Origin: Rhizobium sp. RU33A
GTDB taxonomy: Bacteria > Pseudomonadota > Alphaproteobacteria > Rhizobiales > Rhizobiaceae
Assembly: GCF_900156055.1 (NCBI RefSeq)
Contig: NZ_FTMQ01000001.1
Span: forward strand, 248,001-312,000
Length of the DNA stretch: 64,000 nt
Direction of reading: 5' to 3'
Numbering within the stretch: position 1 is the first letter of the stretch; every line of letters starts with the position of its first letter. Below the pieces are notes generated by a model, which saw nothing but the letters and a program-made list of their open reading frames with translations, was not told the DNA's origin and made no database searches. This document shows positions 1-64,000 of this stretch, piece after piece. The translations under genes and the position numbers were made by a program.

Positions 1-59
1 TCTCTTCATCGACGGGATCGATCGACGATGCCGCAAGGGCCCAAGGAGGGGCAAAACCG

Positions 60-431
60 ATGCAATACCTGCTGCTGATCTACGAAAACGAAGAAATCTT
101 TGGCGGGCCGGACAAGATGGGCCCGATCATGGCCGATCTCGGTCCGCGCCATTTCGCCTTCAGCCACGAGCTGGGCGAGAAAATGCACGCGGGCGCCGGG
201 CTGAAGGGCACGGAGGCTGCCACCACGGTGCGCACCACGGGTGGCAAGCAGACCATCCATGACGGTCCCTTTGCCGAAACGCGCGAACAGCTGGGCGGCT
301 TTTATCTCGTGGAAGCCGAGGACCTCGATCAGGCGATTGCGATCGCCAGAAAGGTGCCGCTCGGCAAGGATGGCGCGATCGAGGTCCGGCCGCTCTTGCC
401 GATGCCGCCGGGCTTGGCGCCGAAGCGTTGA
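60..431 (+). CDS. YCII/DGPF-domain protein paired with an ECF sigma factor
   Basis: This 123-residue protein is a single YCII-like alpha/beta domain. It has the hallmark DGPF tetrapeptide around residue 70 (context HDGPFAETREQLGG). The start follows a strong Shine-Dalgarno (AAGGAGGGG) eight bases upstream. The gene ends 4 bases before the sigma-factor gene at 436, so the two are almost certainly co-transcribed. DGPF proteins are known neighbours of ECF42 sigma factors. Their biochemical role is not settled, and a sensor, modulator or detoxification role would be inference. The call is secure at domain level only. Confidence 0.9.
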   Translation: MQYLLLIYENEEIFGGPDKMGPIMADLGPRHFAFSHELGEKMHAGAGLKGTEAATTVRTTGGKQTIHDGPFAETREQLGGFYLVEAEDLDQAIAIARKVPLGKDGAIEVRPLLPMPPGLAPKR

Positions 432-435
432 GACG

Positions 436-1674
436 ATGCGGACAGCGGTCCTCGACGAGACCTTCCGGGCGGCGGGCGGGCGCATTCGCGCAGCACTCGC
501 CGCCCGTTACCGCGATCTGGATCTCGCGGAAGAAGCCTTTGCCGAGAGCTGTCTCAAGGCGGTAAAGGTCTGGGGTGAGGAGGGACAAAACCTGCCGCGC
601 GATCCGGCCGCCTGGCTCTACCGGGTCGCCGAGCGCGCCGCACTCGATATCCTGAGGCGCAGGCGGACACGGGCGGACAACCGGCCGGACGAGCCGGATC
701 CCGAGCCGACGGTCGAGGATCGGCTGACGAGCGACGACGCCGTCATTCCCGACGAGCGGCTAAAGCTGATTTTCGTCTGCTGCCATCCGGCCGTCGCCGC
801 CGACAGCCGGGCGGCGCTGACGCTGAAAATGGTCTGTGGCCTCTCAACCGAGGAGGTGGCGCGGGCTTTTCTCGTTTCCGAAACGACACTCGCGCAGCGG
901 CTGGTCCGCGCCAAGCGCAAGATCGCCGAGGCCGGCGTGAGTTTCGAGGTGCCGGGGCCTGAGCACTGGGCCGAGCGGCTGGCGGCGGTCTTGTCGACGC
1001 TGGAGGTGGCCTATGCCAAGGCGCATGAGGACGCGGCGGGGTCCAGCCGTCATGCGGGCTTTGCCAGCGAAATGCTGGAAGTGACGGCGCTGCTGACTGA
1101 GATGTTGCCACAAGAAGCGGAGGTTCTTGCACTTGCTGCGACGATCCGCTTTGCCGAGGCCAGGCGGCCCGCAAGGTTGGATGCGGAGGGCGTGATGGTG
1201 CCGCTTGCCGAGCAGGACCCAGCCCTTTGGTCTCGCCCACTGATCGAAGAAGCACGCCGATACTGCGGTCGGGCACTTGGGATCTCAGGGCCCGGGCCGC
1301 GCATTTTACAGATGATGATCCACGCGCTCTGGTGCGGCAGGAAGAGCCTCGCCGATCCGCCGCCCTGGAAGGCCGTGCTGGCAGCTTATGATATTCTTGT
1401 CGAGCTGCGTGACGACGCCATCATCCGCATCAACCGGGCTGTGGCGCTGGCGGAAGTGAAGGACGCGGAAGAGGCGCTGGCCGAGCTGGATGGGTTGGAT
1501 GCCGATGCGCTCTCGGAATTTCTGCCCTTTCATGCCGCACGGGCGGATCTGTTGGCGCGGCAGGGGAGGGTTGCCGAGGCCCTACAGGCCTATGACCGCG
1601 CCTTGGTCCTCTCGCCCGGGGAGGCGGAGCGGCGGTTTCTGGAGCGGCGGCGGGAGGTGTTGGCGGCGTCCTGA
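436..1674 (+). CDS. ECF42-type RNA polymerase sigma factor with C-terminal TPR-like extension
   Basis: This 412-residue protein has sigma region 2 in the N-terminus (context LYRVAERAALDILRRRRTR) and sigma region 4 around residues 115-160 (helix-turn-helix STEEVARAFLVSETTLAQRLVRA). A long C-terminal extension is helical and TPR-like (e.g. FHAARADLLARQGRVAEALQAYDRAL). This architecture, plus the DGPF gene 4 bases upstream, is the published signature of ECF42 sigma factors. Those work without a classical anti-sigma factor and are thought to be controlled through the extension. The ATG at 436 is chosen because it directly follows the upstream stop. The longer reading frame from 241 would overlap the DGPF gene. 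Confidence 0.9.
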   Translation: MRTAVLDETFRAAGGRIRAALAARYRDLDLAEEAFAESCLKAVKVWGEEGQNLPRDPAAWLYRVAERAALDILRRRRTRADNRPDEPDPEPTVEDRLTSDDAVIPDERLKLIFVCCHPAVAADSRAALTLKMVCGLSTEEVARAFLVSETTLAQRLVRAKRKIAEAGVSFEVPGPEHWAERLAAVLSTLEVAYAKAHEDAAGSSRHAGFASEMLEVTALLTEMLPQEAEVLALAATIRFAEARRPARLDAEGVMVPLAEQDPALWSRPLIEEARRYCGRALGISGPGPRILQMMIHALWCGRKSLADPPPWKAVLAAYDILVELRDDAIIRINRAVALAEVKDAEEALAELDGLDADALSEFLPFHAARADLLARQGRVAEALQAYDRALVLSPGEAERRFLERRREVLAAS

Positions 1675-1702
1675 GGGGGCGCTTAGCGCCTAGTTTCGCG
1701 CG

Positions 1703-2017
1703 TCAATCCTCTCGTGGCCAGTTCCCTTTCGGCCAATCGCGGGCAGTGTGAATGACCCTGAGGATCAGAATACGCTGCACGCCCGGAATGTCGTCGACGG
1801 CGTAGCAGAGGATCCACGGAAGGGGAGGCAGGGATCTTTCGAAAGTGCCCGCGATGCGTCCGGGGCGGCCGGTCGGGATGTCACCGAGACGGTGGCCCGC
1901 GGCCTCGATGATGTCGACGATCCGCTCCGCGACATCAGGGTGGTCTTCCGCAATATGGCGAAGGATCTCGAGCGTGTCACGGGTGGCTTTGGTCGCCCAG
2001 ACGACCGGGCGCGTCAT
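1703..2017 (-). CDS. ParE/RelE-superfamily toxin
   Basis: The protein has 104 residues, typical of ParE-like toxins. An N-terminal helical hairpin (TKATRDTLEILRHIAEDHPDVAERIVDII) is followed by beta strands ending in the characteristic LILRVIHTARDW. Its start overlaps the end of the RHH antitoxin by 4 bases, which is standard for a type II toxin-antitoxin operon. By family it would poison gyrase (ParE) or cut mRNA (RelE). The sequence resembles ParE more, so the target remains an inference. Confidence 0.85.
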   Translation of the reverse strand: MTRPVVWATKATRDTLEILRHIAEDHPDVAERIVDIIEAAGHRLGDIPTGRPGRIAGTFERSLPPLPWILCYAVDDIPGVQRILILRVIHTARDWPKGNWPRED

Positions 2018-2283
2018 CCCCGCGAAGCCCGTTTGCGGCGCGCGGCATCGATCATCGCACGCATTTCAGCAATGACCTCGGCATGCGGGACTAGGTCACC
2101 GGCCCGACCCTCGACGAGGCCTTTTTCGATGGACTGTCGCAAGGCAAGTTCCTGCTCGACAAAGGCCGTGACCGCGGCTTCTGCCAAGTGCTGGCTGCTC
2201 TGCTCCGCGCCCGATGCCAGCGCATCAAGCTGATCTTTCACATCCTGGCGGATCTCAATTGTCATTGTGGTGCGGGAAGACAT
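2014..2283 (-). CDS. Ribbon-helix-helix (CopG/ParD-like) antitoxin
   Basis: The first 40 residues of this 89-residue protein form a ribbon-helix-helix DNA-binding unit (TMTIEIRQDVKDQLDALA, then a helix). The C-terminal half is charged and would wrap the toxin. The gene overlaps the downstream ParE-like gene by 4 bases (ATGA). As in the family, it presumably neutralises the toxin and represses its own promoter, which should lie in the roughly 75-base gap above position 2283. I found no unambiguous operator there. Confidence 0.83.
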   Translation of the reverse strand: MSSRTTMTIEIRQDVKDQLDALASGAEQSSQHLAEAAVTAFVEQELALRQSIEKGLVEGRAGDLVPHAEVIAEMRAMIDAARRKRASRG

Positions 2284-2357
2284 GGCGCTGTTCCACTGGT
2301 TAGGTGGGGATCATAGCTTATCTGCAGGTCCTTCGCCAGAACCACCGCTCGGTCGGA

Positions 2358-3233
2358 TCACACCCCGAACTGCTCTGGCCAGTCCCGGCGGGTGGCGACC
2401 TGACCTTCGGTTCTGAGCCGCCGGACCGCCTCTAGGTCGATCTCCGTGATCAGCCAGTGACTTTCCTCGACCTCGTCCGCCTCGCTTTCGGCGTAGATTC
2501 CGTTGGGCGGCATGCCGTAGTCGGAGGGCACGTAAAGCGCGGCGCGTCCCCGGTTTTCGTCGAGCGCGGGAGACCAGGGGGCGGTGCCAGCGGTGGGTGA
2601 CGAGAGGACGGCGATCTGGTTTTCAAGCGCCCGGGCCTGGGCGCCGATGCGCACCCGATAGGCGCCGGCGAGTGTGTCCGTGCAGGAGGGAGCGAGGATG
2701 AGGTCTACATCCTGTTCGGCGAGGGTGTGCGCCAGCATCGGGAATTCGTTGTCGTAGCAGATGAGGATGCCGAGCTTGCCGAGCGGGGTTTCGAAGGCTG
2801 TCAGCCCGTCGCGTCCGGCGGCGATGCCCCATTGCTCGCGCTCGAAACGGGTCATGATGATCTTGTCCTGATGACCGATCAGGCCCTCCGGGCCGAAAAG
2901 GAAGGCGCGGTTGCGGTATTGGCCGTCGGGATCGAGCACAGGTGCGGAGCCCGGCTGCAAGACGATCTGATGGGTTCGGGCGAGTTCCTCGCAAAGCTCG
3001 ACCCAGGCCTGGATCAGCGGCTGGATGCCAGCGATCGAACCGTGCAAGTCGGAGCGGGTTTCTGGATCAAGCTGGCCGGCGAGCACCAGGCCGGCATATT
3101 CCGGCAGGAGCACGAGTTTCGCGCCACGCTCGACGGCCTGATGCACCAGGCTCGTCAGGTGGAGGACGTAATCTTCCCAGGTCTCGATCAACTCGATCTT
3201 GTACTGGCAGGCGGCAAGGGTAAAGGCTGTCAT
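2358..3233 (-). CDS. Carbon-nitrogen hydrolase (nitrilase superfamily)
   Basis: This 291-residue enzyme carries the nitrilase-superfamily Glu-Lys-Cys triad: Glu45 in LLPEY, Lys in GHQDKIIMTRFE, and the nucleophile Cys in LGILICYDNEFP. It should hydrolyse a C-N bond (amide, carbamoyl or nitrile) in the cytoplasm; the substrate cannot be read from the sequence. The start overlaps the stop of the preceding GNAT gene by 4 bases, so acetyltransferase and hydrolase are translationally coupled. This GNAT-nitrilase pairing resembles fused acetyltransferase-amidohydrolase proteins of other bacteria. The length is normal for the family. Confidence 0.9.
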   Translation of the reverse strand: MTAFTLAACQYKIELIETWEDYVLHLTSLVHQAVERGAKLVLLPEYAGLVLAGQLDPETRSDLHGSIAGIQPLIQAWVELCEELARTHQIVLQPGSAPVLDPDGQYRNRAFLFGPEGLIGHQDKIIMTRFEREQWGIAAGRDGLTAFETPLGKLGILICYDNEFPMLAHTLAEQDVDLILAPSCTDTLAGAYRVRIGAQARALENQIAVLSSPTAGTAPWSPALDENRGRAALYVPSDYGMPPNGIYAESEADEVEESHWLITEIDLEAVRRLRTEGQVATRRDWPEQFGV

Positions 3234-3823
3234 GCTTTGAGATCCCGGATCCAGAAGGAAAGCGGCTTCGGGCTCTCGACGGTGTCGTCGAGGTCGCGCC
3301 AGGTGAAGGTAGTCCGAAGCTCGGGGTGATGGGTGTAGCCGCGCTTGGCCCAGAAGGCGTCGAGCGGCTGGTAATCTGCCGGGCGGCGCGGGTGGTCGAG
3401 GGGGCGCTCGACGGCGCAGAAGGTGGCGTAACGCAGCTCGAGCTTTTTCGCTTGCTGCTCGCGGCCCTCGAAGAATTTTACGCCGATGCCCTGGCCGCGA
3501 TACTGAGGCAGAAGCACGCTTTCGCCGAAATAGAAGAATTGCTCGGGGTCAAGACCGGCCTCAAGGAAAGGGCGTTTGACCTCCTCGGTTTCGCCCGCCA
3601 TCGGCGTTCCCGTGGCAACTCCCACCACCTGATCCCCATCGATCGCCAGCACAAAGACCGAGCCTTCGGACTTGGCGTAGGTCGACAGATAGGTCTGCTC
3701 GTAATCGGGATTTCCCTCGTAGAGATAGGGAAAGGCCCGGAAGACGGTGGATCGGAGCCGCGCGAGGTCGCCGAAGAAGGGCGTCGCGTCGCTGCCGGAA
3801 AAGGATTGGATCGTAAGCGTCAT
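3230..3823 (-). CDS. GNAT-family N-acetyltransferase
   Basis: The protein has 197 residues. The acetyl-CoA-binding motif A is visible as VLLPQYRGQGIGVKFFEGREQQA (Q/RxxGxG/A pattern around residues 106-116), preceded by the beta strand VLAIDGDQVVGVATG. It is the first gene of a two-gene minus-strand operon with the nitrilase-like hydrolase, and the stop and start codons overlap. A plausible role is acetylation of a small amine or amino acid acting together with the hydrolase. The substrate is unknown. Confidence 0.85.
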   Translation of the reverse strand: MTLTIQSFSGSDATPFFGDLARLRSTVFRAFPYLYEGNPDYEQTYLSTYAKSEGSVFVLAIDGDQVVGVATGTPMAGETEEVKRPFLEAGLDPEQFFYFGESVLLPQYRGQGIGVKFFEGREQQAKKLELRYATFCAVERPLDHPRRPADYQPLDAFWAKRGYTHHPELRTTFTWRDLDDTVESPKPLSFWIRDLKA

Positions 3824-3904
3824 AGAGTGTTTTCAGTCCGTTGCGGAGTGGTTATACCCATCTCCCACGACCCGAGAAAGCAATTACACGACGAGGAGTG
3901 ACCG

Positions 3905-4306
3905 ATGACCGCCGCCACCACCATCCGCGCCTATTACGACGCCTTCAATGCCGGCGACATGGATCGTTTTCTGGCACTCCTGACCGATGATGTCGCACAC
4001 GACATCAACCAGGGTGCCCGCCAGACGGGGAAGGAAGCATTCTCGAAGTTCATGGACCACATGAACCGCTGCTACAAGGAAGAGCTCACCGACATGGTGG
4101 TGATGGTCAACGAGGACGGCACGCGGGGTGCGGCCGAATTCATCGTCAACGGCACCTATCTTTCAACCGATGAGGGCCTGCCGGAAGCCAATGGCCAGAC
4201 CTACCGTCTGCCGGCCGGCGCCTTCTTCGAAATCCGCGACGGCAAGGTCGCCCGGATCTCCAACTATTACAGCCTGCCCGACTGGATCGCCCAGGTCGGC
4301 GGCTGA
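3905..4306 (+). CDS. NTF2-like / SnoaL-like nuclear transport factor fold protein
   Basis: The 133-residue protein starts with the typical SnoaL-like opening (TIRAYYDAFNAGDMDRFLALLTDDVAHDIN). It ends with paired strands (GAFFEIRDGKVARISNYYSLPDW) that close the conical pocket. Such proteins are often isomerases or hydratases for small hydrophobic ligands, or simple binding proteins. The start is supported by the Shine-Dalgarno in GACGAGGAGTGACCG. It stands alone and converges on the subtilisin-like protease gene. The ligand and reaction are unknown. Confidence 0.85.
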   Translation: MTAATTIRAYYDAFNAGDMDRFLALLTDDVAHDINQGARQTGKEAFSKFMDHMNRCYKEELTDMVVMVNEDGTRGAAEFIVNGTYLSTDEGLPEANGQTYRLPAGAFFEIRDGKVARISNYYSLPDWIAQVGG

Positions 4307-4327
4307 ACGGTCGCCGCAGCTGCGCAG

Positions 4328-5767
4328 TCAGGGCTGAGGTGAGGGCCCGGCCGTACACAGACGCCGGGCATCGAGCAGGCCCCAGCCGAAGATCTGATCC
4401 TTGCCGGGCGCGCCGATATCCTGCGCCAAAAGCGACAGGGCCTCGGCCATCTCGGCCGGCGTGAGATCCGGTCGCGCCGCCAGCAGGACGGCCGCAGCGG
4501 CACTGACGAAAGGAGCGGCAAAGGACGTGCCGCTCTTCGGCCGGGCGCCGCTGACCGAGGCGGCTGTCCAGACATTGACGCCGGGGGCTGCGATATCGAC
4601 ATGCTCCCCTCGATTGGCGCGCCGATAGGCATTGCGGCCCCGGTCGACGGCGGTAACGGCGATGACGCCATCATAGCCGGCGGGATAAAGCGGTTTCGCT
4701 CGTGGACCGGCATTGCCGACGGCCGCGACGAGGATCGCGCCGCGCGCGATCATGGCCTCCACGGTTGTCTTCAGCAGCGCATTGTCCGGACCGGCAAGGC
4801 TGAGATTGATCACCCGCACATTGCGACGCGCCAGCCCATCGAGCGCCCTAACCAGGTCGAAGGTCGAGGCGACATCGGCCGATCCGTTGAGTCGACGGAA
4901 AGCATCGACGGCAATCACCTCGGACGAGGGCAGAAGGCCCGGTGCCCGGCTGCCAGCAGCACCGACGAGGAGAGCCACGACTGCTGTTCCATGCTGGCGC
5001 CCGGATTGCGGCAGGGCATCGTCGGTGATCCGGATAACCTCGAGCCGCGCATCGCCGAGGGACGGGTGATCCGGGTTGATGGCCGTATCGATCAGGCCGA
5101 TCGTCGGCAGGCTTCCGCAGCGCTGCACGAGTCCTGCGGGATCGATGGGCCAGCCGATGATCTCGCGCACGAGGGCGCAGGTCTGGCCGCCGCAATCGGG
5201 GGCGGTTTCCGTCTGCTCGGGCCGGTAATAGTGATTGAAATCGACTTGAGCGACCGGGGCAAGGGATGTGACCCTCTCGCGCGCCGCCTCCAGCCCGGTG
5301 CCGCGCGGCACGACGAGACGCACGATCTCGGTCGCCTGCCCGGTGGTCACCAAGCCGAGGCTCTGGCGCTCGGCGATGGCATAGCCTTCTTCGGTCAACT
5401 GTGTGATGTCCGCCTCCGAAAGCCCGGATGCTATGATCTCGTTCGGCACGCGGTCGGGAATCGTGGGGGCTGCCCGACGAACGGGTGCCGGACGTGGCGA
5501 TTGCAGGAATGGGAAGAGCGTGAAGCCGGATTGACGGGATGGCGTCCGATCGCCCGATCCACCGGAGCCGCCACGGTCGCTGCGCCCACCCCCGCCGCTG
5601 CCGCCGCCGTCGTCATCATCGTCGTCCCCACCGCCGTCATCGTCGTCATCGGCATGCGCGAGCGTGACGAGGTGGTGCGTGGGGGCGAAGGGCAGCGAAA
5701 CGGGCGGGGGCAGGAGTACCGCGAGACCCAGCAATCCGCCGAGCAACCTTGCAAAGACCCGATCCAT
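4328..5767 (-). CDS. Secreted S8 (subtilisin-like) serine protease with Asp/Gly-rich linker
   Basis: This 479-residue protein begins with a hydrophobic signal sequence (residues about 5-40). A strongly acidic glycine-rich stretch of Asp and Gly runs follows (about 40-75). Then come a propeptide-like region and an S8 catalytic domain. The triad is intact: Asp227 in GLIDTA, His259 in QHGTAVV, Ser415 in SGTSFAAP. The start at 5767 has a Shine-Dalgarno (AGGGAGAG) and directly precedes the signal peptide; frames extending further upstream lack support. It is divergent from an ECF sigma/anti-sigma operon, and an ECF-like promoter element lies 65-90 bases upstream. This suggests it is an output, or a partner, of that sigma factor. 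Secretion and maturation are inferred. Confidence 0.9.
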   Translation of the reverse strand: MDRVFARLLGGLLGLAVLLPPPVSLPFAPTHHLVTLAHADDDDDGGGDDDDDDGGGSGGGGRSDRGGSGGSGDRTPSRQSGFTLFPFLQSPRPAPVRRAAPTIPDRVPNEIIASGLSEADITQLTEEGYAIAERQSLGLVTTGQATEIVRLVVPRGTGLEAARERVTSLAPVAQVDFNHYYRPEQTETAPDCGGQTCALVREIIGWPIDPAGLVQRCGSLPTIGLIDTAINPDHPSLGDARLEVIRITDDALPQSGRQHGTAVVALLVGAAGSRAPGLLPSSEVIAVDAFRRLNGSADVASTFDLVRALDGLARRNVRVINLSLAGPDNALLKTTVEAMIARGAILVAAVGNAGPRAKPLYPAGYDGVIAVTAVDRGRNAYRRANRGEHVDIAAPGVNVWTAASVSGARPKSGTSFAAPFVSAAAAVLLAARPDLTPAEMAEALSLLAQDIGAPGKDQIFGWGLLDARRLCTAGPSPQP

Positions 5768-5831
5768 GTTCCATCTCTCCCTGGCCGGCCTCGGGCCTTC
5801 GAGACCCGTCGACGAGTGTGATGTCAGGTTA

Positions 5832-5856
5832 TACGTGCGAGCCGCTGGTTTATTCC
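5832..5856 (-). promoter_or_regulatory. ECF-like promoter for the S8 protease (GGAAT-N16-CGTA)
   Basis: On the minus strand GGAAT (5856-5852) is followed after exactly 16 bases by CGTA (5835-5832). The predicted transcript starts near 5825, giving a leader of about 57 bases. The layout matches two further elements at 7234-7258 and 8117-8141, and all three lie around the ECF sigma gene at 5876. This is by-eye motif evidence only. Confidence 0.45.
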
Positions 5857-5875
5857 GGAGAGACGGAAAGTTTTT

Positions 5876-6400
5876 ATGGTTGAGCCTGTCGATATCGTCG
5901 GAGAGCGCCTCGTCTCCTTCCTGCCGAACCTCAGGCGTTTTGCAATCTCGCTCTGCCGTGCACGCGATGTCGCCGACGATCTGGTGCAGCAGACCTGCGA
6001 GCGCGCGCTTGCGGCAGCCGCGAGCTTCGACCCGCAGACACGCTTCGACGCCTGGGTGTTTCGGATCCTGCGCAATCTCTGGCTCGACCAGTTGCGCCGG
6101 CAAAAGACAGCGGGCCCCGCCGTTGATATCGACGAGATGCATGACCTCTCCGTGGCGTCAGGCGAAGCGCAGAGCGAGGCGAGGCTGGCGCTCGAAAGGG
6201 TTGAAGTCGCCCTGCAGCGATTGCCGCCCGAACAGCGCGAAGTTCTTGTCCTGGTCTGCATCGAGGACATGAGCTACCGCGATGCGGCCGACATTCTGGA
6301 GGTGCCTGTCGGAACGGTCATGAGCAGGCTCGCCCGTGGCCGAAAGGCACTTTCCGAATTGACGGGAATAAATCCCGAAGCCAGACGTTCTTCGCCATGA
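5876..6400 (+). CDS. ECF RNA polymerase sigma factor
   Basis: This 174-residue protein has the compact two-domain ECF layout. Region 2 is at about 20-85 (RDVADDLVQQTCERAL, FDAWVFRILRNLWLDQLRRQ) and region 4 at about 110-160 (LERVEVALQRLPPEQREVLVLVCIEDMSYRDAADILEVPVGTVMSRLARGRKAL). It is followed 16 bases later by a one-span membrane anti-sigma gene and is divergent from a secreted S8 protease. No GGAAT-N16-CGTT element was found directly upstream of it, so autoregulation is not evident. The cognate signal is unknown; an envelope signal is likely given the membrane partner. Confidence 0.93.
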   Translation: MVEPVDIVGERLVSFLPNLRRFAISLCRARDVADDLVQQTCERALAAAASFDPQTRFDAWVFRILRNLWLDQLRRQKTAGPAVDIDEMHDLSVASGEAQSEARLALERVEVALQRLPPEQREVLVLVCIEDMSYRDAADILEVPVGTVMSRLARGRKALSELTGINPEARRSSP

Positions 6401-6416
6401 GAAAGGCGGACACTCC

Positions 6417-7211
6417 ATGACACGCGCGATTCCCGACGAAATGCTGATGGCCTTTGCCGATGGTGAGCTCGCTCCTGAAGAGCAGGAAGAGATCGAGAAG
6501 GCTCTCGCCGAAGACGAGGGTCTTGCCGAGCGCCTCGCCGTGTTCATGGACACGAGAGACGAGCTTGCGACGACGATGAAGCCGTTGATCGACGAAGCGG
6601 TGCCGGCAGCACTTCAGGCCTCACTCGTGGCTGCGGTCGCGACAGCCCGGCAGACGCAAGGCGCCGCGCCACAAGCCGCCACACCGCAAACAACTGAGAC
6701 TGTCGTGCCGCTCTGGCCGCGTGCGTCTTCAACGTCTGCCGCTCGCTCCTCCGGCTCCGCGATCTCGTCGCCCTGGGGCATGGCCCTTGCCGCCTCCTTC
6801 GTCGGGGTCGTGGTGGGCCTTGGCGGATTCCTTCTCGGCCAATCCACCGGCGTCGCGCCTGATGGCGCAAACCTGGCACTCAACGATGCGCTGGAAACCC
6901 TGCCCTCCGGTGGGGATCGCGCGCTCTCTGAGGCCGAAAGCCTGCACATGATCGCGAGCTTTCGCGATGCCGAAGGGCATCTCTGCCGCGAATATGAGCG
7001 CAAGGCCGCGGATGCTGTGACCACGGCGGTGGCCTGCCATGGATCGGCGGGCTGGCAGACGCGGTTTGCGCTTACCAACCCGGTGGCCGAAGGTTATGTA
7101 CCGGCCTCTACCACGGACACGCTGGATGCCTTCCTCTCCGGCATCGGCGCCGGTGCGCCATTGTCGCCTGAGGAAGAGACAGCCGACATCGAGGCTCTGC
7201 GCAGCCGCTGA
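6417..7211 (+). CDS. Membrane-anchored anti-sigma factor
   Basis: The 264-residue protein has an N-terminal helical region typical of anti-sigma factors (DEMLMAFADGELAPEEQEEIEKALAED). A Pro/Ala/Thr-rich linker follows, then one transmembrane helix at about 120-145 (MALAASFVGVVVGLGGFLLG). The periplasmic domain is roughly 115 residues and holds two cysteines (HLCREY, AVACHG). The zinc-binding HxxxCxxC motif of zf-HC2 anti-sigmas is absent. Position and topology indicate it sequesters the ECF factor encoded 16 bases upstream and senses an extracytoplasmic cue. The two periplasmic cysteines could form a disulfide, which is speculative. Confidence 0.85.
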   Translation: MTRAIPDEMLMAFADGELAPEEQEEIEKALAEDEGLAERLAVFMDTRDELATTMKPLIDEAVPAALQASLVAAVATARQTQGAAPQAATPQTTETVVPLWPRASSTSAARSSGSAISSPWGMALAASFVGVVVGLGGFLLGQSTGVAPDGANLALNDALETLPSGGDRALSEAESLHMIASFRDAEGHLCREYERKAADAVTTAVACHGSAGWQTRFALTNPVAEGYVPASTTDTLDAFLSGIGAGAPLSPEEETADIEALRSR

Positions 7212-7233
7212 AACAAAAAAATTCTGCGGACCG

Positions 7234-7258
7234 GGAATAACCTCCCGCCGCATCCGTT
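7234..7258 (+). promoter_or_regulatory. ECF-like promoter (GGAAT-N16-CGTT) upstream of the gene at 7291
   Basis: GGAAT (7234-7238), a 16-base spacer and CGTT (7255-7258) lie 33 bases upstream of the ATG at 7291, so transcription would start near 7265. The anti-sigma gene ends at 7211, so the site gives the next gene a promoter of its own. The spacing is identical to that of the elements at 5832-5856 and 8117-8141. Confidence 0.5.
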
Positions 7259-7290
7259 CTCCAGAGCAGACCAGGATCTGGAGAACGCCG

Positions 7291-8007
7291 ATGAAGCTCT
7301 CGCTGCTGAAACGCCCCACCCCACGCATCACCTTCACCTGCCGGCCCGAGGACGAAGGTGTGATCACCCCGCCGGTGCGGGCAAAGACAGTCTTGCCCGA
7401 ATGGTTCCGCAAGCTGCCGGCAGTGACCGAGGCCAAGGTTTCTCCGACAGACAGCGGCCTGACGGTCAAGCGCTGCATGCCGTTTCTCGATGCGATGATG
7501 GCGGGCTGGGTGATCGGGCTGCCGGCAACCGTGCGCATGGAAATTTCCGATGGAGGCCGCACGGTGAATTGCGGCTGGGATTTCGACCGCACGCTTGTCA
7601 GCAATCATGCTACCCACCAGGTGGCCGGCAATCCGCGTGATCCGATGCCGCCCTGCAAGTTTCACAACTACTGGACCATTCGCACGCCGCCCGGCTGGAG
7701 CTGTCTTTTTGTCTCGCCGCTCAACCGTCCCAACGGGGTGTTCGAGGTGGTGGCAGGCGTCGTCGATACCGACACCTATCAGTCGGAGATCCACTTTCCC
7801 TTCTTCGCAACGGGGCCGGATGGCCTGCATGTGTTGGAACGTGGGACCCCAATCGTTCAGGTCATTCCTTTTCGGCGGGAGACTTCCGACCTTGAAGGAG
7901 ACATCCGCAGCGAGACTGAATCGGAGCAGGTGACCCGAAAGTCGATTTTCCGCAAGACGCTCGCTTCTGAAGGCTGGTACCGGAAGTTCGCCCGCGCCCA
8001 GCGCTGA
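7291..8007 (+). CDS. Protein of unknown function, 238 residues, in the ECF locus
   Basis: I do not recognise this family with confidence (possibly DUF6065, unverified). The protein is cytoplasmic in appearance, with no signal peptide or membrane span. It has a conserved-looking aromatic and proline-rich core (KTVLPEWFRKLP, FHNYWTIRTPPGWSCLFVSPLNRP) and a C-terminal basic tail. The start is set by the Shine-Dalgarno CTGGAGAA seven bases upstream of ATG 7291; longer readings through the anti-sigma gene are rejected. Its position between two ECF-like promoter elements, behind the sigma/anti-sigma pair, suggests membership of that regulon. No catalytic motif could be identified. Confidence 0.8.
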   Translation: MKLSLLKRPTPRITFTCRPEDEGVITPPVRAKTVLPEWFRKLPAVTEAKVSPTDSGLTVKRCMPFLDAMMAGWVIGLPATVRMEISDGGRTVNCGWDFDRTLVSNHATHQVAGNPRDPMPPCKFHNYWTIRTPPGWSCLFVSPLNRPNGVFEVVAGVVDTDTYQSEIHFPFFATGPDGLHVLERGTPIVQVIPFRRETSDLEGDIRSETESEQVTRKSIFRKTLASEGWYRKFARAQR

Positions 8008-8116
8008 CATCTTCACGCATCATCCTGCTTTCGACCACCCGGAACGGCGTTTCGGGTGGCGTCTACGTTTCTACTTGAAAATGGAAATAAATATCTGAAA
8101 ATAAACGATTTTTCTT

Positions 8117-8141
8117 GGAATAAACCTGAGGGCCGCCCGTT
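8117..8141 (+). promoter_or_regulatory. ECF-like promoter (GGAAT-N16-CGTT) upstream of the Ser/Asn-repeat gene
   Basis: GGAAT (8117-8121), a 16-base spacer and CGTT (8138-8141) stand about 50 bases before the ATG at 8192. The bases after GGAAT (AAACC) match those of the element in front of the S8 protease. The layout also resembles the alphaproteobacterial general-stress EcfG promoter (GGAAC-N16/17-CGTT), so either the local ECF factor or EcfG could use it. Confidence 0.5.
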
Positions 8142-8191
8142 TCTCCCCTGCAGCCGACGTGCTGCGATGAAAGAAACCAAGGAGACTGACC

Positions 8192-8578
8192 ATGAAGAAA
8201 TTCATCGCCATCCTGAGCTCTGTGCTCGCCATCGGCACCACTGCGCCGGCCCCCGCTCTTGCCGACGATCCGCTGACCCGCTTCCTCGACCGCTCGACGG
8301 GTGAGGGCCGCTCCTATGCACGCTCCGGCAATCGCAACGACGATCGACGTGGCTCGAGCTCGAACAGCAACAGTAACAGCGACTCGAACAGCAATTCCAA
8401 CAGCTCGTCGAACTCCTCGAGCAATTCAAGCTCGAACTCATCCTCGAACAGCAGCTCCAACTCGTCGAACAATTCCAGCTCGAATTCGTCTTCGAACTCG
8501 TCTTCCAACTCTTCGTCGAACTCGTCCTCGAATTCGTCCTCGAATTCGTCGTCCAACTCGTCCGACGATGACGATTGA
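8192..8578 (+). CDS. Secreted Ser/Asn tandem-repeat protein
   Basis: The 128-residue protein has a classical signal peptide (MKKFIAILSSVLAIGTTAPAPALA). A short basic segment follows (RSYARSGNRNDDRR), then about 80 residues built almost entirely of Ser and Asn in S-S-S-N style tetrapeptides, ending in DDDD. The start is preceded by AAGGAGACTGACC. A low-complexity exported polypeptide of this kind could be a flexible surface or matrix component or a stress-induced coat; the function is unknown. An ECF/EcfG-like promoter lies just upstream. The repeats are reflected at DNA level in 12-base units. Confidence 0.8.
   Translation: MKKFIAILSSVLAIGTTAPAPALADDPLTRFLDRSTGEGRSYARSGNRNDDRRGSSSNSNSNSDSNSNSNSSSNSSSNSSSNSSSNSSSNSSNNSSSNSSSNSSSNSSSNSSSNSSSNSSSNSSDDDD
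8399..8566 (+). repeat. Degenerate 12-bp tandem repeat coding for (S/N)-rich tetrapeptides
   Basis: Fourteen consecutive 12-base units fit the pattern AAY-TCN-TCN-TCN with minor variation, such as AACTCGTCGAAC in place of the third Ser codon. Each codes for Asn-Ser-Ser-Ser. The 3' units are the most alike (AACTCGTCCTCG/AATTCGTCCTCG), as expected for repeat expansion by slippage. The repeat stays in frame with the host gene. Confidence 0.8.
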
Positions 8579-8599
8579 TCCTGGCATCTGACCGAAACG

Positions 8600-8625
8600 A
8601 AAAAGGCCGCGGCATTGCCGCGGCC
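8600..8625 (-). terminator. Intrinsic terminator of the DUF2171 gene
   Basis: A perfect 9-bp stem GGCCGCGGC/GCCGCGGCC (8605-8613 and 8617-8625) has a 3-base loop. On the minus strand it is followed by five T residues (8604-8600). It lies 23 bases past the end of the DUF2171 gene at 8649 and between two convergent genes. On the plus strand the T tract is poor. Confidence 0.75.
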
Positions 8626-8648
8626 TCCTCATGGGGAACCGATAGGAA

Positions 8649-8879
8649 TCAGTTAACCGACCAGTCACGCTTCACGGTGTCGCCGTCCTTCGACAGATGA
8701 ACGTGCTGATCGACATGATCGACCCAGTCGAGCGGGATGTAATGATGCTGGCCATCAGCGGAATCGTTCTTGGTCAGCTTGATGCGGCTTGCGCCATCCA
8801 TATGGTCAACGGTGCCGACATGGGCGCCGTCCTGGGCGAGAACTTCCATGTGTTCGCGGATCTGATCTGCAGAAATCAT
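8649..8879 (-). CDS. DUF2171-type small protein
   Basis: This 76-residue protein resembles DUF2171/PRC-barrel-like small proteins: MISADQIREHMEVLAQDGAHVGTVDHMDGASRIKL, followed by the IPLDWVD-V-HVHLS pattern. Such proteins are common in rhizobia and often stress-associated, but no biochemical role is established. It is preceded by an AAGAGGAGCATGACC leader with a good Shine-Dalgarno and followed by a strong terminator, so it is monocistronic. Confidence 0.8.
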   Translation of the reverse strand: MISADQIREHMEVLAQDGAHVGTVDHMDGASRIKLTKNDSADGQHHYIPLDWVDHVDQHVHLSKDGDTVKRDWSVN

Positions 8880-9044
8880 TGGTCATGCTCCTCTTGGGTT
8901 GGGGTGCCGGAGAAAGGCGCGACGGGCGGCATTTGTTCCGGGCCGCTTCGCCGCAGACGACAAGAGCCAGGCAAGGGAACATCCGTCCCTCACATGCATT
9001 GACAGACACCCGCGCGAGATCCCTCGCCGGCAGCGAGTCCATAC

Positions 9045-10736
9045 ATGTTTCCGAGAATTGCGATCATCGGCACCGGTCCCACCGGCCTCTACACGTTCAA
9101 ACAACTGATCGGTTCCACCGTTCCCTTGTCCATCACGCTCTACGAGGCAGAGGGCGAGCCGGGAAAGGGCACGCCCTACCATCCCGACATGAATGATCCC
9201 GCCATGCTCTCCAACATTCCGAGCATCGAGTTTCCGGCGTTTACGGAGACCCTGGTCGAGTGGCTACGGCGACAGGATGACGATACGCTGATGCGCCACG
9301 GCATCCGGCGCGAGGCGGTCGATGAGCGGGAGTTTTATCCGCGTCTCGTGCTCGGCGACTACATGCAGGCGCAGTTCGAGCGGATGCGGGCAATTGCGGC
9401 CGAGCGTGGTCACGAGATCATCGTGCTTGCCCGCCACAAGGTGATCGACATCGAGATCCAGGCCGATGCGATCCGCCTTCGCGTCAGCCATGTCGACGGC
9501 GAAAACGACGCGGCTTACGACCATGTCGTCATGGCGACCGGCCACAACTGGCCCGACAGTACGGAGATCCGGCCCGGCTACTTCGTTTCGCCCTGGCCGG
9601 CGACGGTTTTGACATCAATCCGCAACGAGGCGGTCGGCATTCTCGGCACGTCTCTGAGCGGCATCGATGCACTGATGACGGTCGCGACGGCACACGGCAT
9701 GTTCTACGCCGATGCCACTGGCGACCTGCAATATCAGCCGGCTGCCGATACCGAAGGGTTCTCCGCCACGCTTATGTCGCGCAAGGGCATCCTGCCGGAG
9801 GCCGATTTCTATTGTCCGCTCCCCTATGTCACGCCCCTGGTCTGCACCGAAGAGGCGATCGATGCCCTGATTGCCACGGGCCGGCACGATCTGCTCAACG
9901 AAGTCTTCGAGCTCTTTCGCGGCGAAATCGTCGCGCGTGATCCGGACTATGCCGCCCGGATCGGGCTGTCGCAGCTGACGGTCGAGACCTTCGCCGCCGC
10001 CTATTATGCCGATCGCAGCGAAAGCGATCCTTTCGTCTGGGCGGCGAAAAACCTGGCCGAGGCCGAAGAGAACAGGCAGAAGCGCTATACCGTGCCGTGG
10101 CGCTATGCGATCCTGATCACCCACGAGATCGTGGCAAAGGTCATCCCGCATCTCGATCAGAACGATCTGAAGCGCTTCCATCGCCACTTCAAGGGCATCT
10201 TCATCGACGACTATGCAACGGTGCCGCTGATGTCGATCCGCCGGCTTCTGGCGCTTGCCCGCGCCGGGAAGTTGTCGATCCTGAAACTCGGCGAGGATTA
10301 CGAGATCCGCACGGCCGAGGATGGCCTGGAGCGCGGCGCCGAGATCGTCGTCGGCGGAACCACGCATACCTTCGGGGCCTTTGTCGATGCGACCGGCCAG
10401 GAGACGCTGTCGGCGACCGATCTGCCCTTTCCGACGCTTGTCGATCAGGGTGGCGTCCGCGAAGCCGCGACGCCGAAGGTCGAGGCTATCCGATCGCTCG
10501 ACCGGGATCCCGACATGGTTCGCACCGGCGGCATCGACGTCGATGAATTCTATCGCCCGCGCCTCGGTTTGATGTCGGCAGGCACGCTCTATTGCGCAGC
10601 GGTGGCCTTCCTTCTGCACAAGGAGCCCTTCGTGCAGGGTATCACCAGCGCACGGGATATCGGCGAGACGGTCGGCCGGGCGATCCTGAGTGACATGGTG
10701 GAGGTTGAGACGCCGGTGTTTCAGATCTCGGCATAG
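9045..10736 (+). CDS. FAD/NAD(P)-binding protein
   Basis: This 563-residue flavoprotein-like protein opens with a Rossmann dinucleotide-binding fingerprint (RIAIIGTGPTGLYTFKQL; GxGxxG at residues about 9-14). A second nucleotide-binding turn (AVGILGTSLSGIDALM) lies near residue 200. The pattern fits the FAD-NAD(P)-binding family (PF13454), whose members are poorly characterised oxidoreductases. No membrane segment or signal peptide is seen. The gene is monocistronic and its last 16 bases overlap the end of the convergent MOSC gene. The substrate is unknown. The Shine-Dalgarno is weak. Confidence 0.82.
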   Translation: MFPRIAIIGTGPTGLYTFKQLIGSTVPLSITLYEAEGEPGKGTPYHPDMNDPAMLSNIPSIEFPAFTETLVEWLRRQDDDTLMRHGIRREAVDEREFYPRLVLGDYMQAQFERMRAIAAERGHEIIVLARHKVIDIEIQADAIRLRVSHVDGENDAAYDHVVMATGHNWPDSTEIRPGYFVSPWPATVLTSIRNEAVGILGTSLSGIDALMTVATAHGMFYADATGDLQYQPAADTEGFSATLMSRKGILPEADFYCPLPYVTPLVCTEEAIDALIATGRHDLLNEVFELFRGEIVARDPDYAARIGLSQLTVETFAAAYYADRSESDPFVWAAKNLAEAEENRQKRYTVPWRYAILITHEIVAKVIPHLDQNDLKRFHRHFKGIFIDDYATVPLMSIRRLLALARAGKLSILKLGEDYEIRTAEDGLERGAEIVVGGTTHTFGAFVDATGQETLSATDLPFPTLVDQGGVREAATPKVEAIRSLDRDPDMVRTGGIDVDEFYRPRLGLMSAGTLYCAAVAFLLHKEPFVQGITSARDIGETVGRAILSDMVEVETPVFQISA

Positions 10737-11449
10737 ACCGGGTCGCCGACGGACAGCGTAACGGATGCGGCCGGCTTGGCGTAGACGCCGAGATTGCGCT
10801 TGTTGTGGCGCATGATGCCGCGCAGGACGTCGGGCTCTTCCGCCATGCCCGGTTGAGCGACCAGCGTCATGCCGCAGCGGCGGGAGGCTTCGGTGACACG
10901 GATCTCCGCTTCGCCGATCCTGACGATGTGGCCCACCCAGTCGTTTTCGATGAAGCCTTCATCGTCTTCCGTCTCGATCAACACCGAGGGGCGGAAGCGT
11001 CTCGCATCGATCGGCGGGAGGTCCGTGACCGATGCGAGCGCGTGCATCGAGGCCGTGGTCACGAGGTGAAGCGGCGCCGGTGCGTAGCGGTTGGAGACGA
11101 CGGGGAAGCGGTAATCGCCTGACCCGACGAGCCCGATGGCGACCGGGAAGCCGAAATGCTCTGCCAGACGGTCCGGCAACGCGCCGTCATCGAGTGCATG
11201 TTCGGCGCCGTCGGCGAAGTGCAGGACAGGTAGCCCCGTTGCTGGTTGCGAGGCGGTAATGAAGAGGGCAGGACGCCAGCGCGTTTCCTTCTCGGGCGCG
11301 GCGGCAAGGCCTGTTTCCGGATCGAAGAACGCGAACCGCCGGTCACCCTCGATGCCTTCAGGCGAGACGGTGATCGAGGTGAGCGCTTCTCCGCCGAGAG
11401 AACTAACCGGATAGCGCCAGACTTCTCGCACTCGACCGATTTTGCGCAT
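10721..11449 (-). CDS. MOSC-domain protein (possible molybdenum-cofactor-dependent reductase)
   Basis: The 242-residue protein has an MOSC N-terminal beta-barrel segment (VREVWRYPVSSLGGEALTSITV, residues 5-60). The MOSC domain follows, including DARRFRPSVLIET and the invariant region EASRRCGMTLVAQPGM with the conserved Cys that ligates molybdenum in mARC-like enzymes. It would bind Moco and reduce N-hydroxylated or similar substrates, by family analogy. It is shorter than bacterial YcbX because it has no ferredoxin domain, so an external electron donor would be needed. The gene is monocistronic and convergent with the FAD gene. Confidence 0.85.
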   Translation of the reverse strand: MRKIGRVREVWRYPVSSLGGEALTSITVSPEGIEGDRRFAFFDPETGLAAAPEKETRWRPALFITASQPATGLPVLHFADGAEHALDDGALPDRLAEHFGFPVAIGLVGSGDYRFPVVSNRYAPAPLHLVTTASMHALASVTDLPPIDARRFRPSVLIETEDDEGFIENDWVGHIVRIGEAEIRVTEASRRCGMTLVAQPGMAEEPDVLRGIMRHNKRNLGVYAKPAASVTLSVGDPVYAEI

Positions 11450-11538
11450 GGTGATCCCCTAGTTTCAACTGATCACCATACGCGGGATAGTCGCTCTATG
11501 TTCCAGAAAATCTGTGACCGCGCTTTCCGGTGGAGCCG

Positions 11539-12564
11539 TCAGGTCCAGTCGAGCACGATCTTGCTTGCCTTGCCGGCGGTGGCGAGTTCGAAGGCTTCGG
11601 CGTAGTCGTCCACCTTCATCCGGTGGGTGATGACCTTGCGGATGTCGAGGCCGCTTTCGAGCATGGCGAGCATCTTGTGCCAGGTGTCGAACATCTCGCG
11701 GCCATAGATGCCCTTCAGCGTCACCATGCGGAAGACGACCTTGGAGAGGTCGAAATGAAAGGGCCGGGCAGGAACGCCGAGCAGCGCGATGCGGCCGCCC
11801 ATGACGAGATGGTCGATCATCTGGTCGAGGGCGGCCGGCGAGCCGCTCATCTCGAGGCCGACATCGAAGCCTTCCTTCATCTTCAGCTTCGCCATGACAT
11901 CGCGCAGGTCTTCGTTCGCGACGTTGACCGGATGTACATCGGCGACTTCGGCCGCAAGCGCCAGCCGCTCCGGATTGACGTCGGTGATGACGACATGACG
12001 CGCGCCGACATGCCGGGCGATGGCTGCCCCCATGATGCCGATCGGGCCGGCGCCGGTGATGATCACGTCCTCGCCGACGAGGTCGAAGGCGAGCGCCGTG
12101 TGCACGGCATTGCCGAGCGGATCGAGGATCGCGCCGATCTCGTCGTCAATGGTGTCGGGCAGCGGGATGATGTTGAAGGCCGGGATCTTGGCGAATTCGG
12201 CAAAGGTGCCCTGCACGTTGACGCCAATGCCTCGGGTTTCGGGGTCGAGATGATACTTGCCGGCGCGTGAGGCGCGGCTGTTCATGCCGACGAGATGGCC
12301 CTCGCCGGAGACACGCTGGCCGATTGTGAGATTGCGGACATTGGCGCCGACGGCGACGATCTCGCCGGCATATTCATGGCCTGTGATCATCGGCACGGGG
12401 ATCGTCTTCTGCGCCCACTCGTCCCATTTGTAGATGTGGACATCCGTGCCGCAGATGCCGGTCTTGTTGATCTTCACCAGCACGTCGTCCGGACCGATTT
12501 CCGGGACCGGCGCGTCGATCATCCAGATGCCGACCTCGGGTTTCTGCTTGGAAAGCGCTTTCAT
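11539..12564 (-). CDS. tdh: L-threonine 3-dehydrogenase, structural-zinc-free variant
   Basis: This 341-residue zinc alcohol-dehydrogenase-family enzyme oxidises L-threonine to 2-amino-3-ketobutyrate with NAD+. Catalytic zinc residues Cys38 (GICGTD), His63 and Glu64 (TGHEYAGE) are present, as is the [10 protein letters not shown] nucleotide-binding turn. The four structural-zinc cysteines of E. coli Tdh (93, 96, 99, 107) are replaced, without gaps, by Gly, Ser, Ser and Asp. The gene starts 2 bases after the kbl stop, so product and next enzyme are made together: Tdh then Kbl convert threonine to glycine and acetyl-CoA. Confidence 0.95.
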
Positions 12565-12566
12565 GG

Positions 12567-13769
12567 TCAGATCATCCCGATGGTCTTGCCGGCATCGATG
12601 AATGCGGCGATGGCGGTGTCGATATCGGCCTCGGAAAGCGCTGCCGACATCTGGGTGCGGATGCGAGCCTGGCCCTTGGGCACGACAGGGAAGAAGAAGC
12701 CGGCGACATAGACGCCGCGCGCATCGAGCTCGGCGGCGAGCTTCTGGGCCAGCACCGCGTCATGCGTCATGACCGGGATGATCGGCGTCTCGCCGGGAAG
12801 CAGCTCGAAGCCGGCCTCGGTCAGGCCCTGGCGGAAACGCTTGGTATGGCCGGAAAGCTTGGCGCGCAGGTCGTCTGCACCTTCAGCGACCTCGATCGCC
12901 TTGAGCGAGCCGGCAGCAACGGCAGGCGCCAGGCTGTTTGAGAAGAGGTAGGGCCGCGCACGCTGGCGTAAGAGATCGATCGCGGCTTTTGGGCCGGCGA
13001 TGAAGCCGCCCATGGCGCCACCCAGCGTCTTGCCGAAGGTGCCGGTGATGATGTCGACGCGGGTGCCCACACCGGTCAGTGTCGGCGTGCCCTTGCCCTT
13101 TGCGCCCAGATGGCCGGTGGCATGGCATTCGTCGATCATCACCATGGCGCCGTATTTCTCGGCGAGCGCGCAGATCTCCGGAAGTTTGGCGACATAGCCG
13201 TCCATCGAGAAGACACCGTCGGTGACGATCAGCCGGAAGCGCGTGCCCTCGGCAATCGCCTTCTTCAACTCGTCTTCCAGCCCGTCCATGTCCGAGTTCG
13301 CATAGCGGTAGCGCTTCGCCTTGGAGAGGCGTACGCCGTCGATGATCGAGGCGTGGTTGAGGCTGTCGGATATGATTGCGTCTTCGGGGCCGAGCAGGGT
13401 CTCGAAGATGCCGCCATTGGCGTCGAAACAGGCGGCAAACAGGATCGCATCATCCTTGTCGAGATAACGCGCGATTGCCTGTTCGAGCTGACGGTGAATG
13501 TCCTGCGCGCCGCAGATGAAGCGCACCGAGGCCATGCCGAAGCCGTGGCTGTCGATCGCGGCTTTCGCGGCCTGTTCGATCTCGGGATGGTTGGCGAGGC
13601 CGAGATAATTGTTGGCGCAGAGATTGATCATCTCGCGCGTGCCCCTGGCGTCGCGCACCTGGATGCGGCCCGATTGCGGGCTGACGATCTCGCGCTCGCG
13701 CTTCAGAAGCCCGTCGGCTTCGATGCCCTTAAGTGTTTCGGTGATGTGGTCGAGAAAGCCGGTCTGCAT
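12567..13769 (-). CDS. kbl: Glycine C-acetyltransferase (2-amino-3-ketobutyrate CoA ligase)
   Basis: The 400-residue PLP enzyme of the alpha-oxoamine synthase family cleaves 2-amino-3-ketobutyrate with CoA to glycine and acetyl-CoA. Visible motifs are the PLP-binding [11 protein letters not shown] and the Schiff-base lysine in [14 protein letters not shown]. The start [13 protein letters not shown] is chosen because it matches the usual family N-terminus and length and has GAGGG upstream. It leads the kbl-tdh operon. A cupin-type XRE regulator gene lies immediately upstream in the same direction, and an inverted repeat sits in the gap. Confidence 0.95.
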
Positions 13770-13791
13770 GGGAAATCCCTCGATGCTGAAT

Positions 13792-13811
13792 AATTCCAGC
13801 ATATCGGAATT
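13792..13811. promoter_or_regulatory. Candidate operator upstream of kbl (AATTCC-N8-GGAATT)
   Basis: A perfect 6-bp inverted repeat AATTCC/GGAATT (13792-13797 and 13806-13811) with an 8-base spacer lies 23-42 bases upstream of the kbl start. A third related half-site (GGAATTG) occurs further upstream near 13835. The position fits an operator for the adjacent XRE-cupin regulator, but binding is inferred. Confidence 0.4.
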
Positions 13812-13851
13812 TTGCCCTGCGGCAATCGATATTTTGGAATTGCCTTTTCGC

Positions 13852-14418
13852 CTATCTGTGTAGCACGACCAGCAGGCCCTTGCCGATATCCGTTCCGCCA
13901 TTGCGGATCGCATGCGGAACATCGGACCGGTAACGGGCGGTTTCGCCTGATCGAATCTGCGTCTTGCTGCCGCCGCTCGAAATCTCGAAACCGTCTGTGA
14001 AGGCGGTGAAATGTTCGAAGGCGCCGATCGAATGTGGCTGGCTGACAAGTGCGCCGCCGGGATCCATTTCGAGCTCGTACCATTCGGTCTGGCCGGCGAG
14101 CCGGGGCGAGCTCAGGATCTTCAGCCGGCAGGAGCCGTCGGCGCTGCGGATGACGGGCGTATGCATGACCGAGGTCACCTCGATCTCCTCCCGCCCGGCG
14201 ACCGAGGTGCCGTTGCCGATCAGGTCGGAGAGCTCGATCTCCATCGCCTGGGTGAGGCTCCAGAGCACGGCGAAGGTTGGATTGGCCTCGCCACGCTCGA
14301 TCTGGCTCAGCATCGACTTGGAGACGCCGGACAGCGTGCCGAGCTGTTCGAGCGTCAGCTTGCGCGCCTTGCGCTCGCGCTTGATGGCCGGGCCGATCTC
14401 GGGAGTGTGCTGCTGCAT
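13852..14418 (-). CDS. XRE-family regulator with cupin sensor domain, upstream of kbl-tdh
   Basis: The protein has 188 residues. An HTH_3 domain occupies residues about 9-65 ([41 protein letters not shown]), followed by a cupin-2 barrel at about 110-185. This is a common layout for regulators of amino-acid catabolism that sense a small ligand in the cupin. It lies 82 bases upstream of kbl on the same strand, so control of threonine degradation is the natural inference, either as a read-through operon or via the AATTCC-N8-GGAATT site. It is divergent from a second regulator of the same type. Confidence 0.87.
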
Positions 14419-14506
14419 CGGGATATCCTGCGGTCTCGCCGGCGGGTGCCGACCGCCTCTTTTACGCCGACCGGCAGGCGCAACGGAAGAGGGCGGGCAT
14501 GAAAGC

Positions 14507-14535
14507 TTGACTCCAATATCTGCGCGTGAAATTCT
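14507..14535 (+). promoter_or_regulatory. Sigma70-like promoter of the second XRE-cupin gene
   Basis: TTGACT (14507-14512), a 17-base spacer and AATTCT (14530-14535) place the expected transcription start at about 14542, the A of the ATG. No Shine-Dalgarno precedes that ATG, so the mRNA may be leaderless. The -10 match is only moderate. Confidence 0.4.
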
Positions 14536-14541
14536 CAGATA

Positions 14542-15114
14542 ATGGAATCAGAGGATCAATTCGAGAAACATGTCGCCGAAAGGCTGAAGCGCCTGCGCGT
14601 CGAGCGGGGGCTGACACTCGACCAGTTGGCGGACCTTTCAGGTGTCAGCCGTGCAATGATCTCGCGCATCGAGCGATCAGAGGCAAGCCCGACGGCAGCG
14701 CTTCTGGCGCGGCTCTGCTCGGCGCTCGGTGTTTCGCTGTCTGTCTTCTTTGCCAGCGCTGAAACCGAGCCGTCGCCGCTTGCTCGACGGGTCGATCAGC
14801 CGGTCTGGCGCGATCCGGAAAGCGGCTATCTGCGCCGTGCCGTCTCGCCTCAGGGCACAGGCAGCGGCACCGATATCGTTGAGGTCGAGTTTCCGGCCGG
14901 TGCCGAGGTGCGCTTTCCCGGGCGCCCGACAGGCCGCAGCCAGACCCAGCATGTCTGGGTCTTTGAGGGCGTGATCGAACTCTTGGTTGGCGACACAGTG
15001 CATCGTCTGGAGGCGGGCGACTGCCTGTTCATGAACGTCGGCGACGTGCACGGCTACAAGAACCCGACCGACAAACCCGCCCGCTATGCCGTGGTGATTT
15101 CCCTCGGCCCCTGA
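14542..15114 (+). CDS. XRE-family regulator with cupin domain
   Basis: The protein has 190 residues. Its helix-turn-helix at about 12-66 (LTLDQLADLSGVSRAMISRIERSEASPTAALLARLCSALGV) is followed by a C-terminal cupin with histidines in TQHVWVFEG and VGDVHGYKN. It is only distantly similar to the divergent XRE-cupin protein at 13852 and is probably a paralogous class. The GNAT gene 34 bases downstream is likely its operon partner and possible target. The ATG lacks a ribosome-binding site, which suggests leaderless translation. The ligand is unknown. Confidence 0.87.
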   Translation: MESEDQFEKHVAERLKRLRVERGLTLDQLADLSGVSRAMISRIERSEASPTAALLARLCSALGVSLSVFFASAETEPSPLARRVDQPVWRDPESGYLRRAVSPQGTGSGTDIVEVEFPAGAEVRFPGRPTGRSQTQHVWVFEGVIELLVGDTVHRLEAGDCLFMNVGDVHGYKNPTDKPARYAVVISLGP

Positions 15115-15148
15115 CCATCTCCCACATCCGACGATAGGACTTGACCCC

Positions 15149-15673
15149 ATGCCCACGCCCGACATCCGCCCGCTTTCCAAAGACGATACGCTTGGCGCCT
15201 TGCCCGACCTCTGCGAGACGCTTTCCGATTGCGTCGAAGGTGGCGCCTCGCTCGGCTTCATGTCGCCGTTTGCGCCCGCTGATGGTGAAATCTTCTGGCA
15301 AGGCGTGGCCGAGGCGGTCGGGCGCGGCGAAGTCCTGCTCTACGGCGCCTTTCTCGGCGATCGTCTGGTCGGCACGGTTCAGGTCGGCTTTGCCTCGAAG
15401 CCCAACCAGCCGCACCGCGGGGACCTGATGAAGCTGCTCGTCCATCGCGATGCCCGTGGTCTTGGCCTGTCGAAGGCGCTGATGGCGGCCGCCGAACAGG
15501 GGGCCGCGCATGCTGGACGCACGTTGCTGGTGCTCGACACGGCAGCAGGCGAGCTTGCCGAGGCGCTCTATGAAGAGCTCGGCTGGCAGCGTTCAGGCAT
15601 CATTCCGAACTACGCGCTGTTTCCGGATGGGCGCTACTGCGACACGGTGATCTTCTGGAAAACTGTGGCCTGA
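15149..15673 (+). CDS. GNAT-family N-acetyltransferase
   Basis: The 174-residue protein has the acetyl-CoA motif around residues 95-112 (MKLLVHRDARGLGLSKALMAAAE) and a C-terminal strand LYEELGWQRSGIIPNYAL typical of GNATs. The gene lies 34 bases after an XRE-cupin regulator in the same direction, a frequent arrangement in which the regulator controls the acetyltransferase. The substrate could be an amino acid, amine or antibiotic-like compound; nothing in the sequence decides. Confidence 0.87.
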   Translation: MPTPDIRPLSKDDTLGALPDLCETLSDCVEGGASLGFMSPFAPADGEIFWQGVAEAVGRGEVLLYGAFLGDRLVGTVQVGFASKPNQPHRGDLMKLLVHRDARGLGLSKALMAAAEQGAAHAGRTLLVLDTAAGELAEALYEELGWQRSGIIPNYALFPDGRYCDTVIFWKTVA

Positions 15674-15794
15674 TAGCATCTCCGTCACATTCTTGTGATT
15701 GAGCCCAAAAAACGTCTGAGCTTCGCCCTTTTCAGCGGTCAACGCATCTGCTTATCGTCCATCCGTTTCCATATTTCCGGGGGGTGGACTTCAG

Positions 15795-16163
15795 ATGGTT
15801 GCAAAAGCAACTTTGAGAGGGATGGGTTTGGCGCTGGCTGTCGCCGTGGCGGCGCCCGCACTGGCCGCGGACGTGACCTTCTTCATGCGCAACGATCATC
15901 CGAATGCCGTCGAGGTCGAACTCTACAGCCAGGATCGCGACCATATCTGGCCTGGCGACAACCAGGTCTTTTATCTCGATGACGGCGAGACCAAGGAGAT
16001 CCCTCTCTCTTGCGAAGAAGGCGAGACGATCTGCTACGGCGCCTGGATTTCGGGCGACAAGCAGAGCTATTGGGGCGTCGGTCCTGACAATGCCGAGAAT
16101 TGCGAGAACTGCTGCTATACCTGCACCGGTGGCGAGACCGAGCAGATTAACCTGACCGAGTAA
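15795..16163 (+). CDS. Small secreted protein with six cysteines, unknown function
   Basis: The protein has 122 residues. A signal peptide with an AxA cleavage site (ALAVAVAAPALAA) ends near residue 25. The mature part is acidic and holds six cysteines, four of them clustered as ENCENCCYTC, which suggests disulfides or metal binding. The first half (FFMRNDHPNAVEVELYSQDRDHIWPG) looks like a beta-sandwich edge. No family is recognised. It is monocistronic and is followed by a very strong hairpin terminator. Periplasmic or extracellular localisation is inferred. Confidence 0.8.
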   Translation: MVAKATLRGMGLALAVAVAAPALAADVTFFMRNDHPNAVEVELYSQDRDHIWPGDNQVFYLDDGETKEIPLSCEEGETICYGAWISGDKQSYWGVGPDNAENCENCCYTCTGGETEQINLTE

Positions 16164-16189
16164 CATCGGATCGGCGGGGGCCGAGGGGC

Positions 16190-16234
16190 GGGGGCGATTT
16201 TTTTGGTCGATTGACCAGGAAAATCGCCCCCTTT
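16190..16234 (+). terminator. Strong hairpin terminator after the six-cysteine secreted protein
   Basis: A 12-bp outer stem (GGGGGCGATTTT, 16190-16201, pairing with AAAATCGCCCCC, 16220-16231) encloses an inner GGTC/GACC helix. It is followed by TTT. It lies 27 bases after the stop at 16163 and before the next same-strand gene. Confidence 0.75.
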
Positions 16235-16301
16235 GCACTTGTGGCTGAGGCCGTGACGAGGCTAATTTTCTCTCCAAAACACCAGAGGGAAAACAACCGA
16301 C

Positions 16302-17330
16302 ATGCGCGTATTCTATTCCGAAAAGCACAAGCTGCGAGATGCCAAGACCGAGCTGCATGGCGGCTTGCTGGTCAAGCCCTTCGAGGGGCCGTTCCGTGCT
16401 GAATGGGTGCTTTCGGGCGTCAAGGAGGCGGGCTTCACCGATGTACGCGCGCCGGCCGAACACGGACTGGAGACCGCGCTCAAGGTACATGACGCCGGCT
16501 ATCTCGAATTCCTGCGCACCTGCTGGGACCGCTGGCAGGCGCATGGCTTCGAGGGCGAAGCGATCGCCACCTCCTTCCCCTGCCGCCGCAGCCAGACCGG
16601 TCGCGTGCCGAAGAACATCGATGGTGCCGTCGGCTACTATACGAATTCGGCGGAAACCTCGATTTCGAAGGGCACCTATGAGGCGGCCATCGCTTCGATG
16701 GACGTGGCCCTGTCGGGCGCCGACTGGCTGAACGAAGGCAACCGCTTCGCCTTCTCGCTCTGCCGCCCGCCGGGCCACCATGCCGGCATCGATCTCTTCG
16801 GCGGCTATTGCTTCATCAACAACGCTGCGGTCGCCGCCCAGCGGTTGATCGACCACGGCGCCAAGAAAGTCGCGATCCTCGACGTCGACTTCCACCATGG
16901 CAATGGTACGCAGGACATCACCTATCGCCGCGGCGACATCTTCTTTGCCTCGCTGCATGGCGAGCCGGAAGACGCCTTCCCCTTCTTCCTCGGTTATGCC
17001 GACGAAACCGGTGAGGGCGACGGCGAGGGACTGAACGCCAACTATCCGATGCCATCAGGTACGCCCTTCGAGATCTGGTCCGCAGCCCTCGAAGACAGTC
17101 TGAAGAAGATCAAGGCCTATGGCGCGGAAGCGATCGTCGTTTCGCTCGGCGTCGACACCTTCGAGAAGGACCCGATCAGCTTCTTCAAGCTGAAGAGCCC
17201 TGATTACATCAAGATGGGCGAGATGATTGCGGCGAGCGGCGTGCCCGTCCTGACCCTCATGGAAGGCGGCTACGGCGTGCCGGAAATCGGCCTCAACGTC
17301 GCCAATGTGCTCAAAGGGCTTGAGGGCTGA
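16302..17330 (+). CDS. aphA: Acetylpolyamine amidohydrolase (class II histone-deacetylase-like)
   Basis: This 342-residue zinc enzyme deacetylates acetylated polyamines. It closely follows what I remember of the characterised Mycoplana ramosa enzyme, from the N-terminus (MRVFYSEKHKLRDAKTELHGG) to the C-terminus (MEGGYGVPEIGLNVANVLKG). The active-site HH pair is in RPPGHHAGIDLFGGYCF, and zinc ligands are in ILDVDFHHGNGTQD (Asp, His) plus a later Asp in LGVDTFEKDP. It is cytoplasmic and monocistronic. Its end is 7 bases from the convergent Abhydrolase_9 gene. Polyamine recycling or salvage is the expected role. Confidence 0.92.
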   Translation: MRVFYSEKHKLRDAKTELHGGLLVKPFEGPFRAEWVLSGVKEAGFTDVRAPAEHGLETALKVHDAGYLEFLRTCWDRWQAHGFEGEAIATSFPCRRSQTGRVPKNIDGAVGYYTNSAETSISKGTYEAAIASMDVALSGADWLNEGNRFAFSLCRPPGHHAGIDLFGGYCFINNAAVAAQRLIDHGAKKVAILDVDFHHGNGTQDITYRRGDIFFASLHGEPEDAFPFFLGYADETGEGDGEGLNANYPMPSGTPFEIWSAALEDSLKKIKAYGAEAIVVSLGVDTFEKDPISFFKLKSPDYIKMGEMIAASGVPVLTLMEGGYGVPEIGLNVANVLKGLEG

Positions 17331-17337
17331 AGGCGCC

Positions 17338-18963
17338 TCAATAGGTCTTGGCGACTTCGGTGAAGTGGCGTTTCAGCCGCGCCACGTCGGCCGGGTCGAT
17401 TTCAATCCCGGTCACGGCGATCCAGGGATCGATATGATGCTGCGGCGCATAGACATGCCCGTAGCCGACCGGGCTCGTCGTCGCGATCATCATGTCGAAC
17501 AGGAGTTGCAGCATGGTGAGCACGGGATACCAGGTGAGTTCGGGAGAGACATCCGGCCCCCGTGTGCCCGAGAGCCAGGCGGGAGACCGATAGGCCGAAC
17601 GGGGGTCGAAAAACACCACGGCGTCGCTGGCATATTGCAGGTAGACGATCCGCAGTGCCCCCCATTCGGCATAGGGTGAATTGAGGTCGGACTGCTGATT
17701 GGTGAAGCGCACGATCGAGCCGTCGCCGTAGCGGGGCAGCCAGGCAGGCGAGCCCGCTTCCCGTCCCGCGGTGAGTTCGCTCCACATCCTGCTCTGAAAC
17801 GGCGGCCCGACCCACAATGCGCCATAGAAGGGATCGGCGACGATTTCGAGAAGGTCGACGGAGCTCTGCGAGTTGAGCGCTCCGAGGCTCAAGCCATAGA
17901 GCACCAGCCGGGGACGTTCATTGGGCGGCAACTGCTTCCAGTGACGATAGACGGCGCGAAACAACGCCTTGGCCGACTCCGAGCCATATTCCGGCTCGAC
18001 CAACAGCGAGAGCCAACTGGTCAGATAGGAGTATTGCAGGGCGACGCTTGCGACATCGCCGCGGAGCAGAAAATCGAGCGTGTCTGCCGCCGCAGGGTCG
18101 ATCCAGCCGGTGCCGGTCGGGGCCTTGATCACCAGCGTCGAGCGTTCGAAACCGCCCTGCCGGATCAGTTCCTCGAGCGCGCGTGCGACGCGCGTCTCGA
18201 TGTTTTCTCCATTGTTGAGGCCCGCATAGACGCGGATCGGCTCCAGCGCCGGCTCTCCCCAGAATTGCTCGATATCGTCGCGCGTTGGGCCGGACGCGAT
18301 GTAATGACGACCCTGGCGGCCCAGACCATGCCACTCGAGACGCGAACCCGGTCCGCCGGTCTTTGCCGAGGACGTCGGCGCGGCGAATTCGTCCTCCATC
18401 AGATCGTCCAATTGCTGGAAGGAGGAATCGGCAAGCCGGATTGCGCCGCGAAGAACCACGTTTTCGCCGATCGACCAGAAGATGAAGGCGGCGATGACGA
18501 AACCGATCGCGGTGGCGAAGCGTGCCGGGAAAATGGTGGCCATGCGTGCCGCCAGCCTCCTGAACAGCATCATGAAAAGACGGGCGATCCATAGCAGGCC
18601 AAGGAATAGGGCTGCCGCCACCAGCACCGCCTCGAGATATGACACGTCGAGAGGGGCCATCTGCCAGAGCGCGCGCGCTGATTCCTGCCAGACCGCGGAG
18701 CGCCAGAGCGCCACGGCCATTGCGGACACACCAAATGCCGCTATCCAGAAAAGCGCCTTGTCCCGACGCAGCCGGGGTTCGGGCAACTCGAAAAGCCGCC
18801 AGACACAGCTCAAGAGAACGCCGAAGAAATAGCCTACAGCTGACGCGATGCCGGACAGCGAGCCCTGCACCAGGGCTTCGCGCGGCATGAGGCTGGGTGT
18901 GAGCGATGCACAGAAGAAGGCGATCGCGAGAACGACGCCCGACAGGGAAAGCTTGCCGATCAA
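17338..18963 (-). CDS. Integral-membrane alpha/beta hydrolase (Abhydrolase_9 family)
   Basis: The protein has 541 residues. The N-terminal third carries several hydrophobic helices (about 5-30, 38-56, 70-88, 105-130, 148-170), as in the Abhydrolase_9 N-terminal membrane domain. The C-terminal two thirds are an alpha/beta hydrolase with the nucleophile elbow LYGLSLGALNS. A lipid or ester substrate near the membrane is plausible but not established. The hydrolase domain probably lies on the outer face. The gene is monocistronic and convergent with aphA. Confidence 0.85.
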   Translation of the reverse strand: MIGKLSLSGVVLAIAFFCASLTPSLMPREALVQGSLSGIASAVGYFFGVLLSCVWRLFELPEPRLRRDKALFWIAAFGVSAMAVALWRSAVWQESARALWQMAPLDVSYLEAVLVAAALFLGLLWIARLFMMLFRRLAARMATIFPARFATAIGFVIAAFIFWSIGENVVLRGAIRLADSSFQQLDDLMEDEFAAPTSSAKTGGPGSRLEWHGLGRQGRHYIASGPTRDDIEQFWGEPALEPIRVYAGLNNGENIETRVARALEELIRQGGFERSTLVIKAPTGTGWIDPAAADTLDFLLRGDVASVALQYSYLTSWLSLLVEPEYGSESAKALFRAVYRHWKQLPPNERPRLVLYGLSLGALNSQSSVDLLEIVADPFYGALWVGPPFQSRMWSELTAGREAGSPAWLPRYGDGSIVRFTNQQSDLNSPYAEWGALRIVYLQYASDAVVFFDPRSAYRSPAWLSGTRGPDVSPELTWYPVLTMLQLLFDMMIATTSPVGYGHVYAPQHHIDPWIAVTGIEIDPADVARLKRHFTEVAKTY

Positions 18964-19105
18964 GACCCTGACAATGACCGACAGTGCACTGTCTCCCGCT
19001 TCATGCAGTTGGAGCCGTTGCGGCTCCTGTTCCGTTCTGCCGCGAGCTTAGTCGTTTTGTCCTGCCTTTTGAAGGGCATGATGCCACCCTGCGGCAAAAG
19101 CAGAC

Positions 19106-19129
19106 AAACCCGGCCTGGAAGCCGGGTTT
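19106..19129 (-). terminator. Intrinsic terminator of the TRAP binding-protein gene
   Basis: A perfect 9-bp stem AAACCCGGC/GCCGGGTTT (19106-19114 and 19121-19129) lies 27 bases beyond the stop of the minus-strand gene at 19156. On the minus strand the A/T flank of the stem provides the T-rich tail, followed by a T-rich stretch (CTGCTTTTGCC). Confidence 0.65.
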
Positions 19130-19155
19130 GTCGTTGTCGAACGATGATGCCTTGA

Positions 19156-20301
<1,146 letters not shown>

Positions 20302-20410
20302 CTAGTCGGGCATGACGGTCAGTGCAAGATCAAAAGCTCAGGAAATTGTCCGGCAACCCGACCAAATTTGCGTTTTCTTTCGTGGGGATAGTGTTCCGCG
20401 CAAGGAACTG

Positions 20411-20881
20411 TCAGGACGGGTTGCGCATCCGCGGGTCGTCGAAGGCTGGATTGTAGAAGAGGGACAGCACCAGGCTCTTGGCGATCCGCTCGGCGCTGGC
20501 CATGAACCAGCCATGGGCTTCTTCCGAGGCACCGATTTCGACGAGGGTGTCGGAGAAGAGCTGCAGCCATTGTAGGAAAAGGTGTTCCGCCATGCCGTCG
20601 ACATTCTGGTGAGCCATCACCGGCTTGCCGCCATAGGCGCCTGTCTTGAAGGCGACGGAGCTCCAGAAGGCCTTCATCTTGACCATATGGTCCGGCCAGC
20701 GTCCGGCAAGTCGCCCTTCAAAGACAGGACCGAGATCCGGATGCTGGCGAATATGGCCGTAGAAGGTTTCCACCAGTTGCTCGATGAAGGCCGCATCGAC
20801 ACCCATCGCCGCCATCTGGGCTTCGGCGCGGGCGGTAATCTCGGCGCGGTGTGCGGCACGGCCGTTGAGATCCGTGTTCAT
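20411..20881 (-). CDS. Group III truncated hemoglobin
   Basis: This 156-residue 2-on-2 globin has the group III signatures: FYGHIRQHPDLGPVFEGRL in the N-terminal helices, MKAFWSSVAFKTGAYGGKPVMAHQNV in the middle, and a proximal histidine in the context AEHLFLQWLQLF. It binds heme and probably O2 or NO, with nitrosative-stress protection as a usual role in the family. It is divergent from mbfA, and the 130-base intergenic region holds an Irr-type iron box near mbfA. Coordinated iron/heme control is possible but not shown. Confidence 0.9.
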   Translation of the reverse strand: MNTDLNGRAAHRAEITARAEAQMAAMGVDAAFIEQLVETFYGHIRQHPDLGPVFEGRLAGRWPDHMVKMKAFWSSVAFKTGAYGGKPVMAHQNVDGMAEHLFLQWLQLFSDTLVEIGASEEAHGWFMASAERIAKSLVLSLFYNPAFDDPRMRNPS

Positions 20882-20978
20882 GGTGTCTCTCGTTGCTGAT
20901 GTCTGTCGCGAGGCTGATGCACCTCGTCATGCAAATGGTCCATGCGGCATCTTGATACAAGTCGAAATCTGCCCTAAG

Positions 20979-20995
20979 TTTAGAATTATTCTAAT
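20979..20995 (+). promoter_or_regulatory. Irr box (iron control element) upstream of mbfA
   Basis: The near-perfect inverted repeat TTTAGAA-TTA-TTCTAAT fits the rhizobial Irr-box/ICE consensus (TTTAGAA...TTCTAAA). It ends 16 bases before the mbfA ATG. Irr is the heme-responsive Fur-family regulator that represses mbfA in iron-starved Agrobacterium and Bradyrhizobium, so the site and gene match in a known way. Confidence 0.75.
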
Positions 20996-21011
20996 TTGGT
21001 TGGTGGTCGTT

Positions 21012-21995
21012 ATGTTCAGCATTTCATTCCGGGGCGGCAAGCGCCCCTTCGACACACTCTCCGAACAGGAGATCCTAGCGCTTGCCATTTCCTCCGAAGA
21101 GGACGACGCCCGCATCTACCTGGCTTACGCCGACCAGTTGCGAGCGGCCTATCCGCAATCTGCCAAGGTTTTCGAGGACATGGCCGAGGTCGAGCATACC
21201 CACCGCAACATGCTGATCGAGATGCATCGGGACCGTTTCGGCGAGCGCATCCCGCTGATCCGGCGCGAACATGTGCGCGGCTTCTATGATCGTAAACCGG
21301 ACTGGCTCAGGAAGAACCTGACGCTGGACCAGGTCCGCGAAGAGGCCATGCAGATGGAAGAGGGGGCCTATCGCTTCTATCACGAGGCCGCCCAGCACAC
21401 TTCCGACGCCGGCATCCGGAAGCTGCTCGGCGATCTCGCCATGGCCGAACAGGGCCATGAAGAAATCGCGACCATGCTCGGCGACCGGCATCTGCCGGAG
21501 GATGCACGCGAGACGGAAGATGAAACGAAGAAGCGCCAGTTCATTCTGACCTATGTACAGCCCGGCCTCGCAGGCCTGATGGACGGCTCGGTCTCGACGC
21601 TGGCGCCGATCTTTGCGGCCGCCTTTGCGACCGGCGACACCTGGTCGACCTTCCTGATCGGCCTGTCTGCCTCGGTCGGTGCGGGCATTTCGATGGGCTT
21701 CACCGAAGCCGCCCACGACGACGGCAAGCTCTCGGGCCGCGGCTCGCCGCTCAAGCGTGGCCTCGCCTCCGGCATCATGACGACGCTCGGCGGGCTCGGC
21801 CACGCATTGCCCTATCTCATCCCGCATTTCTGGACCGCGACGATCACCGCCATCGTCATCGTCTTCTTCGAGCTCTGGGCGATCGCCTTCATCCAGAACC
21901 GCTACATGGAAACGCCGTTCTGGCGCGCCGCCATGCAGGTGGTGCTCGGCGGCTCGCTGGTGCTGGCGGCCGGGGTGCTGATCGGTCAGGGGTAG
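21012..21995 (+). CDS. mbfA: Membrane-bound ferritin / iron exporter MbfA
   Basis: The protein has 327 residues. The N-terminal ferritin/erythrin-like domain (about 15-165) carries di-iron ligands in EEDDARIYLAYADQL, EVEHTHRNML, MEEGAYRFYHEAA and MAEQGHEEIA. The C-terminal vacuolar-iron-transporter-like domain spans about 175-327, with several membrane helices including GLAGLMDGSVSTLAPIFAAAFATGDTW. MbfA exports iron and protects from iron and peroxide stress in rhizobia. The start at 21012 is the first ATG after the Irr box; upstream in-frame codons lie inside that box. Regulation by Irr is strongly suggested. Confidence 0.92.
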   Translation: MFSISFRGGKRPFDTLSEQEILALAISSEEDDARIYLAYADQLRAAYPQSAKVFEDMAEVEHTHRNMLIEMHRDRFGERIPLIRREHVRGFYDRKPDWLRKNLTLDQVREEAMQMEEGAYRFYHEAAQHTSDAGIRKLLGDLAMAEQGHEEIATMLGDRHLPEDARETEDETKKRQFILTYVQPGLAGLMDGSVSTLAPIFAAAFATGDTWSTFLIGLSASVGAGISMGFTEAAHDDGKLSGRGSPLKRGLASGIMTTLGGLGHALPYLIPHFWTATITAIVIVFFELWAIAFIQNRYMETPFWRAAMQVVLGGSLVLAAGVLIGQG

Positions 21996-22072
21996 GCGGC
22001 AAGGGCGAGGCTTGACGGAGGCTCGTCCGGCGCTGTCATCTGACGATCATCGAATCGCAGTATGGCGCACCC

Positions 22073-23254
22073 ATGAAAGCCTCTCCCGCCACCATTGGTC
22101 TGGGCGTTACCATGACCATCGGTTACGGCACGCTCTATTATTCCTTCTCCGTGCTGGCGCCTGAAATCGCGCGCGAATTCGGCTGGGGCCAGAGCTTCGT
22201 CTTCGGCGTCTTCTCTTTCGGATTGCTTGCAGGCGCGGTGGCAGCCCCCGTGCTCGGGCGCTTGGTCGATCGATACGGTGCACGCCTCATCCTTTGTCTC
22301 GGTTCCGTCGCAGCAGCACTTTCGCTCGCGCTGTTTTCGGTGATGCAGAACGCCTGGCAGTTTGCGGCGATCACGCTCGTCGCCGAATTCATCGCGCTTG
22401 CGGTACAATACGATGCGGGCTTTGCAGCACTCGCTCAGAGCCATGGCCGCGAGGCGCGCGCACATATCACGCTGGTGACGCTGATCGCGGGCTTTGCCTC
22501 CACCGTTTTCTGGCCGCTCCTGCAATGGCTGCTCACCGTCATGACCTGGCGCGACATCTACCTGGTGATGGCCGCGATGAACCTCCTGATCGCGCTGCCG
22601 ATCCATCTGGCCCTGCCAAGGGCACGGATGATCGAGCCGGAGTCGACCGTCCGTGAAGAGCAATCGATCGGTGAGCCTGTTCTCGACGGCGAGCGCAAAC
22701 GCCGGATGATCCTCATGGCGACGGCCTTTGCCGCCGGAGGTTTCGTCATGTCGGCGGTGGGGGCGACGCTTCTCGTGCTGATGCGCGACCTCGGCTATGC
22801 CACGGCAATGGCAACGCTTGCCGGCAGTCTGATCGGTCCAAGCCAGGTGGCTGCCAGACTGATCGAATATGTCAGGCGCAACCTCTTCTCGCCGCCGCTG
22901 ACCGCGATTATTGCGGCATTGGCCATGGCGCTGAGCCTTGCGATCCTTGCGGGCGCACTGCTCCAGCCGATGGCGGCCTTCGCCATCGCCTTTGCGATCT
23001 TCTACGGGGTAGGGCAGGGGCTCACCTCGATCGTCCGCGGCGTCCTGCCGCTGCACTACTTCGGCGCTGCGGGCTATGGGCGGACCATGGGCACACTGGC
23101 ATCGGCCCGCATCATCGCTTCGGCGATTGCGCCTGTGTCGGTGATCTGGCTGAACGAGACGGTGAGCACCAGTGTCGCGCTGGCAGCATTGGCCGGCATG
23201 GCCTGCCTTGCCGTGATCGCGACCCTCGCGCTGACGCGCGAGAGACGAAGCTGA
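22073..23254 (+). CDS. Major facilitator superfamily transporter
   Basis: The 393-residue protein has about 12 hydrophobic helices and an MFS loop 2-3 signature (GRLVDRYGARLILCLGS around residue 60). The second half is laid out symmetrically after a hydrophilic central loop (RMIEPESTVREEQSIGEPVLDGERKRR). The substrate is not deducible; the family includes drug and metabolite exporters. It stands alone, 78 bases after mbfA, and converges within 6 bases on the BTLCP gene. Confidence 0.87.
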   Translation: MKASPATIGLGVTMTIGYGTLYYSFSVLAPEIAREFGWGQSFVFGVFSFGLLAGAVAAPVLGRLVDRYGARLILCLGSVAAALSLALFSVMQNAWQFAAITLVAEFIALAVQYDAGFAALAQSHGREARAHITLVTLIAGFASTVFWPLLQWLLTVMTWRDIYLVMAAMNLLIALPIHLALPRARMIEPESTVREEQSIGEPVLDGERKRRMILMATAFAAGGFVMSAVGATLLVLMRDLGYATAMATLAGSLIGPSQVAARLIEYVRRNLFSPPLTAIIAALAMALSLAILAGALLQPMAAFAIAFAIFYGVGQGLTSIVRGVLPLHYFGAAGYGRTMGTLASARIIASAIAPVSVIWLNETVSTSVALAALAGMACLAVIATLALTRERRS

Positions 23255-23260
23255 CCGATT

Positions 23261-23878
23261 TTACTGCAGCGCGCCGACCAGAACGTCGGAGGTGCCGTTC
23301 TCGATGGTGACCCAGCGGCCGGTGTCGGTCGAGGACTGGCGCTTGAGGAAGGCATAGCGGGTCTCGGTCCAGAGCTTGACGTCGTCGTTGAGGTTGTCGA
23401 GCACGAAGTCACCGGACTGGGTGCGAACCGTCAGCACCGCATGGCCTTCGCCATCCGGTTTGCGCACAACGGTGATCAGGAGATCGGCTGCATTGAAGCC
23501 GGCTTCCATCAGCTTCTTGCGCTTCAACAGCACGAAATCCTCGCAATCGCCGAGATCGACCGGATAGGCCCAGACTTCCTCGCGGCCGTAGATCTCCATA
23601 TCCGTCATGGGGACAATGGCGTGATTGACGCTGGCATTGATGTCGCGGATGACGCTCCAGCCGTGATCGGTGACCTTAGGTGGCACCGAAGGGCGGGTCC
23701 GGATGCTGCATTCATCGGGCAGGGCCTTGCAGAATTCGTAATGGCCAATGGGCTGGGATGTCACGGCGCCGGTGATCATCGATCGCAATGTCTGCGGTGC
23801 CGAAAGACCCGCATGGGCAGGTGCGAGCACCGCAACTGCAATGATCAGCGCCTTGATGGCGCGCGAGCCGTTCGTCAT
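23261..23878 (-). CDS. Bacterial transglutaminase-like cysteine proteinase (BTLCP family)
   Basis: The 205-residue secreted protein has a signal peptide (KALIIAVAVLAPAHAGLSA) and a Cys-His-Asp catalytic set: Cys in DLGDCEDFVLLKRK, His in GEGHAVLTV, Asp in FVLDNLND. This matches the transglutaminase-like family PF06035. Biological roles are mostly unknown; periplasmic proteolysis or adhesin processing (LapG-like) is suggested for relatives. The ATG at 23878 is preferred over an upstream GTG because GGGGA sits eight bases before it. A CtrA-type box lies just upstream, which suggests cell-cycle control. Confidence 0.88.
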   Translation of the reverse strand: MTNGSRAIKALIIAVAVLAPAHAGLSAPQTLRSMITGAVTSQPIGHYEFCKALPDECSIRTRPSVPPKVTDHGWSVIRDINASVNHAIVPMTDMEIYGREEVWAYPVDLGDCEDFVLLKRKKLMEAGFNAADLLITVVRKPDGEGHAVLTVRTQSGDFVLDNLNDDVKLWTETRYAFLKRQSSTDTGRWVTIENGTSDVLVGALQ

Positions 23879-23897
23879 GAACACGTCCCCTGTATCC

Positions 23898-23912
23898 TTA
23901 ACAAAAGGTTAA
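23898..23912. promoter_or_regulatory. CtrA-type box (TTAA-N7-TTAA) upstream of the BTLCP gene
   Basis: TTAA (23898-23901), seven bases and TTAA (23909-23912) lie inside a larger inverted repeat CTTAAC-N5-GTTAAG. The site is 20-34 bases upstream of the BTLCP start. It matches the consensus for the alphaproteobacterial cell-cycle regulator CtrA. One such site can occur by chance, but it is rare in GC-rich DNA and well placed. Confidence 0.55.
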
Positions 23913-24052
23913 GATTGCGAAAGGACGTGAGTCAACGGCGCGGGAGGCTCTCTCCCGCGCAATTCATCCGGTATGGTTAAAATGCGACAGTTCGAACGGC
24001 CGAAATGAGAATCGGTTCCCAAGATCGAGAAAAAATAAAGGGATCGAAATAC

Positions 24053-24847
24053 TCAGATCATTGAAAGTATCGCCGATTTCATCTTGGCGATGTCTTCTGG
24101 GCGGGAAAGCCGATGGTCGCCATCGCGAATCAGCGTCAGCACCACGTCGTCGAGCGGCAGGAATTCCATCAGCTTCAGGGCGTGCTGATATGGCACATCC
24201 GGGTCCTTCATACCCTGCAGGATATGGACCGGGCAACCGGTCTCGATAAGCCCGATCAGCACCCGGTTCTGGGCTCCGTCATCCATCAGGGCGCGGGTAA
24301 AGATGTTGGGCTCCGAACTATACTCGGATGGTTCTTCAAAATAGCCGCGCTCGGCCAGGGATTGCCGCTCTGCCGCAGTCAGGCCGGGCTCGATGAGTTC
24401 CGCTGTGAAGTCGGGTGCCGGCGCAATCAGCACGAGGCCGTCGATCGAGAAGGGCAGGCCAAGGCGCCTGGCCTCCTGGATGACGCGAAGTGCAATCCAT
24501 CCGCCCATGGAGGAGCCGATCAGCACGGCCTTCTTCACGCCCGACGAAGCAAGAACGGCAAGCGCTTCCTCGGTCCAGCGCGAAATGGTTCCCAAGCGGA
24601 AATCGCCGCCGGATACCCCGTGGCCGGAATAGTCGAAGCGGATGGCGGTGAGCCCCTGATCTCGGGCGAGAGCGTCCATCTCGATTGCCTTGGTGCCGGC
24701 CATATCGGAGCGGTAGCCGCCGAGCCAGACCAGGGCCGGCCGTTCCGGGCCGGTTCCGATGCGGGTGATGACCGCAATGTCGCGGGCTGCATCGCCGGAA
24801 CCGACGGTCAGTGTCGTCTGTCTGAGGATGTTGGCTGTGTCGGTCAT
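24053..24847 (-). CDS. Alpha/beta hydrolase
   Basis: The 264-residue protein has the nucleophile elbow GSSMGGWIAL (Ser in GxSxG) near residue 108, an acid in GMKDPDVPYQHAL, and the catalytic His in IRDGDHRLSRPEDI. It resembles palmitoyl-thioesterase or acyl-esterase-like hydrolases. The start at 24847 is preferred because a strong AAGGAGC lies seven bases upstream; the longer frame to 24880 is not supported. It is monocistronic and divergent from infC. The substrate is unknown. Confidence 0.85.
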   Translation of the reverse strand: MTDTANILRQTTLTVGSGDAARDIAVITRIGTGPERPALVWLGGYRSDMAGTKAIEMDALARDQGLTAIRFDYSGHGVSGGDFRLGTISRWTEEALAVLASSGVKKAVLIGSSMGGWIALRVIQEARRLGLPFSIDGLVLIAPAPDFTAELIEPGLTAAERQSLAERGYFEEPSEYSSEPNIFTRALMDDGAQNRVLIGLIETGCPVHILQGMKDPDVPYQHALKLMEFLPLDDVVLTLIRDGDHRLSRPEDIAKMKSAILSMI

Positions 24848-24928
24848 CGCGTGCTCCTTTTGTCGAATGCTGTAAAACACATCCAGGAAGTGCGCGACAA
24901 CAGGTGATTTTCTTTCGCAAGCATGCTA

Positions 24929-24957
24929 TTGACACTGCCGTCGCAGATATCACATAG
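24929..24957 (+). promoter_or_regulatory. Sigma70-like promoter of infC
   Basis: A perfect -35 hexamer TTGACA (24929-24934) is followed after 17 bases by a weak -10-like ACATAG (24952-24957). It gives a leader of about 60 bases before the infC ATT codon. The -10 match is poor. Confidence 0.45.
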
Positions 24958-25024
24958 CCCTTTGACGCGGATGCGCGCGGGTTTACGCTGCGACATTCCG
25001 AAATGTTTTGAGGAGAATACGACC

Positions 25025-25561
25025 ATTCGCAGACCGTTCAAGACCGATGCCCCCGTAAAGGACGGGCCGCGCTCCAACCGTGAAATCCGCATTCCGAAAG
25101 TCCAGCTGATCAACGAAGAGGGCGAGAACCTCGGAGTCATCGCGACGGATCAGGCGTTGCGCATGGCTGAAGAGGCCGGACTGGATCTGGTCGAGATTTC
25201 GCCGAATGCCGAGCCTCCGGTCTGCAAGATCCTCGACCTGGGCAAGCTGAAATACGCCAACCAGAAGAAGGCGGCCGAAGCGCGCAAGAAGCAGAAGATC
25301 GTCGAGGTCAAAGAAATCAAGATGCGCCCGAACATCGACACCCACGACTATGAGGTGAAGATGAAGGCGATGAACCGCTTCTTCGAAGAGGGCGACAAGG
25401 TCAAGGTGACCCTGAAATTCCGTGGCCGCGAAATGGCCCACCAGGAACTTGGCATGAAGCTTTTGCTTCAGGTCAAGGAAGACACCGCCACGATCGCCAA
25501 GGTGGAAGCCGAGCCGAAGCTCGAAGGCCGCCAGATGATGATGGTGCTCTCGCCGCGTTGA
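25025..25561 (+). CDS. infC: Translation initiation factor IF-3, ATT start
   Basis: The 178-residue IF-3 keeps subunits apart and selects the initiator tRNA and start codon. The sequence aligns over its whole length: N-domain [19 protein letters not shown], basic linker with [19 protein letters not shown]-domain [25 protein letters not shown]. No ATG or GTG fits the N-terminus. The family start (M)RRPFKTDAP corresponds to ATT at 25025, with GAGGAG about nine bases upstream. Use of AUU allows IF-3 to repress its own translation, as in E. coli. A strong terminator follows, so it is monocistronic. Confidence 0.95.
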
Positions 25562-25587
25562 GTGCTGCCACATGGCAGGACCTGATG

Positions 25588-25613
25588 AAGCCGCCTTACG
25601 GGGCGGCTTTTTT
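25588..25613 (+). terminator. Intrinsic terminator of infC
   Basis: An 8-bp stem AAGCCGCC/GGCGGCTT (25588-25595 and 25602-25609) with a 6-base loop is followed by an uninterrupted T run to 25613. It lies 27 bases after the infC stop. It is a textbook Rho-independent terminator. Confidence 0.88.
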
Positions 25614-25736
25614 CATGCGTGGTTTTTGCCGGTTCCTTGTCTGACAGAACGCTGATCGTCACAGCGGCCGCTCTGTCAGGAGAGTTGATGCATGCTCCCT
25701 CCATCGAAAGCGATTGCAAACCTGGAGGAATTCCCG

Positions 25737-26342
25737 ATGACCCGCTTTTTGCGCCGGACCTTGCTGGTCTCGACGACCACACTGGCCGCACTCACCCTGA
25801 TCCCTGCGATCGCCTCGTTCGCGCCCTCGCCCCTCGCCTCCCTCGTCGTCAGCCAGGCCGAAGCGCGTGGCGGTGATGATGATGGCGGCAGTGATGACAG
25901 CGGTGGCGGTAGCGATGACAGTGGTAGCGACGACAGCGGCCGCGGTGATAGCGGCAGGGACGATAGTGGCCGCGACAGTTCCGATGACAACGACGACAGC
26001 TCTGACGACAGCTCGGGCCGCGACCGTGATCGGGACCGCGACCGCGATCGCAACCGTAGCGGCGATGACGATGACGATGATGGCTACGACGACAGCGATG
26101 ATCGTTTTGATGACAGCGCCGACGACGGCAGCCGCCGGAGCGGCAATCGCGATCGCGACGAGATCCGCCTGATCGTCAACAACACCCAGCTGCAGGGCCT
26201 GCTCAGCGGCTCCATGATACCCGTCGATCAGAATGGCAAGCGTTTGCGCTTCGAGGTCGAAGAGGAGCATGGCAACACGGAAATCAAGCTTCGGGCCCCA
26301 CGCGGCACGCTGTCTGGCGTGACCGTGGTCCCCGCAATCTGA
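25737..26342 (+). CDS. Secreted Asp/Gly/Ser-rich low-complexity protein
   Basis: The protein has 201 residues. A hydrophobic export signal (FLRRTLLVSTTTLAALTLIPAIASF) is followed by a long disordered segment of Asp, Gly, Ser and later Arg-Asp alternation (about residues 45-145). A short ordered C-terminal domain (about 150-201, EIRLIVNNTQLQGLLSGSMIPVDQNG) resembles the tail of small periplasmic sensor-associated proteins. The start has TGGAGGAA upstream. It stands before another Asp-rich secreted gene and a two-component pair. An acidic, possibly cation-binding sensor accessory is a guess. Confidence 0.78.
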   Translation: MTRFLRRTLLVSTTTLAALTLIPAIASFAPSPLASLVVSQAEARGGDDDGGSDDSGGGSDDSGSDDSGRGDSGRDDSGRDSSDDNDDSSDDSSGRDRDRDRDRDRNRSGDDDDDDGYDDSDDRFDDSADDGSRRSGNRDRDEIRLIVNNTQLQGLLSGSMIPVDQNGKRLRFEVEEEHGNTEIKLRAPRGTLSGVTVVPAI

Positions 26343-26395
26343 TCAGTTCGAAGCGGTGAAGCCCGAGCCGCCGCGGGCACCCTCTCACCGTTTCG

Positions 26396-26428
26396 CCCCG
26401 CCCGGCCCCCACCGGGCGGGGATAGCTT
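26396..26428 (+). terminator. Hairpin terminator between the two Asp-rich secreted genes
   Basis: A perfect 10-bp GC stem CCCCGCCCGG/CCGGGCGGGG (26396-26405 and 26412-26421) has a 6-base loop and is followed by ATAGCTTTT. It separates the gene ending at 26342 from the PepSY gene at 26490, so the latter has its own promoter. Confidence 0.7.
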
Positions 26429-26489
26429 TTCTCCTGTTGGCGCAAGTCTTGGCCCGCGCTACTCTCCGGAAAACCCGAACAGAGCCTGT

Positions 26490-27047
26490 ATGGATCGTCG
26501 TCTTTTCATTTTTGCCCTTCTGAGCATCGGCTTGGCCTGCGCCATCCCGACGTCATCGGCATGGGCAAAGGACGGAGGGGATGATGGTGGTAGCGATGGC
26601 GGCGGTGATCGCGGCGGCGACAGTAGCGGAAGCGGCAGCGGCGGAGGATCCGATTCCGACGATGACGACGATGATGATGACAGCGGCAAGGACGACGATA
26701 AGGACGACGACAAGGGTGGCCAGGAGGACCGCAGCGGCTCGGGACGTGGCTCTGAAGAGGACGACAAGGACAATGACGATGACGATGACGACGACCGATC
26801 CGGTAGCTCCAGGCGCGAGCGCGACCAGAAAGAGGCGCGCGAAGCCGTCAAGCGTGGAGAAATCCTGCCGCTGCGCGAAATTCTGAAGCGGGTCGACGAG
26901 CAGGGCGGTGGACGGGTGATCGCCGTCGATCTCGACATGCAGGCGCGAAAGCCCTTCTACACACTGAAGGTGCAGAGCGGTTCGAGTGTCAGAACACTCA
27001 AGTTCGAGGCGGCGACCGGCCGCAAACTCAATATCTTTGGATGGTGA
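26490..27047 (+). CDS. Secreted Asp/Gly/Ser-rich protein with C-terminal PepSY-like domain
   Basis: The protein has 185 residues. The signal peptide (LFIFALLSIGLACAIPTSSAWA) is followed by about 85 residues of Asp/Gly/Ser/Lys low complexity. The C-terminal part, at about 115-185 (EAREAVKRGEILPLREILKRV, GGRVIAVDLDMQARKPFYTLKV), looks like a PepSY domain. PepSY proteins commonly sit beside two-component systems and modulate the sensor kinase from the periplasm. Here the response-regulator gene begins 3 bases after its stop and the kinase follows. No clear Shine-Dalgarno is visible at the ATG. Confidence 0.85.
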   Translation: MDRRLFIFALLSIGLACAIPTSSAWAKDGGDDGGSDGGGDRGGDSSGSGSGGGSDSDDDDDDDDSGKDDDKDDDKGGQEDRSGSGRGSEEDDKDNDDDDDDDRSGSSRRERDQKEAREAVKRGEILPLREILKRVDEQGGGRVIAVDLDMQARKPFYTLKVQSGSSVRTLKFEAATGRKLNIFGW

Positions 27048-27050
27048 CAC

Positions 27051-27716
27051 ATGCGCATTCTGCTCGCGGAGGACGACCAGACCATTGCGGACCATACACG
27101 CTCGAAGTTGGAGGCGGAGGGCTTCATCATCGAGCATTTCAACAATGGACCCGATGTCTGGGCCGAGGGCGAAACGGGCGACTATCAGGCGATCATCCTC
27201 GATCTTGGTCTGCCCGGCATGGATGGTCTGTCCATCCTCAAGCGATGGCGCGGAGCCGGTGTCGAGGTTCCGATCCTGGTCCTGACCGCACGCGGCTCCT
27301 GGATGGAACGGGTCGACGGCTTCGATGCTGGCGCTGACGACTATCTCCCCAAGCCATTCCGTAGCGAGGAACTCATCGCTCGTCTGAAAGCTCTGTTGAG
27401 AAGGGTTCATGGCCGCGCAAAGGCGACTGCATCAGCCGGAGGTTTCGTGCTCGACGATACCTCCCGTCGCGTGACCTTCGAGAGCCGGCCGATTGAGCTT
27501 ACGCCGCTCGAATACCGGCTGCTTTCCATGCTGATCGCCGAGCCGCACAAGGTCTTCGATCCGATCGAGATTGCTCGCCAGGTTCAGGGGCGGGACGACG
27601 AGCAGGCGAAGAATGCCGTTGAGGCAATGATCGCGCGCATCCGCCGCAAGACCCATCCGTCTGCGATCGCGACCCGCCGGGGTTTCGGCTACACGCTCTC
27701 AGGCGAGGAGGCATGA
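27051..27716 (+). CDS. OmpR/PhoB-family response regulator
   Basis: The protein has 221 residues. The receiver domain (1-115) has acidic residues EDD at 7-9, phospho-acceptor Asp51 in LDLGLPGMDG, Thr in LVLTARG and Lys in LPKPF. A winged-helix DNA-binding domain follows (about 125-219, ending ATRRGFGYTL). It is cytoplasmic. It is cotranscribed with the PepSY gene upstream and overlaps the kinase gene by 4 bases. The target genes probably include the PepSY operon, but no binding site was identified. Confidence 0.93.
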   Translation: MRILLAEDDQTIADHTRSKLEAEGFIIEHFNNGPDVWAEGETGDYQAIILDLGLPGMDGLSILKRWRGAGVEVPILVLTARGSWMERVDGFDAGADDYLPKPFRSEELIARLKALLRRVHGRAKATASAGGFVLDDTSRRVTFESRPIELTPLEYRLLSMLIAEPHKVFDPIEIARQVQGRDDEQAKNAVEAMIARIRRKTHPSAIATRRGFGYTLSGEEA

Positions 27717-29035
27717 CCCAGTCGCTGCGCCTGCGTCTCTTCATCGGCGCCGTTCTTGCGATTGCCTTCGTTCTGCTCCTCGTCGCCTCAGGTCTGAGCC
27801 GGATCTTCTCCAACTATGTCGCCGACCGCTATCGCGCCGACATGTCGGCGATTATCGATCAGCTGGCGGCCGGCGTCGAATTTCCCGGCGGCATCGCGCG
27901 CATGACAGACGAACCAAGCGATCCGCGCTTCGAGTTGCCGGGTAGTGGCCTCTACTGGGAAGTGATCGCCGGAAGCGGCCAGGTCTTCCGTTCGCGCTCG
28001 CTCTGGGATGTCGAGCTTCTGCCGGAGGCCCTGATCGACGGCACATACGGTTTCCAGCAGGGGGAGGGGCCGGATGGCGCGCCGCTTCTGGTCCAGCTGC
28101 GCGAGGTTGAGCTTGAAACGCCGGAGGGCAACCGCCCCCTGATGCTGCTTGCCGGTTTCGACCGCAAGATGATCGATGATGCCATCTCTGAATTCCATGG
28201 CGCCATGACAATCATGCTGGTGTTGACGGCTGCGGTCCTGCTCGCCGCGGCCTTCCTGCAAATCGGCATTGGTCTTGCACCCCTGTCGCGGCTGCAGAAG
28301 GGGCTCTCCCTCGTGCGCTTCGGACGGACCGACCAATTGCCCGATGCCGGGCCTACCGAACTTCGTCCGCTGGTCACGGAGCTCAACGGTCTCCTGAAGG
28401 AGAGGGAAACGGCCGTCGAACGCGCCCGTGCGAGAGCAAGCGACCTTGCCCATGGCCTCAAGACGCCGCTCACGGTTCTCTTGCAGCTCGCAGACAATCT
28501 GCCCGATCGAGAGCGCAGCATGATCCGCCAGCAGGTCGATCTGATCCGGCAGCGCTCCGACAGGCAACTGCAATCTGCAAGGCTCGGCGTCGAGCAGATG
28601 GCGCAAACGGGCCTGGCGTCGCTCACCGGAAAGCTCATCTCGGTTCTGGCCCCCGTCACGGCCGTGCGTGATGTCGCCTGGAAGGTCGGTGTCGATGATC
28701 AGCTGACCGTCGACATGGATCCGGCCGACTTGGCAGAGGCTCTCGGTAACGTGCTCGACAACGCCACACACTTTGCCAGGACCGAGATCGTTGTGGTCGC
28801 CGAGCGCGACGGCAAATACATCCGGCTCGACGTTGAGGATGACGGTCCGGGTGTCGCCGAGGCGGCCCTTCCGGAGATCGCCGCCCGTGGCGTGCATCTG
28901 GTCGAGGGCGAGGGCACGGGGCTCGGGTTGGCGATCACCTCGGATATTCTCAGCGCCTATGGCGGTGCGATCGCCTTTTCGCGTGGTGGAACGGGTGGCC
29001 TCAGGGTGAGCTTGCTGTTACCGGCAGGCCTGTAG
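27713..29035 (+). CDS. Sensor histidine kinase of the PepSY-linked two-component system
   Basis: The protein has 440 residues. The N-terminal transmembrane helix (about 8-30) and a second helix (about 160-185) bracket a periplasmic sensor domain of roughly 130 residues. Then come a HAMP-like linker, the dimerisation box with His247 ([10 protein letters not shown]) and an ATPase domain (N box VLDNATHFA, then VEDDGPGV and [10 protein letters not shown]). It phosphorylates the regulator encoded upstream, with which it overlaps by 4 bases. The stimulus is unknown; the neighbouring acidic secreted proteins suggest a cation or envelope signal. Confidence 0.92.
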
Positions 29036-29058
29036 ACGAAGATTCCGGCCGCCACCCG

Positions 29059-29087
29059 TTGCGCTTTTCCAGGTCTACGGTTATAAG
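29059..29087 (+). promoter_or_regulatory. Sigma70-like promoter of rpmI-rplT
   Basis: TTGCGC (29059-29064), exactly 17 bases and TATAAG (29082-29087) form a good housekeeping promoter about 100 bases before the rpmI start. The long leader could carry ribosomal-protein autoregulation, but no structure was established. Confidence 0.6.
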
Positions 29088-29189
29088 CGCGCGTCCGAAC
29101 GGTCCGGCAGGGCATGCCGTGGCCGTTCTTTATGCTTGAAAACGGGCATTCGTCAGCCTGTTTCGATACAAGAACAATGGAGTAGCAAA

Positions 29190-29393
29190 ATGCCCAAGAT
29201 GAAGACGAAATCTGCTGCCAAAAAGCGGTTCAAGATCACGGCGACCGGCAAGGTTCTCGCCGCCGCTGCTGGCAAGCGCCACGGCATGATCAAGCGTTCC
29301 AACAAGTTCATTCGCGATGCCCGCGGCACGATGGTTCTGGCTGAACCTGACGGCAAGAAGGTTATCAAGAACTACCTGCCGAACGGTCTCTGA
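29190..29393 (+). CDS. rpmI: 50S ribosomal protein L35
   Basis: The 67-residue L35 is basic and typical: [22 protein letters not shown] at the N-terminus and NGL at the C-terminus. A GGAGTAG Shine-Dalgarno precedes the ATG. It forms the rpmI-rplT operon with L20, 37 bases downstream, as in most bacteria. The longer frame from 29136 is not supported. Confidence 0.97.
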
Positions 29394-29430
29394 GACCCGC
29401 TCGCTGTTGGACAATTAAGGAGATCATGAC

Positions 29431-29835
29431 ATGGCACGCGTAAAACGTGGCGTAACTTCCCGCGCCAAGCACAACAAGGTATTCAAGCAGGCCAAGGGCT
29501 TCTACGGCCGCCGCAAGAACACGATCCGGGCCGCCAAGGCTGCCGTTGATCGTTCGAAGCAGTTTGCTTACCGCGACCGCAAGAACAACAAGCGCAACTT
29601 CCGCGCTCTGTGGATCCAGCGTATCAACGCTGCCGTCCGCGAATTCGGCCTGACCTACGGCCGCTTCATCGACGGTCTGAACAAGGCTGGCATCGAAGTC
29701 GACCGCAAGGTCCTCTCCGACCTCGCCATCCATGAGCCAGCTGCTTTCGCGAAGCTCGTAGAAGCCTCGAAGAAGGCTCTTGCCTACCTCAAGGACGCAG
29801 GCACGGCCAACGAGTTTGAAAGCGCGGTCAAGTAA
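29431..29835 (+). CDS. rplT: 50S ribosomal protein L20
   Basis: The 134-residue L20 has the characteristic basic N-terminus ([30 protein letters not shown]) and conserved [18 protein letters not shown]. It binds 23S rRNA early in assembly and in some bacteria represses its own operon. AAGGAG lies upstream. A strong terminator follows and separates the operon from pheS. Confidence 0.98.
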
Positions 29836-29869
29836 GCCAGCGCTTCCCGACTGAAATTCAAGTATTGGG

Positions 29870-29906
29870 AAACCCGCGCTGGTACGGCTGGCGCGGGTTT
29901 TTCTTT
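29870..29906 (+). terminator. Intrinsic terminator of rpmI-rplT
   Basis: A 10-bp stem AAACCCGCGC/GCGCGGGTTT (29870-29879 and 29891-29900) is followed by TTCTTT. It lies 35 bases after the rplT stop and about 57 bases before pheS. Confidence 0.85.
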
Positions 29907-29962
29907 GACCGTTAGGCTGTGACGGTATTCATGGCACGACATTAAGGGCAGGAAACGGAAAT

Positions 29963-31048
29963 ATGTCCGATCTCGACAGTTTGAAGACGCAGCTACTCGC
30001 CGACATCGCCGCCGCCGCGGACGAACCGGCGATCGAGGCTATTCGCGTGGCGGCCATGGGCAAGAAGGGGTCCGTTTCGGAGCTCCTGAAGACGCTGGGC
30101 ACGATGAGCCCCGAAGAGCGCCAGACGCGGGGTGCCGCGATTAACGCCCTGAAGAACGAGATCACCGAGGAAATCATCACCCGCAAGGCAGCGCTGAAGG
30201 ATGCGGCGATCAACGCCCGCCTGAAGGCAGAGACGCTCGATGTCTCGCTTCCCGTCCGCTCCTCGCCGGCCGAGCGGGGTCGGATTCACCCCATCAGCCA
30301 GATCGTCGACGAGATCACCGCGATCTTCGCCGACATGGGCTTCTCGATCGCCGAAGGTCCCGATATCGAGACCGACTACTACAACTTCACGGCGCTGAAC
30401 TTCCCCGAAGGTCACCCGGCCCGCGAGATGCACGACACCTTCTTCCTCTCACCGGATGAGAACGGTGAGCGCAAGGTGCTGCGCACGCACACCTCCCCGG
30501 TGCAGATCCGCACCATGGAAGCGCAGAAGCCGCCGATCCGCATCGTCATTCCGGGCAAGACCTATCGCCAGGACTCGGATGCGACGCATTCGCCGATGTT
30601 CCACCAGGTCGAAGGCCTTGTCATCGACAAGACGGCCAATGTCGCGAACATGCGCTGGATCCTGGAAGAGTTCTGCAAGGCTTTCTTCGAGGTCGACAGC
30701 GTCACCATGCGCTTCCGCCCGTCCTTCTTCCCCTTCACCGAGCCGAGCTTCGAGGTCGACATTCAGTGCGACCGTTCCTCGGGCCCGATCGTCAAGTTCG
30801 GCGAGGGCAAGGACTGGATGGAAATCCTCGGCTGCGGCATGGTTCACCCGAACGTGCTGCGCGCGGGTGGCCTTGATCCCGACGAGTATCAGGGCTTCGC
30901 CTGGGGCATGGGCCTCGACCGCATCGCCATGCTGAAATACGGCATGCCGGACCTGCGCGACTTCTTCAACGCCGATGTCCGTTGGATGAGCCATTACGGC
31001 TTCCGCCCGCTGGATGTACCGACGCTGTTTGGCGGCTTGAGCACCTGA
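29963..31048 (+). CDS. pheS: Phenylalanyl-tRNA synthetase alpha subunit
   Basis: The 361-residue catalytic subunit charges tRNA(Phe). The N-terminal coiled coil (1-90) precedes class II motifs: motif 2 around [21 protein letters not shown] and motif 3 around [17 protein letters not shown]. The glycine-rich [21 protein letters not shown] lies in the active site. It works as an alpha2beta2 enzyme with PheT, but here a small DUF2442 gene separates the two. The start ATG is preceded by AGGAAACGG. The leader is short, and no phe attenuator was seen. Confidence 0.98.
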
Positions 31049-31131
31049 TCTGCGAACAACCGGCCGCCACGACGGCCAGATGGAGGGGCAGTTGGAGGCT
31101 GCCCCATCCTTGTGAATGAAAGCAATGCGAC

Positions 31132-31422
31132 GTGATTGAACATCTCGATAACATGCGGCCGGTCGATCTGCTGTGCGATGACGACTTGCTGCATGTGGAA
31201 CTGACGGACGGTCGTATCGTCAGCGTCCCGGTCTGGTGGTACCCGCCCCTTCAGGAGGCGATGCCGGTGGAGCGGAACAACGTGGAATTCATGCCGTCGA
31301 GCATCCACTGGCCCGATATCGATCTCGATGTGACGGTGGTCAGCATGCTCCTCGGCAAACAGGCGTCCGGCGCGCAACCGCTAGACGCTTCGGGCAAGAT
31401 GCAGATGGGAACGAGACAATGA
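31132..31422 (+). CDS. DUF2442-domain protein between pheS and pheT
   Basis: The 96-residue protein matches the DUF2442 pattern: [42 protein letters not shown], then [20 protein letters not shown]. Its role is unknown; some relatives are linked to toxin-antitoxin-like pairs with DUF4160 proteins, but no such partner is present here. The stop overlaps the pheT start by 4 bases, so the protein is made in step with PheT. The start is a GTG just after an in-frame stop; an ATG at 31153 is an alternative. It lies 83 bases after pheS. Confidence 0.8.
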
Positions 31423-33842
31423 AATTCACACTCTCCTGGCTGAAGGATCACCTGGAAACCGAGGCCTCGCTCGACGAGATCTGCGAGCGGCTGACCGCGA
31501 TCGGGCTTGAGGTCGAGGATGTCGATGACAAGGCGGCCTACAAGCCCTTCGTCATCGCCAAGATCCTGACGGCGGAAAAGCATCCCGAGGCCGATCGTCT
31601 TAAGGTGCTCTCGGTCGATGCCGGTGACGGCAAGCCGGTGCAGATCGTCTGTGGTGCACCAAATGCCCGCGCCGGCATGATTGGTGCACTCGCGCGTCCG
31701 GGTACCTATGTGCCGGGCATCGATGTGACGCTCGCCGTCGGCAAGATCCGTGGCGTCGAAAGCCATGGCATGATGTGCTCCGAAAAGGAGCTTAATATCT
31801 CCGACGACCACAATGGCATCATCGATCTGCCCGAGGATGCGCCGGTTGGCACCTCCTTCGCGTCTTATGCCGGTCTCGACGATCCGGTCATCGAGATCAA
31901 CCTGACGCCGAACCGTCCGGACTGCACCTCGGTCTTCGGCATCGCCCGCGATCTCGCAGCCTCCGGTTTGGGCAAGCTCAAGGCCCCGAAGGCGCCCGCC
32001 TTCAAGGTCGAGGGTGAGACGCCGGTCGAGGTCAAGCTCGAGCTTGAAGATCATCTCTGCCCGGGCTTTGCCTATCGCCTGGTGCGCGGCGTGAAGAACG
32101 GCCCGAGCCCGAAATGGATGCAGCAGCGCCTGCTCGCGATCGGACTTCGCCCGATCTCGGCGCTCGTCGACGTCACCAACTACATGACTTTCGACCAGGG
32201 CCGTCCGATGCATGTCTTCGACGCTGACAAGGTCAAGGGCGCGCTCACCGTACGCCGGGCCAAGGAGGGCGAGGAAATCCTCGCGCTCGATACCCGCACC
32301 TACAAGCTCAATCCGAACAACGTTGTCATCGCCGATGACAACGGTCCGGAATCCATCGGCGGCATTATGGGTGGCGAGCATTCGGGCTGTGATGAGAACA
32401 CCGTCAATGTGCTGATCGAGTCGGCCCTGTGGGATCCGATCAACATTGCCAAGACCGGCCGTGCCCATGGCATCATTACGGACGCACGTTACCGCTTCGA
32501 GCGTGGCGTCGATCCTGAATACATGGTGCCCGGCCTTGAGCGCACCACTGAGCTGGTGCTCGAAATGTGCGGGGGTGTCGCGGCCGAAAAGAAGGTCGAG
32601 GGCTACAAGGGCCATGAGAAGAAGGTTGTCGACTTCCCTTATGCGGAAGTGAAGCGCCTGACCGGTCTCACCGTCTCCAACGACGAGTCGCGCCAGATCC
32701 TGACCGCCCTCGGCTTCGAGATCCTGTCCGGCGACGAGACCTCAGCCAAGGTTTCCTTACCGTCCTGGCGTCCTGACGTCGATGGCAAGGCGGATCTGGT
32801 GGAAGAGGTCATGCGCATGCATGGCGTCGATAACATCAAACCGGAGCCTCTGCCGCCGACCGGTTCGGTCAATGCCAAGATCCTGACCACGTTGCAGATC
32901 CGCACGCGGTCTGCCCGTCGGGCGCTTGCCTCGCGCGGCATGCTGGAAGCCGTGACTTGGTCCTTCATTTCGGCCGAACACGCCAAACTCTTCGGCGGCG
33001 GCAGCGACAAGCTGAAGCTGGTCAATCCGATCGCCGCCGACATGTCGGACATGCGCCCCTCGCTGCTGCCGGGTCTGCTGACGGCTGCACAGCGCAATGC
33101 CGACCGTGGTTTTGGCGATGTGGCGATCTTCGAAGTTTCCGGCACCTATGAGGGCGATGCGCCCGAAACCCAGCGTCGCGTCGCCGGTGGCGTACGCCGC
33201 GGCACGGCCTCGATTGCAGGTTCCGGTCGCATGTGGTCGAACCAGGCCAAGGGCGGCGGCAAGCCGGTTGATGTCTTCGACGCCAAGGCCGATGCGCTGG
33301 CCGTACTTGAAGCCTGCGGCATTCCCACGGGCAATGTCCAGATCGAGCAGGGTGGCCCAGAATGGTATCACCCCGGCCGTTCGGGCACGATCAAGGCCGG
33401 CCCCAAGGTTATCCTCGGTACCTTCGGTGAATTCCACCCGAAGACGTTGGAAGCGCTGGACGTGTCCGGCACGCTCTGCGGCTTCGAGATCTATGTCGAT
33501 GCTCTGCCGGAGCCCAAGAAGAAGGCGACCCGCACCAAGCCGGCGCTGGAACTCTCTGCCTTCCAGATGGTGAAGCGCGACTTCGCCTTCGTGGTCGAAA
33601 AGGCGGTTGAAGCCGGCGCGATCATCAAGGCGGCGACAAGCGCCGATCGCAAGCTGATCTCTGGCGTCAATGTCTTCGATATCTTCGAGGGTGCTTCCGT
33701 CGGCGAGGGCCGGAAGTCGGTGGCCATCGAGGTTCTGATCCAGCCGACCGACAAGACCCTGACCGACGAGGATTTCGATGCGCTGACGAAGAAGATCGTC
33801 GGCAATGTCGAAAAGTCGACGGGCGGAACGCTGCGCGCCTGA
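31419..33842 (+). CDS. pheT: Phenylalanyl-tRNA synthetase beta subunit
   Basis: The 807-residue PheT has the expected order: tRNA-binding EMAP-like domain (about 40-150), B3/B4 editing region, B5 domain, a catalytic-like core and the C-terminal ferredoxin-fold anticodon-binding domain ([21 protein letters not shown] to the end). Its start overlaps the DUF2442 stop (ATGA), which implies translational coupling. The long frame starting at 31236 overlaps the DUF2442 gene and is rejected. Confidence 0.97.
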
Positions 33843-33887
33843 TCTTACTGGCGAGCGGACCTGGTCCGCTTGCGATGAGACAAAGAA

Positions 33888-33924
33888 AAAGCCCTTTCCC
33901 TGCATGTCAGGGAAAGGGCTCTTT
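33888..33924. terminator. Bidirectional terminator between pheT and the 48-residue gene
   Basis: A perfect 12-bp stem GCCCTTTCCCTG/CAGGGAAAGGGC (33891-33902 and 33908-33919) with a 5-base loop has A-rich and T-rich flanks on opposite sides. It can therefore terminate pheT (plus) and the small gene at 33980 (minus). A second short hairpin AGCGGAC-CTG-GTCCGCT lies just before it (33854-33870). Confidence 0.85.
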
Positions 33925-33979
33925 GATGTGTACCCGATGGTCATGGACCGTCAGGAAGGTCGGGCTTCGTCATCAGGCC

Positions 33980-34126
33980 TTAGAGGCTGACGCGACGGCC
34001 TTCCTTGTCGGCCGACTTGCGGTCGTCGCCGTGCTTGGCAAGGATCGCCTTGGCATCTTCGACCGAGATGCGATGCTTCTTGGCAAAGGGAATGGGCTCA
34101 TAGCCCTTGGTGTTTTCGTCTGCCAT
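33980..34126 (-). CDS. 48-residue small protein (DUF3606-like)
   Basis: This complete small gene reads MADENTKGYEPIPFAKKHRI, then SVEDAKAILAKHGDDRKSAD and KEGRRVSL. A GGAG Shine-Dalgarno lies eight bases upstream of the ATG at 34126, and the bidirectional terminator lies beyond its stop. The SxEDAxxILxKHGDDR segment resembles DUF3606 small basic proteins common in Rhizobiales. No function is known. Codon use and the flanking signals argue that it is real. Confidence 0.75.
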   Translation of the reverse strand: MADENTKGYEPIPFAKKHRISVEDAKAILAKHGDDRKSADKEGRRVSL

Positions 34127-34278
34127 GCTGGTCTCCAATTCTGGAAATGCGCCGGCAGGATGCCGGAGCCTGGAATGTCGCGCTAAACGGGGAAGAAAAG
34201 CTCGTCGATGGCGAGCGGATGCGACGCGTGCGAAGGGCGTCGCCTATGAACCCTATGTAGGGATTGGCGATCGAAAGC

Positions 34279-35301
34279 TCAATACTTCTTCTTGCGCAGC
34301 GTCTTGTTGCCCTTCGGCCCGGAATAAACGGGCGTGCGGTCGCGGTTCTCTGCCTGCAATTGTCGCCAGCGGTCGAGGCGGGCAGGCTCGAGCGTGCCCT
34401 CCTTGATCGCCGCTTGCACGGCGCAACCCTTCTCGTGCGAATGGCTGCAATCGCGAAACTTGCAATGCGGCACAAGCTCGGTGATTTCGGCAAACAGCGT
34501 GTCGATACCGTCGGTGATGTCGCTGACATAGAGCGTGCGAATGCCGGGCGTATCGATCACCCAGCCGCCGCTGGCGATCGCATGCAGGGACCGGGCCGTC
34601 GTCGTGTGCCGCCCCTTGGCATCATGTTCGCGGATCGCGCCGGTCTTCTGCGCCGTTTCGGCGCCGTGGCCGGCGAGCGTATTCACCAGCGTCGACTTGC
34701 CGACGCCGGAAGAGCCGACGAGTGCCACCGTCTGGCCGGGGCCGCACCAGGGCATCAGGGGATCGATGGCTTCAGACGAGCGGGCGTTGACGATGACGAC
34801 AGGCAGATCGCGCTGCAGGCCTTGTGCCTCGTCTGCGTAGACGGAGGCATTGTCGACCGTATCGGCCTTGGTGAGCACGATGACAGGGCGCGTGCCCGCT
34901 TCATTGGCCATAACCAGGTAACGTTCGAGCCGGGCGGCGTTGAAATCGGCATTGCAGGAGGTGACGATGAACAGCGTATCGACATTGGCGGCGGCGAGCT
35001 GCTGGCCGAAGGCGCCTTCGGTTCGCCGTTGCAGCACGGTCTGGCGATCCAGGCGGCGCACGAAGAGCCCGGTATATGGTGCGGCAAGAACCCAGTCGCC
35101 CACGGCAAAATCGGCGGTATTGCTGTTCGGCGGAAGCTCGATCTCCACCGGCCCCGTCGCATCGATCGCCTCCAGGCGGTCGCGATGCACCGAGGAGATG
35201 CGACGCACCAGGAGCTCGGCCTCATCAGCCGTCACCTGCTCAGCGAAGAAGGCGTTGAAGCCGAGCCGCGCGAGCGCGGCGGTATCGTTGAGGCCGGTCA
35301 A
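34279..35301 (-). CDS. rsgA: Small ribosomal subunit biogenesis GTPase RsgA
   Basis: The 340-residue protein is a circularly permuted GTPase acting late in 30S maturation. An N-terminal OB fold (about 35-100) is followed by the permuted G motifs: TKAD (G4), GSSGVGKSTLVNTL (P-loop) and DTPGIR (G3). A C-terminal zinc knuckle comes last (PHCKFRDCSHSHEKGC). The start is a TTG, since upstream codons give no ATG or GTG before the in-frame stop. It is monocistronic. Confidence 0.93.
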   Translation of the reverse strand: MTGLNDTAALARLGFNAFFAEQVTADEAELLVRRISSVHRDRLEAIDATGPVEIELPPNSNTADFAVGDWVLAAPYTGLFVRRLDRQTVLQRRTEGAFGQQLAAANVDTLFIVTSCNADFNAARLERYLVMANEAGTRPVIVLTKADTVDNASVYADEAQGLQRDLPVVIVNARSSEAIDPLMPWCGPGQTVALVGSSGVGKSTLVNTLAGHGAETAQKTGAIREHDAKGRHTTTARSLHAIASGGWVIDTPGIRTLYVSDITDGIDTLFAEITELVPHCKFRDCSHSHEKGCAVQAAIKEGTLEPARLDRWRQLQAENRDRTPVYSGPKGNKTLRKKKY

Positions 35302-35441
35302 GGGTGGATCACCGGGGTGAGACGTAAAGCCATGGGCACTTTCAGCGTTGAGATCAGACGGTGACGCTTCTCATAGCGCAGAAAGTCTTCGCTGACGCGG
35401 GAAATCGTCCGCGCCATCCGTCGCAGCGGCAGGATCCGTGA

Positions 35442-36356
35442 TCAGGCCTTGAGATCCGCCGGCTTGCCGCCGGTAACGGCCTGCCGTCGCGGCAGCCGGG
35501 CGAACATGACGGCGTTGCCGGCGAGCGTCAGCACGAGCCCCACCATCGCGAGCGGGGTGAAGTGATAGTCCTCGTAAAGGCTCGACAGCGTCAGCGCGAC
35601 GACCGGGAAAAGCACCGTGGCATAGGCCGCCTTTTGCGAGCCGATGCGCGAGACCAGCATCAGATAGGTGGTGAAGCCGACCACCGAGCCGATGACGGAG
35701 AGATAGACGAGGGCGGCGAGATAGGTCTGGTCCGGCGGCAGCACGATGGGCGTTCCGGTGATGCCGATCAGGGCGAGAAGCGCGATTGAGCCGTAGCTCA
35801 TGCCCCAGGCATTGGCGGTGACAGGCGCGATACCTTCAGCGCTGTTGCGGCGGGACGCCATGTTGCCGAAGGAAAAGAAGAGCGTTCCGAGGGCAGAGAG
35901 GCCGATGCCTTTCCAGCTGTCCGGATTGACGGCAATGAAGATCTCGGGGCCAAAGAGCAGCGCAAGCCCGGTGGCGCCTAGGCCCGCGGCTAACAGCGTG
36001 CGCGGCTTGATCACATCGCCGAAGAAGATGCGGGCATTGACGGCGTTGTAGACCGTGGCAAGCGAGAAGACGACGGAGATGAGGCCGGAGGGCACATAGC
36101 TTGCGGCATGATAGAAGCAGAGGAAGTTGCAGCAGAACAGCGACAGCGCCTGAACCAGGATGAAGGGCTGCTGCTTCAGCGTCGGCACCTTGAGGCGACC
36201 TGTGAGGGCCAGCACGCTGACCAGCACGAGAGCCGCGAGCGCAAAGCGATAGAAGACCGACACCAACACGGGCACTGGCCCGATCTGCAGCGCGATCGCG
36301 ATCCAGGTCGTGCCCCAGATCAGCACGGTCGACGAGAAGAGAAGAAGATTGGTCAT
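35442..36356 (-). CDS. DMT-superfamily (EamA) transporter
   Basis: This 304-residue protein has about ten membrane helices in two EamA repeats, beginning LLLFSSTVLIWGTTWIAIALQIGPVPVLVSVF. It is probably an exporter of amino acids or metabolites. The start at 36356 begins the first helix; upstream in-frame sequence is hydrophilic and unlikely. It is divergent from an AraC-family regulator at 36517, which probably controls it. Confidence 0.85.
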   Translation of the reverse strand: MTNLLLFSSTVLIWGTTWIAIALQIGPVPVLVSVFYRFALAALVLVSVLALTGRLKVPTLKQQPFILVQALSLFCCNFLCFYHAASYVPSGLISVVFSLATVYNAVNARIFFGDVIKPRTLLAAGLGATGLALLFGPEIFIAVNPDSWKGIGLSALGTLFFSFGNMASRRNSAEGIAPVTANAWGMSYGSIALLALIGITGTPIVLPPDQTYLAALVYLSVIGSVVGFTTYLMLVSRIGSQKAAYATVLFPVVALTLSSLYEDYHFTPLAMVGLVLTLAGNAVMFARLPRRQAVTGGKPADLKA

Positions 36357-36516
36357 GGGATGCGCCTCGCTTTCGAAAGGCAGGTAGCGCCGCAGATGGC
36401 CCATGTTCTTGCATGATCTTGCGGTGAACTGCGCTGAGGCGGCCACGCTGGTCTGATTGGTGATGGCGCGGCGCATCAAGCGCGCTAGAATGCAGACGAT
36501 CTTTCAAGGACCATCC

Positions 36517-37380
36517 ATGCTGCACACCGCCACCGTCTTCGGCTCCCTGTCCGCCTCGTCCCGTGCCGAGCGTGGGGAAACGCTCGACCTCGGCGAGGGC
36601 AGGGCAAGTGCGATCTGGCGCAACAGCCATGATCGCATGCGCTACGAGCGGACGGACGGGCATACCTTCAGCTGTTACCTGCGCGGCGGCGACGGCACGC
36701 GAAGGATCGATGCCGGCAGCATCGCCGGCTGGCCGGGTGCGCTCTGCATCATGCCGCAGGGGGCATCGTCGGAGTGGGAGATCACCGACAATTTCGAATT
36801 CGTGCATCTCTATGTCGCCGACGACGAGCTGCGCCGGCTCTTTTCCGAAACCTTCGACCGCGATGCCCGGCTGATGCTTCTGCCGGAAGCGACCTTCGAC
36901 GAGGCGCCAAGACTGGCGGAGGCCCTGGTGCACCTGGCCGCTGCCACGCAGGGCGGCAACAGGCTGATGGCCGAACAGGCGATAGTCTTGGCCGTCGGGC
37001 AGCTCTTTGCCGACCCTCGTTATGGCGGCGAGCGCCGTCCGGTACTGCGTGGCGGTCTGGCGCCTGTCCTGCGGCGGCGCCTCGTCGAGCATATCGAGGC
37101 GAGCCTCGACCAGGCGATCACGCTGAAAGATCTGGCGAAGCTGGCGGATTTGAGCGAATTCCATCTGCAGCGGATGTTTCGGGCAAGCTGCGGCGTCACC
37201 CCGCATGACTTCATCCTCAACCGCCGTATCGATCGCGCAAGGCGTATGCTGGCCGGTAATGAACCGATCGCCCAGATCGCCTCGGCCTGCGGTTTCAGCA
37301 GCCAGAGCCATCTGACGCGGATGTTCAAGGCCGTCACCGGTACAACGCCGTCGGCCTATCGCCGGGTGGTCAGCCGCTGA
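36517..37380 (+). CDS. AraC-family transcriptional regulator
   Basis: The protein has 287 residues. The N-terminal sensing half (cupin-like, about 1-170) is followed by the two-helix-turn-helix AraC domain at about 190-287 (ITLKDLAKLADLSEFHLQRMFRASCGVTPHDFILNRRIDRARRML, then ACGFSSQSHLTRMFKAVTG). The ATG at 36517 is chosen because AAGGA lies seven bases upstream; upstream ATGs lack this. It is divergent from an EamA transporter, its likely target. The inducer is unknown. Confidence 0.9.
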   Translation: MLHTATVFGSLSASSRAERGETLDLGEGRASAIWRNSHDRMRYERTDGHTFSCYLRGGDGTRRIDAGSIAGWPGALCIMPQGASSEWEITDNFEFVHLYVADDELRRLFSETFDRDARLMLLPEATFDEAPRLAEALVHLAAATQGGNRLMAEQAIVLAVGQLFADPRYGGERRPVLRGGLAPVLRRRLVEHIEASLDQAITLKDLAKLADLSEFHLQRMFRASCGVTPHDFILNRRIDRARRMLAGNEPIAQIASACGFSSQSHLTRMFKAVTGTTPSAYRRVVSR

Positions 37381-37398
37381 GCGGGGTGATCGATTTCT

Positions 37399-37416
37399 GA
37401 GCCGCATCAGCGGCTC
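37399..37416. terminator. Possible weak hairpin between convergent genes
   Basis: A 7-bp GAGCCGC/GCGGCTC stem with an ATCA loop lies 18 bases after the AraC gene and before the convergent ABC ATPase gene. No U tract follows, so it may be a Rho-assisted site or merely structural. Confidence 0.3.
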
Positions 37417-37450
37417 GTCCGGGCCGGGACTGCCCGGCAATCATGTCGAC

Positions 37451-38221
37451 CTAGCGGATCGTCCGCGAGAATTGGATCAGCGGCCGGCCATGATGCGCCG
37501 AGGGCTCAACATGGGCATCGATCGAGAAAACCTCGCGCAGCAGATGCTTGGTGAGCACCTCCTCCGGCGTACCGCAGGCGACGACACGGCCTTCCTTCAA
37601 CACCATGAGTCGGTCGCAGAACATCGCAGCGTGATTGAGATCGTGCAGGGCGATCACGCTGGTGACCGGCAGATCCGAGATCAGCGACAGAAGCGCGATC
37701 TGATGCTGCACGTCGAGATGGTTGGTCGGCTCGTCGAGGATGATTTCCTTAGGGGCTTGTGCCAGGGCACGCGCAATATGCGCCCGCTGCCGCTCGCCGC
37801 CGGACAGGCTCTGCCAGGTATGGTCCCGCTTTGCGACCATGCCGGCGCGATCGAGTGCCTGCTCGACGGCTGTCTGGTCTTCCGCAGTCCAGGCGGAAAA
37901 CATCGAGCGATGCGGAAAGCGGCCGAGCTTGACGACATCGACAACCTTCAGATTGGCATTGGTCGTCGCATGCTGTTCAACGAAGGCCACCCGCTGCGCC
38001 ATCGTCTTGCGGGCGATCGACTGGATATCGTGTCCCTCGAGGCTGATGCTGCCCGAATGGGGACGCTTCAAGCCTGCGAGCAGCCGCAGCAGCGAGGTCT
38101 TGCCGGAGCCGTTGGGGCCGAGCAGGCCAAGCGTCTCGCCGGGGCGTGCGGCAAAGCTCACCCGGTCGAGAATGGTCTTCGACCCGATCTTCCAGGTGAT
38201 GGTGTCGGCCGTGATGCTCAT
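37451..38221 (-). CDS. Iron/cobalamin-type ABC transporter ATPase (FecE/BtuD-like)
   Basis: The 256-residue ATPase has Walker A GPNGSGKTS (residues about 35-43), signature LSGGERQRAHIARALAQ, Walker B IILDEPTNHLD and H-loop ALHDLNHA. It powers import of an iron-siderophore, heme or vitamin B12-like substrate through the FecCD-type permease encoded just upstream. The genes overlap by 4 bases. It is the last gene of a three-gene operon in the order binding protein, permease, ATPase. Confidence 0.92.
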   Translation of the reverse strand: MSITADTITWKIGSKTILDRVSFAARPGETLGLLGPNGSGKTSLLRLLAGLKRPHSGSISLEGHDIQSIARKTMAQRVAFVEQHATTNANLKVVDVVKLGRFPHRSMFSAWTAEDQTAVEQALDRAGMVAKRDHTWQSLSGGERQRAHIARALAQAPKEIILDEPTNHLDVQHQIALLSLISDLPVTSVIALHDLNHAAMFCDRLMVLKEGRVVACGTPEEVLTKHLLREVFSIDAHVEPSAHHGRPLIQFSRTIR

Positions 38222-39255
38222 GTCGGACGCTGGAAACGATAGAGGATGATCGAGAAGACGGGCACGCCGACGAGCGCGGTCACGACGCCGATCGGTAGCA
38301 CCTGCTGCGGCACCAGGATCCGGGAGGCGATATCGGCAAGCACCATGAAGATGGCTCCGCCGATGGCGCAGGCCGGAAGCAGGCGGATGTGGAGCGGCCC
38401 AACGAGGAAGCGCGCAGCATGCGGGATGACGAGGCCTACAAAGCCGATCGAGCCGACCATGCTGACGATCGTCGCCGTCAGCATGGCGGTGAGACAGAAG
38501 AGCGCGAGCCGGGCGCGGCCGACATTGACGCCGAGTGCTGCGGCGGCCTCGTCGCCGAAGGCGAAGGCGTCGAGGATGCGGGAATAGGCGAGGCAGGCGA
38601 TCAGGCCAAACCCGACGACCACGGAGACCAGCATGAACTCCGGCCAGCGCACGCCGCCGAAGCTGCCGAGCAGCCAGAACATCACATCACGCGCCTGCTG
38701 GGCATTGCCGGCAGTGGTGACGATATAGGAGGTGGCGGCGTTGAAGAGCTGGGATGCAGCAATGCCGGCCAGAATGGTGCGGTCGGCCCCGCCCCGCGTG
38801 CCGTTGGAGAGGAGCGCGACGAAGAGGAAGGCGGCGAAGGCGCCGGCGAAAGCGCCGGCTGAGAGCGACACGGCACCCGAGCCGAAGCCGAGGATCACGA
38901 TGCCGACCGCCCCGGTGGAGGCGCCCGCCGAGATGCCAAGCACATAGGGCTCGGCCAGCGGATTGCGCAGCAGCGACTGCATGATGGCGCCCGAGATCGC
39001 AAGCCCCGCACCGCAGAAGGCAGCGACGAGCGCCCGGCTCAGCCGGTAGTCCCAGATCACGGCTTCATGGATGCGATTGAGCTCGGCTGTCGTCCAGCCG
39101 AGCTTGTTGGAGATCGCAAGGAAGGTGGTGCTGATCGGGATCGGCAGATCACCGATCCCGACACTCAGAGCCACCACGAAGACGACGGCAGTCAGCGCCA
39201 GCGCGACCAGCGCTGATACGCGAACCATCTGCGCTGAACCTGCCGACTGTCTCAC
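38218..39255 (-). CDS. FecCD-family ABC transporter permease
   Basis: The 345-residue permease has the BtuC/FecCD pattern of about ten helices, including RALVAAFCGAGLAISGAIMQSLLRNPLAEPYVLGISAGA. It forms the membrane dimer with the ATPase encoded downstream (4-base overlap). The start is a GTG overlapping the stop of the binding-protein gene, with an ATG at 39228 as an alternative. The substrate class is metal-siderophore, heme or cobalamin; the operon alone does not decide. Confidence 0.92.
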   Translation of the reverse strand: MRQSAGSAQMVRVSALVALALTAVVFVVALSVGIGDLPIPISTTFLAISNKLGWTTAELNRIHEAVIWDYRLSRALVAAFCGAGLAISGAIMQSLLRNPLAEPYVLGISAGASTGAVGIVILGFGSGAVSLSAGAFAGAFAAFLFVALLSNGTRGGADRTILAGIAASQLFNAATSYIVTTAGNAQQARDVMFWLLGSFGGVRWPEFMLVSVVVGFGLIACLAYSRILDAFAFGDEAAAALGVNVGRARLALFCLTAMLTATIVSMVGSIGFVGLVIPHAARFLVGPLHIRLLPACAIGGAIFMVLADIASRILVPQQVLPIGVVTALVGVPVFSIILYRFQRPT

Positions 39256-40271
39256 TTGATCAGACCGCGTGCCTTCAGCTGCTCGGCAACCTGTTCGGCG
39301 CCGTAGATGGTGCGGATCGTCGGGTTCATGGCCTGGCCGTCCATGACGACGATGGCGTTGTTCTTGACGGCCGGCATCTGGCTGGTCGCCGGATCAGATG
39401 TCAGGAAGGCGATCTTGGCTTCCGGCTTGTCGAGTTCCCAGCGGTTGCGGTCGAGGCTGGCGACGACGATAACGGAGGGGTTGGAGGCGATGATGCTCTC
39501 CCAGCCGAGCGCCGGCCACTCGGCTTCCGTGTCGATCGCGTTCACGCCGCCAAGCACGTCGGCGATATAGCCGGATGCACCGTTCTTGCCGCCGAGATAG
39601 GCATCGGCAGACGGCGACTGGCTTGAGAACCAGAAGACATAGGAAAGCTTCTGGTCCGAGGCCGACACGGAGGCGCGAAGAGCCGCCTCGCGGGCCTTGA
39701 AATCGGCGATCAACGCCTGGCCGCGATCGGCAACGTCAAAGATCTGCGAGAGTTCGTCGATCTCCTGGTAGAGGCTGTCCATGCTCCACAGCTTGTCGCG
39801 GGCGCCATAGAGATCGGTATCGTCCTTTTTCTCCAGGCAGGTGCTCGGCGAAAGATAGGTGGGGATCTCGAGCTTGGTGAAGTCTTCGCGCTTGGCGACT
39901 TTGCTGTCCGGTCCAATCAGGCTCGGCAGGGCAGCGGCAACGAAATCCGGGTTTTCCGAAAGGATGGCTTCAAAGGTCGGGAATTCCACGGTGAGCAGTT
40001 TTACCTTGGCATTCGCCTCGGCCAGTTCCGGCAGCACCTTGCTCGGCCAGAAGGCCGTGCCGGCCATCTTGTCTTCGAGGCCGAGCAGCAGAAGGATTTC
40101 CGCGCTGTTCTGGCCGAGACCGACGGCCCGTTCCGGAGCCTTGGCGAAGGTGACGTCGACGTCACAATTCTGGATCGTCAGCGGATATTGCGTTGCCGCC
40201 GAGGCGGACGTCGCCAGAAAACCGAAAGCGGCGACGCCGGCGGCAAGAAGGGCGGAAGAGAATTTGGTCAT
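39252..40271 (-). CDS. Periplasmic binding protein of the iron/cobalamin-type ABC transporter
   Basis: The 339-residue protein has a signal peptide (LLAAGVAAFGFLATSASA). The helical-backbone binding fold follows (RAVGLGQNSAEILLLLGLEDKMAGTAFW; FWFSSQSPSADAYLGGKNGASGYIADVLGGVNA). It captures the ligand and delivers it to the permease encoded downstream with overlapping codons. The start at 40271 begins the signal peptide and has AGGA upstream. The roughly 100-base upstream region has no recognised riboswitch or Irr box, so the ligand and regulation remain open. Confidence 0.9.
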   Translation of the reverse strand: MTKFSSALLAAGVAAFGFLATSASAATQYPLTIQNCDVDVTFAKAPERAVGLGQNSAEILLLLGLEDKMAGTAFWPSKVLPELAEANAKVKLLTVEFPTFEAILSENPDFVAAALPSLIGPDSKVAKREDFTKLEIPTYLSPSTCLEKKDDTDLYGARDKLWSMDSLYQEIDELSQIFDVADRGQALIADFKAREAALRASVSASDQKLSYVFWFSSQSPSADAYLGGKNGASGYIADVLGGVNAIDTEAEWPALGWESIIASNPSVIVVASLDRNRWELDKPEAKIAFLTSDPATSQMPAVKNNAIVVMDGQAMNPTIRTIYGAEQVAEQLKARGLIK

Positions 40272-40376
40272 GGGAGGATCCTGCAAAACACGATGGCAGC
40301 CACCTACTGCCAAACACATTTGCAAACAAGATAGAAAAACTCAGGTTATTGCGCGGCCAGCGTCAAGATCCTGACT

Positions 40377-41798
40377 TCACGGGTTTGCCAACGTCTTCAA
40401 TGCCCGTTCCAGAACCCGAAACGGGCGCGCATCGCCCATATGCGCGACGTTGAAGCGCATGAAGTCGTCGGCAGAGAGCGAGGGGCTGAAGACATTGCCG
40501 GGTGCCAGCACCACGCCCTGGGCCAGGGCCGCCTGGGCGAGCGCGGTGGAACTGACCCCTTCAGGCATCCGGCACCAGAGATAGGGCCCGCCGCGCGGCA
40601 TGAGGAAGGGGTGAATGTCGAGCTCACCGAGCCGGGTTGCGACCGCGCGCCGTTCCGTATCGAGGCGGCGATGCAATTGGTCGAGATGTTTGCGATAGCC
40701 GCCGCTTGCGAGCACGCCGTGGATCGCTTCGGTCGCCACCTGGCTTGGACCGCCGAACTGGATCGCGACCTGCAGGTCGGTGAGCAAGCGGATGCGCTCG
40801 GGATCGGCGGCGATGAAGCCGGTGCGCAGCGAAGCAGAGATGGTCTTAGAGAAGCTGCCGATGCGGATGACACGGGAAAGCCCGTCGAGCGTCGCAAGTG
40901 TCATCGCAGGTTCGGGTTCGAAGTCGGAGAAGATATCGTCTTCAACGACCAGCATATCCGAACGGGCGATGATGCCGAGTAGCTGGAAGGCAATCTGCGG
41001 CGAGAGCGTTGCCCCGGTCGGATTGTGCAGACCGGAATTGGTGAGATAAAGCCGCGGCGCCTCGCGGGCGACGGCGGCCTCGAAGGCGGCGATGTCGGGA
41101 CCGTTTTCCGTATAGGGTACGGGGATGGCGATGGCCTGGTGGGCGCGCAGCAGCGTCTGGAAATTGAAGTAGCAGGGATCGTCGACGATCACCCGGTCGC
41201 CGGGGCGCAAAAGCAGCCGGCAGACCAGATCGAGCGCCTGGGTGGCAGAGCCTGCAAGCAGCACCTGGTCCTCGGAAAGCGGAATCGACTGCTGACGCAG
41301 TCGCGTCTCGACGAACCGCCGGAGGCCAGCGCTGCCGCGCGAGGGTCCGTAATCCGTCATGAGGCTGGTCGCCTGGCGCAGCACGTTTCGCATGCCGGCA
41401 TGCAAAAGCGCGGTCGGCATCCAGTCCGGCGGAAGCCAGCCGCAGCCGGGCTTCGACGTCCCGGGATCGGCATCGAGCGCCTGCCGCGCCACCCAGAAGG
41501 GATCGACCTCAGGGGGCCTTGGCGGCTCAAGCCGGACAAGGGGTGCTGGCGTGCGACCGGCCTCGGTGACGAAGAAGCCGGAGCCGGGGCGAGCACGGAT
41601 CAAGCCTTCGGCAGAGAGCCGGTCATAGGCTTCGACCACGGTCGAGGGCGATACCGAAAGCTCCGCAGCCAGCCGCCGGATCGAGGGCAGACGGTCGTTT
41701 GGTCCGAGCTGACCCGAACCGATGCGGCCTCGAATAACGGCCATGACATGGGCCGTGCGTGACGCTAATGGCTCCAATGGTTGAACGCGCTCGTTCAT
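40377..41798 (-). CDS. MocR-type (GntR/aminotransferase) transcriptional regulator
   Basis: The 473-residue protein has an N-terminal GntR winged helix (about 15-80, SIRRLAAELSVSPSTVVEAYDRLSAEGLI). A class I aminotransferase-like domain follows, with the PLP Lys in IGSFSKTISASLRTG and the DDPCYFNF and YLTNSGLHNPTGATLS motifs. MocR proteins use PLP as a ligand sensor. The start at 41798 (MNERVQ) is preferred; an upstream ATG at 41816 lacks a Shine-Dalgarno. It is divergent from an EamA transporter, and an inverted repeat lies between them. Confidence 0.9.
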   Translation of the reverse strand: MNERVQPLEPLASRTAHVMAVIRGRIGSGQLGPNDRLPSIRRLAAELSVSPSTVVEAYDRLSAEGLIRARPGSGFFVTEAGRTPAPLVRLEPPRPPEVDPFWVARQALDADPGTSKPGCGWLPPDWMPTALLHAGMRNVLRQATSLMTDYGPSRGSAGLRRFVETRLRQQSIPLSEDQVLLAGSATQALDLVCRLLLRPGDRVIVDDPCYFNFQTLLRAHQAIAIPVPYTENGPDIAAFEAAVAREAPRLYLTNSGLHNPTGATLSPQIAFQLLGIIARSDMLVVEDDIFSDFEPEPAMTLATLDGLSRVIRIGSFSKTISASLRTGFIAADPERIRLLTDLQVAIQFGGPSQVATEAIHGVLASGGYRKHLDQLHRRLDTERRAVATRLGELDIHPFLMPRGGPYLWCRMPEGVSSTALAQAALAQGVVLAPGNVFSPSLSADDFMRFNVAHMGDARPFRVLERALKTLANP

Positions 41799-41818
41799 CT
41801 GTATGGCCTTTGTCATCA

Positions 41819-41840
41819 ATACAGTTTGACTAGATTGTAT
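41819..41840. promoter_or_regulatory. Candidate MocR operator (ATACA-N12-TGTAT)
   Basis: A perfect 5-bp inverted repeat ATACA (41819-41823)/TGTAT (41836-41840) with a 12-base spacer lies between the divergent MocR and EamA genes. The centre is TTTGACTAG. It is well placed to control both promoters, but the assignment is inferred from position. Confidence 0.4.
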
Positions 41841-41893
41841 CGATCCATATCTGGCTGCGCCAGCCCCTCCGCGCGATAGGGGAGGCAAGACGA

Positions 41894-42766
41894 ATGGAGA
41901 CGAAAATGACGACTTCGTGGAAGGCCTGGGCGAGTGGTTTCATCGGCGTGCTGATCTTCAGCGGCTCACTGCCGGCAACGCGGGTGGGGCTTGCCGATTT
42001 CGCCCCGCTGTTCCTGACTTCGGCGCGGGCTGTGATCGCCGCACTTCTGGGAGCGGCCCTGCTGATCGCGATGCGGGAGAAGCGCCCCCTGCGCGGCGAT
42101 CTGTTGCCACTGGCCATCGTCTCGCTTGGCGTCGTGGTCGGCTTCCCGCTGCTGACGGCTTTCGCGCTGCAAAGCATCAATTCCGCCCAGTCGATCGTCT
42201 TCATAGGCCTGCTGCCGCTCTGCACGGCGCTGTTCGGCGTCTTGCGGGCGGGGGAACGCCCCTCTGCTGTTTTCTGGATGTTTTCCGTCACGGGAGCGGC
42301 GCTCGTGGCCGGCTTTGCGCTCTCGGCGACGGCGGACATGGCGGTGCAAGGCGCAGTGCTGATGATCGGGGCGGTGATCGTTTGCGGCCTCGGTTATGCC
42401 GAAGGCGCGCGGCTGTCGCGTCGGCTCGGCGGCTGGCAGGTGATCAGCTGGGCGCTGGTGCTGTCGCTGCCGGTGATGCTGCCGTTGGCGTTCTGGGCCC
42501 TCCCGGAAGATCTTGGCCGTGTCTCGGCATCCGGCTGGCTGGCTCTGGCTTACGTCTCGCTGTTCAGCATGATGATCGGCTTCATCTTCTGGTATCGCGG
42601 TCTGGCGCTGGGCGGCATTGCCTCGGTCGGGCAGCTGCAGCTGCTGCAACCCTTTCTCGGTTTCGTGCTCGCCGCAGGGCTGTTGCATGAGAAGGTGAGC
42701 CTTCCCATGCTGGTGACAGCCCTGCTCGTGGTGCTCTGCGTGGCGGGTAGCCGGCGCTTCGCTTGA
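41894..42766 (+). CDS. EamA-family transporter divergent from MocR
   Basis: The 290-residue protein has ten hydrophobic helices (two EamA repeats), starting WKAWASGFIGVLIFSGSLPATRVGLADFAPLFLTSAR. The ATG at 41894 has a strong AGGGGAGG upstream. MocR regulators commonly control a neighbouring transporter, so a PLP-related vitamin or amino acid is a plausible substrate; this is inference. It converges on the aldo/keto reductase gene 9 bases away. Confidence 0.85.
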   Translation: METKMTTSWKAWASGFIGVLIFSGSLPATRVGLADFAPLFLTSARAVIAALLGAALLIAMREKRPLRGDLLPLAIVSLGVVVGFPLLTAFALQSINSAQSIVFIGLLPLCTALFGVLRAGERPSAVFWMFSVTGAALVAGFALSATADMAVQGAVLMIGAVIVCGLGYAEGARLSRRLGGWQVISWALVLSLPVMLPLAFWALPEDLGRVSASGWLALAYVSLFSMMIGFIFWYRGLALGGIASVGQLQLLQPFLGFVLAAGLLHEKVSLPMLVTALLVVLCVAGSRRFA

Positions 42767-42775
42767 GGGAGACTT

Positions 42776-44724
<1,949 letters not shown>

Positions 44725-44912
44725 GGAAAGCCTCGGGAAGGGTCAAGGGAGCGATGGAAAGGGGAGGTTAGCAAGCGTCGGTCGAAGAGACCATTCAGAA
44801 GCATTGATCGAACCTGCAGTGCCGCTGTCCCGACGCCGGAAACCGCACTCGATATGGATCGAAACCGGCGGCCGTCCAGTCCCGCAGTCTCTCTTTTGCG
44901 GTCTAGGGCTCC

Positions 44913-45881
44913 TCATTCGGCAGCCCGGCGAAAGTGACTGGGCGGAACGCCATGATGCTGGACGAAGATCCGCCGCATGTGGCGCGAGGAGGCAAACCCG
45001 GCGCGCAAAGCAAGATTCTCCATGTCGAGCCTCGATTGCTTGAGCAGCTCCTGGGCGAGCGTCACCCGCATCAGGTTGACGTAATCGACGACCGACTGAC
45101 CGACATGCTCGCGGAAGAGGCGGGACAGATGCCGTTCGCTCAAATGCGCGATCTCGGCGAGCCCGGGAAGCGACCAGTCGCGCGCCGGATCCGCCATGAT
45201 CGCATCCTGGGCGCGGTGGATGGCGGGATGGATATGGTTGCGGCCGGAAAGCCAGGGCGAAAGCTGAGGATCCTGGCCGCTGCGACGGAGATAGATGACC
45301 ATCTTGCGCGCGGCAGACAGTGCTGCCTGCGGCGAGGCGAAGCGGCTGACGAGATGCAGCATGAGGTCAATGCCGGTCGAGATGCCGGCGCTCGAAAAGC
45401 GGTTGCCATCTTCCACATAGAGCCGGTTCTCCAGAACACTCGCCGTTGGGGCGAGTGTCCGGAGTTCGTCGAGGCATTCTGCGTGCGTGGTGCATTGATA
45501 GCCCTCCATCAGCCCGGCTGCCGCAGCCAGCAGCGCGCCCGAGCAGATGGTGACGAGCCGCGTGTCCTTCCTGACCGTGCGGGCGAGCCAGCGCGTCAGC
45601 GTCTTCAGTTCGGCCTCGCGGGCGATCTCTTCGGTGCCGACGGTGAGGCTGCCGGAAATCATCAGGATCGCATTGTCAGGCAGCGTCTCGGGCAGGGGTT
45701 CGAGACCGTCGAGCATGAGCCCGATCGAGGTCTGCTGCCGCGATTGGGCCGAGATGTAGCGATAGTCGAAACGGACCCGGTCCTGTTCCTGGTTCGCATA
45801 ACGTAGCACCTCCAGCGGACCGGCGATGTCGATCAGCAGCGTGTCGGGCGGAACGAGGATGAAGACCGGGATCACGTCCAT
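44913..45881 (-). CDS. GlxA-family AraC regulator with DJ-1/PfpI-like domain
   Basis: The 322-residue protein has an N-terminal DJ-1/PfpI-like domain (about 1-180) with the cysteine elbow TICSGALLAAAAGL. The C-terminal AraC helix-turn-helix domain is at about 225-320 (LAEIAHLSERHLSRLFREHVGQSVVDYVNLMRV, then RAGFASSRHMRRIFVQHHG). GlxA-type proteins regulate amino-acid or choline catabolism in relatives. The ATG at 45881 follows the isochorismatase stop by 11 bases on the same strand, so the two form an operon. The longer frame past 45881 overlaps that hydrolase and is rejected. Confidence 0.9.
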   Translation of the reverse strand: MDVIPVFILVPPDTLLIDIAGPLEVLRYANQEQDRVRFDYRYISAQSRQQTSIGLMLDGLEPLPETLPDNAILMISGSLTVGTEEIAREAELKTLTRWLARTVRKDTRLVTICSGALLAAAAGLMEGYQCTTHAECLDELRTLAPTASVLENRLYVEDGNRFSSAGISTGIDLMLHLVSRFASPQAALSAARKMVIYLRRSGQDPQLSPWLSGRNHIHPAIHRAQDAIMADPARDWSLPGLAEIAHLSERHLSRLFREHVGQSVVDYVNLMRVTLAQELLKQSRLDMENLALRAGFASSRHMRRIFVQHHGVPPSHFRRAAE

Positions 45882-45892
45882 GATGGGCAATT

Positions 45893-46453
45893 TCAGGCGG
45901 CGGCGGAGAGCGGCGCAAGCGCCTGCTCGACGGTCACGATCCGGGCAAAGCGGTCGGCGAGCACCAGCTCCGTCCTGACGCGGATGTCGTCTGCGGTAAA
46001 GACCCGGCCGGAGGCATGCGTCATCGGGAAGGTAAGCGTCGCCTCGGTGACGAAGTCGACCGCGAAGCCGAGATCGGATGCATGGCGCGTGGTGGTCTCG
46101 CAGCACTGCTCGGTGCGGATGCCCGAGACGATGACGCGGGAGATGCCCTTTTCGCGCAGCCAGGCTTCGAGACCAGTGTCGACCAGGGCCGAATGCACGC
46201 CCTTGTGGAAGGTCACGTCCGGCGTAATTGTGATCTCGTCGAGCGTGCGGACAAGTCCGCTTTCCAGCCGGAAGGCTTCGTCGGTGTCGACGTGGAAGAT
46301 CTGCACGATCGGCATGCCGGCAGCCTTTGCGCCATCGATCAGCGCTTGCTGCCGCGAAAGGTAAGCGGGGAGTTCCGATGCGTCCCAATAGGGCGCCTGG
46401 CGAAAGCTCTCCTGGACGTCGACCACGATGAGCACAGTGTCTTGGGCGGACAT
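45893..46453 (-). CDS. Cysteine hydrolase of the isochorismatase family
   Basis: The 186-residue hydrolase has the family triad: Asp in VVDVQESF, Lys in FHKGVHSA, and Cys in SGIRTEQCCETT. It cleaves an amide or enol-ether C-N/C-O bond; the substrate is unknown. It is cotranscribed with the downstream GlxA-like regulator, which probably controls a pathway including this enzyme. Confidence 0.9.
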   Translation of the reverse strand: MSAQDTVLIVVDVQESFRQAPYWDASELPAYLSRQQALIDGAKAAGMPIVQIFHVDTDEAFRLESGLVRTLDEITITPDVTFHKGVHSALVDTGLEAWLREKGISRVIVSGIRTEQCCETTTRHASDLGFAVDFVTEATLTFPMTHASGRVFTADDIRVRTELVLADRFARIVTVEQALAPLSAAA

Positions 46454-46645
46454 ATTCGTCTCCTGTCTTTGCGATGAAGACTAGCATAGATCCCTGATCC
46501 ATAGTCACCATACGCCTGCCGGACGAAGAGCGGACATTTTCGGCCAGGTATCTTCTTCTCCGCGCAAGCTCATTGTCTGACAACCCGTTGCGCCCTGCCG
46601 GAGCTTCGCCTAATGTCCGCCGCGACATTTTGAGGAGGAATAAAG

Positions 46646-47632
46646 ATGCTGCGTTTTGGAATTCTGTCGACGGCCAAAATCGGTCGCGAGCTTGTCGTGC
46701 CGGCGATCCAGGATGCCGAGAATGCCGTGGTGACGGCAATCGCCAGCCGCGATCTGAGCCGGGCGCGCGAGATGGCCGATCGCTTCTCGGTGCAGCATGC
46801 CTTTGGCTCCTACGAGGAAATGCTCGCCTCCGACCTCATCGACGCCGTCTATATTCCCCTGCCGACCTCGCAGCATGTGGAATGGGCGATCAAGGCAGCA
46901 GATGCCGGCAAGCATGTGCTCTGCGAAAAGCCGATCGCGCTGAAGGCGTCGGAAATCGACGAGATCATCGCAGCCCGCGAGCGCAACAAGGTGCTGATCA
47001 CGGAAGCCTATATGGTGACTTACGCACCGGTCTGGCTGAAGGTCCGCGAATTGCTTGCCGAAGGTGCCATCGGCACGCTGAAGATGGTCCAAGGCTCGTT
47101 CACCTATTTCAATCGCGACCCTGACAACATGCGCAACATCCCGGAACTCGGCGGTGGCGCGCTCCCGGATATCGGCGTCTATCCTGCTATCACCACCCGT
47201 TTCGTCACGGGCAAGGAGCCGGTCCGCGTCCAGTCGACCATCGAGCGCGATCCGGATTTCGGCACGGATATCTATGCGAGCGTGAAGGCTGACTTTGCCG
47301 ATTTCGAACTGAACTTCTATGTCTCGACCCAGATGGCCAACCGCCAGCTGATGGTCTTCCACGGCACGGACGGTTTCATCGAGGTGAAGTCACCTTTCAA
47401 CGCCGATCGCTGGGGTGCCGAAGAAGTCGAACTCACCAATCGCAGCCACAACGTCTCGCAGATCTTCCGCTTCCCCGACAGCCGCCAATACAAGCTGGAA
47501 GCGGAAGCCTTTGCCCGTGCGGTTGCCGGCACCAAGGGCGAGGTCGTTGCGCTGGAAAGCTCCAAGGCAAACCAGAAGCTGATCGATGCGATCTATCGCG
47601 CAGCGGAAAAGGACGGTTGGGAAGCGGTGTAA
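46646..47632 (+). CDS. Gfo/Idh/MocA-family oxidoreductase
   Basis: The 328-residue protein has an N-terminal Rossmann domain with the nucleotide-binding opening [18 protein letters not shown], then [10 protein letters not shown] (the conserved lysine in CEKP). It has a C-terminal alpha/beta domain. It would oxidise or reduce a sugar or cyclitol with NAD(P). The start follows GAGGAGGA. It is monocistronic and converges within 16 bases on the GtrA gene. The substrate is unknown. Confidence 0.9.
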
Positions 47633-47647
47633 TCAACCGCTTACCCG

Positions 47648-48022
47648 TCAGCGTCGGAAGACGTAGCGCGAATAGCCGAAGAAGCTGAACAGCATCGCCG
47701 CGATGGAGGCAAAGACCAGCGCGGCATAAGGGCTGAGCAGCGGTGCGCTGATCAGGAGCAGGGCGTAGACGCCGTAATTGATCAGCGATGTGACGATGCC
47801 GATGAAGCCGTAGCGAAAGCCTTCGCTGACCATTGAGCGCTTCGATGCGCCGAAGGTGAAGTGGCGGTTCATGAGCCATGTAGTGGCCATGGCAACGGCA
47901 ATCGCCACGATCCGGCCCGCGAGAGGGCCGATTGGCGTAAAACTCAGCAGCAGCCAGAGCACACCGGCATCCACAAGGAAGCCGGTGGCGCCGACGATGG
48001 CGAAGCGCAAGAACTTGGTCAT
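47648..48022 (-). CDS. GtrA-family membrane protein
   Basis: The 124-residue protein has four predicted transmembrane helices, starting FLRFAIVGATGFLVDAGVLWLLL. It is typical of GtrA proteins, which are thought to flip polyprenyl-phosphate-linked sugars. The ATG overlaps the end of the GT2 gene by 4 bases, so the two are translationally coupled. A GT-C-like membrane protein is divergent about 1.2 kb away. Confidence 0.88.
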   Translation of the reverse strand: MTKFLRFAIVGATGFLVDAGVLWLLLSFTPIGPLAGRIVAIAVAMATTWLMNRHFTFGASKRSMVSEGFRYGFIGIVTSLINYGVYALLLISAPLLSPYAALVFASIAAMLFSFFGYSRYVFRR

Positions 48023-49053
48023 GCCGCGCGCGATGCGTCCTTTGTCGAAGCCTTCGACGACCGTTCACGCCGCGGTTTACCAACCTCCGTTGCCGGCTCC
48101 TTGGCGGAAGTCGGAGGGACAAGCGCCGGCAGCGTCAGGTAGTGGATCCTCAGCTGCTCGGCTCGCGAACGGGCAAGCGAATCGAGAATGAGCGCTGCCG
48201 TGAACGACAGGAAGGACATCATCATCAGCGCCGTGGCCCCGATCCAGGTCGGCATGCGCGAGACGAGCCCGGTGGTGAAGAATTCGTAGAGAACGGGCGC
48301 CATGGCAGCGAGGCTGACGCCCATCAGGCCGGCCGCGATGAGACCGAAAAAGGCGAAAGGCCGCGTTTCCTTCATCAGCATGGCGAACATCCAGAGGATC
48401 TTGAAGCCGTCCTTGAAGGTCGAGAGCTTCGAATGCGAGCCTTCCGGACGGCGGCCGTAATCGAGTTCGATCTCGCAGACCGGAAGCTTCAGTCGCGAGG
48501 CATGCACGGACATCTCCGTCTCGATTTCGAAGCCGACGGAAACGGCAGGGAAGCTTTTCACATAGCGGCGCGAAAAGGCGCGGTAGCCGGACAAAATGTC
48601 GGTAAAGTCGTTGCCGAACAACACGCGATAAAGCTGGTTGAAGAGGCGGTTGCCGAAGGCATGGCCGTTGCGACCGGCATCGTCATGCACCCCGCGACGG
48701 GTGCCGACCACCATGTCGGCGCGTTCGGTTATCAGCGTGCGGATCAGTTCCTCCGCATCGGCAGGGCCATAAGTCCCGTCGCCATCGGCCATGATGTAGA
48801 TATCGGCATCGATGTCGCAAAACATGCGGCGCACGACGTGGCCCTTGCCCTGTCGGCGTTCGCGCACGACGGTGGCGCCCGCAAGCATCGCCTTCAGAGC
48901 TGTGCCGTCGGTCGAGTTGTTATCATAGACATAGATCTTCGCCTCGGGCAGGGCCGCGCGGAAATCGCTCACCACCTGGCCGATCGTTGCCGCCTCGTTG
49001 TAGCAGGGCAGGAGAACGGCGATGTCGAGGGAAGAGGCGGCCGGGTGGCTCAT
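48019..49053 (-). CDS. GT2 glycosyltransferase, GtrB/DPM1-like with two membrane helices
   Basis: The 344-residue protein has the GT-A catalytic domain at about 10-240: VLLPCYNEAATIGQVV, NSTDGT, ADGDGTYGPADAEEL (DxD-like) and SGYRAFSRRYVKSFP. Two C-terminal hydrophobic segments follow (about 255-280 and 290-315). It would transfer a sugar to polyprenyl phosphate. The start at 49053 is the first ATG before the PCYNE motif; the longer frame (to 49797) runs antisense through another gene and is rejected. Confidence 0.9.
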   Translation of the reverse strand: MSHPAASSLDIAVLLPCYNEAATIGQVVSDFRAALPEAKIYVYDNNSTDGTALKAMLAGATVVRERRQGKGHVVRRMFCDIDADIYIMADGDGTYGPADAEELIRTLITERADMVVGTRRGVHDDAGRNGHAFGNRLFNQLYRVLFGNDFTDILSGYRAFSRRYVKSFPAVSVGFEIETEMSVHASRLKLPVCEIELDYGRRPEGSHSKLSTFKDGFKILWMFAMLMKETRPFAFFGLIAAGLMGVSLAAMAPVLYEFFTTGLVSRMPTWIGATALMMMSFLSFTAALILDSLARSRAEQLRIHYLTLPALVPPTSAKEPATEVGKPRRERSSKASTKDASRAA

Positions 49054-49224
49054 CGGGACCTGCTCAAAGCGCTGGGGTTCGGGCAGCCTTCGGCCACCAT
49101 TGGTTTTACTATTTCTTGAGAAGGTTAAGGCTAGGTTTCGGAGAAGAGCAGTCTTTGAAATACGGTCTGCCGGTCGTTTCTTTGCAAGGAAACGACGGAG
49201 GTGGACTTGGAGGTTTGACGAAGC

Positions 49225-51057
49225 ATGGCCGACATCACACTGCCTGGCGCGTCGAGAGCCCGGGCGCCGCGCCCGCTCCTTCTCTGGACGCTGGTTTACG
49301 GCATCGTGACCATGGCGGTGCTGGCTGCGCTTAACCTGCCGGCCGCAAGCGACTATGTCGGAGCCGACAACGACGATGTCCTGCGTCTCGTGCAGGTGCG
49401 TGATCTGCTTGCCGGGCAGTCTTGGTTCGACCTGACGCAGTATCGTCTGGGGCTTGATGGCGGCACGCTGATGCATTGGTCCCGCCTGATCGATCTGCCG
49501 ATCGCGCTGCTGATCCGCCTGTTCGCCCAACTGGTGCCGATGCAACAGGCCGAGGCGCTGGCGCTGATCGTCTGGCCTTTCCTGCTCATTCTGCCGCTGA
49601 TGGCGGCGGTCGCCGTTGCCGCCCGCCGCATGGGCGATGATGTGACCATGCATCTGGCACTGATGCTGACGACGGTCTTCCTGGTCACCGGAAACCGCTT
49701 CCTGCCGGGCTCGATCGACCATCACAATGTCCAGCTGGTTCTGGTCGCGACCATGGCTGCGGGGCTGGTCGATCCGGCGCGTGGGCTCGTTGGCCATGCG
49801 CTTGCTGGCCTGGCTGCTGCACTCGCGATCGCCATCGGCGCCGAGACCACGCCCTTGGTGGCGACCGTCTGTGCCACCGTCGGCATCCTATGGGCGCTCG
49901 AGGGTGAGGTTTATGCGAGGGCCGCGCGCGCCTTCTCCCTGACGCTTCTCGTCAGCCTGTCTGCCATGTTCTTCGCCACCGTGCCATCGGTCCAGTATGC
50001 GGTGGTGACCTGCGACAGCCTTTCGGTCGGCTTCTATGCCGTGATCGGCATCGGAGCGGCGTCCCTCTTCGTTGCCACACAGCTTCCGGGCATGGGCGAC
50101 CGTCGATTGCGGATTGCGGCGATCGGCGTGACCGGCGCTCTGGTGCTGGCCGGCACCCTGGCCATCGCGCCGCGATGCCTGCAGAACCCGCTGAACGAAC
50201 TCGATCCACTGCTGCACACGCTCTGGCTTTCCGGCGTCATCGAGGCCCAGTCCTTCCTCGATCAGCTCGCCAAGGACCCTGCCGCCTTCGGGGGCTTCTA
50301 CGCCGTCGGTTTCTTCGCAATCGGCGTCTGCCTGTTTCGCCTCGTCAATGGTGACCGGGTACGCCCTCACGCGATCATGCTCGGTCTGATCGCGGTGTGT
50401 TTTGTCATCGCGCTGATCCAGGTGCGCGGGGCGATTTTCGCCAATTTGCTCGCCATCCCGCCCCTGGCGCTTTTAATCGGCGAACTGAGGCGCAAGGCGC
50501 GCGAGGAGCCGCAGCAGCTTGGCACGGGCCTGCTTTTTGCGCTCGCCGCCTTCCTGTCCGTGCCGAGCGCCTGGGCGCTGTTCGGCGTGCTCTTCGTCGA
50601 GGGAACGGCGGGTGTGACCAACCGGATGAAGGGGCTTGCCCAGACACCGGCCGCCATGGCCGGGACCAAGCCGGCCTGTGACGCGCCGGCAGGATTTGCG
50701 GCCCTGAACGGCCTGCCGGACGGCGTGGTGGTCGCGGCTGTGGATATGGGCCCGGAAATCCTGCGTTTCACCCGCCACCGCGTCCTGTCCGGTCCCTATC
50801 ACCGAAATCAGGGTGGCATGCTGACGGAACTGCATGTGGGGCTGGCCGAGCCGGAGGAGGCCGCCGCCTTCCTGCGCGGCGCCGGGGCGACGATCCTCGT
50901 CTTCTGCCCCGACCTCACGCCTACACAAAACATTGCGTCGACGAAAGTCGACGGGCTCTATGCCGGCATGATGAAGGGGGAGGTGCCCGACTATCTCAGG
51001 CCCGTGCCCATCGAAGGCGCCTCCGGGATGCAGATTTACAGGGTGGACCTGCCGTGA
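49225..51057 (+). CDS. GT-C-like multispanning membrane protein
   Basis: The 610-residue protein has about ten transmembrane helices and an acidic first periplasmic loop (ADNDDVLRLVQVRDLLAGQSWFDL). That loop fits the catalytic D/E of GT-C glycosyltransferases such as ArnT and oligosaccharyltransferases. A soluble C-terminal domain follows (about 470-610). The family is not named with confidence. It is divergent from the GT2-GtrA pair and would be the transferase of a three-part glycosylation module. The acceptor is unknown. Confidence 0.72.
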   Translation: MADITLPGASRARAPRPLLLWTLVYGIVTMAVLAALNLPAASDYVGADNDDVLRLVQVRDLLAGQSWFDLTQYRLGLDGGTLMHWSRLIDLPIALLIRLFAQLVPMQQAEALALIVWPFLLILPLMAAVAVAARRMGDDVTMHLALMLTTVFLVTGNRFLPGSIDHHNVQLVLVATMAAGLVDPARGLVGHALAGLAAALAIAIGAETTPLVATVCATVGILWALEGEVYARAARAFSLTLLVSLSAMFFATVPSVQYAVVTCDSLSVGFYAVIGIGAASLFVATQLPGMGDRRLRIAAIGVTGALVLAGTLAIAPRCLQNPLNELDPLLHTLWLSGVIEAQSFLDQLAKDPAAFGGFYAVGFFAIGVCLFRLVNGDRVRPHAIMLGLIAVCFVIALIQVRGAIFANLLAIPPLALLIGELRRKAREEPQQLGTGLLFALAAFLSVPSAWALFGVLFVEGTAGVTNRMKGLAQTPAAMAGTKPACDAPAGFAALNGLPDGVVVAAVDMGPEILRFTRHRVLSGPYHRNQGGMLTELHVGLAEPEEAAAFLRGAGATILVFCPDLTPTQNIASTKVDGLYAGMMKGEVPDYLRPVPIEGASGMQIYRVDLP

Positions 51058-51123
51058 GCGGAAAGCGTTTGATGACGGGTGCTTTTGGCTGATCTTGGCC
51101 CCGTTTTCCGCTAGGGAAGGGGC

Positions 51124-52734
51124 ATGAGCAATTTCTTCGACAACGATTCGCCGACGAACCTCACCGAATTTTCCGTTTCGGAGCTTTCGGGCTCGATCAA
51201 GCGCACCATCGAAACATCCTTCGACCATGTGCGGGTACGCGGCGAAATCTCCGGTTATCGCGGACCGCATTCCTCGGGCCATGCCTATTTCAGCCTGAAG
51301 GACGACAAGGCGCGCATTGATGCGGTGATTTGGAAAGGCTCCTTTTCCAAGCTGAAATATCGCCCTGAAGAGGGGATGGAGGTGATCGCCACCGGCAAGG
51401 TAACGACCTTTCCGGGTTCGTCGAAATACCAGATCGTCATCGAGCAGATGGAGCCGGCCGGTGCAGGCGCCCTGATGGCCCTGATCGAGGAGCGTAAGCG
51501 CCGCTTTACGGCCGAGGGCCTGTTCGACCCCGCTCGCAAGCAGCTCCTGCCCTTTCTACCGAAGGTGATAGGCGTCGTGACTTCGCCGACCGGTGCTGTC
51601 ATACGCGATATCCTGCACCGCATCTCCGACCGCTTCCCCGTGCATGTGCTGGTCTGGCCGGTCAAGGTGCAGGGCGAAGGCTCCGGCGACGAGGTGGCAA
51701 ACGCGATCCAGGGTTTCAACGCGTTGGAGCATGGCGGTCCGATGCCGCGACCGGACGTGCTGATCGTGGCGCGCGGCGGCGGCAGCCTCGAGGACCTCTG
51801 GAGTTTCAACGACGAGGCCGTGGTCCGCGCGGCGGCTGCGAGCAGCATTCCACTGATCTCGGCCGTCGGCCACGAGACCGACTGGACGCTGATCGACTAT
51901 GCGGCAGACGTCCGCGCACCGACCCCAACGGGCGCGGCGGAAATGGCCGTGCCCGTGAAGGCGGATCTTGAGGCGCAGGTGGCCACGCTGTCTGCCCGGC
52001 TCTCCGGTGCGATGAACCGCCAGATGGACAATCGCCGCCAGAACCTGCGCAGCCTGGTGCGGGCACTGCCTTCGCTGGACCAGTTGCTGGCCTTGCCGCG
52101 TCGTCGCTTTGACGAGGCGGCTGCAGGTCTCGGGCGAAGCCTCGAACTAAACACAATGAACAAGCGCCGCAGCTTCGAGCGCGCGGCGGCGAAACTGTCG
52201 CCCGACATGCTGGCGCGCCGACTGGTGGAGCGTAAGCAGAAACTCACGGAAAATGCCGTGCGCGCCGAACGGGTCATCGAGCGGCTGATCGAGCGCAACA
52301 AGGCCCGCCTTGGACGCTTCGATGCAACGTTGACGGCAGTCCCGGCGCGGCTGAAGGCGATGACGGAGCGCTCGAAGGACAGGCTGGAAAGTCTCGGTCG
52401 CCGTGCCGACAGCGCCGTGATGAACGACCTGCGCCGTGCCCGACAGTCACTGGTGTCGCAGGACCGCGTGCTGCAGTCACTCTCCTACAAGAACGTACTG
52501 GCGCGCGGTTATGCCGTGATCCGCGACGAGAATGATCGCCCGGTTTCGCGCGCCGACAGACTGTCGCATGGCCAGGCGATCGCGATCGAATTCGCCGATG
52601 GCCGCGTAGGTGCCGTCGCCGGCGAAGGTGTATCCCCGCCGGAGCCGTCGGCTCCGCAGCCTGCCCGCGCAGCCGCTGTGTCCAGGCCGGCGCGCAAGAG
52701 CGAGCCTCCGGCCGGGCAGGGGAGCCTGTTCTGA
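51124..52734 (+). CDS. xseA: Exodeoxyribonuclease VII large subunit
   Basis: The 536-residue protein has an N-terminal OB-fold ([33 protein letters not shown]) and the central catalytic region ([32 protein letters not shown]; the D and H are conserved). A long helical C-terminal part comes last. With XseB it degrades single-stranded DNA into oligonucleotides. It is the first gene of an operon with a quinone-reductase-like gene that overlaps its last base. Confidence 0.96.
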
Positions 52735-53333
52735 TGTCACGCCGCTTTCTGGTCGTGCTCGCTCATCCGCTGCCGCAAAGCTTTGCCGCATCTGCAGCGA
52801 GAACGGTGGTCGAAACGCTGGAAGGACAGGGGCATGCAGTCGATCTGCTCGACCTCTACGCTGAGGATTTCGACCCGCGCCTCTCGGCTGCCGAGCGTGC
52901 CGGCTACATGGAGCCGGGCTATCAACCGTCGGAAGACGTCTCAGGCATTGTCGAGCGACTGAAGGCAGCCGATGGTCTCGTGCTCGTCTTTCCGCAATGG
53001 TGGTTCAATCTGCCGGCCATCATGAAGGGCTTCATCGACCGCATCTTCGTGCCGGGCGTTGCCTTCGAGCATGACAAGGCCGGCGGACGCATTGTGCCGC
53101 TGATGACCCATATCCGCAGCTTCTGGGTCGTGACCTCGACCGGTTCTCCGTGGTGGGTCGTGCATCTCTACATGGGCAACCCGGTCAGGCGGATCATGAA
53201 GCGTGGCGTGGCCGCCTTCTGCGCCAAGTCCGTCGATTTCCGCATGCTGGCGTTGCACGACATGGACCGCGCGACGGATGAAAAGCGCAAGCGCTTCCTG
53301 GTGAAACTCAGGGCCGCTTTCGCGAGCATTTGA
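52734..53333 (+). CDS. NAD(P)H dehydrogenase (quinone)-like flavoprotein
   Basis: The 199-residue protein has the flavodoxin-like fold of NQO/KefF-type proteins. The opening RRFLVVLAHPLPQSFAASAARTVVETLEGQGHAVDLLDLY and the FMN/FAD-binding FPQWWFNLPAIMKGFIDRIF are visible. It reduces quinones to hydroquinones with two electrons. The start overlaps the xseA stop (TGATG), so coupling is likely. No role with xseA is evident. Confidence 0.9.
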   Translation: MSRRFLVVLAHPLPQSFAASAARTVVETLEGQGHAVDLLDLYAEDFDPRLSAAERAGYMEPGYQPSEDVSGIVERLKAADGLVLVFPQWWFNLPAIMKGFIDRIFVPGVAFEHDKAGGRIVPLMTHIRSFWVVTSTGSPWWVVHLYMGNPVRRIMKRGVAAFCAKSVDFRMLALHDMDRATDEKRKRFLVKLRAAFASI

Positions 53334-53410
53334 TCCAGAAAACGGGATACGGTTGCATTCGCGCAAATTACACTTTTGATTGAGATTTGAGATGGAATGG
53401 AAACCGATGG

Positions 53411-53439
53411 TTGACATTCATTAGAAACGCGTCTATCTA
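53411..53439 (+). promoter_or_regulatory. Sigma70-like promoter of the cold-shock gene
   Basis: TTGACA (53411-53416), exactly 17 bases and TATCTA (53434-53439) predict transcription from about 53446. The 5' leader would be around 130 bases, like the regulatory leaders of cspA-type genes. Confidence 0.65.
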
Positions 53440-53574
53440 ATGGTCATCGATATTTGCTTGCTGAGCTTTGGTTACCGCGCATCATTTGCGCCCTGTCGAA
53501 CCTTCCTTTCAAAAATCGTTACCTCCACAGCGCATCCGCGCTGGGGCACTCTCTACGCTATGAAAGGGTTCATC

Positions 53575-53784
53575 ATGACCACTGGCACAGTAAAATGGTT
53601 TAATTCCACCAAGGGCTTCGGCTTCATTCAGCCTGACAACGGCGGCCCTGACGCATTCGTTCACATCTCGGCAGTTGAACGCTCCGGCATGCGCGAAATC
53701 GTTGAAGGCCAGAAGCTGGCTTACGACATGGAGCGCGACAACAAGTCGGGCAAGATGTCGGCCTGCAACCTGCAGGCAGCCTGA
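53575..53784 (+). CDS. cspA: Cold-shock protein (CspA-like)
   Basis: The 69-residue single cold-shock domain has RNP-1-like KGFGFIQPD and RNP-2-like DAFVHISAV. It binds single-stranded nucleic acids and melts RNA structure. The start at 53575 has AAAGGG seven bases upstream; the ATG fifteen bases earlier lacks one. A strong promoter about 160 bases upstream gives a long leader. A terminator follows at 53853, with small charged-protein genes beyond. Confidence 0.95.
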   Translation: MTTGTVKWFNSTKGFGFIQPDNGGPDAFVHISAVERSGMREIVEGQKLAYDMERDNKSGKMSACNLQAA

Positions 53785-53852
53785 TAGATCCGGGATCCGC
53801 TTTCCTTTGACCACGGATGTACTGGCACTGTCGAAGGCACGATCCCACGGAA

Positions 53853-53880
53853 GGTCAGGCGGTTTGCCTGGCCTTTTTTT
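53853..53880 (+). terminator. Intrinsic terminator of the cold-shock gene
   Basis: GGTCAGGC (53853-53860) pairs with GCCTGGCC (53866-53873), closed by a GGTTT loop and followed by seven T residues to 53880. It is 69 bases after the cspA stop. Confidence 0.85.
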
Positions 53881-53918
53881 ATTGCCCGACATGGGCAAGC
53901 CTCCTGAAAGGAGATGAC

Positions 53919-54140
53919 ATGACCGAGCAACTCACCAAGTCGCGCCAGACAGCCGAACTCGCCTTTGCGAAGACGCAGTCTCAGTTTCTGGCCCGCGGTC
54001 GCGCGATCGACGAGCAGGATGCAATCACCTCAGCCCGCGACGAGAAGACGCTGCGTCTGCGCGAAGCCCGTCTGACACGCGAACGCGAAGCGCGCGAAAG
54101 CGCAACGGCGGCCCTCGTCGCCAAACGCGCCCGTACCTAA
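53919..54140 (+). CDS. 73-residue charged helical protein, unknown
   Basis: The protein opens MTEQLTKSRQTAELAFAKTQ and is rich in Arg, Glu and Ala; most of it is predicted helix, possibly coiled coil. It lies directly after the cspA terminator, with GAAAGGAGAT upstream. Such proteins occur next to cold-shock genes in Rhizobiales. Its function is unknown. It is followed by another charged gene. Confidence 0.75.
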   Translation: MTEQLTKSRQTAELAFAKTQSQFLARGRAIDEQDAITSARDEKTLRLREARLTREREARESATAALVAKRART

Positions 54141-54167
54141 TCCCAGTTCCAAGAGATCGGAGCCCCA

Positions 54168-54548
54168 ATGAAATTTACGAGAGACCATGGCCTCGCCGAG
54201 CGCCGCACCACCGCAACCGACGCCAAGGCAGCACTGCTTCAGGCTTACAAGGCCGCTCATGCCGCTGCCGATCCAGAGCGCGAAGCACGTATGGCGGAGC
54301 GCGCTGCCCGTGCCGAAGAGCGCGTCAAGCGCCATGCCGAACGCGACCGCCTGAAGGCCGAGGAAAAGGTCCGGGCCGAGCAGGAAGCACGCGAACGCGA
54401 AGAAGCAGCGATCGCTGCGGCAAATGCCGAAAAGGACGCCCGCGAACACGCGGAAGCATCGCGCATCAGTCGCGTTGTCGAAGACGAAGCCGCCCGCAAG
54501 GCCGAGCGCGACCGTCGCTACGCCGCCCGCAAGGCCCGCCAGGGCTGA
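54168..54548 (+). CDS. DUF6481-like charged helical protein
   Basis: The 126-residue protein has long alternating Glu/Arg/Ala stretches (EARMAERAARAEERVKRHAERDRLKAEEKVRAEQEAREREE) and is almost certainly a long helix or coiled coil. It resembles DUF6481 proteins of Rhizobiales, a label I am not certain of. It is cotranscribed with the 73-residue gene 27 bases upstream. An RNA-binding or structural role cannot be distinguished. Confidence 0.72.
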   Translation: MKFTRDHGLAERRTTATDAKAALLQAYKAAHAAADPEREARMAERAARAEERVKRHAERDRLKAEEKVRAEQEAREREEAAIAAANAEKDAREHAEASRISRVVEDEAARKAERDRRYAARKARQG

Positions 54549-54621
54549 TTGCCGTCACAATCCGTCGTCGGGCTGCGTTGTGGTGGCCCGGATCGGTCGG
54601 ACGTGAACACTCCGTCACCGC

Positions 54622-54643
54622 GATCGGTTGCGCACAACCGATC
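54622..54643. repeat. 9-bp inverted repeat (GATCGGTTG-CGCA-CAACCGATC)
   Basis: A perfect 9-bp inverted repeat (54622-54630 and 54635-54643) with loop CGCA lies between the DUF6481-like gene (ending 54548) and the small secreted gene (start 54746). No T tract follows, so it is more probably an operator or a Rho-dependent structure than an intrinsic terminator. Confidence 0.6.
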
Positions 54644-54745
54644 AAGCTGATGTGATTATACTGGAAAACCATTCTCTCGATCGCCACATGCGCAGACGAA
54701 GCCGGATGTGCTCCCAAGCATCTGGCGAAAAGGAGAATGATCACC

Positions 54746-55096
54746 ATGAAGAAACTTATCGTCGCCGCAGCCCTTGCTGCGGCAACCTTCGCCGCCCTTC
54801 CAGCAGGTGCCGCGACCTATGTCGAGGCCAGCGGCTGGACGCCCCGCGAAATCCTCTTCGGCAAGCAGTATAATGGCAATGTCACCGCCATCCGCGTCGA
54901 TCGCGGCGGTTTCGACCGTCATTCCTATCCGATACAGGTCACCTACCCCACCGGCAACAGCATGCGGCTTGCCCAGGCGGCCGTAACGGAAGACCCGAGC
55001 CTGTCTGCCGCGCTCGAGGTCCGTGGCATTGCCGCGCACAACGTCTTGTGGGTCCAGACTGCCCTCAATGGCGGCAAGATCGTCTACTATCGATGA
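54746..55096 (+). CDS. Small secreted protein, unknown function
   Basis: The 116-residue protein has a signal peptide (MKKLIVAAALAAATFAALPAGAA) and a mature part of about 95 residues. The family is not recognised; strands VTAIRVDRGGFDRHSYPIQVTYPTG and VLWVQTALNGGKIVYYR suggest a small beta fold. The ATG at 54746 is used because AAGGAG is ten bases upstream; the ATG three codons earlier is too close. A TATACT hexamer about 90 bases upstream could be its -10. Confidence 0.78.
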   Translation: MKKLIVAAALAAATFAALPAGAATYVEASGWTPREILFGKQYNGNVTAIRVDRGGFDRHSYPIQVTYPTGNSMRLAQAAVTEDPSLSAALEVRGIAAHNVLWVQTALNGGKIVYYR

Positions 55097-55168
55097 GTGG
55101 CATTAGACTGCGCGCATCACAAATGTCTGATATGAGTCCCTCCCAGATCGAGAGCCTGGGAGGGAGTG

Positions 55169-56287
55169 ATGCGCCTTGCAGTCTACAACGTCGAGAACCT
55201 GTTCGATCGCGCCAAGGCGATGAACCTGGAGACCTGGGAGGAGGGGCGCCCTGTTCTCGAGAAATTCGCGGCATTGAACGCCTTGCTCGGCAAGGTCAAC
55301 TACATGCCGGCTGACCGCGGGAAGATGGCGGATCTGATTGTCGAGCTCGGAATGGAAAAGAGCGACACCGGACCCTTCGTCATCCTGCGCCGCAATCGTG
55401 GCGGCCTGCTAAAGCGGCCGAAGACGGGCGGTATCGAGATCACCGCATCTGGTCGTGCCGATTGGGTCGGCTCTCTTGAACTGCGCGATGAACCCATCAA
55501 CGAGCATGCGATGCGCAACACGGCACGCGTGATCCGCGACCTGAAGGCGGACGTGCTGGGCGTGGTCGAGGCGGAAAGCCGGCCCGTGCTCAAGGCCTTC
55601 AGCGACGAGATCCTCGCCTCGGTCGGGGGCATGCCGTTTCGCCATGTGATGCTGATCGATGGCAATGACGAGCGCGGCATCGATGTCGGCCTGATGTCCG
55701 GTCCGCTATTCCCGATCGGCCGGATGCGCAGCCATGTGGACGACCGGCTGCCCGATGGCAGCGACCGCATCACCTTCTCCCGCGACTGCCCGGAATTCGA
55801 GGTGACGACCGCAAGCGGCAACAGGCTGCTGGTGATGGTCAACCACTTCAAGAGCAAGGGTTTCGGCGGCAAAGCCGAGTCCGACCGCCGCCGCAAGGCC
55901 CAGGCCTCGCGTGTCGCCGAGATCGTCAAGGAGCGCCTCGCCGAAGGTTGGGATCATGCCGCCGTGATCGGTGACCTCAATGATACGCCCGACAGCGATC
56001 CCTTGAGCCCTCTTGTGCAGCATGGCGGTATGATCGATGCCTTCAATCATCCCGCGTTCGATAACGGAGGATTTGAAGGCACCTACGGCCTATCGAACCC
56101 GGGCAACAAGATCGATTACATGCTGCTGTCGCCGAAGCTTTTCGCAAAGGTGGAAAAGGGCGGGGTGATCCGCACCGGCATGTGGCCGGGGTCGAGGCCG
56201 AAGCGCTGGGACACCTATGAGGAGCTGAAGAGGCCGCAGGATGCGGCCTCCGATCATGCGGCACTCTTTGTCGATCTCGACCTCTGA
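55169..56287 (+). CDS. Endonuclease/exonuclease/phosphatase-family protein
   Basis: The 372-residue protein has the EEP signatures: N-terminal AVYNVENLFDRA, Glu in GVVEAESRPVL, NHFKSK, IGDLNDTPDSDPLS and SDHAALFVDL. It is likely a DNase or phosphodiesterase. There is no signal peptide. Two starts are possible (GTG 55166, ATG 55169), both behind a strong GGGAGGGAG; the ATG is preferred. It is monocistronic and converges within 10 bases on the aminopeptidase gene. Confidence 0.87.
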   Translation: MRLAVYNVENLFDRAKAMNLETWEEGRPVLEKFAALNALLGKVNYMPADRGKMADLIVELGMEKSDTGPFVILRRNRGGLLKRPKTGGIEITASGRADWVGSLELRDEPINEHAMRNTARVIRDLKADVLGVVEAESRPVLKAFSDEILASVGGMPFRHVMLIDGNDERGIDVGLMSGPLFPIGRMRSHVDDRLPDGSDRITFSRDCPEFEVTTASGNRLLVMVNHFKSKGFGGKAESDRRRKAQASRVAEIVKERLAEGWDHAAVIGDLNDTPDSDPLSPLVQHGGMIDAFNHPAFDNGGFEGTYGLSNPGNKIDYMLLSPKLFAKVEKGGVIRTGMWPGSRPKRWDTYEELKRPQDAASDHAALFVDLDL

Positions 56288-56297
56288 GGCAGAGGTC

Positions 56298-57548
56298 TTA
56301 AGCCCATTCGCCTTGACGCATGACGGGTACCTTCGAGCCGTCGGCGCGAATGCCGTCGATATCCACCTGGCCCGAGCCGATCATCCAGTCGATGTGGATC
56401 AGCGAGGAATTGCCGCCCTGCGCCTTGATCTGGTCCTGGCTGAGCGAGGCGCCATCAAGGAAGCACTTCGAATAGCACTGGCCGAGCGCGATATGGCAAG
56501 AGGCATTCTCATCGAACAGCGTGTTGTAGAACAGGACGCCTGAAGCGGAAATAGGCGAGGAATGCGGCACGAGCGCCACTTCGCCGAGGCGCCGCGCACC
56601 CTCGTCGGTGTCGAGCACCTTGTTGAGCACGGCCTCGCCCTTCGACGCTTTTGCCTCGACGATGCGTCCGCCTTCGAAACGCACCTGGATGTCGTCAATC
56701 AGCGTGCCCTGATGGCTGAGCGGCTTCGTCGAGGAGACATGACCCTCCACCTTCAACGCATGCGGCGTGGTGAAGACCTCTTCCGTCGGAATGTTCGGAT
56801 TGCAGGTCACGCCGTTCTTCGCCGTTGACGCGCCGCCATGCCATTCGTGGCCGTCTGCGAGGCCAACCGTCAGATCGGTGCCGGGGCCGGTGAAACGCAG
56901 GGCTGCAAAACGCTCGCCGTTTAGCCAGGTCGAGCGCTTCTTGAGTTCCGCATTGTGATCGGCCCAGGCGGAGATCGGATCGTCACGGTCGACGCGGGAC
57001 GCGGCGAAGATGGCATCGGCCAGCTTGCGTACGGCCTCTTCGATCGGCATGTCAGGGAAGACGACCTTCGCCCAGGACGGGTTCGGATAGGAGCAGATAT
57101 TCCAGTTGATGTCGAAATTGGAGATATGCTCCAGCGCCGGCTTGTAGGCGATCGAGGTCGCCTTGTTGGCGCGCCCGACCTTGGCAGGGTCCTCCTGCGC
57201 CAGCAGCAGCGGATTGTCGCCGGCGATCGCCAGGCGCGCGGCCCCGTTCTCATAGGCCTTGGCCATGCCGTCAAAGAGCCAGTTCGGCGCGCGGTCGAAG
57301 CTTTCGTCATGACCATGGCGATACCGCGCCAGCGTCGTCTCCTCGTCCGAATAGAAGGTGGTGACCGTCGAGGCTCCAGCTTGGTAAGCATGTGCCGTGA
57401 TCAGCCGCACCAGCGGCACGGCGACCAGCGGGGCCGTCAGCACCAGGTCCTGGCCCTTCTGCAGCTGCAGCCCGACCTTGATCGCCACCTCGGCGAGTTT
57501 GTCGAGTTTTACAGGATCGATGGAACCGGAGAGATCGGGAAGGGTCAT
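56298..57548 (-). CDS. M29-family aminopeptidase
   Basis: The 416-residue protein matches aminopeptidase T/PepS: KLAEVAIKVGLQLQKGQDLVLTAPLVAVPLVRLI at the N-terminus, then GTDLTVGLADGHEW, NIPTEEVFTTPH, GEVALVPHSSPIS and LIHIDWMIGSG. It is a dinuclear metal enzyme removing N-terminal residues. The start at 57548 is chosen because AGGAA lies upstream and the family N-terminus fits; the longer frame to 57611 is unsupported. It is followed by the unrelated convergent EEP gene. Confidence 0.92.
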   Translation of the reverse strand: MTLPDLSGSIDPVKLDKLAEVAIKVGLQLQKGQDLVLTAPLVAVPLVRLITAHAYQAGASTVTTFYSDEETTLARYRHGHDESFDRAPNWLFDGMAKAYENGAARLAIAGDNPLLLAQEDPAKVGRANKATSIAYKPALEHISNFDINWNICSYPNPSWAKVVFPDMPIEEAVRKLADAIFAASRVDRDDPISAWADHNAELKKRSTWLNGERFAALRFTGPGTDLTVGLADGHEWHGGASTAKNGVTCNPNIPTEEVFTTPHALKVEGHVSSTKPLSHQGTLIDDIQVRFEGGRIVEAKASKGEAVLNKVLDTDEGARRLGEVALVPHSSPISASGVLFYNTLFDENASCHIALGQCYSKCFLDGASLSQDQIKAQGGNSSLIHIDWMIGSGQVDIDGIRADGSKVPVMRQGEWA

Positions 57549-57632
57549 GGGGCATTCCTGTTTTGACTGTTGGGCCAGACTTAAGGGGAAAGATGGCGAA
57601 GTCCAGACCATGGGCGGAAACCATGGGTCAGG

Positions 57633-58106
57633 TCAGGCGGTGAGCGGTGCCGCAATCGCGCCAAGCGCCTCAAGCGCATCCTGCGGCGAGAGCCGCACCT
57701 GCAACCCGCGCTGACCGCCATTCATGTAGACGAGTGCCTCATCCATAGCTGAGATCTCGATGGCTGTCGGCACCTGCTTTTTCTGGCCGAAGGGGCTGAT
57801 GCCGCCGACGACGAAGCCGGTGAGCTTCTCGGCATTGGCCGGCTTCATCATCGCCGCAGATTTGCCGCCGAAGGCGCTCGCCAGCTTCTTCATCGAGACC
57901 TCCTTGTCGGAGGGCACGACGACGCAGATCGGCTTGCCGTCGAGCTCTGCCATCAGCGTTTTCAGCACCCGCGACGGATGCTCGCCGATCGCCTCTGCCG
58001 CCTGCAGCCCGATGCGCTCGGCATTCGGGTCGTAGTCATACGTCGCTGTGGTATAGGCGACGCCGGCCTTGTCGAGAAACTGCGTGGCGCGCGTGGTCTT
58101 CGCCAT
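57633..58106 (-). CDS. ybaK: Cys-tRNA(Pro)/Cys-tRNA(Cys) deacylase YbaK
   Basis: The 157-residue editing protein of the YbaK/EbsC/ProX superfamily has RVLKTLMAELDGKPICVVVPSDKEVSMKKLASAFGG and GFVVGGISPFGQKKQVPTAIE, including the catalytic-region Lys. It hydrolyses Cys mis-attached to tRNA(Pro). It is next to the ArsC-like gene, which is 4 bases upstream in the same direction. The start at 58106 (MAKTTRATQFLDKAG) matches the family N-terminus. Confidence 0.92.
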   Translation of the reverse strand: MAKTTRATQFLDKAGVAYTTATYDYDPNAERIGLQAAEAIGEHPSRVLKTLMAELDGKPICVVVPSDKEVSMKKLASAFGGKSAAMMKPANAEKLTGFVVGGISPFGQKKQVPTAIEISAMDEALVYMNGGQRGLQVRLSPQDALEALGAIAAPLTA

Positions 58107-58110
58107 GGGA

Positions 58111-58458
58111 TCAGGCCTTGAAGGTCTGCTGATAGATCTCGGGCTTGAAGCCGACGACAAGCTGGCCATCCACATCGAGCACCGGACGCTTGATCATCGA
58201 CGGTTGCTCCAGCATCAGCGCCTTGGCCATTGCGGCATTGAGCCCTTCCTTCTGCGCGTCATCGAGCTTCTTGAAGGTGGTGCCGGCCTTGTTGAGCAGC
58301 ACCTCCCAACCGACCTTGCCGATCCAGCCGTCGAGGGTTGCCGCATCGATGCCCTTGGCCTTGTAGTCGTGGAAGTCATGCGCCACGCCTTGGGTCTCGA
58401 GCCAGGTGCGCGCCTTCTTCATCGTGTCGCAGTTCTTGATGCCGTAGATGGTGGTCAT
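58111..58458 (-). CDS. ArsC/Spx-family reductase-like protein (YffB-like)
   Basis: The 115-residue thioredoxin-fold protein has Cys10 in TIYGIKNCDTMKKARTWL and the cis-Pro region MIKRPVLDVDG. It is the YffB type, usually a glutathione-dependent reductase of unknown substrate rather than arsenate reductase proper. It is cotranscribed with ybaK. A 7-bp inverted repeat lies 20-36 bases upstream of its start. Confidence 0.9.
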   Translation of the reverse strand: MTTIYGIKNCDTMKKARTWLETQGVAHDFHDYKAKGIDAATLDGWIGKVGWEVLLNKAGTTFKKLDDAQKEGLNAAMAKALMLEQPSMIKRPVLDVDGQLVVGFKPEIYQQTFKA

Positions 58459-58477
58459 AGCTTAGATCCTTGAAAAC

Positions 58478-58494
58478 GCTATTCGACGAATAGC
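58478..58494. promoter_or_regulatory. Candidate operator (GCTATTC-GAC-GAATAGC)
   Basis: A perfect 7-bp inverted repeat (58478-58484 and 58488-58494) with a 3-base centre sits 20 bases upstream of the ArsC-like gene and 157 bases upstream of the divergent low-GC gene. It may be an operator for either gene. Confidence 0.4.
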
Positions 58495-58650
58495 AAGTCG
58501 CCTTAAGAATTCCAAGCAGTTGCGCACGAGTGTTCCGTGTCGCAAATAAATGACTGGGATAGTTGCTGCAATCGCTTCCAACTGACACCAAATGCTTCTG
58601 TCTAATTCAATCGTTGCGTCGGTTGAATTGTCCAGGTTAGGATGCAACCC

Positions 58651-59241
58651 ATGAAATGCTCAAACTGCTCTCGCTTGGCACTTTATACGGTTGGGGATCA
58701 GAGCCCCGGCATCCCTCTATGCCTCAGTTGTTACGCTATCGTGGAAGACATAAGTTTTCGAAATTGGCTGAAATCTGCGGCGATGCTCAATCAAGCGATG
58801 GATGACATGGATGCTGTCATGCCACTCGGTGGAACAGTAGGGAGAATACCTGTGGCTGATATCGCTAAGGCTACGTCCAGCTTCCGAACCTATAACAATA
58901 TACATGTCACGAACTCAAATGTCGGTGTTATCAACACAGGCAATTTGGCTAAAATCGACGCTGCGATTACGATGTCCGTAGGCACTGACGCGGAAGAGTT
59001 CGGTGCGCGGTTGAAGGATTTAACTGACGCAGTCTTGCAGGAAGCGTCAGTTGATGACGACGCTAAGCGACAGATCGTTGAGGTGATTGACGCAATAGCT
59101 CAACAAGCCTCGGCAAAACAGCCTAGTGCCACCGTGATCGGGACTCTGTTCAGCGGCCTCCGAACATTGTCTTCAACAGCGGTAGAAATCGCTACCGCTG
59201 TTGAAAAACTGTATGATGCGTGGACCAGACTAGGCCAATAA
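58651..59241 (+). CDS. Low-GC zinc-ribbon protein, unknown function (probably horizontally acquired)
   Basis: The 196-residue protein has an N-terminal zinc ribbon with two CxxC motifs (MKCSNCSRLALYTVG, then PLCLSCYAIVE). A middle segment (NNIHVTNSNVGVINTGNLAKIDAAI) looks like small repeated beta strands. Amphipathic helices follow (EEFGARLKDLTDAVLQEASVDDDAKRQIVEVIDAIAQQAS) and a C-terminal helix ends it. There is no signal peptide. I do not recognise the family. The start at 58651 has AGGA eight bases upstream; ATG 58642 is an alternative. Hand-counted GC is about 44% (58861-58980), far below neighbouring genes. It lies beside the 3' end of guaA. Confidence 0.72.
   Translation: MKCSNCSRLALYTVGDQSPGIPLCLSCYAIVEDISFRNWLKSAAMLNQAMDDMDAVMPLGGTVGRIPVADIAKATSSFRTYNNIHVTNSNVGVINTGNLAKIDAAITMSVGTDAEEFGARLKDLTDAVLQEASVDDDAKRQIVEVIDAIAQQASAKQPSATVIGTLFSGLRTLSSTAVEIATAVEKLYDAWTRLGQ
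59172..59205. repeat. Perfect 14-bp inverted repeat inside the low-GC gene
   Basis: TTCAACAGCGGTAG (59172-59185) and CTACCGCTGTTGAA (59192-59205) flank the 6-base loop AAATCG. It would form a very stable hairpin in RNA or DNA. It lies 36 bases before the stop codon, within the coding region, and is not followed by a T tract. Confidence 0.8.
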
Positions 59242-59270
59242 AAACGGAGTCTTGGGATGAGGCGCTTGCC

Positions 59271-60833
<1,563 letters not shown>

Positions 60834-60909
60834 GGCGAGCCTTTAAAGAAAAAGGCGCCCTGTTTCAATGGCAGATCGCCCAGAGAATCTCGAATTTTTG
60901 TGCAGCCGC

Positions 60910-61548
60910 TCAGAACCAGAAGACGCCGTCTTCCAACGCCGTCTGCAAGCCGTCGACGGCAAGCGCCAGCTTCTTGTCGATGACATGCAGATATTGCGTC
61001 CAGTCGTCGATGTGGTTGACGTCGTGGCGGCCGTCGGAAATGCCGCGCAGCCCGATCAGCGGAATGCCGAAGCTCTGGCAGGCGCGCAGGATGGCAAAGG
61101 TCTCCATGTCGACCATCTCTGCGTCGATCGACTGATAGGCGGCACCAGAGACGACATTCGCGCCGGTCGAGAGTGTTGCTGTCGGAATGCCGGGAATGCG
61201 CAGCGGCAGTTCGACGGAGACGGGGAGATCGAGGAACGGCGTCTTGCCCTTCTCAAAACCGAAGGCGGAGGCATCCATGTCGCGGTAAGAGACGGCCGAG
61301 ACCTGATAGATTTCCGCCTGTTCGAGTGTGGCCGATCCGGCTGAACCCAGCGAGACCACGAGGTTCGGCAGGTCGTCGTGGCTCGACAGGCGGGCGAGTT
61401 CCTTCGTCAGCACGACGGCTGCCTCCACCGGTCCGACACCGGTCATCAAAGGCGAGATGCGGGTGCGCAGGAAGACGCCGTATTCGGCATCGGCTGCCAT
61501 GACGAAGAGCACGGTCTTTCCGGCGATCGGCTTCATATCATACGTCAT
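60910..61548 (-). CDS. 5'-methylthioadenosine/S-adenosylhomocysteine nucleosidase-like protein
   Basis: The 212-residue protein has the PNP/UDP-phosphorylase fold: VLFVMAADAEYGVFL, TGVGPVEAAVVLTKEL, SLGSAGS, and the catalytic pair region EMVDMETFAILRACQ and IRGISDGRHD-like GLRGISDGRHDV. It would cleave adenine from MTA or SAH. It is translationally coupled to the thioesterase gene upstream (4-base overlap). It is somewhat shorter than E. coli MtnN. Confidence 0.85.
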   Translation of the reverse strand: MTYDMKPIAGKTVLFVMAADAEYGVFLRTRISPLMTGVGPVEAAVVLTKELARLSSHDDLPNLVVSLGSAGSATLEQAEIYQVSAVSYRDMDASAFGFEKGKTPFLDLPVSVELPLRIPGIPTATLSTGANVVSGAAYQSIDAEMVDMETFAILRACQSFGIPLIGLRGISDGRHDVNHIDDWTQYLHVIDKKLALAVDGLQTALEDGVFWF

Positions 61549-61994
61549 CCGGAAATCCCCTCCCGCCCGCGGATGACCATCATCGTGCTTGTCATCGAGG
61601 CAATCAGCTTGGCCGGACCATCGGTCAGCGCATAACCGCGTCCGTCGGCGACGATGATGTTGGAGCCGGGCTTAGTGATTTCGCCGCGAAACAGGAAACG
61701 CTCGCCGCGTCCGGGCGACATCAGATTCACCTTGAATTCGATGGTGAGCAGCGAGACCTCAGGCGTTGTCACCGTATAGGCCGCATAGCTGCAGGCGGTG
61801 TCGAGCGCGGCGGAGATCACGCCTGCATGCAGAAAACCGTGTTGCTGGGTGAGCTTGCGGTCATATTCGAGTTCGATCTCGACGACGCCGGGGCTGACGC
61901 GCGAAAGCTCCGCCCCAAGCGTTTCCATTGCCCCCTGACGCGCAAAACTCTGTCGGATCCGTGTCTCGACGGCTTCCTGATCGTAGTCCACCAT
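61545..61994 (-). CDS. PaaI-like hotdog thioesterase
   Basis: The 149-residue protein has the hotdog fold with the PaaI-like HGFLHAGVISAALDTACSYAAYTVT region and the C-terminal strands RGERFLFRGEITKPGSNIIVADGRGYAL. It hydrolyses an acyl-CoA or aryl-CoA thioester. The start overlap with the nucleosidase gene (61545-61548) shows the two genes are one operon, though no metabolic link is apparent. Confidence 0.9.
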   Translation of the reverse strand: MVDYDQEAVETRIRQSFARQGAMETLGAELSRVSPGVVEIELEYDRKLTQQHGFLHAGVISAALDTACSYAAYTVTTPEVSLLTIEFKVNLMSPGRGERFLFRGEITKPGSNIIVADGRGYALTDGPAKLIASMTSTMMVIRGREGISG

Positions 61995-62061
61995 GCCTTA
62001 TCCCCTTCGGCGGCGAAATTGGCACGGTCGTTCCAGGCAGGCAAGCCGGCGATCGGCAAAT

Positions 62062-62523
62062 TCAGTTCAGCCAGGCCAGGCTGAGATTGAGAATGCCGGC
62101 GAACGTGACCCAGGCGAGATAGGGCACGAAGAGCAGGGTTGAGATCCGGTCGATGGGCCTCGCCTTGATCATGAAGGCGATGATCGTCACCAGCATGCCG
62201 GCGATGACGACAAGTCCCAGTTCCGGGTTCTGCAGACCGAAGAAGGCGGGCGACCACATCAGGTTGAAGGCCATCTGCGCGAACCAGAGCTGCATGGCAG
62301 CCGATTTCGGTGCGCGCTGCCAGATCCGGGCGCCAGCCACGCCGATCAACACGTACAGCGTCGTCCAGACCGGGCCGAAGAGCCAGGCGGGCGGGTTGAA
62401 GAACGGTTTTTCGAGCGACTGAAACCAGTCGCCCGGCGGATTGGTAAGGCCAGCGAGAAGGCCCGCGCCGACGACGAAACCGATGAAGAGGATGTAGCTC
62501 AGGATCTTGGACATGGAGGTCAT
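62062..62523 (-). CDS. TspO/MBR-family tryptophan-rich sensory protein
   Basis: The 153-residue protein has five transmembrane helices with the TspO signatures PPAWLFGPVWTTLYVLIGVAGARIW and LWFAQMAFNLMWSPAFFGLQ. It binds porphyrins and regulates stress or photosynthesis-related genes in relatives. The start at 62523 is used; an ATG three codons downstream is possible. Neighbouring imelysin-type genes suggest an iron or heme context, which is only circumstantial. Confidence 0.9.
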   Translation of the reverse strand: MTSMSKILSYILFIGFVVGAGLLAGLTNPPGDWFQSLEKPFFNPPAWLFGPVWTTLYVLIGVAGARIWQRAPKSAAMQLWFAQMAFNLMWSPAFFGLQNPELGLVVIAGMLVTIIAFMIKARPIDRISTLLFVPYLAWVTFAGILNLSLAWLN

Positions 62524-62553
62524 CTAGTGTTCCACTGCTAGTTCTGCCAGCCT

Positions 62554-63630
62554 TCAGAGGCGGATGATATGCTGGTCCCAGGCAATCTCGGTGTTTCGGT
62601 CGAGGAAATCGCCACGATAGGAAGAGACGGCGAAGCTTGTGGGCGAGGGGGCAATGCCCGCCGCATCCGTCAATACCGTTTCGGCCAGGAGGCGACCGTC
62701 CTTGCCATCCAGCACCGCCCAGAGCCCGTTCTTCGGCGAGGCGATGCCGACGAGGCCTTCTGCCCGGTTGACGGCGATGGCGCCGACATAATTGCCGAGC
62801 CGGTCGGTCGTCTCGTCGGGAAGCCGGACATAGGAGACGGGAACGCCCTTAGCGAAATGCCCGACCAGCGGCGGCCGATCCGTGCGTGGGCCCTCATACT
62901 GGCAGGCGAACCATATCCGGCCATCCGACGCCACATCGAGATGCCGGGTGGAGAGCTGGCGCAGTTCTGGCGGCAAGACATGCTTCTCGATCAGTACCCC
63001 GGTCTTGGCATCGGTCAGAACCAGCGAGGGCTCCATGTGGTCGAGATTGAGCTTGGTGCGCCCGAAATCCGGATGCGTTTCGATCCCGCCATTGGCGATG
63101 ACCAGGAGACCATCTGCCGTGACGGTGATGTCATGCGTGCCAATGCCATGGGCCGGCACCTCACCCACGCGTTCGAAGCCAGAGATGCAGTCATAGATCC
63201 CGATCACGCCGGCATTGGCGTCGAAGTCGTTTTCGCTGGCATAGAAGTGCCGACCGTCCGGCGAGAAGGCGCCATGGCCAAAAAAGTGGCGTCCCTCCGT
63301 TGCCGCGATGATGCGCGGCTCAACGGATTTCTTGGCATCAAAGATGACGGCAAAGGTCCCTGGCCGCCGGGCAAAGGCAACCGAAAGCCCATTTGCAGCA
63401 CTGTGGCAGAGCCCGTGGACACGGCCGGGCAGCGCGATTTCGTCGATCAGGCTGCCCGCCTCGCTGACGAGGCCGATGGCAAAGGAGCCATCCGCGCGCT
63501 TCAGCCCACTGGCATAGACGGCATCCGCACGCTCCAGCGCAAAGGCCGAACGCGGCGCCAGACTTGCCATAAAGGCGAGGCCAGCCGAGCGCAGGAAGGC
63601 ACGGCGATCAATGAGCGGCGTGGCGATCAT
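62554..63630 (-). CDS. DUF1513-family Tat-exported beta-propeller-like protein
   Basis: The 358-residue protein has a twin-arginine signal (DRRAFLRSAGLAFMASLAPRSAFA). A long beta-rich body follows (GRHFFGHGAFSPDGRHFYASENDFDANAGVIGIYDC; GIGTHDITVTADGLLVIANGG), as in DUF1513 proteins. The start at 63630 (MIATPLIDRRAFL) overlaps the end of the imelysin gene, so the genes are coupled. DUF1513 genes commonly accompany imelysin genes in iron-related operons. The exact role is unknown. Confidence 0.88.
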   Translation of the reverse strand: MIATPLIDRRAFLRSAGLAFMASLAPRSAFALERADAVYASGLKRADGSFAIGLVSEAGSLIDEIALPGRVHGLCHSAANGLSVAFARRPGTFAVIFDAKKSVEPRIIAATEGRHFFGHGAFSPDGRHFYASENDFDANAGVIGIYDCISGFERVGEVPAHGIGTHDITVTADGLLVIANGGIETHPDFGRTKLNLDHMEPSLVLTDAKTGVLIEKHVLPPELRQLSTRHLDVASDGRIWFACQYEGPRTDRPPLVGHFAKGVPVSYVRLPDETTDRLGNYVGAIAVNRAEGLVGIASPKNGLWAVLDGKDGRLLAETVLTDAAGIAPSPTSFAVSSYRGDFLDRNTEIAWDQHIIRL

Positions 63631-63631
63631 C

Positions 63632-64000
63632 TCAGTCGCCGTCGGAGAAGGAGAAGCCGGCGGCAAGTCCGATGCCGCCACCGAGATCGTTGTTGAGCCT
63701 GAGGATCAGGTCGCGACTGTTGAGCAGCAGGAAGTCGAGCTTGGCGATCTGGGCCGGATCCTCGATGACGGCGGCGACATCTGGCTTGATATCGGCCGAC
63801 ACGCGCGAGAGGGACCTTGCAACGAAATCTGTCGAGGAGACGACCGAGCGATTGCCCTCCGCGAGCAGGTCTACCATGCCCGAGGTGTCGAGCAGGTCGC
63901 GCAGGCCTTCGATATTGGCCGTGATCGAGCGGAAAGTATTGCCCGAACGCCAGTAGATCGCCTGGCGGGGCAGGGCCTTTTTCGGATCGCCCTTGTAGAA
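63632..64000 (-). CDS. Imelysin-family (peptidase M75/EfeO-like) protein, 5' end outside the window
   Basis: This is the C-terminal 122 residues of a longer protein. The reading frame stays open from the window edge: FYKGDPKKALPRQAIYWRSG, then TFRSITANIEGLRDLLDTSG, ending AAGFSFSDGD. The pattern matches the C-terminal part of periplasmic imelysin proteins involved in iron uptake. The true start lies beyond position 64000. It is coupled to the DUF1513 gene. Confidence 0.85.
   Translation of the reverse strand, partial: FYKGDPKKALPRQAIYWRSGNTFRSITANIEGLRDLLDTSGMVDLLAEGNRSVVSSTDFVARSLSRVSADIKPDVAAVIEDPAQIAKLDFLLLNSRDLILRLNNDLGGGIGLAAGFSFSDGD

Follow-up and report, generated by a model that had tools for sequence, protein, structure and literature searches.

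A promoter-type site inside the sigma factor gene of an RpoE6-type (ECF26) locus in Rhizobium sp. RU33A and its conservation across related loci

Overview

Within the 64,000-nucleotide stretch of Rhizobium sp. RU33A DNA analysed here (the window), an ECF sigma factor, its membrane anti-sigma factor and their neighbours form an RpoE6-type (ECF26) locus, in which the sigma factor probably transcribes the genes of an S8 protease, a DUF6065 protein and a Ser/Asn-repeat protein, together with the gene of its own anti-sigma factor from a promoter lying inside the sigma gene, an arrangement that would give a pulse-type, self-braking response. The local targets of RpoE6, including a promoter within rpoE6, are already known in S. 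meliloti (Lang et al. 2018), and the window is therefore a further member of the RpoE6-type loci. As far as our literature search reaches, the new leads are the breadth of conservation, two metabolic candidates and a cysteine pair. Among the matches listed in that search, mostly outside subscription papers, no paper connects ECF factors to a glycerate kinase, to a subtilase or other serine protease, or to anions.

Read across many genera, a single overexpression result becomes a regulon readable from sequence. The comparison adds a DASS symporter and glycerate kinase as candidate metabolic targets and Cys residues as candidates for signal sensing. It also suggests that the promoter of the inhibitor gene limits codon choice in the sigma gene. 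Some paralogs carry the site upstream of their sigma gene, which would make positive and negative feedback comparable between related systems.

The sigma and anti-sigma factors

The sigma gene (5876-6400, plus strand) encodes a protein with sigma regions 2 and 4 only. In a tree of 46 sigma proteins, which sampled 23 of the 80 related loci described below and 17 of 23 paralogs besides the window's own protein, and for which the program warned of long branches, it falls with the S. meliloti locus L084 among 24 RpoE6-type rows (support 89/95). These rows and two sister rows make up one side of the tree (support 96/94), and five other ECF factors from the same S. meliloti genome fall outside the RpoE6-type side. 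This sequence comparison identifies the window's sigma factor as orthologous to S. meliloti RpoE6, a member of group ECF26 (Lang et al. 2018, PMC6180224).

The adjoining gene (6417-7211, plus strand) encodes a predicted membrane anti-sigma factor of 264 amino acids, whose NCBIfam and Pfam matches to anti-sigma and zinc-finger families are weak and below cut-off. Its predicted structure, with an overall pTM of 0.49 and a low-confidence linker, comprises a helical N-terminus (residues 7-82), a helix at 120-142 that would span the membrane, and an alpha/beta domain on the periplasmic side; the model fits the expected layout of an N-terminal anti-sigma domain, a single membrane helix and a periplasmic C-terminus. 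Two cysteines of the predicted periplasmic domain, Cys190 and Cys207 (first and last codon of 6984-7037, plus strand), are invariant in all 34 aligned anti-sigma factors, and the pair is present in 78 of 79 loci. No structure matched the model at E <= 0.001 in a fold search, and neither Pfam nor NCBIfam returned a match to NepR; the single match of a PDB profile search (E 0.072) was set aside as not credible. It is from the predicted membrane anti-sigma factor that we infer an envelope signal.

The target genes

Divergent from the sigma gene lies that of a secreted-type S8 (subtilase) protease (4328-5767, minus strand; PF00082, E 2.3e-35), the signal peptide of which was judged by eye. Its S8 identity had been recognized earlier and stands, while its start is corrected to the ATG at 5767. 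Downstream of the anti-sigma gene, a protein previously described as unrecognised, though rightly singled out as promoter-marked, starts at 7291 (7291-8007, plus strand) and matches DUF6065 (PF19541, E 1.6e-8). The structure model of this protein resembles dUTPases in a fold search, which suggests a dUTPase-like fold; at the level of profiles, the dUTPase family PF00692 was matched in one of 39 DUF6065 members (E 0.27) and a PDB profile search listed no dUTPase up to E 10. The literature search found no paper in which the family is named. The third target candidate, a secreted-type Ser/Asn-repeat protein (8192-8578, plus strand), has no Pfam or NCBIfam match.

Promoter-type sites in the window and in the genome

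The earlier note had described three copies of the motif GGAAT-N16-CGTW around the sigma/anti-sigma pair, and a pattern search of the window returns all three with the same coordinates, strands and 16-base spacing. The copy at 5832-5856 (minus strand), GGAATAAACCAGCGGCTCGCACGTA, reads GGAATA...CGTA and is the predicted ECF promoter of the S8 gene; those at 7234-7258 (plus strand), GGAATAACCTCCCGCCGCATCCGTT, and 8117-8141 (plus strand), GGAATAAACCTGAGGGCCGCCCGTT, are the predicted ECF promoters of the DUF6065 and Ser/Asn-repeat genes. The total, given as three, is four: a copy at 6365-6389 (plus strand), GGAATAAATCCCGAAGCCAGACGTT, had been overlooked within the last codons at the 3′ end of the sigma ORF. 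This fourth site, a predicted anti-sigma promoter, lies 27 bp upstream of the anti-sigma ATG at 6417, so that the anti-sigma gene also counts as a target. It was correctly noted that the window has no copy upstream of the sigma gene, and scanning the surroundings of the sigma start (5600-6000) for sigma-70 promoters gave none either. A short terminator-like stem followed by a T run is located at 5853-5868 (plus strand), in the interval that separates the S8 site from the start codon of the sigma gene.

The genome-wide scan that had been proposed as a check places the frequency at this locus far above background. The 4.85-Mb genome holds 31 copies of GGAAT-N16-CGTW, four inside these 2.3 kb and 27 elsewhere, against 11 for the reversed pattern; the expectation for 2,310 bp is 0.015 copies, giving P = 2e-9 under a Poisson model, a rough value in that uniform density is assumed and the pattern was derived from this same locus. 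The longer core GGAATAR-N14-CGTW occurs four times in the genome, every time at this locus (reversed control, one).

Conservation across related loci

Named genomes were searched with an alignment of close sigma factors as the query, and of the 417 loci confirmed in this way the best 80 were compared. They span Rhizobium, Agrobacterium, Shinella, Sinorhizobium/Ensifer, Neorhizobium, Mesorhizobium, Aminobacter, Pseudochrobactrum and others, and are related to each other, many being near-copies, so the counts that follow are not independent. The strict site is found upstream of the anti-sigma gene in 78 of 79 loci and of the DUF6065 gene in 50 of 50. A site also stands upstream of every Ser/Asn-repeat gene (51 genes in 51 loci). 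For the S8 gene the strict site is present in 62 of 78, or 73 of 78 if CGTC is allowed: among the 16 genes without the strict site, 11 carry GGAATA-N16-CGTC instead, and no upstream site was found in L070 and four Pseudochrobactrum-type loci. Only two of the 80 loci, both from Afifellaceae, have a strict site upstream of the sigma gene. The comparison with orthologous loci, which had also been suggested, thus finds the site retained at the same genes, and together with the RpoE6-dependent transcription known from the S. meliloti ortholog it supports the earlier proposal of a local regulon.

The site also marks genes of other kinds and places. In other genera, Shinella among them, it stands upstream of a glycerate kinase gene in 29 of 29 cases and of a DASS symporter gene in 20 of 29, the remaining nine lying about 100 nt behind a repeat gene that has a site. 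Neither gene was found in the window's genome, and each is present in one of ten same-genus genomes, with G065 serving as the positive control. At other, distant loci in Ensifer and Aminobacter, the site accompanies DUF6065 and Ser/Asn-repeat genes. Site searches across the genus (63 genomes) gave 5.75 sites per genome with the sigma gene versus 2.61 without it, an excess that roughly equals the contribution of the local sites themselves.

Several minor observations concern the S8 site and the loci compared. The full 25 bases of the S8 site, GGAATAAGCTGTCGAGTCAAACGTA, spacer included, are identical in L066, L067, L068, L073, L074, L076, L080 and L091, which come from several genera; the constant spacer may have a role for another factor or for the promoter facing the other way. 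Small secreted-looking proteins with long terminal Asp runs, each with a site, are encoded in L079 and L087 (upstream of S8) and in L136 (at about 5502, plus strand), and the S8 proteins bear similar Asp runs. The record of L127 is named Bacillus subtilis, yet its locus is Pseudochrobactrum-like, so that it is probably mislabelled or contaminated.

The site within the sigma gene

Near the 3′ end of 79 of 80 distinct sigma genes the site recurs in the same reading frame; in L117 it is mismatched. Its -35 box is read as the codons GGA ATA in 77 of these 79 genes, whereas elsewhere in the same genes Ile is encoded by ATC 446 times, ATT 169 times and ATA 54 times, and GGA makes up 73 of 608 Gly codons (Fisher 9e-68 and 2e-61, rough values that treat related genes as independent). 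None of the 23 paralogous sigma stretches has the in-gene site; in six of them the sigma region could not be placed, yet no site occurs anywhere in those stretches. Four paralogs (L027, L028, L030 and L031) carry the site upstream of the sigma gene instead. The in-frame GGA ATA with its rare codon, and the absence of the site from this place in paralogs, suggest that selection has acted on the nucleotide sequence and not just on the encoded protein.

The sigma factor most likely drives its own brake, the anti-sigma factor, and not itself. Since Lang et al. favour autogenous control of the whole operon in S. meliloti, wiring to the brake only is not proven.

The RpoE6 locus of S. meliloti

L084 is the rpoE6 locus, in which the published promoters of SMa0142, SMa0144 and SMa0148 were matched with 0, 1 and 1 mismatches and the published rpoE6 promoter with 2. 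When RpoE6 is overexpressed in S. meliloti, transcripts of the serine protease and anti-sigma genes and of two hypothetical genes next to them increase, and RpoE6-type promoters were mapped at the protease, anti-sigma and DUF6065 genes, one of them within rpoE6 (PMC6180224). Lang et al. explain the rise of ecfR6 by autogenous control of the operon, to which the in-gene promoter might contribute, and they could not assign a role to RpoE6 (PMC6180224). A heterologous test shows RpoE6 activating an ECF26 promoter (PMC10880074), and overexpression of SMa0142 did not visibly alter nitrogen fixation in a peptidase screen (PMC8175422).

The window shares with SMa0142-SMa0148 the orthologous sigma and anti-sigma genes, the divergent serine protease and the DUF6065 and Ser/Asn-repeat genes, and it has the RpoE6-type layout of GGAATA/CGT promoters at the protease gene, the anti-sigma gene (within the sigma ORF) and the DUF6065 gene. 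The two loci are also alike in promoter type and, presumably, in a sigma promoter of another type. They differ in that the S. meliloti locus is on pSymA and its DUF6065 gene is inverted; the targets in the window are predicted from sequence. Counted from the sigma start in L084, the published strings end at -54 (rpoE6) and -63 (SMa0142); should transcription begin at these ends, the rpoE6 and SMa0142 promoters would each lie within the transcribed region of the other.

Proposed mechanism

In the mechanism that we propose, the sigma factor would be produced from a promoter of another type and kept bound by the membrane anti-sigma factor. A signal acting on the periplasmic side of the latter, perhaps at the Cys190-Cys207 pair, would release the sigma factor, which would then transcribe the protease, DUF6065 and repeat genes and simultaneously raise more anti-sigma factor. 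As the sigma factor would not raise itself, the feedback would be negative, and the outcome would be a self-terminating pulse rather than a switch that amplifies itself. Where other genera have the anion symporter (DASS) and glycerate kinase genes, these may also come under control of this sigma factor. A more comprehensive version, offered tentatively and with a good deal less confidence than the local regulon, is an alphaproteobacterial envelope regulon with a built-in brake and release through the Cys pair, in which an envelope redox cue would be tied to the uptake and phosphorylation of a glycerate-like acid, with a codon-constrained sigma gene, with secreted subtilase, repeat and dUTPase-fold targets and, in numerous genera, with symporter and kinase targets as well.

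Comparable wiring has been described for SigH-RshA of C. glutamicum, where housekeeping promoters precede the sigma gene and a sigma-dependent promoter inside it drives the anti-sigma gene only, which was proposed to allow quick shut-down of the response (PMC3489674). The organism is unrelated, however; RshA works together with thioredoxin in responding to redox stress and heat, and the regulon is much larger (PMC3489674).

Alternative explanations and related systems

The alternative that survives best, though we regard it as rather unlikely, places the S8 protease in the signal path: it would cut the anti-sigma factor outside the membrane and so supplement the brake with positive feedback. 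The S8, sigma and anti-sigma genes co-occur more steadily (S8 in 78 of 80 loci) than DUF6065 (50 of 80), as this would suggest, but the protease may simply be the main output.

A lower probability attaches to the sites serving this sigma factor and its ECF26 paralogs jointly, so that several sigma factors would have the cluster as a target and it would not be a regulon of this one's own. Exchange between these factors is on record in S. meliloti, where overexpressed RpoE4 weakly raises SMa0142 (log2 0.7), RpoE6 raises RpoE4 targets such as sorT (PMC6180224), and one ECF26 promoter is activated by RpoE1, RpoE4 and RpoE6 alike (PMC10880074); in the table of Lang et al., however, the paralogs change the local genes little or not at all (PMC6180224). 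A shared target is also disfavoured by 51 same-genus genomes without this sigma factor, which have paralogs but, among the matches listed, no such cluster. The sulfite response of RpoE1 and RpoE4 likewise belongs to ECF26 and uses a GGAAT -35 box, but it differs in its sulfite oxidase target, in autoactivation of the sigma gene and in its -10 box (PMC3511301, PMC6527743), which ends in CGTC as against CGTT or CGTA here. A sulfite (RpoE4-type) reading of the locus was rejected: the anti-sigma factor adjoining the S. meliloti sulfite oxidase gene (L145) is without the conserved cysteine pair, rpoE6 is reported not to be induced by sulfite sources (PMC3511301), and the window's neighbours are the S8, DUF6065 and repeat genes and no sulfite oxidase.

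The EcfG system of general stress works by a partner switch through NepR and PhyR, with a small soluble NepR-type anti-sigma factor beside the sigma gene. Control of the sites by EcfG (RpoE2 type), in which case the adjoining sigma gene would be incidental, now appears highly improbable; a general-stress link was the main alternative of the earlier note. The two-box layout and spacing are alike, and 27 of the 40 targets of overexpressed RpoE6 in S. meliloti overlap the RpoE2 regulon (PMC6180224), a documented cross-talk at RpoE2 promoters that weakens any clean separation of the two factors. As the main driver, general stress is nevertheless a weak candidate, because the in-gene sites of 79 of 80 loci (none was found in the remaining one) have T as fifth base of the -35 box and not the C of EcfG, visible in the RpoE2 rows of Table 1 of Lang et al. 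(PMC6180224). All four window sites read GGAAT where EcfG has GGAAC, and the anti-sigma factor here is a predicted membrane protein.

Chance clustering of a loose motif, for which the 27 copies elsewhere in the genome might speak, can be practically dismissed in view of the Poisson value, the restriction of the strict form to the locus, the codon constraint, the published starts in the ortholog and the conservation, which by itself already contradicts it.

Two further ECF systems were considered. The HOCl-responsive ECF factor of Brucella, considered for comparison, belongs to ECF16 with an NrsF anti-sigma factor and was set aside as a different system (PMC8315932). Within the window, 4 kb away, a second ECF system at 60-1674 (plus strand) combines a sigma factor (ORF 241-1674) that has DUF6596 and a TPR-like C-terminus with a YCII-domain protein (60-431), and the pair resembles the RpoE10/ECF42 pair described in Lang et al.
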